DNA from: Candidatus Cloacimonadota bacterium
Lineage (GTDB): Bacteria > Cloacimonadota > Cloacimonadia > JGIOTU-2
NCBI GenBank assembly: GCA_034722995.1
Contig: JAYEOL010000052.1
Coordinates: 1-44,567, forward strand
Reading direction: 5' to 3'
Length of the DNA: 44,567 bases
Shown here piece by piece: positions 1 to 44,567 of the stretch. The number at the start of each line of letters is the position of its first letter. Within the stretch, counting starts at the first letter, position 1. The position numbers and the translations under genes are program-made. The notes beneath the pieces are model-generated. The model was given only the letters and a program-made list of their open reading frames with translations, was not told where the DNA came from and did no database searches.

Positions 1-81
1 AAAATTATTAATATGTTTTGAATTTGATTTTTTGATAATTGTAATTTATTTGAATTTTGTTATTTGGATTTTGGAATTTTA

Positions 82-687
82 TTATAAAGTAACTGCACCT
101 TCTCTTACAACCTTAATTTTTTGGTTCACAACTTTTACAATTGTTGAGGGTTTGTTTGTAAATGTGTGAATTTTATCAATAACAATTCCATCAATCTGAG
201 ATTCAAATTTTGTGATAATATCTTCTGTTTTTAGTGCTTCTTTCTCTCCAGAGATATTTATACTTGTACTAATTATAGGTGTCCCAACTTTATTTATTAT
301 TTCGCGTGTAATCTCATTTCCTACAAGCCGAACAGCAATGGTTTTGTTATAACAAATCGGTCTTTGCCAATACTTTTTTTTTGCATTAAGTATAATTGTG
401 AGAGGTCCAGGCCAGTATTTTTTTATCAATTCATTTTCAGAAGTAGAGATGCTGCAAACGAGAGAATGGATTTGTGAGAAATTACCAATCAAAACTATAA
501 ACCCGGATTTTTCTTTTCGTTTTTTCATTACTTCAATTTTTTTAATAGCAGTTTCAGATGATATTATTGCACCAAATCCGTATAGATTTTCAGTTGGATG
601 GATTAGGATTTTTCCCTCTTGTAAAATTTGCGAAGCTTGCTTGATTTTTCTTTCTTCAATTCGGTTTACGAATATTATTTTTTTCAT
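82..687 (-). CDS. tsaC: L-threonylcarbamoyladenylate synthase (TsaC/YrdC family)
   Basis: This enzyme makes threonylcarbamoyl-AMP from threonine, bicarbonate and ATP, the first step of the t6A modification at position 37 of ANN-decoding tRNAs, in the cytoplasm. The 201-residue protein is the short YrdC/TsaC form without the Sua5 C-terminal domain. Visible family signatures are the N-terminal 'HPTENLYGFGAI' strand-loop, the basic 'KKRKEKSGFIVLI' nucleotide-binding segment near residues 55-67, 'WPGPLTIIL' near residue 92, and 'PIISTSINISGE' near residue 138. The ATG at 687 has no clear Shine-Dalgarno sequence on the minus strand. The gene stands alone; the other t6A genes (tsaB, tsaD, tsaE) are not in the window. 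Confidence 0.93.
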   Translation of the reverse strand: MKKIIFVNRIEERKIKQASQILQEGKILIHPTENLYGFGAIISSETAIKKIEVMKKRKEKSGFIVLIGNFSQIHSLVCSISTSENELIKKYWPGPLTIILNAKKKYWQRPICYNKTIAVRLVGNEITREIINKVGTPIISTSINISGEKEALKTEDIITKFESQIDGIVIDKIHTFTNKPSTIVKVVNQKIKVVREGAVTL

Positions 688-1300
688 CTGAAAATCACTT
701 TTTCTTTATCTCAATTCGGGATAAACCCGTCCCCAATTCAATTGGGGATACCCACCAGTCCCGATTTATCGCGACTCCGTCTCGGAGTTGGCGGGTAGCA
801 ACAGGTTTATCCTGTTGCTGCTTCTTTAAGCCACCTGAAATTTTCATGCTCCTTTGTGTCTGCTTGCTGACATGTGGGTTTCATCTGAAAATCCCTTTTT
901 TGCCACGAATTTACCCTGTGAAATCCTTCAAAGAAGGAATCCCGACATATCGGGATTATTTCACAGGGCGAGCACGAACTAACACGAACAATATTTTACT
1001 TATAAAATTAAATCTATTTAAAATTATTAGTAATTTTCATTCTTCTTTCAGGCTCGGCGTCCAGACGGGTGCGTCTCAATTTTTTTCGGGACATGAACTT
1101 TTCATCTGAAATAGTACGCAGGTTACACACCCCGTCCTCCGATTTCATCGGAGTCCACCCCTCTCAAGAGGGGAAATCCCGATTCCCGCCTGCCATAGTC
1201 CCAATGGAATCGGGACGGCGGGCAGGTATCGGGAAGGGGTGTGTTATTTTCATTCTTTTTTGTGCCTCTGATTTATCGCTGGAATGATAAGCACGCCCTA
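688..1300. repeat. Hairpin-rich intergenic repeat region
   Basis: No gene is supported in these roughly 610 bases. The region is a patchwork of short inverted repeats: CCCCAATTCAATTGGGG (730-746), a CCGAC/ATCGGG palindrome at 940-955 inside a larger ACCCTGTG/CACAGGG frame (about 912-968), and a nested element at 1125-1244. That element opens with ACACACCCC and closes with GGGGTGTGT. It contains smaller hairpins at 1137-1153 and 1058-relative CCCCTC/GAGGGG at 1158-1173, plus a CCCGCCTGCC/GGCGGGCAGG pair. The string TTTCATCTGAAA also recurs three times (about 684, 880 and 1098). Related copies occur elsewhere in the window, so this looks like a dispersed repeat family. Small open frames here are made of the repeats themselves. 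Confidence 0.7.
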
Positions 1301-2407
1301 TCATCTTAGATAATCCAATGGGTCAACAGCCTTACCAACCTTGCGCAATTCAAAATATAAGCAATCCTCATCAAGAAATAAGTTATGCCCGGAATATGCA
1401 ATAATTTGTCCTTGTTCTACTCTTTGTCCTTTGTTCACGGCTAATCTGTAATTGTATCCATAAAGGCTGTAAAATCCATTCTGATGATCAATAATAACTA
1501 AATTCCCTTTATTTTCAAACCAGTTAGAAAAAGCAACAATTCCTGAAGCAATACTTTTTACAGGGGTTCCAACTTCTGCTTGAATGTATATTCCTTTACT
1601 GGCAATTGTGGTTTTTGAATTATTTGGTCTTATAACTCCAAACTCTTGAATGATATTACCGCAAACAGGCCATATAATACCTTTTTTAAATTTAAAGCTA
1701 TATTCTCTACCATGTTTTTCTGCTTCTATTTGCTCCAGAAAATCTTCCAATGAAGTAATTCCTTCCTTCAAACTTTTCATCTGATTTTTGTAATCATCCT
1801 GTAAATTAACAAGTAAATTCAATTCCTCCTGCTTAGATCCCTTTTTAGAAAGAGCATAATTGTAATTTTCCTGATTGCTTCTAATTCTATTTCTAATATT
1901 TTGAATATTCTTTTCTTTTTTTAAACTAATATTTTTTTGGGCTAAGTAGTCCCGGCTAAGATTACAAAGATTTGTTAGAATTAAATTTGAACACATTTTA
2001 ATATTGGAAATACTTGAATTCCTTATACAGTTTTGATTCAGATAAATGCTACTTACATAAAATATATTTAGATTTTTTATGATATTGTTAAGCAGAATTT
2101 TGTTTTCTGAAATATCTTTTTTGCTTTTATTAATAATGGCATTGACTTCTTTTAGTTCATGCTCTTTAGAGATTTTCTGCTCATTCAAACTTTCTATAAT
2201 ACATCTTAGATTATAAATTTTCCTTTCTAATTCTTTTTCTATTTTTTCTTGTGCCTTTTTATCTTTATTAATTTCTTGCAATGCATTCTGTATAGATTCA
2301 ATCTCTTGCTCTAATTCAGCAACACGCTCTTTAGTAGTTTGAGTGATATCTGCTATAGAGAATTGAAAGCATAGCAAAAAAGATAAGAAAAATATAACGT
2401 ATTTCAT
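1301..2407 (-). CDS. EnvC-like murein hydrolase activator (degenerate LytM/M23 domain)
   Basis: Probable periplasmic activator of cell-wall amidases during division, by analogy with EnvC. The protein has a signal peptide (hydrophobic stretch followed by 'FSIA'), about 200 residues of Glu/Lys-rich coiled coil, and a C-terminal LytM domain from about residue 240. The LytM domain lacks the zinc ligands of active M23 peptidases: the usual HxxxD position reads 'SKGIYIQ' and the HxH position reads 'LYFELRK'. This is the same loss as in EnvC, which it resembles in 'SLYGYN' and 'GKAVDPLDYL'. The frame opens at a TTG at 2416, but the ATG at 2407 puts the signal peptide at the N-terminus and is preferred. 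No strong ribosome site is visible. No amidase or FtsEX gene is nearby, so the partner is not identified here. Confidence 0.82.
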   Translation of the reverse strand: MKYVIFFLSFLLCFQFSIADITQTTKERVAELEQEIESIQNALQEINKDKKAQEKIEKELERKIYNLRCIIESLNEQKISKEHELKEVNAIINKSKKDISENKILLNNIIKNLNIFYVSSIYLNQNCIRNSSISNIKMCSNLILTNLCNLSRDYLAQKNISLKKEKNIQNIRNRIRSNQENYNYALSKKGSKQEELNLLVNLQDDYKNQMKSLKEGITSLEDFLEQIEAEKHGREYSFKFKKGIIWPVCGNIIQEFGVIRPNNSKTTIASKGIYIQAEVGTPVKSIASGIVAFSNWFENKGNLVIIDHQNGFYSLYGYNYRLAVNKGQRVEQGQIIAYSGHNLFLDEDCLYFELRKVGKAVDPLDYLR

Positions 2408-2541
2408 AAAAATCAACTAAAAAAAACTGAAATATTTCTGTCAAAAAATAAAAAAATTTGACTTATTAAAATGATAAACAAAAAGAGTGTAATATAAATT
2501 TAGTTTACATTTAAGTATTAATTTTAAAAATGAAATTTAAT

Positions 2542-2546
2542 GGAGG
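2542..2546 (+). promoter_or_regulatory. Shine-Dalgarno GGAGG deciding the nifJ start
   Basis: GGAGG lies 4 bases before the ATG at 2551, whereas the upstream in-frame ATG at 2530 has no such site. The annotated start is therefore moved to 2551, giving 'MEKTYKAIDGN', the usual start of this enzyme family. Confidence 0.85.
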
Positions 2547-2550
2547 AAAA

Positions 2551-5500
2551 ATGGAAAAGACTTATAAAGCCATAGATGGAAACACAGCAGCAACGCATGT
2601 GGCTTATGCTTTTAGTGAAGTTGCTGCAATTTATCCAATAACACCTTCATCGCCAATGGGAGAATTAGCAGATGCATGGGCTGCGCAAGGTAGAAAAAAT
2701 ATCTTTGGACAAACGCTTGATGTTATTGAGATGCAAGCTGAAGCTGGTGCTGCAGGTGCTGTTCACGGCTGCCTTTCTGCTGGTGCAATGACTACAACAT
2801 TTACAGCATCTCAGGGTCTTATGCTAATGCTTCCAAATATGCATAAGATTGCTGGTGAGATGCTGCCAACTGTATTTCATGTTTCTGCTCGCTCTCTTGC
2901 CTGCCAATCCTTATCAATTTTTGGTGACCATTCTGATGTGATGTCTGCAAGAAATACCGGGTTTGCTCTTGTAGCTGCTGGTTCTATTCAGGAGACAATG
3001 GACCTGGCTGTTGTTTCTCATCTTGCAACATTAAAATCTAAAGTACCATTCCTTAATTTCTTTGATGGTTTCAGAACTTCCAATGAGATTCAAAAAGTAG
3101 AGATGATACCCTATGAGACAATGGCAGAACTGCTGGAAATGCAATATGTAAAAGATTTTCGCGAACGGGCAATGAATCCGGAAAAACCAATGATGAAAGT
3201 TGGTGCACAGAATCCTGATGTTTACTTTCAGGGTCGAGAGACTGTAAATAAGTTTTATGCAGTCACCCCTGAAATAGTTCAAGAATATATGGATAAGTTT
3301 GCAAAAAAGATAGGTCGCCAGTACAAGCTGTTTGATTATATTGGGGCTCCTGATGCAGAAAAAATTATTATTGCTATGGGTTCCGGAACAGAAACGATTG
3401 AAGAGACCGTAAACTATCTTACTCAGCAAGGAGAAAAAGTTGGTGCTGTCAAAGTTCGTCTGTATCGTCCATTTTCTGCAAAAGCACTTATCTCTGCTAT
3501 TCCAAAGACTGTAAAGAAGATTGCAGTTCTTGATAGAACAAAAGAGCCTGGCTCTCTTGGTGAACCACTTTATCTTGATGTTGCTGTTGCTCTATCCGGA
3601 AAAGATATTAAAATTATTGGTGGACGATATGGCCTTTCTTCAAAGGAATTTACTTCAACTATGGTAAAGGGGGTTTATGACCATCTTGATGGCAAGTGCA
3701 CTCATAATTTTACTGTTGGCATAGAGGATGATGTAACTGGCACATCGGTTTCTATTGGCGAAGAAATTGATGCAGAACCTAAAGGCGTAATTCGTTGTAA
3801 ATTCTGGGGATATGGTTCTGATGGAACAGTTGGCGCGAACAAAAACTCTATTAAAATTATTGGTGATAATACTGATATGTATGCACAAGGTTATTTTCAG
3901 TATGATTCTAAAAAATCTGGTGGCGTAACTATTTCTCATCTTAGATTTGGAAAAGAGAAAATTCAATCTCAATATTTGCTAAACAATGTAGATTTCGTGG
4001 CATTGCATAAATCTTCTTATATTGGTCGTTATGATATTTTAGGAGGTATAACTGAAAGCGGCACATTCCTGCTTAATTCAAATTGGAAGGCTGATGAAGT
4101 ATTTGAAAACTTAACAGAAGATATGCAGAAAGTAATTATTGAGAAAAAAGTCAAAGTCTATAACATAGACGCATTGAAGATTGCCCAAGAAGTTGGACTC
4201 GGTGCACGAATTAACACAGTAATGCAGGCAGCATTCTTCAAAATTTCTGGGGTGTTGCCAGAAGATGAGGCGTTGAAACTTATCAAAGATGCCATAGAAA
4301 AAACATTCCTAAAAAAAGGTGAAGAGATTGTAAAGATGAATTGGGCAGCTGTTGACAGAGCTTCAGATGCTCTGGAAGAAGTTCCAGTTCCTTCTAACTT
4401 AATTGGAATAAAATCAGCACCAATTCCGAAACTTATTCCTGATGACGCAGATGAGTTTGCGAAAAATGTTATTGACCCGGTTATGCACTTTAAGGGCGAT
4501 ACAATTCCAGTTTCTAAAATGCCTTATGATGGTCAAGTTCCAACAGGAACTACGCGATTAGAAAAACGAGGAGTAGCTCCATTTGTTCCAAAATGGAACC
4601 CAGAAAAATGTATACAATGCAATCAATGCTCATTAGTATGCACGCATGCAGCTATCCGTCCAAAACAGATAGACCCGAAAGATTTAGAAAACGCACCTGA
4701 GACATTCATTACTGTAAAATCAAAAACAAGAAATGATAGAAATCTTCAATACAGATTGCAAGTATATGTGGAGGATTGTGTTAGTTGTGATAGTTGTGTA
4801 GAGGTCTGTCCGGTTAAAGGAGCTATAGAAATGGTTCCAATAGAAGAAGCCCGCACAGCAGGTGAGACTGAAAACGCTGTGTTCTTTGATAATCTTCCTG
4901 ATAATGTCCTTGATGGTGTAAAGCGAGAGTCAGTAAAAGGCAGTCAATTTCTTATGCCATATTTTGAGTTCAGCGGTGCTTGCGGTGGATGTGGTGAGAC
5001 TCCGTATGTTAAATTAGCTACCCAGCTTTTCGGCAATAGAATGATAATCGCTAATGCAACTGGATGCTCATCAATTTATGGTGGAACCTTCCCGACAATG
5101 CCATACTGCAAAGATAAACAAGGGAAAGGACCTACATGGGCAAATTCCCTGTTTGAAGATAATGCCGAATATGGATTTGGTATGAGATTGGCTGTTAATG
5201 CAAATAGGAAACAACTGCTTAATAATATTGATGAACTTCTTGAGCTGGGAACCACATCTGAATTAACACAAGCTCTTAAAAAAAGCAAAGAACTCTGGAA
5301 TTCTGTAGATGAGGAAGCTAAAGAAGCCGCAAAATCCGTGAAGAAAGCCTTACCAGAAGCACTCGCTAAAGCATCAGAAAGTACTAAGCCAATTATTGAA
5401 AAGATAATTGAATTGCAGGATTATATCGTTGAAAAAAGTGTCTGGTCTATTGGTGGGGACGGATGGGCGTATGATATTGGCTATGGTGGACTTGACCATG

Positions 5501-6075
5501 TGCTTGCGTGTAATAAAAATGTAAATGTTCTGGTCTTAGACACAGAGGTTTATTCCAATACTGGTGGACAGGCATCTAAAGCAACTCCAACTGGCTCAGT
5601 AGCGAAGTTTGCAGCAGCGGGAAAGAGAACCAAGAAGAAAGACCTCGGCATGATGGCAATGACTTATGGCTATGTTTATGTAGCTGGCGTGGCAATGGGT
5701 GCAAGTCCAAATCAATGTCTAAAAGCATTCTTAGAAGCTGAAGCTTATCCTGGACCTTCTTTGATTATCGCTTACTCACCTTGCATTGCACATGGAATAG
5801 ATATGGGAAAAACCCAGGCAGAAGAGAAATTGGCCGTTGATAGTGGTTATTGGATTCTATACAGATATAATCCATTGCTTGCAAAAGAAGGTAAGAATCC
5901 ATTGATTCTGGATTCAAAGAAGCCGAAATTAGAATATCAAGCATTTCTTGATAATGAAATTCGCTATCGCACTTTGACTCAACAGTTTCCTGAAATAGCA
6001 AAGAAACTTTTCAAACAAGCTGCAGAAGAGGCTAAAGAAAGATATGAGATTTATGAAAAGATGGCTGGTAGTTAA
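2551..6075 (+). CDS. nifJ: Pyruvate:ferredoxin (flavodoxin) oxidoreductase
   Basis: Oxidises pyruvate with CoA to acetyl-CoA and CO2 and passes electrons to ferredoxin or flavodoxin, central to anaerobic metabolism. The 1,174-residue chain is the homodimeric single-polypeptide type. Domains in order: the N-terminal POR domain with 'YPITPSSPMGE' (about residues 25-35), the transketolase-like and gamma domains, and two 4Fe-4S clusters with 'CIQCNQCSLVC' at about 687 and 'CVSCDSCVEVCP' at about 743. A 'CGGCGE' cysteine site for the proximal cluster follows near 811. The C-terminal TPP-binding domain has 'GGDGWAYDIGYGGLDH' at about 969 and 'VYSNTGGQASKATP' after it. All cluster cysteines are present. 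The gene stands alone with its own terminator downstream. Confidence 0.97.
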   Translation: MEKTYKAIDGNTAATHVAYAFSEVAAIYPITPSSPMGELADAWAAQGRKNIFGQTLDVIEMQAEAGAAGAVHGCLSAGAMTTTFTASQGLMLMLPNMHKIAGEMLPTVFHVSARSLACQSLSIFGDHSDVMSARNTGFALVAAGSIQETMDLAVVSHLATLKSKVPFLNFFDGFRTSNEIQKVEMIPYETMAELLEMQYVKDFRERAMNPEKPMMKVGAQNPDVYFQGRETVNKFYAVTPEIVQEYMDKFAKKIGRQYKLFDYIGAPDAEKIIIAMGSGTETIEETVNYLTQQGEKVGAVKVRLYRPFSAKALISAIPKTVKKIAVLDRTKEPGSLGEPLYLDVAVALSGKDIKIIGGRYGLSSKEFTSTMVKGVYDHLDGKCTHNFTVGIEDDVTGTSVSIGEEIDAEPKGVIRCKFWGYGSDGTVGANKNSIKIIGDNTDMYAQGYFQYDSKKSGGVTISHLRFGKEKIQSQYLLNNVDFVALHKSSYIGRYDILGGITESGTFLLNSNWKADEVFENLTEDMQKVIIEKKVKVYNIDALKIAQEVGLGARINTVMQAAFFKISGVLPEDEALKLIKDAIEKTFLKKGEEIVKMNWAAVDRASDALEEVPVPSNLIGIKSAPIPKLIPDDADEFAKNVIDPVMHFKGDTIPVSKMPYDGQVPTGTTRLEKRGVAPFVPKWNPEKCIQCNQCSLVCTHAAIRPKQIDPKDLENAPETFITVKSKTRNDRNLQYRLQVYVEDCVSCDSCVEVCPVKGAIEMVPIEEARTAGETENAVFFDNLPDNVLDGVKRESVKGSQFLMPYFEFSGACGGCGETPYVKLATQLFGNRMIIANATGCSSIYGGTFPTMPYCKDKQGKGPTWANSLFEDNAEYGFGMRLAVNANRKQLLNNIDELLELGTTSELTQALKKSKELWNSVDEEAKEAAKSVKKALPEALAKASESTKPIIEKIIELQDYIVEKSVWSIGGDGWAYDIGYGGLDHVLACNKNVNVLVLDTEVYSNTGGQASKATPTGSVAKFAAAGKRTKKKDLGMMAMTYGYVYVAGVAMGASPNQCLKAFLEAEAYPGPSLIIAYSPCIAHGIDMGKTQAEEKLAVDSGYWILYRYNPLLAKEGKNPLILDSKKPKLEYQAFLDNEIRYRTLTQQFPEIAKKLFKQAAEEAKERYEIYEKMAGS

Positions 6076-6102
6076 TCAATAATTGTATTTGTAGATTAAA
6101 AA

Positions 6103-6138
6103 AAAGCCCTGAGAATTTTTCTCTGGGCTTTGCTTTTG
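6103..6138 (+). terminator. Rho-independent terminator of nifJ
   Basis: The arms AAAGCCCTGAGAA (6103-6115) and TTCTCTGGGCTTT (6119-6131) pair with one mismatch around a 3-base loop and are followed by a T-rich tail. The hairpin begins 27 bases after the nifJ stop codon. Confidence 0.85.
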
Positions 6139-6165
6139 GTTTTCTTTCAAAAATTATTCCGTCCC

Positions 6166-6236
6166 CGTCAGGGAATGGTCCCTGACAGCTCCTTTTACCA
6201 TCCACAGAGTCGTCACGGACCACTCCGTGACGAAAC
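6166..6236. repeat. Two adjacent hairpins of a dispersed repeat
   Basis: GTCAGGGAATGGTCCCTGAC and CGTCACGGACCACTCCGTGACG are perfect or near-perfect inverted repeats. Bases 6205-6236 are nearly identical to 20788-20820, including the flanking CAGAGT and GAAAC, so this is a repeated module and not a chance hairpin. Confidence 0.75.
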
Positions 6237-6256
6237 AAAAACAGGTGAAGCGGTGG

Positions 6257-6475
6257 TTAGGCAGAAATTCTTTGGGAAACTATGGGCATTTTTATCGTTA
6301 TTAATTCCGATAAATCTAATTTCCTACTGGCATTATCTATATCAATACCTACAAGATTATCTTCTGTATCATAATCCAGAACTATACCTTCTGAAATCTC
6401 TTCACTTTTTACGCTACTCTTAATAGATAAATCAATATAAAGTGAATCTGTTTCAGGAAAATATGTTAGTTTCAT
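6257..6475 (-). CDS. DUF2283 family small protein (putative antitoxin-like partner)
   Basis: A 72-residue protein matching the DUF2283 pattern: 'YFPETDSLYIDL' near the N-terminus, then 'EISEGIVLDYDTEDNLVGIDIDNAS'. The molecular function is not established. DUF2283 genes often sit immediately next to DUF4258 genes in toxin-antitoxin-like pairs, and this one overlaps its upstream DUF4258 neighbour by an ATGA junction, so the two are translationally coupled. An AGGAG site (minus strand, about 6485-6489) supports the ATG at 6475. An antitoxin role is inference from gene order. Confidence 0.8.
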   Translation of the reverse strand: MKLTYFPETDSLYIDLSIKSSVKSEEISEGIVLDYDTEDNLVGIDIDNASRKLDLSELITIKMPIVSQRISA

Positions 6476-6714
6476 TTTTTAAATCTCCTATCCGGGAAGG
6501 CATTATGAATCGTTATTTTATCATCTAAAGTTACTACGCGAAGAAATTTGTCACCCAACTCAGGGATTATACCCCAAAAACGATATCTATTACCTTCCTG
6601 TCTTTCTACTTTAATTGGTTTCTCTAAAACCCGAATACACCATTCCTTTTTAAGATAAGGTCGTTTTATCAAGACCTTACTTTCAAAATATTTAGTAAAT
6701 TTATATTTTAACAT
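6472..6714 (-). CDS. DUF4258-like small basic protein (putative toxin-like partner)
   Basis: An 80-residue basic protein of the DUF4258 type: 'YKFTKYFESKVLIKR' at the N-terminus, a central 'IRVLEKPIKVE' helix-strand, then 'KFLRVVTLDDKITIHNAF'. This layout resembles small RelE/BrnT-like folds, but I cannot assign an activity. The His that usually follows the first Thr in DUF4258 is replaced (Thr-Lys-Tyr). An AAGG six bases before it supports the ATG at 6714 over the GTG at 6717. It is the first gene of a two-gene unit with the DUF2283 gene. Confidence 0.7.
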   Translation of the reverse strand: MLKYKFTKYFESKVLIKRPYLKKEWCIRVLEKPIKVERQEGNRYRFWGIIPELGDKFLRVVTLDDKITIHNAFPDRRFKK

Positions 6715-7098
6715 CACATACCTTATTTACTGAAGTTTTAGTTCAGAATAAAAGAATTTCTACCTACCATATATTAGACTGCACCATGCATAATATAACA
6801 CACCTATTTTGAAATTAACACACTATAAAACAAATTCCTATCTATGACATTACCTTTTACAAATGCTTCATAAGTCATACAAAAAACAGAAATTTCAAAA
6901 AAGAGTTGTCAAATTTTTTCTAAAAAACTTGCAAAAAAATTACAATTATTCAATATTATAGTATTTTTCAGTATATCACAATATCACTGCAAGACGCATG
7001 ATATTGTCCCTCAACACTATCTGAAAAAATGTGAACCAGCGAAAGACAAGAGTTAGTAAAATAGTTATTTCTTTTCTTTACAAACCATATCTTACTAT
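6715..7098. other. AT-rich spacer without recognised features
   Basis: About 380 bases with no plausible gene, tRNA or strong terminator. The sequence is very AT-rich; it contains the upstream region of the DUF4258/DUF2283 pair and the downstream region of the M42 peptidase gene. Confidence 0.5.
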
Positions 7099-8163
7099 CT
7101 ATGGCGTAAAATCAATATTTCTATCTATAGAAAAGCAAAATTCTGTAAGTATATTTATTGCACTTTCAACATCTTTAATTGATACAACTTCTGTGTAAGT
7201 ATGCATATATCTGCAAGGGATAGATACGAGACCTGTCGCAACTCCTTCTCTTGTAACCTGAATTACATTTGCATCTGTTCCTGTTGGACGAGAATTGGAT
7301 TCAATCTGATATGAGATTTTTTTCTTCTTTGCAATATCAATAAGCATGGAAAATACTTTTGGATTTATGTTTGGTCCTCTTGTAATAGAAGCACCTTCAC
7401 CAAGTTTAACTTCACCAGCTTTTTTCATTTCAACATCAGGCGTATCAGTGGCATGACAAACATCAATAGCAATTCCAATATCCGGATGTATTCCATATGC
7501 AGAGGTTCTTGCTCCGCGTAATCCTACCTCTTCCTGGACAGTGGCAACACTAAATAATGAGGCTTTAAGTTCATTTCTTCTTTTGAATACATTTTTCATC
7601 ACTTCAGCCACGATAAATGCACCTATTTTATCGTCAAAAGCACGAGAGGTATAAATATCATTTCGCATCTCTTCAAAATTCGGGTCATAAGTTATTGGGT
7701 CGCCAATCTCAATGAGTTTTTTGACCTCATCCTTATCCTTTGCTCCAATATCAATGTAAAGCTGATGCGGTTTTGGAACTTTCTCTCTATCTTCTTTTTC
7801 AAAAAGGTGAATTGCTTTTTTACCAGTAACACCAAGCACATCACCATTTTTTGTATGAATTCTGACTTTTCTGCCCGGAATAATCCCAATATCAAATCCG
7901 CCTAACCTATCAAAATAGATAAAACCTTTGTCATCAATATACTTAACCTGAAAGCCGAGTTCATCCATATGACCGGCAAGCATTATTTTAGGGGGTTTAT
8001 CAGGATTTACTGATGCAATGGCATTTCCATGCACATCAATTTTGATTTTATCTGAAAAGTTTTTCATTTCAGCAAACCAAATTTTACGCACCTTATCTTC
8101 ATAACCTGATGGAGATGGTGTTTTCATCAGGGTTTCAAGAAATTGCATAGATTGCTTATTCAT
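7099..8163 (-). CDS. M42 family metallo-aminopeptidase
   Basis: Cytoplasmic dinuclear-metal aminopeptidase of the M42 (tetrahedral TET / glutamyl aminopeptidase) family, trimming peptides from the N-terminus. The 354 residues show the family's metal and catalytic motifs in order: 'AGHMDELGF' near 62-70 (His and Asp ligands), 'SRAFDDKIGAF' near 173, 'VATVQEEVGLRGA' near 207 (catalytic Glu pair), 'AIDVCHATDTPD' near 232, and 'IPCRYMHTYTEVV' near 317 (His ligand). The protein has no signal peptide. An AAGGAGAA site just upstream of the ATG at 8163 supports the start. The exact substrate preference cannot be read from sequence; older annotations call such proteins endoglucanase M. Confidence 0.93.
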   Translation of the reverse strand: MNKQSMQFLETLMKTPSPSGYEDKVRKIWFAEMKNFSDKIKIDVHGNAIASVNPDKPPKIMLAGHMDELGFQVKYIDDKGFIYFDRLGGFDIGIIPGRKVRIHTKNGDVLGVTGKKAIHLFEKEDREKVPKPHQLYIDIGAKDKDEVKKLIEIGDPITYDPNFEEMRNDIYTSRAFDDKIGAFIVAEVMKNVFKRRNELKASLFSVATVQEEVGLRGARTSAYGIHPDIGIAIDVCHATDTPDVEMKKAGEVKLGEGASITRGPNINPKVFSMLIDIAKKKKISYQIESNSRPTGTDANVIQVTREGVATGLVSIPCRYMHTYTEVVSIKDVESAINILTEFCFSIDRNIDFTP

Positions 8164-8498
8164 TGGTTCTCCTTGATTTTTTTTATGCTACACTTATACT
8201 TTTTAAGACTTTAGTTTAGAATTTATCTAAAATTCAGTTACTCTCTTAATTTTTGTCAATTTTTATCCAAATATTTCAATGCGAGTATAAGTACACCGAA
8301 TCCTTTTAGGTATAAATTATACCAACTAAGGTCAATCATTTGTTTAAAAGCAAGCTATCAGAGAAAACTTTGTCAAAGATTCCATATAAATATTTTGGAG
8401 AGTAAGACGATTAACATTCTTGACAATAATTTACAAACTTTTTTAAAAACATTGAAGTAGAAATAAACTATTATTAAAATTAAATGTAGGAGCATATA
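8164..8498. other. Divergent intergenic region
   Basis: About 335 AT-rich bases between two divergent genes, so promoters for both should lie here. I see no clear operator, tRNA or repeat. An AGGAG at 8488-8492 belongs to the lipoprotein gene downstream. Confidence 0.5.
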
Positions 8499-9524
8499 AT
8501 GAACAAAAGGAGTAATCTAAGATTAGTCTTTTTAATTATCTTGATAACATTCTTAGCAAACTGTGCCACAAAATATTCTACAATACACATTCCTGAAGAA
8601 ATTAAGGTTGAGAGAATTCCATTAGCAGGTGCAGTCTCAAGTCGCGATTCAGAAATTTCAGGATTAGCCTGGTATAACGATTATTTGATTCTTCTTCCGC
8701 AGTATCCTTCTCGGTTTGAATCTGATTATGATGGGAAACTTTTTGCTGTATCAAAAGAGACAATTCTTTCCTTTTTAAAGGGGAAAACAGATTTGCCTAT
8801 AACACCTATAGAAGTGGATTTTGTTGCTCCAGGAATTTCTGATAGGATTAATGGATATGAAGGTTTTGAAGCAATTGCTTTTTCTGGCAATAAAGTATTT
8901 ATGACAATTGAATCTTCTCCCAATAATATGCTGGGTTATTTGATAAGTGGTGAAATCCAAAGTGATTTGAGCACAATTACTTTAAATACTGATAAAATAA
9001 CAGAGATCCGACCACAGGCTTCAATAAATAATGCAACTGATGAAACTATGCTTGTTACATCAGATAAAATAATTACCATATATGAAGGGAATGGAAAAAA
9101 TGTAAATCCCAATCCAATTGCGCATATTTTTGATTATGAACTTAATCTTATTGATTCTGTTCCATTCCCGAATATTGAATATCGCATTACTGATGCGACA
9201 AATCTTGATGTTGCTAACTATTTTTGGGTTATAAATTACTTTTATCCTGGAGATGAAAATGCATATAATCCATCCGTGGATTCAATTTCAATAGTTTATG
9301 GAGAAGGGGCAACTCATTCTAAATATACAACAGTAGAAAGATTATTACGATTAAAATATTCTGAATCTAAAATTACTTTGGTTCAAGAACCACCTATCCA
9401 ATTAGAACTTATTGATGATGACAATTCGCGAAATTGGGAAGGGATTGTCAGATTAGATGATATAGGTTTTTTGCTTGTAACAGATAAATATCCTGAAACT
9501 ATTCTGGGATTTGTCCCAAGATAA
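8499..9524 (+). CDS. Lipoprotein, possible esterase-like phytase/beta-propeller
   Basis: A 341-residue envelope lipoprotein. The N-terminus has a signal peptide ending in a lipobox-like 'FLANC', with Cys22 as the lipid site. The body reads like a beta-propeller of the esterase-like phytase / SdiA-regulated kind: 'EISGLAWYNDYLILLPQYP' followed by 'GYEGFEAIAFSGNKVFMTIES', then 'NWEGIVRLDDIGFLLVTDKYPETILGFV' at the end. I do not recognise a specific enzyme and the substrate is unknown. An AGGAG six bases before the ATG supports the start. The gene is monocistronic. Confidence 0.65.
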   Translation: MNKRSNLRLVFLIILITFLANCATKYSTIHIPEEIKVERIPLAGAVSSRDSEISGLAWYNDYLILLPQYPSRFESDYDGKLFAVSKETILSFLKGKTDLPITPIEVDFVAPGISDRINGYEGFEAIAFSGNKVFMTIESSPNNMLGYLISGEIQSDLSTITLNTDKITEIRPQASINNATDETMLVTSDKIITIYEGNGKNVNPNPIAHIFDYELNLIDSVPFPNIEYRITDATNLDVANYFWVINYFYPGDENAYNPSVDSISIVYGEGATHSKYTTVERLLRLKYSESKITLVQEPPIQLELIDDDNSRNWEGIVRLDDIGFLLVTDKYPETILGFVPR

Positions 9525-9806
9525 ATTAGGTTTTATTTGATTTTAATATAATGGGATTTATGATACCTATGATTTTGATGAAAGTGATGATGGGGTAATG
9601 TTATTGAATCCACTTTTTTCTATAAAGCCAAAGTAAAAGTTTCAAGAGCTCTCGAATTGTCATTGACAGAATTTCATAAAGATTATCTTAATTTAAGGTG
9701 TTAAAAAAACTTGACTTTTTACTGAATAGTTTAGTATTTGTGTTTAATAAATTATTTTGTGATATATTGTTTTGATAGTTAAAATTAGTGAGAATTAATT
9801 AGTATA

Positions 9807-11774
9807 ATGAAAAAACAACATTTAAGAATTAAAGATCTTCCTGAATTCAAGCGTCCACGAGAAAAGCTTGAGAAGACAAATATTAATTTTTTAACAAATT
9901 CTGAGTTATTATCCATTTTATTGGGAAGTGGTGTTAAAGGAATAAATGTAAAAAAGGTTGCAGAAAATTTATTAAACAAATTTGGTGATAATTTATTAAG
10001 TGCCGGCACTAAGGATTTAACGAAGATAAAGGGTATTGGGAAGGTTAAAGCAGAACAGATTGTATCCGCTTTTGAGTTGACTAAAAGATTTATTATAAAA
10101 GACCAAAGCAAAATTGCAATACACAATTCTAATGATGCTTTTAGTTTGTGTAAGGACCTTACTAATAAAAGGCAAGAGCATTTAGTGGTTTTATATTTAG
10201 ATCCGCTAAATCAGTTAATAAAAAAGGAAATTATTTCTATTGGAACGGTTAATTCAAGTTTAGTGCACCCAAGGGAGATATTTGCTCCAGCATATATAAA
10301 TAATGCCACAGCAGTTATTATAGTTCATAACCACCCTACGGGAGATTGTAATCCAACTATAGAAGATAGAAAGGTTACAGAGAAATTATTAAGGGCGGAA
10401 GAAATATCTGGAATAAAAGTAATAGACCACATAATAATTTCTAAAAAAGGATATTTTAGCTTAGTAGACAATTATAATCAAGATAATAAAGTTAATTATT
10501 TTAAGAGTGGTTATGAACAAATAAGTTTGTCTGAGTATTATCCCTTTTTTCAAAATAAAGAATATTTAGAAACAAGTCTAAAAAAGTATAAAGACCCTTC
10601 TTTTAATTTTAAAGATATAAGACAAACAGATGGTATTCACGGTTTACATATCTATCCAGCAGTTATGGCATATCCAATTGCTGATTATCTCATAGATACT
10701 TATAGCAAAGAGGATGACATTGTTTTAGACCCTTTTATGGGCGCAGGTACGACACTTGTAGAAGCAAATCTAAAAAAGAGATATTCTTATGGAATAGATA
10801 TTAATCCATTAGCAGAGTTTATAACAAAAGTCAAATTAACACCTTTAGAACCTTCAATATTAAAAAATGAACTTGAAAATATATTAAAAAATGTAAATAT
10901 ATTAGAATCTGATATACCAAAAGTTAAAAACATAAATCTATGGTTTAAGGATTATGTAATTGAGGAACTTGGAAAACTAAGACATGCAATATGGCAAATT
11001 GAGAATAATGACATTAAAGATTTCTTTAAGATTTCTTTTAGTGAAACTATTCGTGCTGTATCCAATTGTAGAAATGGTTTTAAACTTCACAGATATTCAG
11101 AAAAAGATTTAGAAAAACATAACCCCAAAGTAAAAGAATCTTTTTTTAAAAAATCAATTGATAATATTTATAGATTAAATTCTATTAAAGATAAGTTATC
11201 AGAAAAATATTGGTTTAAAATAGTAAAACATATCTCTGAAATCAAAGATAAAGAGATAGATTTGATAGTTACATCACCACCCTATGGAGACAGCAAGACC
11301 ACAGTAGCTTATGGACAGTTTTCCCGATTTTCATTGGAATGGTTGGGATTAGAAAATATAAATGTTGATAGAGAAAGTTTGGGCGGTAGGATAATAAAAG
11401 ACCCTGTTTATGATGTATATTCTGAATCATTGTTTAATACATTAGACAAAATATCAATACAAAGTAAAAAGAGAGCTAAAGAGGTTTTTGCATTTTTTTA
11501 TGATTTAAATAAATATTTGAAGGAATTTGCCAGAGTTGTCAAACCTAATGGATTTATATGTGTCGTTATTGGAAACCGAACTGTCAAAGGATTTCAAATA
11601 CCAACTGATGAAATTATTGTTGAATTGTGTATAAATAACTTTTTGCATCACAAAACCATTATAAGGGAAATTCCAAATAAGAGAATGCCAGCAAAAAATA
11701 GCCCTACAAATATCGCTGGACAAACTGTTAGTACTATGCTTGAAGAATTTATAATTATTCTTGAAAGGAAATGA
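9807..11774 (+). CDS. RadC (JAMM) - DNA methyltransferase fusion
   Basis: A 655-residue two-part protein. Residues 1 to about 225 are a complete RadC: an N-terminal helix-hairpin-helix ('LTKIKGIGKVKAEQI'), Glu157, and a JAMM metal motif 'HNHPTGDCNPTIED' with His174, His176 and Asp187 all present. Residues about 270-655 form an amino-methyltransferase: motif I 'DPFMGAGTT' (308-316) with 'YGIDINPLAE' following, and motif IV 'TSPPYG' (489-494). Motif I precedes motif IV, unlike the common beta-class order. SPPY is typical of N4-cytosine, and some N6-adenine, enzymes. The last four bases overlap the endonuclease gene (ATGA), so the two genes form a restriction-modification operon. The fusion to an intact RadC is the odd feature; its purpose is unknown. 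Confidence 0.88.
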   Translation: MKKQHLRIKDLPEFKRPREKLEKTNINFLTNSELLSILLGSGVKGINVKKVAENLLNKFGDNLLSAGTKDLTKIKGIGKVKAEQIVSAFELTKRFIIKDQSKIAIHNSNDAFSLCKDLTNKRQEHLVVLYLDPLNQLIKKEIISIGTVNSSLVHPREIFAPAYINNATAVIIVHNHPTGDCNPTIEDRKVTEKLLRAEEISGIKVIDHIIISKKGYFSLVDNYNQDNKVNYFKSGYEQISLSEYYPFFQNKEYLETSLKKYKDPSFNFKDIRQTDGIHGLHIYPAVMAYPIADYLIDTYSKEDDIVLDPFMGAGTTLVEANLKKRYSYGIDINPLAEFITKVKLTPLEPSILKNELENILKNVNILESDIPKVKNINLWFKDYVIEELGKLRHAIWQIENNDIKDFFKISFSETIRAVSNCRNGFKLHRYSEKDLEKHNPKVKESFFKKSIDNIYRLNSIKDKLSEKYWFKIVKHISEIKDKEIDLIVTSPPYGDSKTTVAYGQFSRFSLEWLGLENINVDRESLGGRIIKDPVYDVYSESLFNTLDKISIQSKKRAKEVFAFFYDLNKYLKEFARVVKPNGFICVVIGNRTVKGFQIPTDEIIVELCINNFLHHKTIIREIPNKRMPAKNSPTNIAGQTVSTMLEEFIIILERK

Positions 11775-11776
11775 AT

Positions 11777-12529
11777 ATGAGTAATGATTTTCAGGAATTC
11801 CAAAAATCAATTAGGAAAAGATTTATGCCATCGGGTAAACAGTTATCAGAATTTGCTCAGGAGAAGTTGATAATAAAGGATGTTGAAAAGAATTTTAATT
11901 CTTATTTGCGAAAGTTACTAAATAATGAATTTGAACTATATAAAGAATACGAAAAAAAATGCACTCTTAAAATATTTGAAGAAGCCTTCCAAAGAAAATT
12001 ATTTGAATTTCCCAAAGATAACTCTCAAAAGGCTTTCTTAGGATTTTTTGACCAACATTATGATGATTTTTGGAAAGTATTCCTAAGTATAAGTCAATCA
12101 AGAAAAACAAGAGCTGGTGGGAGTTTTGAAAAGCACTTAAGATTCTTGTTTAGTAAAATAAATTATCCTTATGATATGCAAACAACATTAAATGGAAGGG
12201 TTGATTATCTCTTTCCAAGTGAAGAAGTATTTAAAAAAAACAGAACTGTATGTTTAATTATTTCTGTAAAGAGAACCCTGCGAGAAAGATGGCGACAGGT
12301 AATAGGAGAGTTATCTTCAATCAATGCAGGAAAAATTTATATCGCAACGCAAGAAGAAAATATTGCAAAAGCAAAAATCCATGAAATGAAAAAACATAAT
12401 ATCAATTTGGTGGTCTTTGATGAAGAAAAGGAGAAAAACTTTTTATCTGAATATAATGTAATTGGCTTTACAGAGTTGATTACAGTTCATCTGCCTGCAC
12501 AAAAGATTTTGTGGGAGAAATTTATTTAG
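11777..12529 (+). CDS. EcoRII-C-like type II restriction endonuclease
   Basis: Probable restriction nuclease paired with the upstream methyltransferase. Numbering from an ATG two codons further upstream, a PD-(D/E)xK core is visible: Glu120 in 'GGSFEKHLRFLF', Asp145 in 'GRVDYLFPSE' and Lys167 in 'ISVKRTLRERWRQVIGEL'. The last segment is a signature of the EcoRII/PspGI/SsoII clan. 'KIYIATQEENIAKAKIHEM' continues the family pattern. The protein is about 250 residues long, with about 110 residues before the catalytic Glu. EcoRII's N-terminal effector domain is not recognisable there. The ATG at 11771 overlaps the upstream stop, but an AGGA at 11766-11769 is better spaced for the ATG at 11777. 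The recognition sequence cannot be deduced; relatives cut CCWGG or CCNGG. Confidence 0.85.
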   Translation: MSNDFQEFQKSIRKRFMPSGKQLSEFAQEKLIIKDVEKNFNSYLRKLLNNEFELYKEYEKKCTLKIFEEAFQRKLFEFPKDNSQKAFLGFFDQHYDDFWKVFLSISQSRKTRAGGSFEKHLRFLFSKINYPYDMQTTLNGRVDYLFPSEEVFKKNRTVCLIISVKRTLRERWRQVIGELSSINAGKIYIATQEENIAKAKIHEMKKHNINLVVFDEEKEKNFLSEYNVIGFTELITVHLPAQKILWEKFI

Positions 12530-12560
12530 AAATTTTTAAACAATATCTCTCAAAATTAAT

Positions 12561-14966
12561 TTATGCTTTATTTAGTTTTAAAGAAACAACCCCCGCCCCA
12601 AGATAACACATTATCGCAAGAATAAATACAATCTTAAACCCAAAAAGAATTGCAAATAAAGTAGCGAGAATTGTACTTATTACTGAGAAAAATCCGTTTA
12701 TTCCCCAAGCCCATGGAACTTTGAAACTTTCTATTCTTTTAATTTTTGATAAACCTTGTGGAAAGGGAATTCCCATAAAAAATCCTAAAGGTGCCAGCAG
12801 AATTATGGTTACCAATATTTTTATTATCACATTAGCATTCATAAAAACAGGCAGAATAATATCAAAAACTATAAGATACAAAATTATTATTGAAACGATA
12901 AGTAGAGTCGAATATAAAATTCTCTTTTCAGCATTAAATATTTTATCAGAAAAGTAGCTCCCAATCCCTGAAAAAACAAGCAAACTTGAAATTATTACAC
13001 TTAATGAATAAGTGGGATGAGATAAAAATAAAATCAATCTTTGAATAAGTGGCATCTCTATAAAGAAAAATCCTATCCCGATTAATCCGAAAAAGAGGAG
13101 TATCTTTATATTTAAACCTCTTTTACCTTTCTTCAGAAACAGCAAAGGAACTACTATCAACACAAGGCTTATAATTATAACTGGAATAAGAAGAAGAATT
13201 AAGGTTAAATATCCCCATTCAGTAAATGGTATTTTATCAGTGCCGTATTTTAAAATATACTTTAAGGTTTTGTATTTGAAAAAATTATAAAAATATGGTC
13301 TGTTATCACTTGCTGGTTTAATATCAAAATCGTATTCGTCCTCAAAGTCAGATGCATTCTCAGATAGTAAATTTTTTGCAGCCAAATAATAAATCGGTGT
13401 ATCAAGTTTTACAAATCTGTTCACTTCGTTCTCTTTTATACCATCATAATATATGATATCAAAAAGTCTTGTTTTACAAAATTCTTTTGTTTTATTTATC
13501 ATATCTTCAGAAATGGGGGCTTTTGATATAATTAATGTTGCTGCCTGAATGGTTCTAATATAGAGAATGTGCTTGCTAATATCTTTTATATCTAAATTCT
13601 TTAATGCTTGAATACAGATATTGAGCATCTTGAGATTATCTCGTGGAGGATTAACAACCCATCTTGTAATAGATAAAAGTCCATTTTCCTTTAGGTGCAG
13701 AAAAAACTCTTGTATTGACTCAACAGTATAAAGATTGGTCTCATTTAAGGCATAGATACCGGATGCTGCTGTGTTATATGTATCTAACATTGAAATTTCT
13801 ATCAGGTTGTATTTTTCATTTGTTGATTGTATAAAACCTCGTGCTTCCTTATTTATAATAGTTACTCGTGGATGGTTATAAATATTTCCTGAATAAGTTG
13901 AATAATCTTTTTTCATAAGTTTTACAACTTTTCTATTCAACTCCAGTCCTGAAATATTTTTAAAATCGTGTAATAACGCTTTTAATATTCCTTCACCACC
14001 ACCTACTCCAACAATGAGTACTTTTTCTTTTTCAGAATCTTCTAATAAATTGTAAGGTAAAGCAGATGGGATATAATTAAGATATTGTATTTCTTTCTTT
14101 TCTCCATCAAAAGGAGTTATTGCACTCATTGATTCACCATCAAAAAATATTCCTTTCTGTATTGGAACTTCATAAGGAGATAATAAACTAAGCCCAACTG
14201 TTGACCGCAATCCTTCTGCTTCAACCACCTGAACAAGTCCAAGTGGAGAATATCTTTCTTTTTCAATTTTTGCATTGGGGAGGTTCAGTGTTTTTGATAT
14301 GGACTTATATTGGGATATTTTTTTCAAATGTAAATAATTAACTGATAGAGAAAAGACCGCTACTAATACTGCTGAAAGGATAAAGATTACTATGAATTTA
14401 GTTTTATTGAGATTTAATGAAAAAAATATCGCAGTAAGGAAAGAAATAATTGTTATTCCAATTAGTATAGAATAGGGATGAAGCAGATATGAAAATAGCA
14501 CAACAAAAATGGCACCAACTCCTGAACCAATCAAATTAGAAAAATAGGTTTTCCCAATGGGAAATTTTGTTAAAGCAATTCCAATTACTGTTGCTCCGAA
14601 AAAGAATGGAATTCCCATTGCAATAAAATATTGTAGAAAGTAGTATAATTGGCGATTATCTATTCCAATTTCAAATGGATTAAACGGAGTTTTGCAATAT
14701 AAAATAAATCCCAGGCACATTGAAAGTGGATAAAGAAAAAGAGCAGTCAGAACAAAGGTATTGAAATGTTTGTCAATCTGATTTTTTAAAAGTGCGATGG
14801 CAGTTCCACTTGCTCCAAAACCCAGTAATGCCAGACTTATTATAAATGCGGCAAGATTTTGCCATTGGGTAATAGCAAATATTCTTGTAAGTATTATCTC
14901 GTAGCAAAGGATTGTAAATGAAGTAAAAAATACTACTGGTTGGATAAATTTTGTTCTCATTACCAT
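12561..14966 (-). CDS. Membrane-embedded spermidine synthase-like protein
   Basis: An 801-residue integral membrane protein. The first ~215 residues contain about five or six transmembrane segments, and the last ~220 residues again have several. In between is a Rossmann methyltransferase/aminopropyltransferase domain: 'LIVGVGGGEGILKALL' near 315-330 matches the nucleotide-binding GGGxG of spermidine synthases, followed by 'ISGLELNRKVVKLMKK' and 'NHPRVTIINKEARGFI'. The catalytic-Asp region of SpeE appears as 'ISMLDTYNTA', which is divergent, so true spermidine synthesis is uncertain. It converges with the restriction gene. A weak AGGA lies about 9 bases upstream of the ATG at 14966; a second ATG two codons in is also possible. 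Confidence 0.75.
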   Translation of the reverse strand: MVMRTKFIQPVVFFTSFTILCYEIILTRIFAITQWQNLAAFIISLALLGFGASGTAIALLKNQIDKHFNTFVLTALFLYPLSMCLGFILYCKTPFNPFEIGIDNRQLYYFLQYFIAMGIPFFFGATVIGIALTKFPIGKTYFSNLIGSGVGAIFVVLFSYLLHPYSILIGITIISFLTAIFFSLNLNKTKFIVIFILSAVLVAVFSLSVNYLHLKKISQYKSISKTLNLPNAKIEKERYSPLGLVQVVEAEGLRSTVGLSLLSPYEVPIQKGIFFDGESMSAITPFDGEKKEIQYLNYIPSALPYNLLEDSEKEKVLIVGVGGGEGILKALLHDFKNISGLELNRKVVKLMKKDYSTYSGNIYNHPRVTIINKEARGFIQSTNEKYNLIEISMLDTYNTAASGIYALNETNLYTVESIQEFFLHLKENGLLSITRWVVNPPRDNLKMLNICIQALKNLDIKDISKHILYIRTIQAATLIISKAPISEDMINKTKEFCKTRLFDIIYYDGIKENEVNRFVKLDTPIYYLAAKNLLSENASDFEDEYDFDIKPASDNRPYFYNFFKYKTLKYILKYGTDKIPFTEWGYLTLILLLIPVIIISLVLIVVPLLFLKKGKRGLNIKILLFFGLIGIGFFFIEMPLIQRLILFLSHPTYSLSVIISSLLVFSGIGSYFSDKIFNAEKRILYSTLLIVSIIILYLIVFDIILPVFMNANVIIKILVTIILLAPLGFFMGIPFPQGLSKIKRIESFKVPWAWGINGFFSVISTILATLFAILFGFKIVFILAIMCYLGAGVVSLKLNKA

Positions 14967-15026
14967 AGTGGATAATTCCTATTTTATTAAGAACAGTACA
15001 CCGCTCGTTTATATACAAATAACTAA

Positions 15027-15070
15027 ACACACCCCGACAACTAAAGTTGTCACCCCTCTCAAGAGGGGAT
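15027..15070. repeat. Hairpin module related to the element at 1125-1244
   Basis: ACACACCCC (15027-15035) is followed by the hairpin GACAACT/AGTTGTC (15036-15051) and CCCCTC/GAGGGG (15053-15068). The flanking ACACACCCCG and the CCCCTCTCAAGAGGGG part are identical to those at 1125-1173, but the hairpin between them is different. The rest of the 14967-15298 spacer holds no recognisable gene. Confidence 0.75.
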
Positions 15071-15298
15071 TTTTGTCAAGCATATTTATGGTCGGATAAA
15101 GTCCCATCTAATATGAGGGGATTTAAGGGTGAATTAATAACATTTATTTTGATTTTTTCACTTTCTGTATAAATTGTTGGGAAAATCCAAATTTAGATTT
15201 TATACTATTTTAAATAAATCATATTAAAAAGGGATACAAATCTAACTATAGTAATTACTGATAATTCAATCTCTTCTCTTCCTATTGGTTTTTCCATG

Positions 15299-15760
15299 TT
15301 AGGAACTTTTTACATACCAATATTTAGTTCCTTTAAGAAATTCATCAACCCCTTTTTTCTTAATTTTTCTTAGATTTTTTATATGAGCATCACCATGATT
15401 TGCCTTCAAGAAATCCAATTTTTTACATGTTTCAAATTCGCCACATTCCCAACATCCTTCAATTCCTTTTTTCTGACAGCATTTTCTTATCTTACAGAAA
15501 GGCGGACCACCACCACCTTTACAGGTTTTTTTACATCGTAATTTTACTAATGCACCCAATACTTCATAACATTTTGGGTAGTTTTTGTAAACCTTAAAAA
15601 ATGAAAGAGCAGACAAAGATTCTGCAGTCTTATCAAACTTAGATTGTCTTAACTCTTTTCTAAGGTCTCTTGCCAGGTCCGCAACCTCTCCTTTGTGAGC
15701 AAAGCAATCTCCACAATAAAGACCACAATATGCAATAAGATTTGTATTTTCTTCACACAT
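15299..15760 (-). CDS. DUF3795 cysteine-rich protein
   Basis: A 153-residue cytoplasmic protein with many cysteines: 'YCGLYCGDCFAHKGE' near the N-terminus, then 'CKKTCKGGGGPPFCKIRKCC' and 'KGIEGCWECGEFETCKKLDF'. This is the DUF3795 pattern, common in anaerobes. The cysteines probably bind zinc or an iron-sulfur cluster, but no activity is established. It reads opposite to nothing and has no close operon partner; the spacers on both sides contain repeats. Confidence 0.85.
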   Translation of the reverse strand: MCEENTNLIAYCGLYCGDCFAHKGEVADLARDLRKELRQSKFDKTAESLSALSFFKVYKNYPKCYEVLGALVKLRCKKTCKGGGGPPFCKIRKCCQKKGIEGCWECGEFETCKKLDFLKANHGDAHIKNLRKIKKKGVDEFLKGTKYWYVKSS

Positions 15761-15778
15761 TTTGATTTTCTTCTTGTT

Positions 15779-16071
15779 TTATTTATAATATATGAGATCT
15801 GCAAAATAGGTAATTTTTATTTTTTATGAGACATTATAAAAAATTCTTGATTAACCTCAACCTCTAACTCCTTCTCCTATTCATCCTTCGTAGTTCATCC
15901 TTCGCAGTCTTGCTACGGAGAATGGATACTATGGAGAACGGGCAAGGAGAAGGAGAATTCTGTCTTCCTCTCCTTTTAGGAGAGGATTGACCTGCCTGCG
16001 CGTAGCCGCTTCGGCGAAGGCAGGGGTGAGGTCAAAAAAAACCTTATTTTGCAGAACGCATTATTTATAAT
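15779..16071. mobile_element. TIR-bounded repeat element, copy 1
   Basis: Left terminus TGAGATCTGCAAAATA (15793-15808) and right terminus TATTTTGCAGAACGCA (16045-16060) form imperfect inverted repeats (14 of 16 match). The sequence TTATTTATAAT occurs exactly at both outer edges (15779-15789 and 16061-16071), like a target-site duplication. The interior has no gene but holds nested hairpins: CTCCTTCTCC/GGAGAAGGAG, CTCTCCTTTTAGGAGAG and a GACCTGCC/GGTGAGGTC frame. A second copy with the same ends lies at 32594-32747. A MITE-like non-autonomous element is the likeliest reading; no transposase is present. Confidence 0.6.
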
Positions 16072-16080
16072 GAATATCCT

Positions 16081-16800
16081 TTATTTTCTGATAAGAGGCA
16101 CAAATCTAACTTGGGTGATTACTTCTGTTTCAATTAGCTCCTCACTTTTCTTTGTTATTACAAGCAGATTTTGAACTCTAAAAGGTGGACCAACAGGGAT
16201 GCACATTATTCCACCAATTTTAAGCTGTTTAATAAGCGGGGGAGGAACAAATTCCGCGGTACAGGTTACTATTATTGCATCATAAGGAGCATATTCTTCC
16301 CAACCATAGTAACCGTCTCCGAACTTTGTCTTGATAGTATCGTATCCTGCTTTTTCTAAAACCTTGTTTGTTCTGAGATACAATTCTTCTATTATTTCTA
16401 TAGTATAAACCTCTTTTACTATTTCTGATAAAATTGCTGCCTGATAGCCTGAACCAGTTCCAACTTCAAGTGCTTTTGAATCCTTGTTTAATTTCAACAG
16501 CTTGGTCATCAAAGCGACAATATAAGGTTGAGAAATAGTCTGACCATATCCAATTGGTAAAGGTCGGTCCTCGTATGAAAACATGCGATATAGTTCAGGC
16601 ACAAAAATATGTCTGGGAACCTCTCTCATAGCTGAAAGAACAGTGGTATCTTTTATTCCTCTATTTTCTATCTGGATTTTAATCATCAACTCTCTTTCTC
16701 TTTTATACTTTGTTTCGTTATCTTGGGCACAGCTAAGATTACTTAATAATAGTAGAAAAATTATACAGATGAAATATCTCTTATTTTTTGACATAAACAT
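16081..16800 (-). CDS. pcm: Exported protein-L-isoaspartate O-methyltransferase
   Basis: Methylates L-isoaspartyl residues in damaged proteins using S-adenosylmethionine. The core shows 'REVPRHIFVPE', 'PLPIGYGQTISQPYIVALM' and the SAM-binding 'ALEVGTGSGYQAAIL', then 'GDGYYGWEEYAPYDAIIVT', typical of PIMT. Unlike the classical enzyme, it begins with a basic, very hydrophobic leader ('FICIIFLLLLSNLSCAQ'), which should direct it to the periplasm or membrane. The Cys could be lipidated, although 'NLSC' is a poor lipobox. Two ATGs (16800 and 16794) are possible starts. It sits directly downstream of an exported nucleotidase gene on the same strand. Confidence 0.9.
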   Translation of the reverse strand: MFMSKNKRYFICIIFLLLLSNLSCAQDNETKYKRERELMIKIQIENRGIKDTTVLSAMREVPRHIFVPELYRMFSYEDRPLPIGYGQTISQPYIVALMTKLLKLNKDSKALEVGTGSGYQAAILSEIVKEVYTIEIIEELYLRTNKVLEKAGYDTIKTKFGDGYYGWEEYAPYDAIIVTCTAEFVPPPLIKQLKIGGIMCIPVGPPFRVQNLLVITKKSEELIETEVITQVRFVPLIRK

Positions 16801-16857
16801 TTAAAATAGTTAGAAATATACCATAAAACATTAACTAAAGCTTTTATATTCTCTTTC

Positions 16858-18504
16858 TCATTTTCCTTTTATTATTTTCCAATTCTGGTCAGTTTCAGGT
16901 GTTATTGTCCCTATGTCTTTAATGTAATCTGTTAGAATGTTACGCATCTCTTCGCTTGATTGAAAAATTATCGGTGCACTCTTTGCACCTGCTGCATTTA
17001 TATGTCCACCGCCACCATTTGCGCGATAGCTATTTATTGCTACTTTGTATATTTGATTCATTTCAAGAGGTTTACCAGTTTGTAAAAATTTTAATTCTTT
17101 TATTCTTTTTCCAATTTCTTCAGTAGCATCAATCATATAACTAATGCCTTCTGCCATATCGTACTGATAGCCTGCGATATCGGGATTAGGATTGACATCA
17201 CATCCATCCCAGATATAGTAGCGAGAGGAATATTCCAGGAAATCTTTTATTTGCTGCCCCGTCATCTTTATGACATAGAGAAAATTCTCATAAGGATACA
17301 TAGCATAAATGTCTTTGACACGAAATGGACCAGGTGGTACGTATAAATTCTCATTAAAACAGGCAGCAAACGAAATATCCGCATCCGTATAATCCATTTG
17401 AGCTTTATTTATGATTTCAATCATTGGAGTATCCTTGAAACGAGAATATTTTCCCGTTAAAGTATCAGTAAGTATTGCAATTTCACCTCGGATATACTCA
17501 AGCATTTTGTTATGATAATATTCTGTGAGTTTCAAGATTTCTTCTGCAGGTTCTTCATCTTCAACTGATTCAACCCATCCATCTTTATCTATAATTTTCC
17601 AGGTACCTTCAACTTGTTCAAGAATTAGTCTTGCAACACCTAAATTTTTAGCCCAACATCCAGAATTTATTTGTAACGGTTTATTTAGACTTTTTTCCTT
17701 GCTCATATATTTTAAACCCTGTTTATAGTCATTCGGAACAATTTTATGTGAATGACCACCAAAAACAATATCAAATTCCGGAATCTTATCGGCAACTAAG
17801 CCTGAAGCGTTAGCAACAGGCAAGCCTAATTTCTCCGATTTATAGGCGTCTTCTTTTGCATTGAAACCAGAATGAAAAAGTCCTACCAAGATATCTACTC
17901 TGGGATATAAAATTGTCGCAAACTTTTGTGCTGTTTTAACCATATCTTTCCAGGTAATTCCAGGATAATAGGTCGTATCAAGCATAGTAGGTATGCCAGG
18001 AGTTGTTAAGCCAATAATACCGATTAAAAAGTCGTTTTCTTTAACTATTGTATATGGTTTGAAAAATGTTGTTCCATCATCTAATTCTGAATTTGCAGAG
18101 AGCCAGGGGAAATCAGACTCTTTCTCAACACGAGTGTATACAGTAACTCCTTGTTCAATTTCATGATTACCTACTGCAAACGCATCATAATCCATATGAT
18201 TCATTGTTAGAATAAGAGGGTTTGGTTTATCTGTTTCTATTTTGTTAAAATAGTGAGCAAGAGGGGTTCCCTGAAGCACATCACCAGCGTCAACTAAAAT
18301 TACATTATTATGTTTTGCACGATATTGCTTAATTCTGGAATAGACTTGTGCAAAACCCACTTTTGCAGGCTGGTCATTAAAGTAGTCGTATGGATAAATT
18401 CTACCGTGTACATCTGTTGTCTGTAAGATATACAATGTATCAATTTGTTGACTAAATAAGCAAGTTGAAATAAAGAAAAAGATGATAACAATGATTTTTT
18501 TCAT
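16858..18504 (-). CDS. Exported 5'-nucleotidase / cyclic phosphodiesterase (UshA/CpdB-like)
   Basis: Periplasmic metallophosphoesterase that releases nucleosides and phosphate from nucleotides. A signal peptide ('IIVIIFFFISTCLFSQ') is followed by the calcineurin-like domain: 'TTDVHGRIYPYD' near 29-40, 'LVDAGDVLQGTP', 'AVGNHEIEQG' and 'FGGHSHKIVP', carrying the two-metal ligands. The 5_nucleotid_C domain fills the second half ('YPYENFLYVIKMTGQQIKDFLE', ending near 'YRANGGGGHI'). At 548 residues it is full length. A GAGGAA site precedes the ATG at 18504. Whether it prefers 5'-nucleotides or 2',3'-cyclic nucleotides cannot be told from sequence. Confidence 0.9.
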   Translation of the reverse strand: MKKIIVIIFFFISTCLFSQQIDTLYILQTTDVHGRIYPYDYFNDQPAKVGFAQVYSRIKQYRAKHNNVILVDAGDVLQGTPLAHYFNKIETDKPNPLILTMNHMDYDAFAVGNHEIEQGVTVYTRVEKESDFPWLSANSELDDGTTFFKPYTIVKENDFLIGIIGLTTPGIPTMLDTTYYPGITWKDMVKTAQKFATILYPRVDILVGLFHSGFNAKEDAYKSEKLGLPVANASGLVADKIPEFDIVFGGHSHKIVPNDYKQGLKYMSKEKSLNKPLQINSGCWAKNLGVARLILEQVEGTWKIIDKDGWVESVEDEEPAEEILKLTEYYHNKMLEYIRGEIAILTDTLTGKYSRFKDTPMIEIINKAQMDYTDADISFAACFNENLYVPPGPFRVKDIYAMYPYENFLYVIKMTGQQIKDFLEYSSRYYIWDGCDVNPNPDIAGYQYDMAEGISYMIDATEEIGKRIKELKFLQTGKPLEMNQIYKVAINSYRANGGGGHINAAGAKSAPIIFQSSEEMRNILTDYIKDIGTITPETDQNWKIIKGK

Positions 18505-18536
18505 AATTTTCCTCTTTTGTGTTTTCTTATAGTGAT

Positions 18537-18821
18537 TTATTTATTTTTATATTTTTCTTTTTTCATTATCTCTTTAATCTTTTTTTCTTCCCACTCTTTT
18601 CCAAATATTCCATGTGTTCCAAATGTGCTAAAGCCATGTGCAAATAATCCAATTCCCCAACCCAAAAGGGGCCAATAAAACCAGAAGTTATGGGGAGTAG
18701 TAATAATGTTTATTATGAATATTCCAATGTTTACAATTATATAAACAAATAAATGCTGATAAAAAGCCCTTATTTCAGTAACTCTCTGTTTTGCTCGTTT
18801 GTAATCTTCATTTTCATTCAT
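18537..18821 (-). CDS. 2TM domain protein
   Basis: A 94-residue protein of the 2TM family (PF13239 type): an acidic/basic N-terminal helix ('YKRAKQRVTEIRAFYQHLFVYI'), two transmembrane segments separated by 'TPHNFWFYWPLLGWGIGLFAHG', and a charged C-terminal tail ('FGKEWEEKKIKEIMKKEK'). Family members are often found as small membrane proteins or fused to histidine kinases; no function is known for this one. A strong AGGAGA lies just upstream of the ATG at 18821. Confidence 0.85.
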   Translation of the reverse strand: MNENEDYKRAKQRVTEIRAFYQHLFVYIIVNIGIFIINIITTPHNFWFYWPLLGWGIGLFAHGFSTFGTHGIFGKEWEEKKIKEIMKKEKYKNK

Positions 18822-18845
18822 GTTGTCTCTCCTCTCTTATTCTTT

Positions 18846-18875
18846 GATTCAATCAATTATGATTCAATCAATTAT
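18846..18875. repeat. Two-copy 15-bp tandem repeat
   Basis: GATTCAATCAATTAT occurs twice in exact tandem, in the short spacer between two minus-strand genes. Confidence 0.9.
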
Positions 18876-18901
18876 CTAAAGAAGTTTTTTTGTCCACTAA
18901 T

Positions 18902-19480
18902 TTACTTTTTCATAAAAATATATTTATAAAATCTCCGATTATATATAAGATGGAAAATTCCAATTACCATCATCACGATGCCAGACTCAACATGCCAGAA
19001 TAAGATGTTAAATGGTAAAGATATTGGTAATCCAAAATTTACTCTTATTATTAGTAGGATTCCTAAAAGAGAAGAAACCATAAAACTTATTAATAGAATA
19101 CAATTCCAGATTATTAAATGTGTTACACGAGTAAAAATTTTAAGTTTAAATAAAGTAAATGTGATTAGATATAATACAATTAACACAATAGAGATTGGAA
19201 TAAAGTGATATTTTCTTACGAGGAGTTCTTTTTCGGTTTCTAAAATTCCAATATCAACTTCTCGTTTATTTGTAAGAGAATCTGAAATCTCTTTTGAGAT
19301 TTTTTCTCTATTTTCTGGAGCAGGTTGTGAACGGTCACAGATGCTGTTACTGTCAGTATCTATGTATGCCCCACAAATTCCAGGGTATGGACAGTTTTTT
19401 TGTCCAAAAGGACAGTCGTCCCAGGCAAAGAGAGTAGAAAATATAAAAATACCTATAAAAAGAATGAGTAATTTTTTCAT
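18902..19480 (-). CDS. Exported protein with Cys-rich Ca-binding-like segment and DUF4405-like membrane domain
   Basis: A 192-residue protein. The preferred ATG at 19480 places a signal peptide at the N-terminus ('KKLLILFIGIFIFSTLFAW'); the frame is open 13 codons further upstream. The mature N-terminus has 'CPFGQKNCPYPGICGAY' followed by 'DTDSNSICDRSQP', a calcium-loop-like, cysteine-paired segment. Three membrane segments follow, with histidines in 'VTHLIIWN', 'FWHVESG' and 'GIFHLIYNRRFYK'. This resembles DUF4405 / cytochrome b561-type haem-binding membrane domains. A redox role is plausible but not demonstrated. Confidence 0.6.
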   Translation of the reverse strand: MKKLLILFIGIFIFSTLFAWDDCPFGQKNCPYPGICGAYIDTDSNSICDRSQPAPENREKISKEISDSLTNKREVDIGILETEKELLVRKYHFIPISIVLIVLYLITFTLFKLKIFTRVTHLIIWNCILLISFMVSSLLGILLIIRVNFGLPISLPFNILFWHVESGIVMMVIGIFHLIYNRRFYKYIFMKK

Positions 19481-19537
19481 TATGAAACAAAAAAAATTTA
19501 TAGACATAATTTCAGGCAAGTTTTATTTATAACTAAT

Positions 19538-19731
19538 ATGAGTTTTATTCAAGTAAGAGATCTCAGTTTTCATTACGAAACGCAAAGTGAAGACATCTGG
19601 ATATTGATACTCGTGAGTCTCTGGAAAATTCTTTATCACAATTTAATGGAACACTTATCTTTGTCTCGCACGATAGATATTTTATCAATAAGCTGGCAAC
19701 GAATATTATAAATTTGGATAATTTGAAATAA
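19538..19731 (+). pseudogene. ABC-F ATPase relic with large internal deletion
   Basis: An ATG at 19538 opens 'MSFIQVRDLSFHYE', the usual start of an ABC-F (Uup/EttA-type) ATPase. About 50 bases later, in a shifted frame, the sequence reads 'HLDIDTRESLENSLSQF' then 'GTLIFVSHDRYFINKLATNI', the D-loop and switch-His region of such a protein. It stops at 19731. The Walker A, signature and Walker B regions and the second ATPase domain are missing. This is therefore a remnant of a gene that would normally encode several hundred residues. It lies 5 bases before the next gene. Confidence 0.8.
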
Positions 19732-19735
19732 TTTT

Positions 19736-20698
19736 ATGAAACGGAACACAGAATTTCAAAAATTTAGGATTTCATTATTTTTACTAATTGGTATTGCTAT
19801 TATTTTCTTTACTGCAGTTTCTCTCTCATCAGAAATTCTATCAAGCCGTTATTTATTTATAACTTTTCATAAAGATGAAAGAAAAGTTGCCGAAAAGATA
19901 TTACCACAATTCTCAGAAATTGTTGAGTCAGTTAATAGAGAAGTGGGATTTTATCCCGATATATCGGGAAAAGTCAAGTTAATCTTATGTCATAGTAAAA
20001 AAGATTTTAAAGAATATATTTTGAGGTTTAAAGATTTGCCGGAAAGGAGCCAGGCATTTGCTATTCCACAAAAGGCTTTAATAATAATTCGTAATCCAAG
20101 AGATATGCAGATAAATAGCAATTTCTTCCAGGTTTTGACACACGAATATAATCACATATTGTTGCACAATATAGCAAAGGACATTTCTATTCCACTTTGG
20201 TTTGATGAAGGATTTGCTCAATACTTTGCTAAACAGTGGGATATAAGAAGAGAGTTTATATTTGTCAGAAATGGGATTATAGGAAATTTATTAGATCTTA
20301 ATGCATATAATTATAAATATCCTGAATTTCAAGACCAGGCAGAAATATTTTATTTACAGAGCTATTACACAATAAAATATATGATAAACAGATTTTCAAA
20401 GGAAAAATTTCAGGATTTTTTAGAGGCTTTACAGACCTCTAAAGATTTTGATAGAACTTTTTTTGATATTTTTCAGATTCAATTGTATAGATTTATAGTT
20501 GATGCAAGAAAGTCAATAAAGACACATACAATTTTAACAGTCTTTTATTCTGGATTTGGATTACTTTGGACGATTATACCGATACTCGTACTTATTGCAT
20601 ATGTTAGAAAAAAAATGTTAGGAAAGAGGGTAAAGGAGATATGGGATAGAGAGGAAAATTCGGATAAAGATTTTCCATCGAAAGAAAATGGGCTATAA
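19736..20698 (+). CDS. Membrane-anchored MA-like zinc metalloprotease
   Basis: A 320-residue protein with an N-terminal membrane anchor or signal segment ('ISLFLLIGIAIIFFTAVSL'), a gluzincin catalytic core and a C-terminal transmembrane helix ('LLWTIIPILVLIAYV') with a basic/acidic tail. The zinc site is 'HEYNH' (136-140) with the downstream Glu in 'WFDEGFAQYFAK', as in peptidase MA-like families. The substrate is unknown. Odd feature: the perfect palindrome TCCCGATATATCGGGA (19954-19969), also scattered in intergenic DNA, lies inside the gene and encodes 'YPDISGK'. It directly follows an ABC-F relic. Confidence 0.8.
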   Translation: MKRNTEFQKFRISLFLLIGIAIIFFTAVSLSSEILSSRYLFITFHKDERKVAEKILPQFSEIVESVNREVGFYPDISGKVKLILCHSKKDFKEYILRFKDLPERSQAFAIPQKALIIIRNPRDMQINSNFFQVLTHEYNHILLHNIAKDISIPLWFDEGFAQYFAKQWDIRREFIFVRNGIIGNLLDLNAYNYKYPEFQDQAEIFYLQSYYTIKYMINRFSKEKFQDFLEALQTSKDFDRTFFDIFQIQLYRFIVDARKSIKTHTILTVFYSGFGLLWTIIPILVLIAYVRKKMLGKRVKEIWDREENSDKDFPSKENGL

Positions 20699-20993
20699 GG
20701 CTGTAGATTTACAATGATTAACATTGAATCAATTTACAGTTCAAAGACCTTCAAGGTTTTCAAAACCTTGAAGGTCTCTAGTGTTGGCAGAGTCGTCACA
20801 GACCATTCCGTGACGGAAACCTATAAACTTATGGTTCAGGTAATATACCTGAACCAGCAGGGTATTAATAAAAAAAAGCGAGAGCATTTCATTCTTGCTT
20901 TTCAAATTATAGTGACGGATGTGCTCATCCGTTTGATAGAGCTTAGGAGATATATGCATTGGCCTAAAATTTGCTATGATTTCGTAAGATATT
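20699..20993. repeat. Intergenic hairpin cluster
   Basis: No gene is supported. AGACCTTCAAGGTTTT (20745-20760) is perfectly inverted at 20762-20777, GGTTCAGGTA/TACCTGAACC forms a hairpin at 20833-20855, and 20788-20820 is a near copy of 6205-6236. The region separates two converging genes; the hairpins could also act as transcription stops. Confidence 0.75.
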
Positions 20994-21884
20994 TCATCCA
21001 AGCGTCACCATTACTACTCCAGAAAATGCCATTATCATTCCAATAAATTTTCGCAATGTGAATTTTTCTTTTAAGAAAATAGCAGCAAATATTAATACAA
21101 ATATCACACTCGTTTGATTAATTGCAGCGGCAATACTGGCATATGTAAATTTTATTCCTCCCATCCAGGTAAACATTGCAAAATAATTTCCAAGTATTGC
21201 TCCGGGAAGCATATATTTCCAATTTTTTGAGGGACGAAATGCACTAAAGAGTTCTTTTCTTCTTGGATGAAATAACGCTATAATACTCATTACAATTGCA
21301 GCAACAACAAGTCTTATCATAGTTACCCAGAGGATTGGTGCTCTGTTCAAAAGTGGTTTTATCATTACGATGCTAACTGCCATAAGTGCAATTGATAGGG
21401 ACCCCAGTAATATTCCAAGAATTAGATTTTTTCTTGGTATTGAATGGTTTGGCAATCTGAGAGATGAGATTAATATTGCACTAATAATCATTAGGGCACC
21501 CAAGAGTTGTGTATAACTTAAACGCTCACCTAAAAAGAAGAAGGTGAGCCCAATGACTATTGGTGTATAAAGGCAGTCAACAATTGCTAATAAACCAGCA
21601 CCTAATAGGTTAAGACTTTTGAAAAAAAGAGTGTCTGCAATTACAACCCCAATAATTCCACTTATTATTAATAATAAATAATCTTTAATAGGTGCTGGTA
21701 GCAAAAGGGTTCTATGCATAACCAAAAAAGTGAATAAAAAAAGTGCAGAGCAAACGGAATTTTTGAACAAGTTCAGTGAGAGTGGTTCAGTAGATTCACC
21801 GCTTTTTCTGAACAAGATAACCGCTGTTGCCCAAATGATTGCGCAAATTAACGATAAAATTTCACCGGAATATGGAATGCTCAT
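20994..21884 (-). CDS. EamA/DMT family transporter
   Basis: A 296-residue inner-membrane protein with ten predicted transmembrane helices in two EamA repeats, typical of drug/metabolite transporters. Visible are 'LICAIIWATAVILFRKSG' at the start, 'GVVIADTLFFKSL', 'FFFLGERLSYTQLLGALMIISA' closing the first repeat, and 'AIFLKEKFTLRKFIGMIMAFSGV' closing the second. The substrate is not predictable. The frame opens at a TTG at 21914, but that stretch is repeat-like (AAATGTCAAATTCAAAAT), so the ATG at 21884 ('MSIPYSGEILS') is chosen. Confidence 0.88.
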   Translation of the reverse strand: MSIPYSGEILSLICAIIWATAVILFRKSGESTEPLSLNLFKNSVCSALFLFTFLVMHRTLLLPAPIKDYLLLIISGIIGVVIADTLFFKSLNLLGAGLLAIVDCLYTPIVIGLTFFFLGERLSYTQLLGALMIISAILISSLRLPNHSIPRKNLILGILLGSLSIALMAVSIVMIKPLLNRAPILWVTMIRLVVAAIVMSIIALFHPRRKELFSAFRPSKNWKYMLPGAILGNYFAMFTWMGGIKFTYASIAAAINQTSVIFVLIFAAIFLKEKFTLRKFIGMIMAFSGVVMVTLG

Positions 21885-22140
21885 AGATTGAGAAATATCA
21901 AATGTCAAATTCAAAATACCAAATAAAATTCAAAATCCAAATGTCAAAAGTAAAAATAATTTTGTTATTTTTAACTTTTGGACTTTGTTTGTTATTTGTC
22001 ATTTGCCCGTCCTCCGCAGAAGCTCTGCTTCGGAGGATGGATAATTTGGATTTTATTTGACATTTGTTATTTGTTCACCCTGTGGAATACGAAGTCCCGA
22101 TATAATCGGGATTCCACAGGGTAAATTTGTAATTTTTGTT
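21885..22140. repeat. Intergenic repeats between EamA and gpsA
   Basis: AT-rich words of the CAAATGTCAAAT / AAATTCAAAATCCAAA type occur on both strands. A CTCCGCAGAAG/CTTCGGAG hairpin lies near 22012. A larger hairpin near 22078-22124 has CCCTGTGGAAT arms around the palindrome TCCCGATATAATCGGGA (22095-22111). The same nested design occurs near 912-968. Confidence 0.7.
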
Positions 22141-23142
22141 TTAGAATTCGTCTTCACTTTTTGCTGAACGAGTCATAAGTCTCTTTAATCCTGCTTGAGG
22201 TGAAAGGTCATTGAAAAGAATATTGTATATTTCATTAGTGATAGGCATTTCAATACTCATCTTTCTGCCTAATTTATATGCTGCCTGTGTGGTTTTGATT
22301 CCTTCTGCAATCATCTCCATACTTTCTGTTATTTCTTTTAAGGTTTTGCCTTTAGCAAGCTGTTCGCCCACAAATCTATTTCGGCTATACTTGCTTTCAC
22401 AGGTAACTATAAGATCGCCAATCCCGGAAATACCTGAAAATGTATGTGGATTTGCACCACATTTTATACCTAAACGAGTAATCTCGCGAAGACCCCGGGT
22501 AATCAAAGCGGCTTTGGAACTATCGCCCAAATTCATACCATCAGCAATTCCTGCACCGATTGCAATGACATTTTTTAATGATGCTCCTAATTCAACTCCA
22601 ATTATATCAGCACTAGTATAAACTCTGAAATGATTAGTCATAAATATTTTTTGGATTTCGTTTGCGAAATCTTCACTGATAGATGCGGCAACGATTGTAG
22701 CAGGTAATTTTTTGCTAACTTCTTCTGCATGGGTTGGGCCAGATAAGGCGGAGATGTTTTCTGGCAGCGCATTTGTTTCATCAATAATGACTTGAGACAT
22801 TCTCATTAATGTGTCAATCTCCAATCCTTTAGTTACGCTTACTATATGTTTGCATTTTAGTTCACTCTTAACTTTGGAAATAGTGTTTCGGACGAACTGC
22901 GAAGGCACAGCTATCACAGTAATGTCACCAGAAGAAACAGTCTCGTTAAGATCGTTGGTCACCATTAAATTTTCAGGAAAGGGACAATCTGGAAGAAAGA
23001 ATTTGTTTATACGATTTTTTTGCATTTTTACGGCACGTTCTCTTATCCACTCCCAACCTTTAACAGAGAATCCTTTTTCTGCAAGAAGAATGGCTAATGT
23101 CGTGCCCCAACTTCCCATACCAATTACTGAAATATTTTTCAT
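22141..23142 (-). CDS. gpsA: Glycerol-3-phosphate dehydrogenase [NAD(P)+]
   Basis: Reduces dihydroxyacetone phosphate to sn-glycerol-3-phosphate for phospholipid synthesis. The 333-residue protein starts with the Rossmann motif 'GMGSWGTTLAILLAEKG'. It continues with 'VIAVPSQFVRNTI', 'KGLEIDTLMRMSQVI', 'LSGPTHAEEVSKKLPAT' and the catalytic/substrate region 'GASLKNVIAIGAGIADGMNLGDSSKAALITRGL', all typical of GpsA. An AAGGAAG site seven bases from the ATG at 23142 supports the start. It is divergent from the clpB heat-shock unit. Confidence 0.97.
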   Translation of the reverse strand: MKNISVIGMGSWGTTLAILLAEKGFSVKGWEWIRERAVKMQKNRINKFFLPDCPFPENLMVTNDLNETVSSGDITVIAVPSQFVRNTISKVKSELKCKHIVSVTKGLEIDTLMRMSQVIIDETNALPENISALSGPTHAEEVSKKLPATIVAASISEDFANEIQKIFMTNHFRVYTSADIIGVELGASLKNVIAIGAGIADGMNLGDSSKAALITRGLREITRLGIKCGANPHTFSGISGIGDLIVTCESKYSRNRFVGEQLAKGKTLKEITESMEMIAEGIKTTQAAYKLGRKMSIEMPITNEIYNILFNDLSPQAGLKRLMTRSAKSEDEF

Positions 23143-23219
23143 TTAGTGACTTCCTTTATTTTCATAATTTTTTTACTATAATTAGAAGGATGATAAATAT
23201 GTTTCAAGTTTTTTGAAAA

Positions 23220-23246
23220 TTAGCACTTTTTATTAAAGAGTGCTAA
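23220..23246 (+). promoter_or_regulatory. CIRCE operator (HrcA binding site)
   Basis: TTAGCACTT-N9-GAGTGCTAA matches the CIRCE consensus TTAGCACTC-N9-GAGTGCTAA with a single mismatch in the left arm. It lies directly upstream of the clpB promoter, so the clpB-groL unit is very probably repressed by HrcA. No hrcA gene is in the window. Confidence 0.93.
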
Positions 23247-23252
23247 AATAAT

Positions 23253-23281
23253 TTGACATTCATTTTAGTAAGAATTATATT
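23253..23281 (+). promoter_or_regulatory. Sigma-70-type promoter of clpB-groL
   Basis: TTGACA (23253-23258) and TATATT (23276-23281) are separated by 17 bases. The promoter sits 6 bases after the CIRCE operator and 34 bases before the clpB start codon. Confidence 0.8.
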
Positions 23282-23315
23282 TTCTATAAATGAAGAAAGA
23301 ATCTAAAATATAAAG

Positions 23316-25928
23316 ATGAATATAAATAAATTTACATTAAAAGCACAAGAAGCTATTCAGTCAGCTATTCAACTAGCTCAAGAATTTGGGCATCAAGAGA
23401 TTTCTCCTGCACATATCCTGGCTGTGCTTGTGAAACAACAAGATGGGATTATTCCATCTATTTTAAACAAATCTCTATCATATCGGGATAAAGAAAATTT
23501 TTATAAAGATATTGAAACAATTTTAAATAAAAAACCTCAAATCTCTGGTGGAACACATCAGCCTTATCTATCTGCAGAACTGAATAAAATTTTTAATGAT
23601 GCACAAAAAGAAGCAGATAGATTAAAAGATGAATATCTCAGCACAGAACATATCTTCCTTGCAACAATTAGAGATAAGAATGAACTTACAAATTTGTATA
23701 AAAAGTATAATATTTCTGAAAAGGATGTTTTGCAAGTATTAAAAGAAATTCGTGGAAATCAGAGAATTACAGACCAGAATCCAGAGGCAAAATATCAGGC
23801 ATTAGAAAAATATGCGAGAAATATTACGGACTTAGCAAGAAAGGGCAAATTAGACCCAGTTATTGGACGGGATGAAGAAATCCGTTCGGTTATGGAGATC
23901 CTCTCCCGTCGCAGAAAGAACAATCCTGTGTTAATTGGTGAGGCTGGTGTTGGTAAAACCGCCATTGTAGAGGGATTGGCAAGCAGAATTGTTGAAAACG
24001 ATGTGCCAGAAACTCTAAAAAATAAAGATATAATTGAATTAGATATGGGAGCACTCCTTGCTGGAGCAAAGTTCAGAGGAGAATTTGAGGACAGATTAAA
24101 GGCTGTATTAAAAGAGGTGCAAGCTGCTCAGGGCAAAATAATACTTTTTATTGACGAGTTGCACACAGTTGTTGGAGCCGGTGCTACTGAAGGAGCTATT
24201 GATGCCTCAAATATGCTAAAACCTGCTCTGGCAAGAGGTGATTTGCATTGTATTGGAGCAACAACATTGAATGAATACAGAAAATATATTGAAAAAGATG
24301 CTGCATTAGAGCGAAGATTTCAACCTATAATGGTCTTTGAACCTGATGTAAATGATACTGTTTCAATATTAAGAGGAATCAAAGAAAAGTATGAAATCCA
24401 TCATGGAGTAAAAATTAAGGATTCGGCTATTATTGCAGCTGCTACACTCTCCGAACGATACATAACAGACCGTTTCCTACCAGATAAGGCAATTGACCTG
24501 ATTGATGAAGCTTGTGCTCACATTCGTTTACAAATTGATAGTTTGCCTGCTGAATTGGATGAGATAGAAAGAAAAATTCGTCAGTTGCAAATTGAAAATC
24601 ATTCACTTCGTAAGGAAAAAGATGTGAAGTCCATTGCCCGACAAAAGGAGATTCAGAAAAAATTGGCGGTATTGCAGGAAAAATCAAATCATATTAGAAC
24701 ACGATGGAATCTTGAAAAAGAAATAATTAGCAACACAAGAAGACTTAAAGAAGAGATTGATAGTGCTAAAATTGAGATGCAAAAGGCAGAGAGAGAGGGG
24801 AATCTTACAAAGGCGGCGGAGCTAAAGTATGGCAGATTAAGAGAACTTACCAGGAAATTAGAAGAGAAGAACCATAAATTAGAAAACCTTCAAAAAGATA
24901 CTCGAATCTTAAAAGAAGAGATTGATGCGAATGATATTGCTGAGATTGTTTCTAAATGGACTCATATTCCTGTTTCAAAAATGCTTGAGAGCGAAACCAG
25001 TAAGCTTTTGCGTATGGAAGAGGAATTGCATAAACGAGTTGTTGGACAGGATGAGGCTATAAATGCTGTTGCAAATGCCATTCGTAGGAATCGTGCCGGG
25101 ATTAGTCCTGAACATCGCCCAATTGGAACTTTTATGTTTCTTGGTCCAACTGGTGTTGGTAAAACTGAATTAGCAAAAATTCTGGCAAAATTTCTGTTCA
25201 ATTCAGAAAAAGCTATGATTCGTATTGATATGTCAGAATTTATGGAAAGACATACTGTTTCTAAATTAGTTGGTGCTCCTCCCGGATATGTTGGATATGA
25301 AGAAGGCGGTCAATTAACAGAAGCAGTAAGAAGAAGACCCTACAGTGTGATTTTATTTGATGAAATTGAAAAAGCTCACCACGATGTTTTTAATATCCTA
25401 CTTCAGATAATGGAAGATGGAAGACTTACTGATGGACAAGGCAGGACAGTAGATTTTTCAAATACTGCGATAATTATGACATCCAATATTGCTTCCGAGC
25501 AGTTTTTCAATGAGAATAGCAAGAATGAAGTTTCACGACCAGTTTTGATGAAAGCTTTGCAAGCAAATTTTCGTCCAGAATTCCTTAACCGTCTTGATGA
25601 GATAATAATTTTCCATAGACTGACTGAAGATGATTTAGTTAAGATTCTTGACATTCAAATTGCTGATTTACGAGAAAGATTATCACATCAAGGTCTGGGG
25701 TTGGAGATTTCTGAACCAGCTAAGAAATATATAGCACAACACGGTTTTGATTCGCAGTATGGAGCAAGGCCTTTAAAAAGACTTATTCAAAAAGAAGTTG
25801 AAAACAAAATTGCTATTGAATTACTAAAAGGTTCGCACACAAATAAGAATACAATTCAAGATTCTGATAAAACAGATAGAGTTTTTATTGACATCCAAAA
25901 TGGGAAAATTTCTATTTTGGTAAAATGA
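23316..25928 (+). CDS. clpB: ATP-dependent disaggregase ClpB
   Basis: Hexameric AAA+ chaperone that pulls proteins out of aggregates with DnaK. The 870 residues contain the Clp N-domain (1 to about 145), AAA-1 with Walker A 'GEAGVGKT' (about 208) and '[10 protein letters not shown]', the ClpB-specific coiled-coil middle domain (about 405-545, Glu/Lys-rich), and AAA-2 with Walker A 'GPTGVGKT' (about 610) and '[11 protein letters not shown]'. The middle domain distinguishes ClpB from ClpA and ClpC. No strong Shine-Dalgarno is seen before the ATG. groL follows 36 bases downstream with no terminator between, so both genes should share the CIRCE-regulated promoter. Confidence 0.97.
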
Positions 25929-25943
25929 GAATATAATAATTAA

Positions 25944-27599
<1,656 letters not shown>

Positions 27600-27678
27600 G
27601 AATCAAGTAGCACGGAACTCCGTTCCGTAAAAGCCAAAAGGCAAAAATTAAAAGGCAAAAGTAAAAAATGAAAAATCT

Positions 27679-27724
27679 AAGCGGTGTCTAAGTTCAAAAA
27701 CTTGTGGATACCGCTTTTTATTTT
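27679..27724 (+). terminator. Terminator of the clpB-groL unit
   Basis: AAGCGGTGTCTAAGTT pairs with AACTTGTGGATACCGCTT around a short A-rich loop (with wobble pairs), followed by TTTTATTTT. It lies about 80 bases after the groL stop codon. Confidence 0.8.
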
Positions 27725-27757
27725 GCTAAATAGCAATAATTAAAAAAAGGAGTTATG

Positions 27758-30745
27758 ATGAAAAAAAAAAATTTAACTATCATCCTTGTCGTCTTCATCT
27801 TAGCAAGTTTATCTTTTTCAAATGTTATAGCTGATATGCAGCACTTTGGAAACACTAAACTTGGTGAGAAAGACCACACATGGACAATCGTGGATATAAT
27901 CACTCCTGTTAGTATTCCTCTTGGCCATCTTTATGGATTGGATTATCACGATAGTTATCTATGGGTAGGTGATGATTCTGGTGGGCTAATTTATCAGGTG
28001 GACCCAGCAGATGGCTCAGTTATATCGTCATTTCAGGGTGCACCGGAATCAAATCATGGCTTAGCTTGGGATGGCACTTATTTTTGGGTAGCTGGAGATT
28101 ATCAGGCTGATGGAAATATTTATAAAATGACCCAAGATGGAACTGTTATAGCTACAATTCCAAATCCGGGCGGCGATTATAGTGGAGGATTAAGCTGGCA
28201 TAACGGTTATCTCTGGGTAAGCGTTTATTACCCTAATACTCAGCCGAATATTTATGAAATTGACCCCTCTGATGGTTCAATCGTTGATTCTCTGAGTACG
28301 GTGGGCATTCAGCCGCAAGGACTTGTTTTTCAGGATGATAACACCCTTTGGAACAGTATGGATGACAATGATGATGACCCAGAAAGGTGTACGGCTTATA
28401 ATCCAGCAACAGGTGATACGATTTGGTCTTTCCTTGTTCCTACGACTAAACCACGAGGGCTTGCCTGGGATGGTACATATCTTTACTTAGTTGCAAAACA
28501 AGCTGAAGCAGGTTGGGATCAGGTTATTTATAAAATTCTACTTGATGGTGGCGGAACACCAGAGATAAATATTCCAATTACTAATCATAACTACGGCACA
28601 GTAACAGTTGGCGATTCTGCAACCTGGAATGCCACTGCACAAAATATTGGAACAGCAGATTTAGTAATTGATAATGTATATTTCACAGGATATAATATTT
28701 GTGTTACCTGCCCTCTTGAATTTCCAATAACTATCAATCCTGGAAATCAAGAAGAAATACCATTTATTTATACACCAATAAATCCTGAACCTTTAAACGC
28801 AATTGCAACAATAGAATCTAATGACCCATTACACCCAGAAGTTGATATTACTTTAACAGGAAATGCGGTAAATCCGGGACCAAGTATTTATGTGCCAATA
28901 ACAAGCCATAATTACGGTTTAGTGCGAATCAATGCAATAACCCGCTGGTTTATGGAGATTCAAAACATTGGAGATGAGACCTTAGTTATTGATAGTATTT
29001 ACTGTGACGATACTCACTTTACTGTGGATTCTGATGTAAGTTTTCCAATAAATATCGGCGTTCTTGATACTATTCAAATCGGCGTCTGGTTTAATCCTGA
29101 AGAAGCCATTTTATATGAAGGAACATTGTTTATAGAAAGCAATGACCCTGATAACAATCCATTTGAAGTTACTTTAGAAGGGACTGGCGATGATTCACAA
29201 TATGAAATTGGAGAAACTTTATGGCAATATCATATTACGACCAGCTGGGATAATAGTCCCAAAGCTATTGCTCCCATACAGGACATCAATGGTGATAATA
29301 TTAGCGATGTTATAATTTGTTCAGAAGATAATTATATTCGTTGCTTTAATGGAAATTCTTCTGGAGATGCTGATGTTCTTTGGGAAAAGGAAATTTATTC
29401 AGGTAATATCTATTCATATAGAGGATTGGATATTATAGAAGATATTAATAATGATGATTATCAGGATGTTATTGTTGCCACAACTGGTGGAGATAGATCA
29501 ATAAGAGCAATTTCTGGAAAAACCGGTGTAACAATCTGGGTTCACGATACACATGAATACGGTGGTGGAGGTTGGGTTTATCAGGTAGATTGCAGATATG
29601 ATTATAATAATGATGGAATTCTTGATGTTTTAGCTGCAACAGGTGATGATGCAGATGATACAGGTCCCAAAAGAGTATATTGTCTTGATGGTTTAACCGG
29701 ATTATCAATTTGGGAATACTCATTAGGTGGACCTGGTTTCTCTGTAATTGGAATTGAAGATTGCACAGGTGATGGACAGCCAGATGTATTAGCTGGTGCT
29801 TCTAATGAAGGTGAAACCATAGGTTATGCTTATGGCATTAATGGAACAACAGGTAATATAATTTGGACATATACTACAACCTCTACATCAGTTTGGGCAT
29901 TAGAACAATTAAATGATATCAATGAAGATGGTATTAAAGATGTGATTATCGGTGATTTCTCCGGGCATTTTTATTACCTTGATTCCACAAATGGAACAGC
30001 ACTTCATACCGGTACTGTTGGTGTAGCAATTATACTCCAATTTGTAAAATTAAATGATGTTAATGGCGATGGGAATCCTGATTTTGGAGTTGCTCATAGC
30101 AGTAACAGTATGGTACAAGTGATTGATGGATATTCTGGAGCTTTTGTCTGGTCCCATTCTGTTGCAGACCAACCGTGGAATGCATCCAGAATTGCTGATG
30201 TAAGTGGAGATGGAATTGATGATTTAGTTGTTGGAACTCTTTACTCAAATAATTATGCTTATTTCCTTAATGGAGTAGATGGCTCAGAAATAGAATCTAT
30301 TAGCACAGGAACACCAGTTGATGCAATTGCAGCAATCCCGGATATTGTTGGAGATGGTTCAATGGAAATGGTAGTTGGTGGAAGAAATGGCTGGGTATAT
30401 TGCTATTCTGGTGGACTTGATGCAATAGTTGGTGTTGATGAGCAACAAACCCAGAATGATAATTTTATATTGTTGAAAAATTATCCAAATCCGTTCAGTA
30501 GTTCAACTACAATTTCTTTTAATTTAGCCACAAAACCACACGAAAATGCACAAATAAAAATTTATAATATAAAAGGTCAGTTAATAAAGAATTTCGAACT
30601 CCGAACTCCGAATTCCGAACTTACAAAGATTGAATGGAACGGAAAAGATCAGTCAGGTAATTCTGTTTCAAATGGTGTTTATTTCTATCAATTGGAATCT
30701 AAAAATTATAAATCTGATATTAAGAAAATGATTATACTTCGCTAA
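27758..30745 (+). CDS. Secreted beta-propeller protein with T9SS type A sorting domain
   Basis: A ~995-residue exported protein. A signal peptide ('LTIILVVFILASLSFSNVIA') precedes a propeller-like region (about 45-265, with 'YLWVGDDSGGLIYQVDPADG' and similar repeats). Two ASH/choice-of-anchor-like domains follow (about 270-375 and 378-480, each with 'SNDPxxxP'). FG-GAP/VCBS-like repeats come next, with Asp-rich calcium loops ('DINGDNISDV', 'DCTGDGQPDV', 'DVNGDGNPDF', 'DVSGDGIDDL') to about 885. The C-terminal ~85 residues are a type IX secretion sorting domain beginning at 'LKNYPNPFSSSTTISF'. It is probably surface-attached or released; its binding target is unknown. AAGGAG (27747-27752) is best spaced for the second of two adjacent ATGs. 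Confidence 0.9.
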   Translation: MKKKNLTIILVVFILASLSFSNVIADMQHFGNTKLGEKDHTWTIVDIITPVSIPLGHLYGLDYHDSYLWVGDDSGGLIYQVDPADGSVISSFQGAPESNHGLAWDGTYFWVAGDYQADGNIYKMTQDGTVIATIPNPGGDYSGGLSWHNGYLWVSVYYPNTQPNIYEIDPSDGSIVDSLSTVGIQPQGLVFQDDNTLWNSMDDNDDDPERCTAYNPATGDTIWSFLVPTTKPRGLAWDGTYLYLVAKQAEAGWDQVIYKILLDGGGTPEINIPITNHNYGTVTVGDSATWNATAQNIGTADLVIDNVYFTGYNICVTCPLEFPITINPGNQEEIPFIYTPINPEPLNAIATIESNDPLHPEVDITLTGNAVNPGPSIYVPITSHNYGLVRINAITRWFMEIQNIGDETLVIDSIYCDDTHFTVDSDVSFPINIGVLDTIQIGVWFNPEEAILYEGTLFIESNDPDNNPFEVTLEGTGDDSQYEIGETLWQYHITTSWDNSPKAIAPIQDINGDNISDVIICSEDNYIRCFNGNSSGDADVLWEKEIYSGNIYSYRGLDIIEDINNDDYQDVIVATTGGDRSIRAISGKTGVTIWVHDTHEYGGGGWVYQVDCRYDYNNDGILDVLAATGDDADDTGPKRVYCLDGLTGLSIWEYSLGGPGFSVIGIEDCTGDGQPDVLAGASNEGETIGYAYGINGTTGNIIWTYTTTSTSVWALEQLNDINEDGIKDVIIGDFSGHFYYLDSTNGTALHTGTVGVAIILQFVKLNDVNGDGNPDFGVAHSSNSMVQVIDGYSGAFVWSHSVADQPWNASRIADVSGDGIDDLVVGTLYSNNYAYFLNGVDGSEIESISTGTPVDAIAAIPDIVGDGSMEMVVGGRNGWVYCYSGGLDAIVGVDEQQTQNDNFILLKNYPNPFSSSTTISFNLATKPHENAQIKIYNIKGQLIKNFELRTPNSELTKIEWNGKDQSGNSVSNGVYFYQLESKNYKSDIKKMIILR
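30595..30622 (+). repeat. 7-bp tandem repeat inside the sorting domain
   Basis: Four consecutive units, CGAACTC, CGAACTC, CGAATTC and CGAACTT, encode 'FELRTPNSEL' in the T9SS sorting domain. The unit length is not a multiple of three, so a gain or loss of one unit would shift the reading frame of the last ~40 residues. Confidence 0.85.
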
Positions 30746-30761
30746 TCCCGATGTATCGGGA
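30746..30761. repeat. CCGAT palindrome
   Basis: TCCCGATGTATCGGGA begins one base after the stop codon of the T9SS cargo gene and is one of several near-identical palindromes in the window. Confidence 0.85.
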
Positions 30762-30806
30762 TGTATAATAAATTGTGATAAGATAATAGATTTTGAAATC
30801 ATTCAT

Positions 30807-30836
30807 AGGCGGAATAGAAATATTCCGCCTTTTTAT
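30807..30836 (+). terminator. Rho-independent terminator
   Basis: AGGCGGAATA, loop GAAA, and TATTCCGCCT form a perfect 10-bp stem followed by TTTTATT. It terminates the T9SS cargo transcript and isolates dsbD. The right half (AATATTCCGCCTTTTT) recurs at 32826-32841 beyond dsbD. Confidence 0.92.
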
Positions 30837-30893
30837 TGACATAATAATATTGTATTTTTTGATTTTCCAAAATAATTATTTCTTGGAGAAGAT

Positions 30894-32567
30894 GTGCGGT
30901 ATTGTAAATTTCTAATAATTTTTATAGCGTTGTCTTTATTATTCTCAATTGTAGGTGAATTAAAAGCACAAGATGTAGTTTCTGCAAAAATTGAACCTGA
31001 AACAATCAAAATAGGACAAAAAGGTCAAATTAGTGTTAATTTTTTAATTCCTCCCGGACATCATCAAAGTCTGGAAAAGGATTATTTTTTTATCAAACCT
31101 GAAGAGAGGAGAGGTATACATTTTGAACCTACTATTTATCCAGCCCGTCTTGGCTTGGCAAAGCCGGGACAGGAAGGTAAAAAAGATGATAATGGTATTA
31201 TAAATTATCATAATAAAGTTACATTAACAAAAGAATTTACTATCACTAAAGAGATTAAACCTGGCTTCCACCAGATAAAAGTGATAGCTGGATATCAACT
31301 TTGTGATGATGCTGGTATGTGCCTTTTTCCCGAAGAAGTTGAATTGGTATTACCTGTTATCTTTGGTAGTATCAGCCAAAAAGATAGTATTCCTACTCTA
31401 AAGGAAATAATTTCCACAAAGCATATTACTTCAGACTATGAGTTTAATGAAATAAAGAAATTATTAGATGATTTTGATATTGCAGGTGTTGCAGCAGGAT
31501 ATCAAAAAAGCGATAAGTTTATCTCTTTCTTAGAAAGTGGAACAAATGTGAATTCATCTACTTCAAATCTATTTGCTGGCAAAAGTATTTGGTTGATTAT
31601 TCTTCTTATTTTAATTGGAGGCATAGCACTTAATCTTACTCCCTGTGTTTTGCCGATGATACCAATTACAATCGCTGTGCTTGGAGCTGGAACCCAGGCA
31701 GAATCAAAAAAGAGAGGATTTTTAATTGGAGGAATATATGGATTTGGAATGACATTAGCCTATGGAACGCTGGGGTTAATCGTTGTGCTTACTGGATCGC
31801 AATTTGGCACTATAAATTCTTCTCCCTGGTTTAATATTATAATTGCAGCTGTTTTCATTCTTCTTGCACTTGCTATGTTTGATATTATTCCAATAGATTT
31901 CTCAAAATTTAGAAGCGGCAATATACAAGGAAAAGGTAGAGGAAAGTTTATAACTGTTTTTGTGCTGGGTATTATTGCAGCAATACTTGCAGGTGCATGT
32001 GTCGCCCCTGTCCTGATTTCTGTCATTTTGTATTCTACAACGCTTTATGCCAAAGGAAATTCGGCAGGACTATTGCTACCATTTTTACTTGGAGCAGGAA
32101 TGGCAATCCCCTGGCCATTTGCTGGTGCTGGTCTTTCATTCCTTCCTAAACCTGGGAAATGGATGGAATTGGTTAAATATATTTTTGGTGTTATTATTTT
32201 TATTATAGCAATTTATTACGGTTATACAGGAGTAAAGATATTTCAGAATAGAATGAAGCCTGTAGAACAGGTTGCAGTCACCAAAGAAAAATCCACTCTT
32301 CCATGGACATATTCACTTACTGAAGGACTGGAAAAAGCAAGAAAAGAAGGAAAACCCATTATGATTGATTTCTGGGCTACATGGTGCAAAAACTGTTTAG
32401 TAATGGATGCTACAACATTCAAAGCTGAAAAGGTTGTTAAAAAACTTGATGATTTCATTGTTGTTAAATATAAAGCAGAAAATCTTAAAAAATCTCCAAC
32501 AAAAGAAATTCTTGATTATTTTGGAGTGATTGGACTACCGACTTATGTTATGCTTATTCCGAAATAA
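30894..32567 (+). CDS. dsbD: Thiol:disulfide interchange protein DsbD
   Basis: Carries reducing electrons from cytoplasmic thioredoxin across the inner membrane to periplasmic thiol proteins. The 557 residues have the full three-part layout. After the signal peptide comes the periplasmic alpha domain with Cys137 and Cys143 ('YQLCDDAGMCLFP'). The CcdA-like membrane domain has Cys251 ('LTPCVLPMIP') and Cys369 ('GACVAPVL'). The C-terminal thioredoxin-like gamma domain has 'WATWCKNC' (Cys498/Cys501). The start is GTG at 30894: TTGGAGAA lies just upstream, and the ATG two bases earlier is in a frame that stops after seven codons. It is monocistronic, behind a strong terminator. Confidence 0.95.
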   Translation: MRYCKFLIIFIALSLLFSIVGELKAQDVVSAKIEPETIKIGQKGQISVNFLIPPGHHQSLEKDYFFIKPEERRGIHFEPTIYPARLGLAKPGQEGKKDDNGIINYHNKVTLTKEFTITKEIKPGFHQIKVIAGYQLCDDAGMCLFPEEVELVLPVIFGSISQKDSIPTLKEIISTKHITSDYEFNEIKKLLDDFDIAGVAAGYQKSDKFISFLESGTNVNSSTSNLFAGKSIWLIILLILIGGIALNLTPCVLPMIPITIAVLGAGTQAESKKRGFLIGGIYGFGMTLAYGTLGLIVVLTGSQFGTINSSPWFNIIIAAVFILLALAMFDIIPIDFSKFRSGNIQGKGRGKFITVFVLGIIAAILAGACVAPVLISVILYSTTLYAKGNSAGLLLPFLLGAGMAIPWPFAGAGLSFLPKPGKWMELVKYIFGVIIFIIAIYYGYTGVKIFQNRMKPVEQVAVTKEKSTLPWTYSLTEGLEKARKEGKPIMIDFWATWCKNCLVMDATTFKAEKVVKKLDDFIVVKYKAENLKKSPTKEILDYFGVIGLPTYVMLIPK

Positions 32568-32593
32568 AATGAATTTACTATAAATTGTTTCAC

Positions 32594-32747
32594 AAAGTAA
32601 AAAATGGGTTCTGCAAAATATGGAAAATTCACCTAACTTGTCATTCCCGTGTAGACGGGAATCCAGTAGGAATAAAGGTTTGTGGATTCCCAATCAAGTT
32701 GGGAATGACACGCGAATGCTATTTTGCAGAACGCATAAAGTAAAAAA
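32594..32747. mobile_element. TIR-bounded repeat element, copy 2
   Basis: Termini TGGGTTCTGCAAAATA (32605-32620) and TATTTTGCAGAACGCA (32720-32735) are inverted repeats matching at 15 of 16 positions. The right end is identical to that of the element at 15779-16071. AAAGTAAAAAA occurs exactly on both outer sides (32594-32604 and 32737-32747). The interior contains a CATTCCCGTGTAGACGGGAATCC hairpin-type unit and an inverted GGATTCCC...GGGAATGACA, and no gene. The remainder of the 32568-32986 spacer contains a half-terminator copy at 32826-32841. Confidence 0.6.
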
Positions 32748-32943
32748 GATATGGAGAAATATGGAATAAATTTATTGACGGTTTTTAGCAAAAATTAACA
32801 GTTTTTAAAAAAATGATAGAGTAAGAATATTCCGCCTTTTTTCTATTAGCATCACTATTTTTTGAAGGAAGTTATCAAGATATTCTATAATATTTGACAA
32901 AAAATTATTAATCAACAAATTTAACTAAAAGCAGAGCAAGTTA

Positions 32944-32968
32944 GCTCCGATTAATCGGAGCATTTTTT
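32944..32968 (+). terminator. Leader hairpin with T-run upstream of rimP
   Basis: GCTCCGATTAATCGGAGC (32944-32961) is a perfect palindrome followed by ATTTTTT, 18 bases before the rimP start. It is terminator-shaped and lies in the presumed 5' leader of the rimP-nusA-infB operon, where an attenuator would be meaningful. A TTGACA is seen at 32894-32899, but I find no convincing -10 partner. Confidence 0.6.
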
Positions 32969-32986
32969 GTATGAAAAAAATATAGT

Positions 32987-33478
32987 ATGAAAAATAATGA
33001 AATTTTAGAAGATATTATTAAAAAAGTATGCAAGAAAATGAATGTGCAACTCTATGATTGGAAATTAAGAGGAATTCGTAGTAATCAGTCTCTGGTCGTC
33101 TATATAACCCGGAAAGATGGTGTAACTTTGCATGACTGCCAGAGAGTTAGTCAGGAGATTGAGGATGAATTGGATATGAGAGACATATTTGATTCAAGAT
33201 ATGTTTTGGAAGTTTCTTCTCCTGGACTTAGTAGAAATTTGAATACTCTTCAGCATTTTATTGATGCTGTAGATGAACTGGTTAAGGTTAAATATCTGAA
33301 TAATAAGAATAAAATAGAGACAGTAAAAGGTATTCTTGCATCGGCTGATGAATGCTCTATCTCTATTAAATTAGATGAGAAAAAAAATATTAATTTATTT
33401 TATGAGCAGGTAAAAAACGCAAGAACAGTTTTTAACTGGACCGCTGAATTCTCTAAAAAAGAAAGTAAAAAGAATTAG
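32987..33478 (+). CDS. rimP: Ribosome maturation factor RimP
   Basis: Assists assembly of the 30S ribosomal subunit. The 163-residue protein shows the two-domain RimP pattern: 'VTLHDCQRVSQEIEDELD', 'YVLEVSSPGLSRNL' (the family hallmark), and a C-terminal SH3-like beta domain. It is the first gene of the long operon and is followed by nusA after 8 bases, the standard order. Confidence 0.95.
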   Translation: MKNNEILEDIIKKVCKKMNVQLYDWKLRGIRSNQSLVVYITRKDGVTLHDCQRVSQEIEDELDMRDIFDSRYVLEVSSPGLSRNLNTLQHFIDAVDELVKVKYLNNKNKIETVKGILASADECSISIKLDEKKNINLFYEQVKNARTVFNWTAEFSKKESKKN

Positions 33479-33486
33479 GGAGCAAA

Positions 33487-34722
33487 ATGGGATTTAATTT
33501 GATTGCAATTATTGATGAATTTGCAAGGCTTAAACAGATAAAAAAAGAAGTTATTGCAGATATTATTAAAGATAGTTTAGAAGCAACATTATCAAAGAAA
33601 TTAAATCCAGATTGTAAACTATCTGTTGAAATTGATTTTGAGGAGAACAAAGTAGTTGCCAGATTATTAGCAAAGGTAGTTGAAGAAGTTAAGAAAAATT
33701 TTGATGAAATCAATCTTAAAGATGCTCAAAAGATTATTCCAACCGCACAGGATGATGATTATATTCCAGTTGAAATTCCTATTACTGAATTTGGCAGGAA
33801 AACAATTCAATCGGCAAGACAGGCTATTATTACCAAGATAAGGGAGTCAGAAACTGAAAAAATCAAAGTTGATTATGAAAAACAGAAAGGACAAATTGTA
33901 TCAGGTATTGTAAAAAAAGTGGAATATAATGGTTATATCGTTGATATAGGTTTCACAGAAGGGCTACTCCCAACCGAAGAGCAAGTTGAGACTGAATTTT
34001 ATAAAATCGGTGATTATATTAAGGCATATATTGCTAATATTAGACATCAAAAAGGAAGAGTAAGGGTAATACTTTCAAGGAGGAGACCAGAGTTTATTAT
34101 AAAATTATTTGAAAGTGAGATTCCAGAAATTTTGGACGGGGATGTTGTGATTAAGAAAATCGTAAGAGAGCCAGGATATAGAACCAAAGTTGCTGTTTAT
34201 AGTACTAACAAGAATATTGATGCATTTGGAAGTTGTGTTGGGCCAAAAGGTATGAGAATAGAAGAGATAAAAAGGGAACTTCACGGAGAACAGGTTGATA
34301 TAATTGTTTGGAGTGAAAATCATGAGCAACTCATTAAGAATAGTATTGGAAGTGAGTTGGTAAAAAGGGTCTATTTAGCTGATAAAGGGAAATTCGCCCA
34401 AATAATTACTGATGAAAAAAACAAAAATATTGCAATTGGCAAAGGTGGTAAAAATATCAAATTAGCCGCAAAACTTACTAATTATAAATTGGATGTTTTA
34501 TTAGAAGATGAATATGAAGAAATCTCAGCTAATGAACGCAGAATTACAAGCACAGTCTTTGAACTTGAAGGTGTTACTGAAAACATTGGAATGATATTAC
34601 ATAATGCAGGTTATACCTCTGTTCAAGACATCCATCTTGCTTCTATGCAAGAACTTTGCCAGATTGAAGGAATTGGTGTAAAAATAGCTGAAAAAATTAA
34701 AGAGTCTGCCAGGTATTTTTAA
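33487..34722 (+). CDS. nusA: Transcription elongation/termination factor NusA
   Basis: Binds RNA polymerase and RNA to modulate pausing, termination and antitermination. The 411 residues contain the N-terminal polymerase-binding domain (to about 130), an S1 domain ('GQIVSGIVKKVEYNGYIVDIG', about 137-200), KH1 and KH2 (with 'SCVGPKGMRIEEI' and 'AIGKGGKNIKLAAKLT') and a short C-terminal helix-hairpin-helix segment ('LCQIEGIGVKIAEKI'). It lacks the two long acidic repeats of E. coli NusA. Confidence 0.96.
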   Translation: MGFNLIAIIDEFARLKQIKKEVIADIIKDSLEATLSKKLNPDCKLSVEIDFEENKVVARLLAKVVEEVKKNFDEINLKDAQKIIPTAQDDDYIPVEIPITEFGRKTIQSARQAIITKIRESETEKIKVDYEKQKGQIVSGIVKKVEYNGYIVDIGFTEGLLPTEEQVETEFYKIGDYIKAYIANIRHQKGRVRVILSRRRPEFIIKLFESEIPEILDGDVVIKKIVREPGYRTKVAVYSTNKNIDAFGSCVGPKGMRIEEIKRELHGEQVDIIVWSENHEQLIKNSIGSELVKRVYLADKGKFAQIITDEKNKNIAIGKGGKNIKLAAKLTNYKLDVLLEDEYEEISANERRITSTVFELEGVTENIGMILHNAGYTSVQDIHLASMQELCQIEGIGVKIAEKIKESARYF

Positions 34723-34791
34723 CCCTGTTAAAATAGGCTAAATTCAAATATATGAAAGTAATAATTCAGATAAGAGTTCTAACAGGGCGAG

Positions 34792-35013
34792 ATGGTGAAT
34801 AAAGCAAGTAATGCAGGACATATTCCAAAGCGGACTTGCGTTATCTGCAAAAGAAAAAGAGAGAAATCAAATTTAGCAAGATTTGTAATAAAAAATGATT
34901 CTATTGTTTTCTATTACAAACAAAAAATGCATGGCAGAGGATATTATTGTTGTTCAGATGTAAATTGTATGAATAAACTTGAAAAATGGATGAAAAAAAG
35001 AAAGAAAAAATAA
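34792..35013 (+). CDS. ylxR: YlxR (DUF448) RNA-binding protein
   Basis: A 73-residue basic protein with 'RTCVICKRKREKSNLARFV' and 'GRGYYCCSDVNCMNKLEK', the YlxR/DUF448 signature. It is conserved between nusA and infB in many bacteria and has been linked to RNase P RNA regulation in other organisms. The gene overlaps ylxQ by 28 bases. Confidence 0.88.
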   Translation: MVNKASNAGHIPKRTCVICKRKREKSNLARFVIKNDSIVFYYKQKMHGRGYYCCSDVNCMNKLEKWMKKRKKK

Positions 35014-35297
35014 TTAACTTATTAAGACTGGCAAGAAAGGCTAAAGCAGTTGCTTTCGGCAGAATAGCAGTGAAAAAGAGCATTGCCGGCAGTAACACCA
35101 GCTTGATATTTTCAGGAAAGAGGAATAGTAATTTTCTACGACGAAACTGTGAGATATGTAAGCAAAAAGGTATTCAAATTTCCTACCTTTTTCCCGATGA
35201 AGAATTAAGTAAGATTTTTGGCAGACAAAAATTGACATTAGTAGCTATTAATAACAAAGACTTTACCAAAGGTATTAAGATAATTTTAGATAGTTGA
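34986..35297 (+). CDS. ylxQ: L7Ae/YlxQ family RNA-binding protein
   Basis: A 103-residue L7Ae/L30e-fold protein with 'INLLRLARKAKAVAFGRIAVKKSI' and 'FGRQKLTLVAINNKDFTKGI', typical of YlxQ, a probable kink-turn RNA binder associated with the ribosome. The start lies inside the end of ylxR in another frame, implying translational coupling. Confidence 0.85.
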   Translation: MDEKKKEKIINLLRLARKAKAVAFGRIAVKKSIAGSNTSLIFSGKRNSNFLRRNCEICKQKGIQISYLFPDEELSKIFGRQKLTLVAINNKDFTKGIKIILDS

Positions 35298-35306
35298 AGG
35301 AAATAA

Positions 35307-37631
35307 ATGGATCAAATAAGAGTTTATGAGTTTGCGCGAGAATTAAAAATTTCCCCACAAGCATTGATGTCAATTCTAAGGGATATGAAAGTGGTGGTAA
35401 AAAGCCATATGAGCTATATTGATGAAAAGTCTGTTGAAAAGATTCAGAAAATGTTTTCTGAGCAAATGAAAGCCGCAAGCACAAGACAAAAGCAAAGAAA
35501 AAGCTATCAGGAGCAGTTGCGTTCTAAAAGATTTAAAGAGTCTAGAAAATATGAAAGAGCAGAGGTTGCTGGTACTGAAACTAAAATCCCAAAAGAACCA
35601 TCAAAAAAGACAGAGACCGCAAAACCATCTCCTAAAACAACAAAGGTAAAGGAAACACCATCCATATCAGAAAAGAGGCCTTATCCATCAAAACCTGCAA
35701 AAGAGAAGAAAAAAGAAAAAGTTAGATATAAAGACAAGAAAGCAAGACTTCGTGAAGAACGAGAAAGAAAATTTTTTGACCAGCAACAAATAAAAGGAAA
35801 TATTAAAGCAACGCTTACAAAAGATGTAAAAGTAAAAAAGCGTAAGAAAGGAAAAATAGCAGGAGAACAGAAAACGCAAAAAATTGTAATTAGCGAATTT
35901 ACTTCAGCTTCTGAATTAGCGAAAATTATGGGTAAAAATCCAATTGAGATTGTTGCCAAATTTATGGAGCTTGGGAAAATGATTACGATCAATCAAAGAT
36001 TGGATAAAGATTCATTAATAATGATCTGTGATGAATTCAATTTTGAAGTTGAATTTGCTGAGCAATACGGAAGGGATATTTTGTCTTTAGAACGAAAAGA
36101 GACAAAGAAAGAAAAAATAAAAATACGACCACCAGTAGTTGCTGTTATGGGTCATGTTGACCACGGGAAGACATCAATACTTGATTGCATAAGGAAAAGT
36201 AATGTTATTGCTGGTGAGGCTGGTGGAATAACTCAGCATATAGGAGCATATCAAGTAGAATTTCAGAATAAAAAAATTACTTTTATTGATACACCAGGTC
36301 ATGAAGCTTTCACTGCTATGCGAGCCAGAGGTGCAGATATTACTGATATTGCTATAATTGTAATAGCCGCTGATGATGGGGTTATGCCCCAAACAATTGA
36401 AGCGATTGACCATGCAAAAGCCGCTGATATACCTTTAATTATAGCAATTAATAAAATTGATTTGCCCAATGCAGACCCAGAGAAAGTAAAAATTCAACTC
36501 GGAAAGCAAAATGTTAGATTGCAAGGTTGGGGTGGGCCTGTAGAGTATGTTGAATGTTCTGCGAAAACCGGAGAAGGAATTGATAATTTGTTAGACACAG
36601 TTCTCTTAGTTGCTGAGGTTGAAGAATTATCAGCAAGGTATTCAGGTAATGCAGAAGGGGTTGTTGTTGAGGCAAAATTGGACAAAGGCAAGGGACCAGT
36701 AGCTACAATATTGGTGCAAAATGCTGTTTTAAAAACTGGTGATTTTGTAATATGCGGTGCTCAATTTGGAAAAATTCGGTTACTGCTTGATGAACGGGGG
36801 CAACCTGTGCCTATTTGCTATCCATCTGGAGTTATTCAGATTTTAGGTTTAAATGGAATTCCACAAGCGGGTGATACTCTAAATGTTGTGCGTGATGAAA
36901 AAATTGCAAGAGATATAACATCTAAAAGACAATACATTATTAGACAACGACAGATAGCAAGTGGCAAAGGTGTAACTTTGGATAATCTCTTTGACCGAAT
37001 TCAGCAAAGCGAGTTGAATGTCCTTAATGTTATCGTAAAAGCAGACACAGATGGTTCCGTTGAAGCGATTTGCGATGCTCTTCAAAAAATACAATCTAAA
37101 GAGATAAAAGTCAATATTGTTCACAAAGCAGTTGGCGGAATCGTTGAGGCTGATGCAGACCTCGCAGCTGCTTCAAACGCAATTGTTATCGGCTTTCATG
37201 TCCGTCCAAATGCTGAAGCAAGAAAATCTGCTGAACTCAATAAGGTTGAAATACGATTATATGATGTTATTTTTGAAGCAATTGATGATGTGAAAAAATC
37301 CCTTGAAGGTTTACTGGCACCTGTCATTCATGAAGAAATTATTGGGACAGCAAAGGTTAAGCAAATTTTCAAAATATCTAAAGTTGGCGTTGTCGCCGGA
37401 TGTTATGTAACAGAAGGGAAAATTATTAATGGTGCCTTTGTAAGACTTTTCCGTGAAGAAATCAAAATTTACGAAGGGAGAATAGCCTCTCTTAAAAGAT
37501 TTCAGAATGAAGTAAAAGAAGTTCACGAAGGTCAAGAGTGTGGAATCGTTATTGAAAACTTTAATGACATCAAGGTTGATGATATCATAGAAGCTTATAT
37601 AAAAACAGAAGAAAGAAAAAAAATAGAATAA
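35307..37631 (+). CDS. infB: Translation initiation factor IF-2
   Basis: GTPase that brings initiator tRNA to the 30S subunit. The 774 residues comprise an N-terminal IF2N motif ('[20 protein letters not shown]'), a Lys/Arg/Glu-rich linker (about 50-190), a second IF2N ('[22 protein letters not shown]'), the G domain from about 277 with 'GHVDHGKTS', 'DTPGHEAF' and 'NKIDLP', then domains II-IV with '[10 protein letters not shown]' and '[19 protein letters not shown]'. It is full length with all GTPase motifs intact. Confidence 0.97.
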
Positions 37632-37640
37632 CCTAAATTA

Positions 37641-37922
37641 ATGCCTGTAAAAAGTATAATCGTTGAACTTTACCTGCCCTTATCAAAATCTTTAAAAAAT
37701 AAAAGAAGTATTGTAAAAAGCATAACACAGAGAATCCATAATAAATATAATGTTTCAATTGCTGAGATTAATAATAATGAGAAATGGAAAAATGCTACAA
37801 TCGGTATTTCTATAATTGCCAATGAAATGTTATATATTGAAAAAAAATTATCCGATGTTATCCATTTTATTGAAGACACTTATATGGATGTTGAGATAAC
37901 TAAAATTGAGGATTACTATTAA
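37641..37922 (+). CDS. ylxP: YlxP (DUF503) family protein
   Basis: A 93-residue protein of the DUF503 family ('LYLPLSKSLKNKRSIVKSITQRI', then 'GISIIANEMLYIEKKL'). Its place between infB and rbfA is conserved in many genomes and suggests a ribosome-related role, but the activity is unknown. The stop codon shares one base with the rbfA start (TAATG). Confidence 0.88.
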   Translation: MPVKSIIVELYLPLSKSLKNKRSIVKSITQRIHNKYNVSIAEINNNEKWKNATIGISIIANEMLYIEKKLSDVIHFIEDTYMDVEITKIEDYY

Positions 37923-38278
37923 TGGCACAATTCCGTCAGAATAGATTGAGTTCCCTTATTAAGCAAACCGTTGCAAAAATAGTTCGGTTTGATTTACGCG
38001 ATAAAAGAGTAAAAAGTGTTGTAATTAAGGATGTAAGAGTCTCAGCAGATTTGCATTATGCAACAATATATTTTTCAATCTTAGATGGTGATATGGGAAA
38101 AAAGTCGGCTCAAAAAGGTTTAGATAGAGCTACGAAATATATCAGAATGAAATTGGCTAAATCCCTTAACCTAAAATATACTCCAGAATTGAATTTTGTT
38201 TATGATACAATATCTCAAAATGCTCGTTCCATAGAAAGGCTCATAGAAGAAGAACGAAAAAAATATGACATTAGATGA
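37922..38278 (+). CDS. rbfA: Ribosome-binding factor RbfA
   Basis: Assists late maturation of 16S rRNA in the 30S subunit. The 118-residue KH-like protein shows 'VVIKDVRVSADLHYATIYFSIL' and 'LNLKYTPELNFVYDTI', the RbfA signature. It overlaps nrnA by 14 bases. Confidence 0.95.
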   Translation: MAQFRQNRLSSLIKQTVAKIVRFDLRDKRVKSVVIKDVRVSADLHYATIYFSILDGDMGKKSAQKGLDRATKYIRMKLAKSLNLKYTPELNFVYDTISQNARSIERLIEEERKKYDIR

Positions 38279-39257
38279 ATTTAAGACTGAATTAAAAAAC
38301 CTTATTTATACTAATCAAAATTTTGTTATAACAACACATGAGAATCCAGATGGTGACGCTATTGGTGCACAATTTGCCATTTATCTATTCCTAAAAAGAC
38401 ATGGCAAAAGTATTAGAATCATAAATCAAGACCTACCTCCAAATAAATATGATTTTCTCGGTTTATCAGATAAAGTTGAAACCCAAATCCCCGACGCTAA
38501 CAATCAAATTGTCTTTATGCTTGATTATAATGAAAGAAAGAGAGCAGGGAAAAAAATTCAGAATGTGCTTAATAACTATCAGCAATTAGTTTGTATTGAC
38601 CATCATACCAAACCAGAAAAAGTACCAAATGCTATTTTTTACATTGATACAAATGTTTCTTCAGCGTGTGAGATTATCTATTTGCTCCTAAAAGAGGAAA
38701 TTAAATATTTTTCATCCCCTTGGAAAAGAAAATTTGCTAATTGCCTTTATACAGGCCTAATTTATGATACTAATAATTTTGCAAATAAGAATGTGTCTCA
38801 CCAGACATTTACAGTAGCGAGCGAACTGCTTGCCATAGGTGCAGATAATAATCTCTGCTCTCTTAATATCTTTGAAAATAGAAGCACAGATGAATTAAAA
38901 CTCCTGGGTAATACTTTGTCAACATTGAAATTCCACAAAACAGGACGAAATGTAAGCATTGCTTTTTACATTACGACTCAGAAGATGCTAAAAGGTTGTA
39001 ATGCAGATATGGAATTGACAGACGGTTTCTCAAAAGAGGTTAAGCCTTCTAATGGACGAGACGTTGTTATTTATTTTCGTGAATTAAATACCGACAATTA
39101 TCGGGTTTCACTTAGGTCAAAAGATTTGAATGTCCAGAAAATTGCAGAAAAATTTGGCGGTGGGGGACATAAATTGGCAGCAGGCTTTGAAACAAAAATT
39201 GAATTGGAAATGTTGAAAAATAAATTGTTTGAACTGATTAACCACGAAGGAAAATGA
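38265..39257 (+). CDS. nrnA: DHH/DHHA1 phosphoesterase, NrnA-type nanoRNase/pAp phosphatase
   Basis: Degrades 2-5-nt RNAs and 3'-phosphoadenosine-5'-phosphate. The 330-residue protein has the DHH motifs 'THENPDGDAIGAQ' (about 23-35), 'LDYNE', 'IDHHTKPEKV' and 'YTGLIYDTNNF', and the DHHA1 glycine-rich 'FGGGGHKLAAGFE' at the end. The position between rbfA and truB is the usual one. It is followed by about 300 bases of repeats before truB, a break in an otherwise tightly packed operon. Confidence 0.93.
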   Translation: MTLDEFKTELKNLIYTNQNFVITTHENPDGDAIGAQFAIYLFLKRHGKSIRIINQDLPPNKYDFLGLSDKVETQIPDANNQIVFMLDYNERKRAGKKIQNVLNNYQQLVCIDHHTKPEKVPNAIFYIDTNVSSACEIIYLLLKEEIKYFSSPWKRKFANCLYTGLIYDTNNFANKNVSHQTFTVASELLAIGADNNLCSLNIFENRSTDELKLLGNTLSTLKFHKTGRNVSIAFYITTQKMLKGCNADMELTDGFSKEVKPSNGRDVVIYFRELNTDNYRVSLRSKDLNVQKIAEKFGGGGHKLAAGFETKIELEMLKNKLFELINHEGK

Positions 39258-39560
39258 CAAATTTCAATCCCCGATTCCTGAGCTCGTCAGGAACGGGCTT
39301 ACTCGGGGACAAATTACAAATAATCCGCCATCACCGAAACGGAGTCCCGATAGAATCGGGTCTGGCGGACAAATGCCAAATGAAAGTCATACTTTGTGGT
39401 GAAAAATTTGCTTGTGAACAAAAAGTATTTCGGAGTACGAAAACGACTCCCGCTTTCGCGGGAGGAACTTTTCGCTTGTGCTACCTTGCTTAAAGTTCGT
39501 CTTCCGATAAATCGGAATCCTCGTTTCAGCACTCCTGTCTATAGTGGTAAAAATCAGCCT
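39258..39560. repeat. Repeat-filled gap between nrnA and truB
   Basis: The sequence carries a CCCCGATTCCTGA/TCAGGAACGGG hairpin with an outer CCCCGA/TCGGGG frame, TCCCGATAGAATCGGG (39345-39360) inside a CCGCC/GGCGG frame, CTCCCGC/GCGGGAG near 39449 and TTCCGATAAATCGGAA (39502-39517). A reading frame stays open from 39396 into truB, but its product here is not TruB-like. Confidence 0.7.
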
Positions 39561-40244
39561 ATGAACGGTATTTTAAATATAGATAAGCCAGCAGGCATTA
39601 CATCGTTTGATGTGGTTAGAAAAATCCGTTATCTTACAGGCGTAAAGAAAGTTGGTCATTCAGGTACGCTTGACCCATTTGCAACTGGAGTTCTACTGGT
39701 TTTTGTGGGAAGAGAAACGACCAAACACATTTCAAAATTTTCAAATTTAGATAAAGAATATTATGCAAAAGTAAAATTTGGGGAAAAGACAGATACTGCT
39801 GACTTAACAGGCAAAGTTATTAAAAGAAAACCTATTCCAGAATTATCAATTTCTCAAATAGAATCAGTTTGCCAAAATTTTATTGGCAAAATTCAACAAA
39901 TTCCTCCAATGTATTCAGCGATAAAAAAAGATGGAATTCGTCTCTATAAACTTGCGCGAAAGGGAAATACTATTGAAAGAGAACCACGGAGAGTTGAAAT
40001 AAAAGAATTGGAATTGTTAGAGTATAATAAACCGTTCTTAAAATTTTCTTCAGTTGTATCTAAAGGTACCTATATTCGCACATTAGCAGAAGATATTGCT
40101 GAGAAACTTGGCACAATTGGACATTTAGTTGAGTTGCGAAGAATGGGAATAGGGAAGTTCTCTGTAGAAAATGCTTTAAACTTCAATAAATTGACAACCA
40201 AAATTGTACAAGAAAACATTGAAAAAGATCTTTTTTTATTTTAA
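39561..40244 (+). CDS. truB: tRNA pseudouridine(55) synthase TruB
   Basis: Converts U55 of the tRNA T-loop to pseudouridine. From the ATG at 39561 the protein is 227 residues: 'NGILNIDKPAGITSFDVV', the catalytic 'GHSGTLDPFATGVLLV', 'QQIPPMYSAIKKDGIRLYKLARKG' and 'SKGTYIRTLAEDI', all hallmarks of TruB. There is no C-terminal PUA domain. The frame is open 55 codons further upstream, but that part is made of intergenic repeat sequence and has no family similarity, so the internal ATG is chosen although no clear Shine-Dalgarno is seen. ribF starts directly after the stop. Confidence 0.93.
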   Translation: MNGILNIDKPAGITSFDVVRKIRYLTGVKKVGHSGTLDPFATGVLLVFVGRETTKHISKFSNLDKEYYAKVKFGEKTDTADLTGKVIKRKPIPELSISQIESVCQNFIGKIQQIPPMYSAIKKDGIRLYKLARKGNTIEREPRRVEIKELELLEYNKPFLKFSSVVSKGTYIRTLAEDIAEKLGTIGHLVELRRMGIGKFSVENALNFNKLTTKIVQENIEKDLFLF

Positions 40245-41180
40245 ATGAAAAGCATACACAAAATTAAGCATAAATTGAAAAATCTTGTTGTTACTGTTGG
40301 CACATTTGATGGGGTGCATCTTGGACATCAGAAGATTATGCAAACTCTTGTGAAAAGAGCAAAAGCAATTGATGGTATTTCAGTTGTAATAACTTATCAC
40401 CCTCATCCGTTAGAAATTCTGAACAATAAACATTTTCCATATCTGCTTACCGAAAAAATAAAAAAAGAAGAATTTCTCAAAAAGATAGGTATAGATTATG
40501 TCCTCTGGCTTGACTTTGATAATAGATTAGCAAATCTTTCACCCGAAGATTTTATTAAAGCGTATTTTGTTGATAAACTATCAGCTAAAGAAATCATTGT
40601 TGGCTATGATTGGCATTTCGGTAAGAATAGAACAGGTAATTATCACTTATTGAAAAGGTACGAAAAGGTATATGGCTATAAAACGGATATTGTAAAAGAA
40701 GTGAAAATCGGAAAGAAAATCGTGTCCAGCACTAAAATCCGGGAATATATTAGAGACGGAAAAATAGAGTCTGCTCAAAAAATGTTAGGGCGATATTATT
40801 CTATTTTAGGTAAGGTCGTTCCAGGCGATAAAATTGGCAGGCAATTAGGATTTCCAACCATAAATCTTGAACCAGTAGAGCCAAGAAAGTTGCTCCCTCA
40901 ATGTGGCGTGTATTTAACAAAAACTGAGTTCAAACAAAATAAAATGTGTGGTCTAACAAATATTGGCAAAAAACCAACTATAAAAAAGAATAATAGGAAA
41001 AAATTCATAGAAACATATATTTTTGATTTTGATAAAGAGATTTATTCCAAAAAGATTGAACTCTTTTTTATAAGAAGAATTCGGGATGAAAAAAAATTTG
41101 CAAGTAAAGAAGAACTCATAGAACAAATAAAGTTAGATGAAAGCATTGTAAGATGTATAATCCAAAATATGAAATTATAA
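40245..41180 (+). CDS. ribF: Bifunctional riboflavin kinase / FAD synthetase
   Basis: Phosphorylates riboflavin to FMN and adenylates FMN to FAD. The N-terminal nucleotidyltransferase has 'TVGTFDGVHLGHQKIM' (about 17-32), 'TYHPHPLEI' and 'VSSTKIREYI'; the C-terminal riboflavin kinase has 'GRQLGFPTINLEP', 'GLTNIGKKPT' and 'KKIELFFIRRIRDE'. The 311 residues are full length. Its ATG abuts the truB stop, and its end overlaps ispD by 28 bases. Confidence 0.96.
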   Translation: MKSIHKIKHKLKNLVVTVGTFDGVHLGHQKIMQTLVKRAKAIDGISVVITYHPHPLEILNNKHFPYLLTEKIKKEEFLKKIGIDYVLWLDFDNRLANLSPEDFIKAYFVDKLSAKEIIVGYDWHFGKNRTGNYHLLKRYEKVYGYKTDIVKEVKIGKKIVSSTKIREYIRDGKIESAQKMLGRYYSILGKVVPGDKIGRQLGFPTINLEPVEPRKLLPQCGVYLTKTEFKQNKMCGLTNIGKKPTIKKNNRKKFIETYIFDFDKEIYSKKIELFFIRRIRDEKKFASKEELIEQIKLDESIVRCIIQNMKL

Positions 41181-41875
41181 AAAATAAAGTTATAGCTATT
41201 ATAACAGCGGCAGGAAAAAGTGTGCGAATGAACTTACCAGTGAAAAAGCAGTTTATGCCACTTGCGGGTAAACCAATTATAGTCCATACAGTAGAGAAAT
41301 TTTTAAAAGCAGAAATTTTTGATAAAATAATTATCACAATCAGTTCAGAAGATAGAAAACTCGCTGAAAAAATACTCTTTTCTAAATATAATTTTCCTAA
41401 AAAGAAATTTATCATTGTTGATGGAGGCGTAACAAGGCAACAATCCGTATTTAATGCATTAAAAATGTGCCCCGAAGCAACTGATTATGTTGTAATTCAC
41501 GATGGGGTTAGACCTCTCGTAAAGGTTAAAGAAATTCAGGAAATTGTTGAACTGACTGAAGAAAAAAGAGCAATTACACTCGGCATAACAGCAAAAAATA
41601 CTATTAAGAGAATTAAGCAGAATAGAGTCATATCCACTTTAGATAGAAAACAGTTATGGGAAATTTTTACACCTCAAGCATTCTATTATGACTTAATTTA
41701 TAAAGCACATAAAAATGCAGAAAACAAAAAGCTCGAAGTAAATGATGATGCAGAATTGGTAGAAATTCTTGGTAAAGATGTTTTTGTTTTACAGGGTTTG
41801 CCAGAAAATATAAAAATTACTGACCAATTTGATTTGAAAATTGCTGAGGCGATATTACAAGGTGTAGAAAAATGA
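41153..41875 (+). CDS. ispD: 2-C-methyl-D-erythritol 4-phosphate cytidylyltransferase
   Basis: Third step of the non-mevalonate isoprenoid pathway: transfers CMP to methylerythritol phosphate. The 240-residue protein has 'AIITAAGKSVRMNLPVKKQF' (CTP-binding loop), 'GGVTRQQSVFNAL', 'YVVIHDGVRPLV' and 'EVNDDAELVEILG', all diagnostic. It overlaps ribF at its start and the glmS-like gene at its stop (ATGA), so three enzymes of unrelated pathways are translationally coupled. No ispF is fused or adjacent within the window. Confidence 0.94.
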   Translation: MYNPKYEIIKNKVIAIITAAGKSVRMNLPVKKQFMPLAGKPIIVHTVEKFLKAEIFDKIIITISSEDRKLAEKILFSKYNFPKKKFIIVDGGVTRQQSVFNALKMCPEATDYVVIHDGVRPLVKVKEIQEIVELTEEKRAITLGITAKNTIKRIKQNRVISTLDRKQLWEIFTPQAFYYDLIYKAHKNAENKKLEVNDDAELVEILGKDVFVLQGLPENIKITDQFDLKIAEAILQGVEK

Positions 41876-44567
41876 AAAGGATAAAAAATATTTTGGCAAA
41901 AATCTTACAAAAAATCCCGAATTTTCAAATCAAAATCCCGGTTACTGGACTTGGTTGTGGAGTTCTTGGCTTGGTCTTTGCCAAACAGACCATTAAAATG
42001 GGAAAGATAGCAGCACATCTTTTAAAAAGTCTTGAATATCGTGGATATGATTCTACCGGAGCTATTATTCAGAATGATAAAGGAAAGATTGTAGTCAGGA
42101 AAGATGTAGGTGCACCTTCTGAACTTGTTAAAACTTTGGGAATAGAAAAGCTATCAGGAAAAATATTCTGCGGGCAGGTTAGATGGGCAACTTTTGGTTC
42201 AGTTAACAAGGAAAATTCTCAACCTCATGAAGTAAAGTGCAAAAAGCATATCTACGGGGCTCATAATGGAAATATTACCAATACCTGCGCATTAAAACAG
42301 TTTCTTATTGATGAAGGACATGATGTTATAAGTAATAATGATGGAGAAATACTGGTTCATACTGTTGAGCAATATTTTGATATGTATATTGAGAAATTTC
42401 CAGATAAAAGACATTTAGAACCACAGATTCGCAAGGATTCTATGCGAAAGGCAATAATTGAGGCAAGCAAAAAGTTAGAAGGCTCTTATGCTGCTGTGAT
42501 AGTTGACCCTGTTACAGAAATTGTTTACGCAATCAAAGCAGGAAGCAGTTTATATGTTGGAATAGGCGAATATGAAGGTAACAGATTTATCCTTGCATCT
42601 TCTGACTTAACTGCAATTTTACATTATACAAAAGTATTAATCAAAGTATATGAAAATGAGTTTATTGAATTTTCGCACGACAGATATCAAATATATGCAT
42701 TAAAAGATATAACAATACATCAAAAGGATGGAACTTATAAACACTACAAAGAAGGTGAGAAGATAGATGTTAAACCAAAGCGTAGTAAGTTAAGAGCTGC
42801 AGATATTAAGCTCTCACCTCCATTTAAATATTTTATGGAACAAGAAATTTACGCTGAGGTAGAAAGCTGTAGGAAGCTTATTCAATTTATAAAGAATGGA
42901 AGTGAAGACAGCAAAAAAATTTGTAGCATTTTAAAAAATAGTAAGGCGTTAAATAACTATCAAACAATTTGCAAAAGTATCACCGAAACATCTAACTTTG
43001 AAAAACAGACAAAAATTTTTCAAAATTTCCTTTCTGACAAATCCTTTATAGAAATAAAAAAAGAATGTAAAAAGAAGATTCCAGAATTATTTGATAAATT
43101 TACTGACCCAGATTTTACAAAGATGGAGTTTTATTCTGATAATTCAACTGTTTTTTTAGAGATAATTGGGAATGAAATTTCTGAAGATTATCTTTTATTA
43201 GCTAAAATAATGGATGCCATTGATGAACAGCGTGAAACTTTAAATTTTCAGAAAAAAATAGAGCGTTTTCTTGAAATGATAACTAATGCCTGGGATAAAC
43301 ATTGTAATATTTACGCTGCAAGTTGTGGCACATCTTATCATGCTGCGAAAACCGCTGCCCTGTTTTTTAACGAAATCGCCGGAGTTGAGATAATACCTAT
43401 TATACCAGGTGATTTCCGCGGCCAATATTCAAAGTCATTGCGAGATAAGGACATAATCATTGGCATAAGTCAAAGTGGCGAAACAAAAGATCTAATAGAT
43501 ATTTTTAGCAATGTAGAAAAATTAGGCAAAGATATTTATAGAATTGCCATTGTAAATAATGTAAATTCCACCCTTGGACAAGAGAAATCACAACTCTGTC
43601 TGCCTATTAGATGTGGTCCCGAAATGGCAGTTCCTGCAACAAAAAGTTACATCAATCAAATTACTCTTTTATATTATTTAGCAATACGAACCGCTGAAGT
43701 TAGACTTAAACATATGAAAGCTAATTCGTATGATAAGAAGGAAATAGGGAAATTAGAGCAACAGATTACACAGCGTTTTGAGACACTTGATTATATTCCA
43801 AACATTATAAGCGAAACGATTAATACAACCCAAGCTCAGATTGAAAATGTCGCCGAACAAATCTTTCTTGAACCCAGCATACATATTTTGGCAACAAAAT
43901 TAAGCCCCGTTGCACAAGAGGGTGCTTTAAAAATCCGCGAAACAGTTTTGAATCATACAGAAGGAAGAGAAGGAGCGGAATTTAAACACGGACCAAATAC
44001 AATACTGGGAGAAAATACAGTTTTTGGAATATGGAGTATAGAATCTTTGATGAAAAAGTATAATAAAGCAATTGAATTTATCTACTCTGAAACCAAAAGC
44101 GATGATGTGATAACTGAGGAAGATATTCCAAAAGTGATAACCGCGCTTGGTGATTATGTTTTTGATAGAGTTAGACCTTTTAACTTATTACCTCATTCCT
44201 TAAAACTCTTTGAGCGAACAGTTAAAAAATTTGATTTCTTCGCTTCTCTGTATAGAAATTACCCTTTGATTTATATCACTGGACCTGAAGAGCGAGATGT
44301 TAGATTAACAATTTCGCAGATTAATACACATAAAATTCGGGGTGCCAATAGCTTTCTTGTTGCTGAAGAAAATGATGACTTACTCCAGAACATCAGTTCA
44401 ATTCCATCAGCACATCCAGACTATAAATGGGGTTATATTGAACTTCCAAAAACCGGCGATACACTTCTAACAGTTTTCTCAAGCATTGTTGTATTACAAC
44501 TTTTAGCTTTGAGAATGAGTATAAAAAAGATGAAATATCTTAATAAACTCCATGTGCCCAGACATGG
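41872..44567 (+). CDS. glmS: Divergent glutamine-fructose-6-phosphate aminotransferase (GlmS-like), 3' end outside window
   Basis: Probable enzyme for glucosamine-6-phosphate synthesis or a relative. The frame is open for 898 codons to the window edge. The glutaminase half has 'GCGVLGL' (Cys29), 'LEYRGYDSTGA', 'VRWATFGSV' and 'HNGNITN'. The isomerase half has 'FMEQEIYAEVE' (about 320), the first SIS domain 'CGTSYHAAKTAA' (about 484) and 'SQSGETKDLID' (534), then 'AVPATKS' and 'EGALKIRE' with 'EFKHGPN' (about 700). Two oddities: the presumed nucleophile Cys is residue 29 with no start codon just before it, and the chain is about 300 residues longer than usual GlmS (~600), with an extra ~150 residues before the SIS domains. 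It overlaps ispD by ATGA. Confidence 0.82.
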   Translation, partial: MKRIKNILAKILQKIPNFQIKIPVTGLGCGVLGLVFAKQTIKMGKIAAHLLKSLEYRGYDSTGAIIQNDKGKIVVRKDVGAPSELVKTLGIEKLSGKIFCGQVRWATFGSVNKENSQPHEVKCKKHIYGAHNGNITNTCALKQFLIDEGHDVISNNDGEILVHTVEQYFDMYIEKFPDKRHLEPQIRKDSMRKAIIEASKKLEGSYAAVIVDPVTEIVYAIKAGSSLYVGIGEYEGNRFILASSDLTAILHYTKVLIKVYENEFIEFSHDRYQIYALKDITIHQKDGTYKHYKEGEKIDVKPKRSKLRAADIKLSPPFKYFMEQEIYAEVESCRKLIQFIKNGSEDSKKICSILKNSKALNNYQTICKSITETSNFEKQTKIFQNFLSDKSFIEIKKECKKKIPELFDKFTDPDFTKMEFYSDNSTVFLEIIGNEISEDYLLLAKIMDAIDEQRETLNFQKKIERFLEMITNAWDKHCNIYAASCGTSYHAAKTAALFFNEIAGVEIIPIIPGDFRGQYSKSLRDKDIIIGISQSGETKDLIDIFSNVEKLGKDIYRIAIVNNVNSTLGQEKSQLCLPIRCGPEMAVPATKSYINQITLLYYLAIRTAEVRLKHMKANSYDKKEIGKLEQQITQRFETLDYIPNIISETINTTQAQIENVAEQIFLEPSIHILATKLSPVAQEGALKIRETVLNHTEGREGAEFKHGPNTILGENTVFGIWSIESLMKKYNKAIEFIYSETKSDDVITEEDIPKVITALGDYVFDRVRPFNLLPHSLKLFERTVKKFDFFASLYRNYPLIYITGPEERDVRLTISQINTHKIRGANSFLVAEENDDLLQNISSIPSAHPDYKWGYIELPKTGDTLLTVFSSIVVLQLLALRMSIKKMKYLNKLHVPRH

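Follow-up and report, generated by a model that had tools for sequence, protein, structure and literature searches.

A long GlmS subfamily in Cloacimonadota and Delongbacteria with a conserved leader, probably a propeptide, ahead of the catalytic cysteine

Introduction

Class II amidotransferases act through an N-terminal Cys nucleophile with a free alpha-amino group. In PurF proteins such as that of B. subtilis, which are class II Ntn amidotransferases, a short propeptide lies ahead of this Cys, and in GltB (glutamate synthase) a propeptide likewise precedes the nucleophile Cys. The proteasome beta subunits are also Ntn enzymes with a propeptide, and their scissile bond joins a Gly to the nucleophile. 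To our knowledge, all GlmS/GFAT enzymes described so far are Met-Cys proteins. Loss of Met1 has been documented in GFAT (PMC7948480). For the family, residues ahead of the Cys have been described as removed autocatalytically (PMC9140057, where the MEROPS C44 family is also described).

Here we analyze a GlmS-like gene at the end of a 44,567-nucleotide contig from a Cloacimonadota bacterium, the whole of which is referred to as the window. A preliminary description of the locus had proposed that the catalytic Cys lies at residue 29, and that either a propeptide is cleaved or the glutaminase is inactive.

Results

A long GlmS-like protein with the nucleophile at residue 29

The gene occupies positions 41872..44567 of the forward strand, with 898 codons inside the window. 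The reading frame (41872-44565) has no stop up to the window end and runs off the contig, and because the contig ends there the protein lacks its last 17 residues; the whole protein would comprise approximately 915 amino acids. A complete homologue at locus L007 has 918 amino acids and is 95% identical to the window protein. Using phmmer, residue 29 pairs with Cys1 of E. coli GlmS (2j6h) and is followed by LEYRGYDS, RWAT, HNG and the SIS domains, confirming the assignment of the nucleophile in a long GlmS-type protein. The Cys29 codon (TGT, 41956..41958, forward strand) is preceded by GGA CTT GGT, and the predicted cleavage site is immediately N-terminal to it. The claim that no in-frame start codon lies between the ATG and the Cys needs correction, since a TTG is present at codon 8, but this is the only one and none adjoins the Cys, so the conclusion drawn from it stands.

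Immediately upstream, and outside the enzyme, is ispD (41153..41875, forward strand), whose stop codon overlaps the ATG of the long glmS (ATGA). The isoprenoid genes ispD and ispF are often adjacent elsewhere. In Cloacimonadota the long glmS sits between them, with ispD directly upstream across the phylum and ispF found downstream at L007, L015 and L016; its neighbors in Delongbacteria differ from those in Cloacimonadota.

Domain layout and active sites

The order of domains, a glutaminase followed by two SIS domains, is that of GlmS. The glutaminase domain, a class II glutamine amidotransferase of the Ntn type, spans 41956..42822 on the forward strand. Between it and SIS domain 1 (43300..43686, forward strand; CGTSYH, SQSGET, VPATKS) lies a helical insert that is absent from canonical GlmS (42904..43299, forward strand; approximately residues 345-475). 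The insert had been put at about 150 residues ahead of the SIS domains; it is real, but its size is about 125-130 residues. The SIS2 segment with the catalytic Lys, Glu and His (GALKIRETVLNH...KHGP) covers 43897..44031 of the forward strand and is followed, according to the alignment, by an 81-residue insert in the second SIS half (44032..44259, forward strand). This internal insertion accounts for the extra length that had been taken for an extended C-terminal part: the C-terminus of the long family is an ordinary GlmS active-site tail, PKNVSKSITVD, compared with PRNLAKSVTVE in the genome's own GlmS. An AlphaFold model of the long enzyme (pLDDT 75, pTM 0.75) had E. coli GlmS 2j6h as its best Foldseek match (E 1e-28, TM (target) 0.80).

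The long form thus shares domain order, catalytic residues and C-terminal active-site tail with GlmS/GFAT (TIGR01135, EC 2.6.1.16; E. coli 2j6h), and differs from it by the leader, inserts of approximately 130 and 80 residues, and the substitutions H77F, A400P and S401A. It scores below the GlmS cut-offs (298.9 and 293.6 bits versus 381 and 418), the window form with 293.6 bits and a Met-Cys form with 288.9 both falling short of the TIGR01135 equivalog cut-off of 418.05, and the window glutaminase domain is 28% identical to the canonical GlmS of the same genome. The earlier impression of a distinct subfamily was right.

We aligned the active sites of 96 leader-bearing and 12 Met-Cys proteins (GlmS numbering). 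The glutaminase residues C1, R26, R73, W74, H97, N98, G99 and D123 and the synthase residues S303, S347, Q348, S349, T352, K485, E488 and H504 are invariant in all of them, while K603 is kept in 12 of 12 Met-Cys and 94 of 96 leader rows, with a gap in the remaining two. Judged by these residues, both active sites are intact in either form. GlmS motifs are otherwise invariant in the long family, apart from three substitutions shared by all or nearly all members: His77 to Phe, Ala400 to Pro and Ser401 to Ala. These may affect glutamine or sugar binding, and such departures from GlmS leave the sugar product uncertain.

The leader is conserved and under purifying selection

The 28-residue leader of the window protein (41872..41955, forward strand), a probable propeptide, has a basic amphipathic first half followed by FQIKIPVTGLG. 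N-termini were read at 122 loci, a few of which represent one record reached twice; 107 have a leader and 15 have Met-Cys starts. A leader is found in all Cloacimonadota homologues with a readable N-terminus and in nearly all Delongbacteria homologues. Leader length varies from 13 to 47 residues over the 107 loci, but the end follows the consensus [IVL]-P-[VI]-[FP]-G-x-G directly ahead of Cys. Gly is found at -1 in 107 of 107 leaders, Gly at -3 in 96 and Pro at -6 in 96, with alternating hydrophobic residues at -5, -7, -9 and -11. In the window this conserved motif reads P-V-T-G-L-G (41938..41955, forward strand; Pro -6, Gly -1). The shortest leader, of 13 residues (MKFIFYIPILGVG followed by C), scarcely extends beyond the motif; the Cloacimonadota locus L015 has a leader of this length. 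The distal leader is basic, with a median net charge of +4.

To this can be added the pattern of substitution. In 45 independent pairs, pN/pS was 0.30 at leader positions -6 to -1, 0.39 at -12 to -1 and 0.72 in the distal leader, compared with approximately 0.16 in the mature protein. These values indicate that the leader is translated, constrained and faster-evolving than the mature protein, as expected of a propeptide. The leader is therefore under purifying selection, and it is real, translated, conserved and phylum-wide. With AlphaFold2, whether for the full length or the glutaminase alone, it is predicted at low confidence (pLDDT approximately 28-33 near the cleavage site), and so the geometry of autoprocessing cannot be claimed.

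Given this conservation, there is practically no chance that translation starts elsewhere or that a sequencing error masks a Met-Cys start: the rare start TTG at codon 8 is set against one architecture across 107 loci whose leaders differ in length, none of them with a Met-Cys start, amino-acid selection on the leader, use of all four codons (GGT, GGC, GGA and GGG) for Gly(-1), and the ATGA overlap with ispD, and we reject this reading, including the sequencing error that the preliminary description had singled out as a threat to its claim.

Leader and Met-Cys forms alternate within the family

Across 84,980 species genomes, the scan picked up 34 loci of the long form. It is present in 95 of 125 Cloacimonadota genomes and 11 of 13 Delongbacteria genomes, but in only 8 of 199 Elusimicrobia genomes. 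The Elusimicrobia and Riflebacteria members have a Met-Cys start at exactly the equivalent Cys. Two Delongbacteria loci, L010 and L022, also have Met-Cys starts and are nested within the leader clade (SH-aLRT 96-100). Both have their own GGAG ribosome site directly 5' of ATG-TGC, and the gene order at L010 is the same as that at the leader-bearing locus L021. In these two Delongbacteria the leader appears to have been swapped for a start codon that would yield an N-terminal Cys via Met removal. In the wider tree two leader/Met-Cys changes are needed, the outgroup branch being too long to order the states in time. Leaderless relatives, which had been named as a possible argument against the claim, do therefore exist; they carry Met-Cys, and so do not refute it. 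A Cys at position 2, where Met removal would expose it, is found only in these leaderless members of the family. The swap between the two forms suggests that the natural end state is an N-terminal Cys, and on the most economical reading the enzymes with a leader would end up with one as well.

At two other loci, L038 and L019, the long glmS is broken by an apparent frameshift or stop, with one TAG in the L019 genome. These interruptions are probably assembly errors or decay.

The long form is the sole GlmS-like gene in 13 genomes

The preliminary description had suggested a check for a canonical glmS in the same genome, and one is present (Met-Cys, 616 amino acids, 854 bits). Outside Cloacimonadota, 24 of 25 genomes also carry canonical GlmS at full score. 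Within Cloacimonadota we considered the 71 good genomes (completeness of 90% or more, contamination of 5% or less): both forms occur in 44, the long form alone in 13 and the canonical form alone in 14, and every genome has at least one of the two. The hypergeometric probability of this last pattern is 0.04, uncorrected for relatedness; being weakly significant, it is supportive rather than decisive.

In the 13 long-only genomes (G019, G020, G021, G031, G036, G037, G057, G060, G062, G070, G083, G094 and G095) no additional GlmS came up, even at a threshold of E 1e-10, and the leftover matches were mostly proteins of 450-485 residues, the size of PurF. These genomes keep matches to a GlmU-like nucleotidyltransferase, a GlmM-like phosphohexomutase and MurA, and with them the UDP-GlcNAc/MurA pathway. 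Several Cloacimonadota lineages that hold only the long form seem to have lost canonical glmS. The loss is common to sister pairs (for example G036/G037 and G057/G058), which argues against random assembly gaps.

PurF of relatives has a Met-Cys start in 15 of 15 cases, indicating that the leader is specific to the long GlmS enzyme. A genome-wide habit of placing leaders on class II amidotransferases was rejected, as both canonical GlmS and PurF start Met-Cys.

Discussion

Overall, the conservation of the leader and of the catalytic residues makes it likely that these proteins form a second, long GlmS subfamily whose leader is a removable propeptide, cut between Gly(-1) and Cys and most likely autocatalytically. 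The Cloacimonadota and Delongbacteria enzyme would be made as a precursor with a leader of 13-47 residues, in which the beta-strand-like segment I-x-I-P-[VI]-[FP]-G-x-G may present the bond to Cys. Cleavage of the bond joining the invariant Gly(-1) to the catalytic Cys, which the enzyme most likely performs on itself as PurF and GltB do, would free the alpha-amino group required as a general base in class II amidotransferases. The mature enzyme would then convert glutamine and fructose-6-P to GlcN-6-P and glutamate; genomic support for this predicted activity comes from the 13 good genomes in which it is the sole GlmS-like gene. Of the two alternatives put forward in the preliminary description, the cleaved propeptide is strongly favored by the retained active-site residues and the long-only genomes. 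Cleavage itself we infer from the Met-Cys relatives; its autocatalytic nature and GlcN-6-P as the product are inferences too.

The proposed maturation resembles that of several known systems. Compared with propeptide-bearing PurF, which has another synthase domain, the leader motif of the long GlmS ends in Gly, and PurF of the window's own phylum is without a propeptide. GltB has a propeptide of similar length, but is a different enzyme. The proteasome beta subunits are not amidotransferases, and the likeness is in mechanism only.

A more speculative extension, which we regard as rather doubtful, is that the leader does more than cap the enzyme: its conserved strand and the G-x-G segment ahead of Cys would form a dedicated module for maturation or regulation, keeping this housekeeping amino-sugar enzyme off until assembly or until contact with a partner via the basic helix. 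Removal of the leader by an outside protease, in place of self-cleavage, is possible but not likely. The distal leader, basic as it is, can be dispensed with, and since a leader may be reduced to the motif alone, the motif might serve as the recognition site of a protease. However, no protease gene is a constant neighbor of the long glmS, and the known propeptide-bearing class II amidotransferases process themselves (for the family, see PMC9140057).

Retention of the leader on an inactive glutaminase, leaving an ammonia-dependent synthase or a deaminase/isomerase, was the other alternative of the preliminary description. It has in its favor that the class II nucleophile must be N-terminal, yet is internal in the translated long form, and that NagB-II-like models match the SIS half with weak scores. 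Canonical GlmS does not use free ammonia efficiently, however, and 13 near-complete genomes have the long form and no other GlmS. The catalytic, oxyanion-hole and glutamine-binding residues checked are kept in about 100 leader-bearing proteins, bar His77 to Phe, and Met-Cys relatives are nested inside the leader clade. The invariant catalytic residues and the long-only genomes make an inactive glutaminase very unlikely, and this alternative is disfavored.

Even less credible is that the leader directs lipidation or secretion, or anchors the protein in the membrane. While a basic N-terminus, hydrophobic residues and a terminal Cys recall such signals, the lipobox [LVI][ASTVI][GAS]C is matched by 0 of 107 leaders in its strict form and by 3 of 107 when relaxed, with Gly the usual residue at -3. 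There is no hydrophobic core (the longest stretch free of charged or amide residues has a median length of 9, and the median of the maximum 10-residue hydropathy is 1.6), and the substrates of the enzyme are cytosolic; this reading was rejected.

A propeptide on GlmS was not reported in the open-access literature that we searched. The long proteins are thus a real, conserved and probably propeptide-bearing GlmS subfamily that is apparently undescribed in that literature. Annotation pipelines are unable to put a name to its members and may trim their start wrongly. The natural set of leader-bearing and leaderless orthologues, with a minimal leader of 13 residues, offers a clean system for the study of self-processing in class II amidotransferases. 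If the leader does act as a maturation module, GlmS activity would be gated by proteolytic maturation. More generally, a propeptide-bearing GlmS would bring the first step of amino-sugar synthesis into the range of propeptide maturation, in a form that is widespread in its phylum and is the only GlmS in some lineages.
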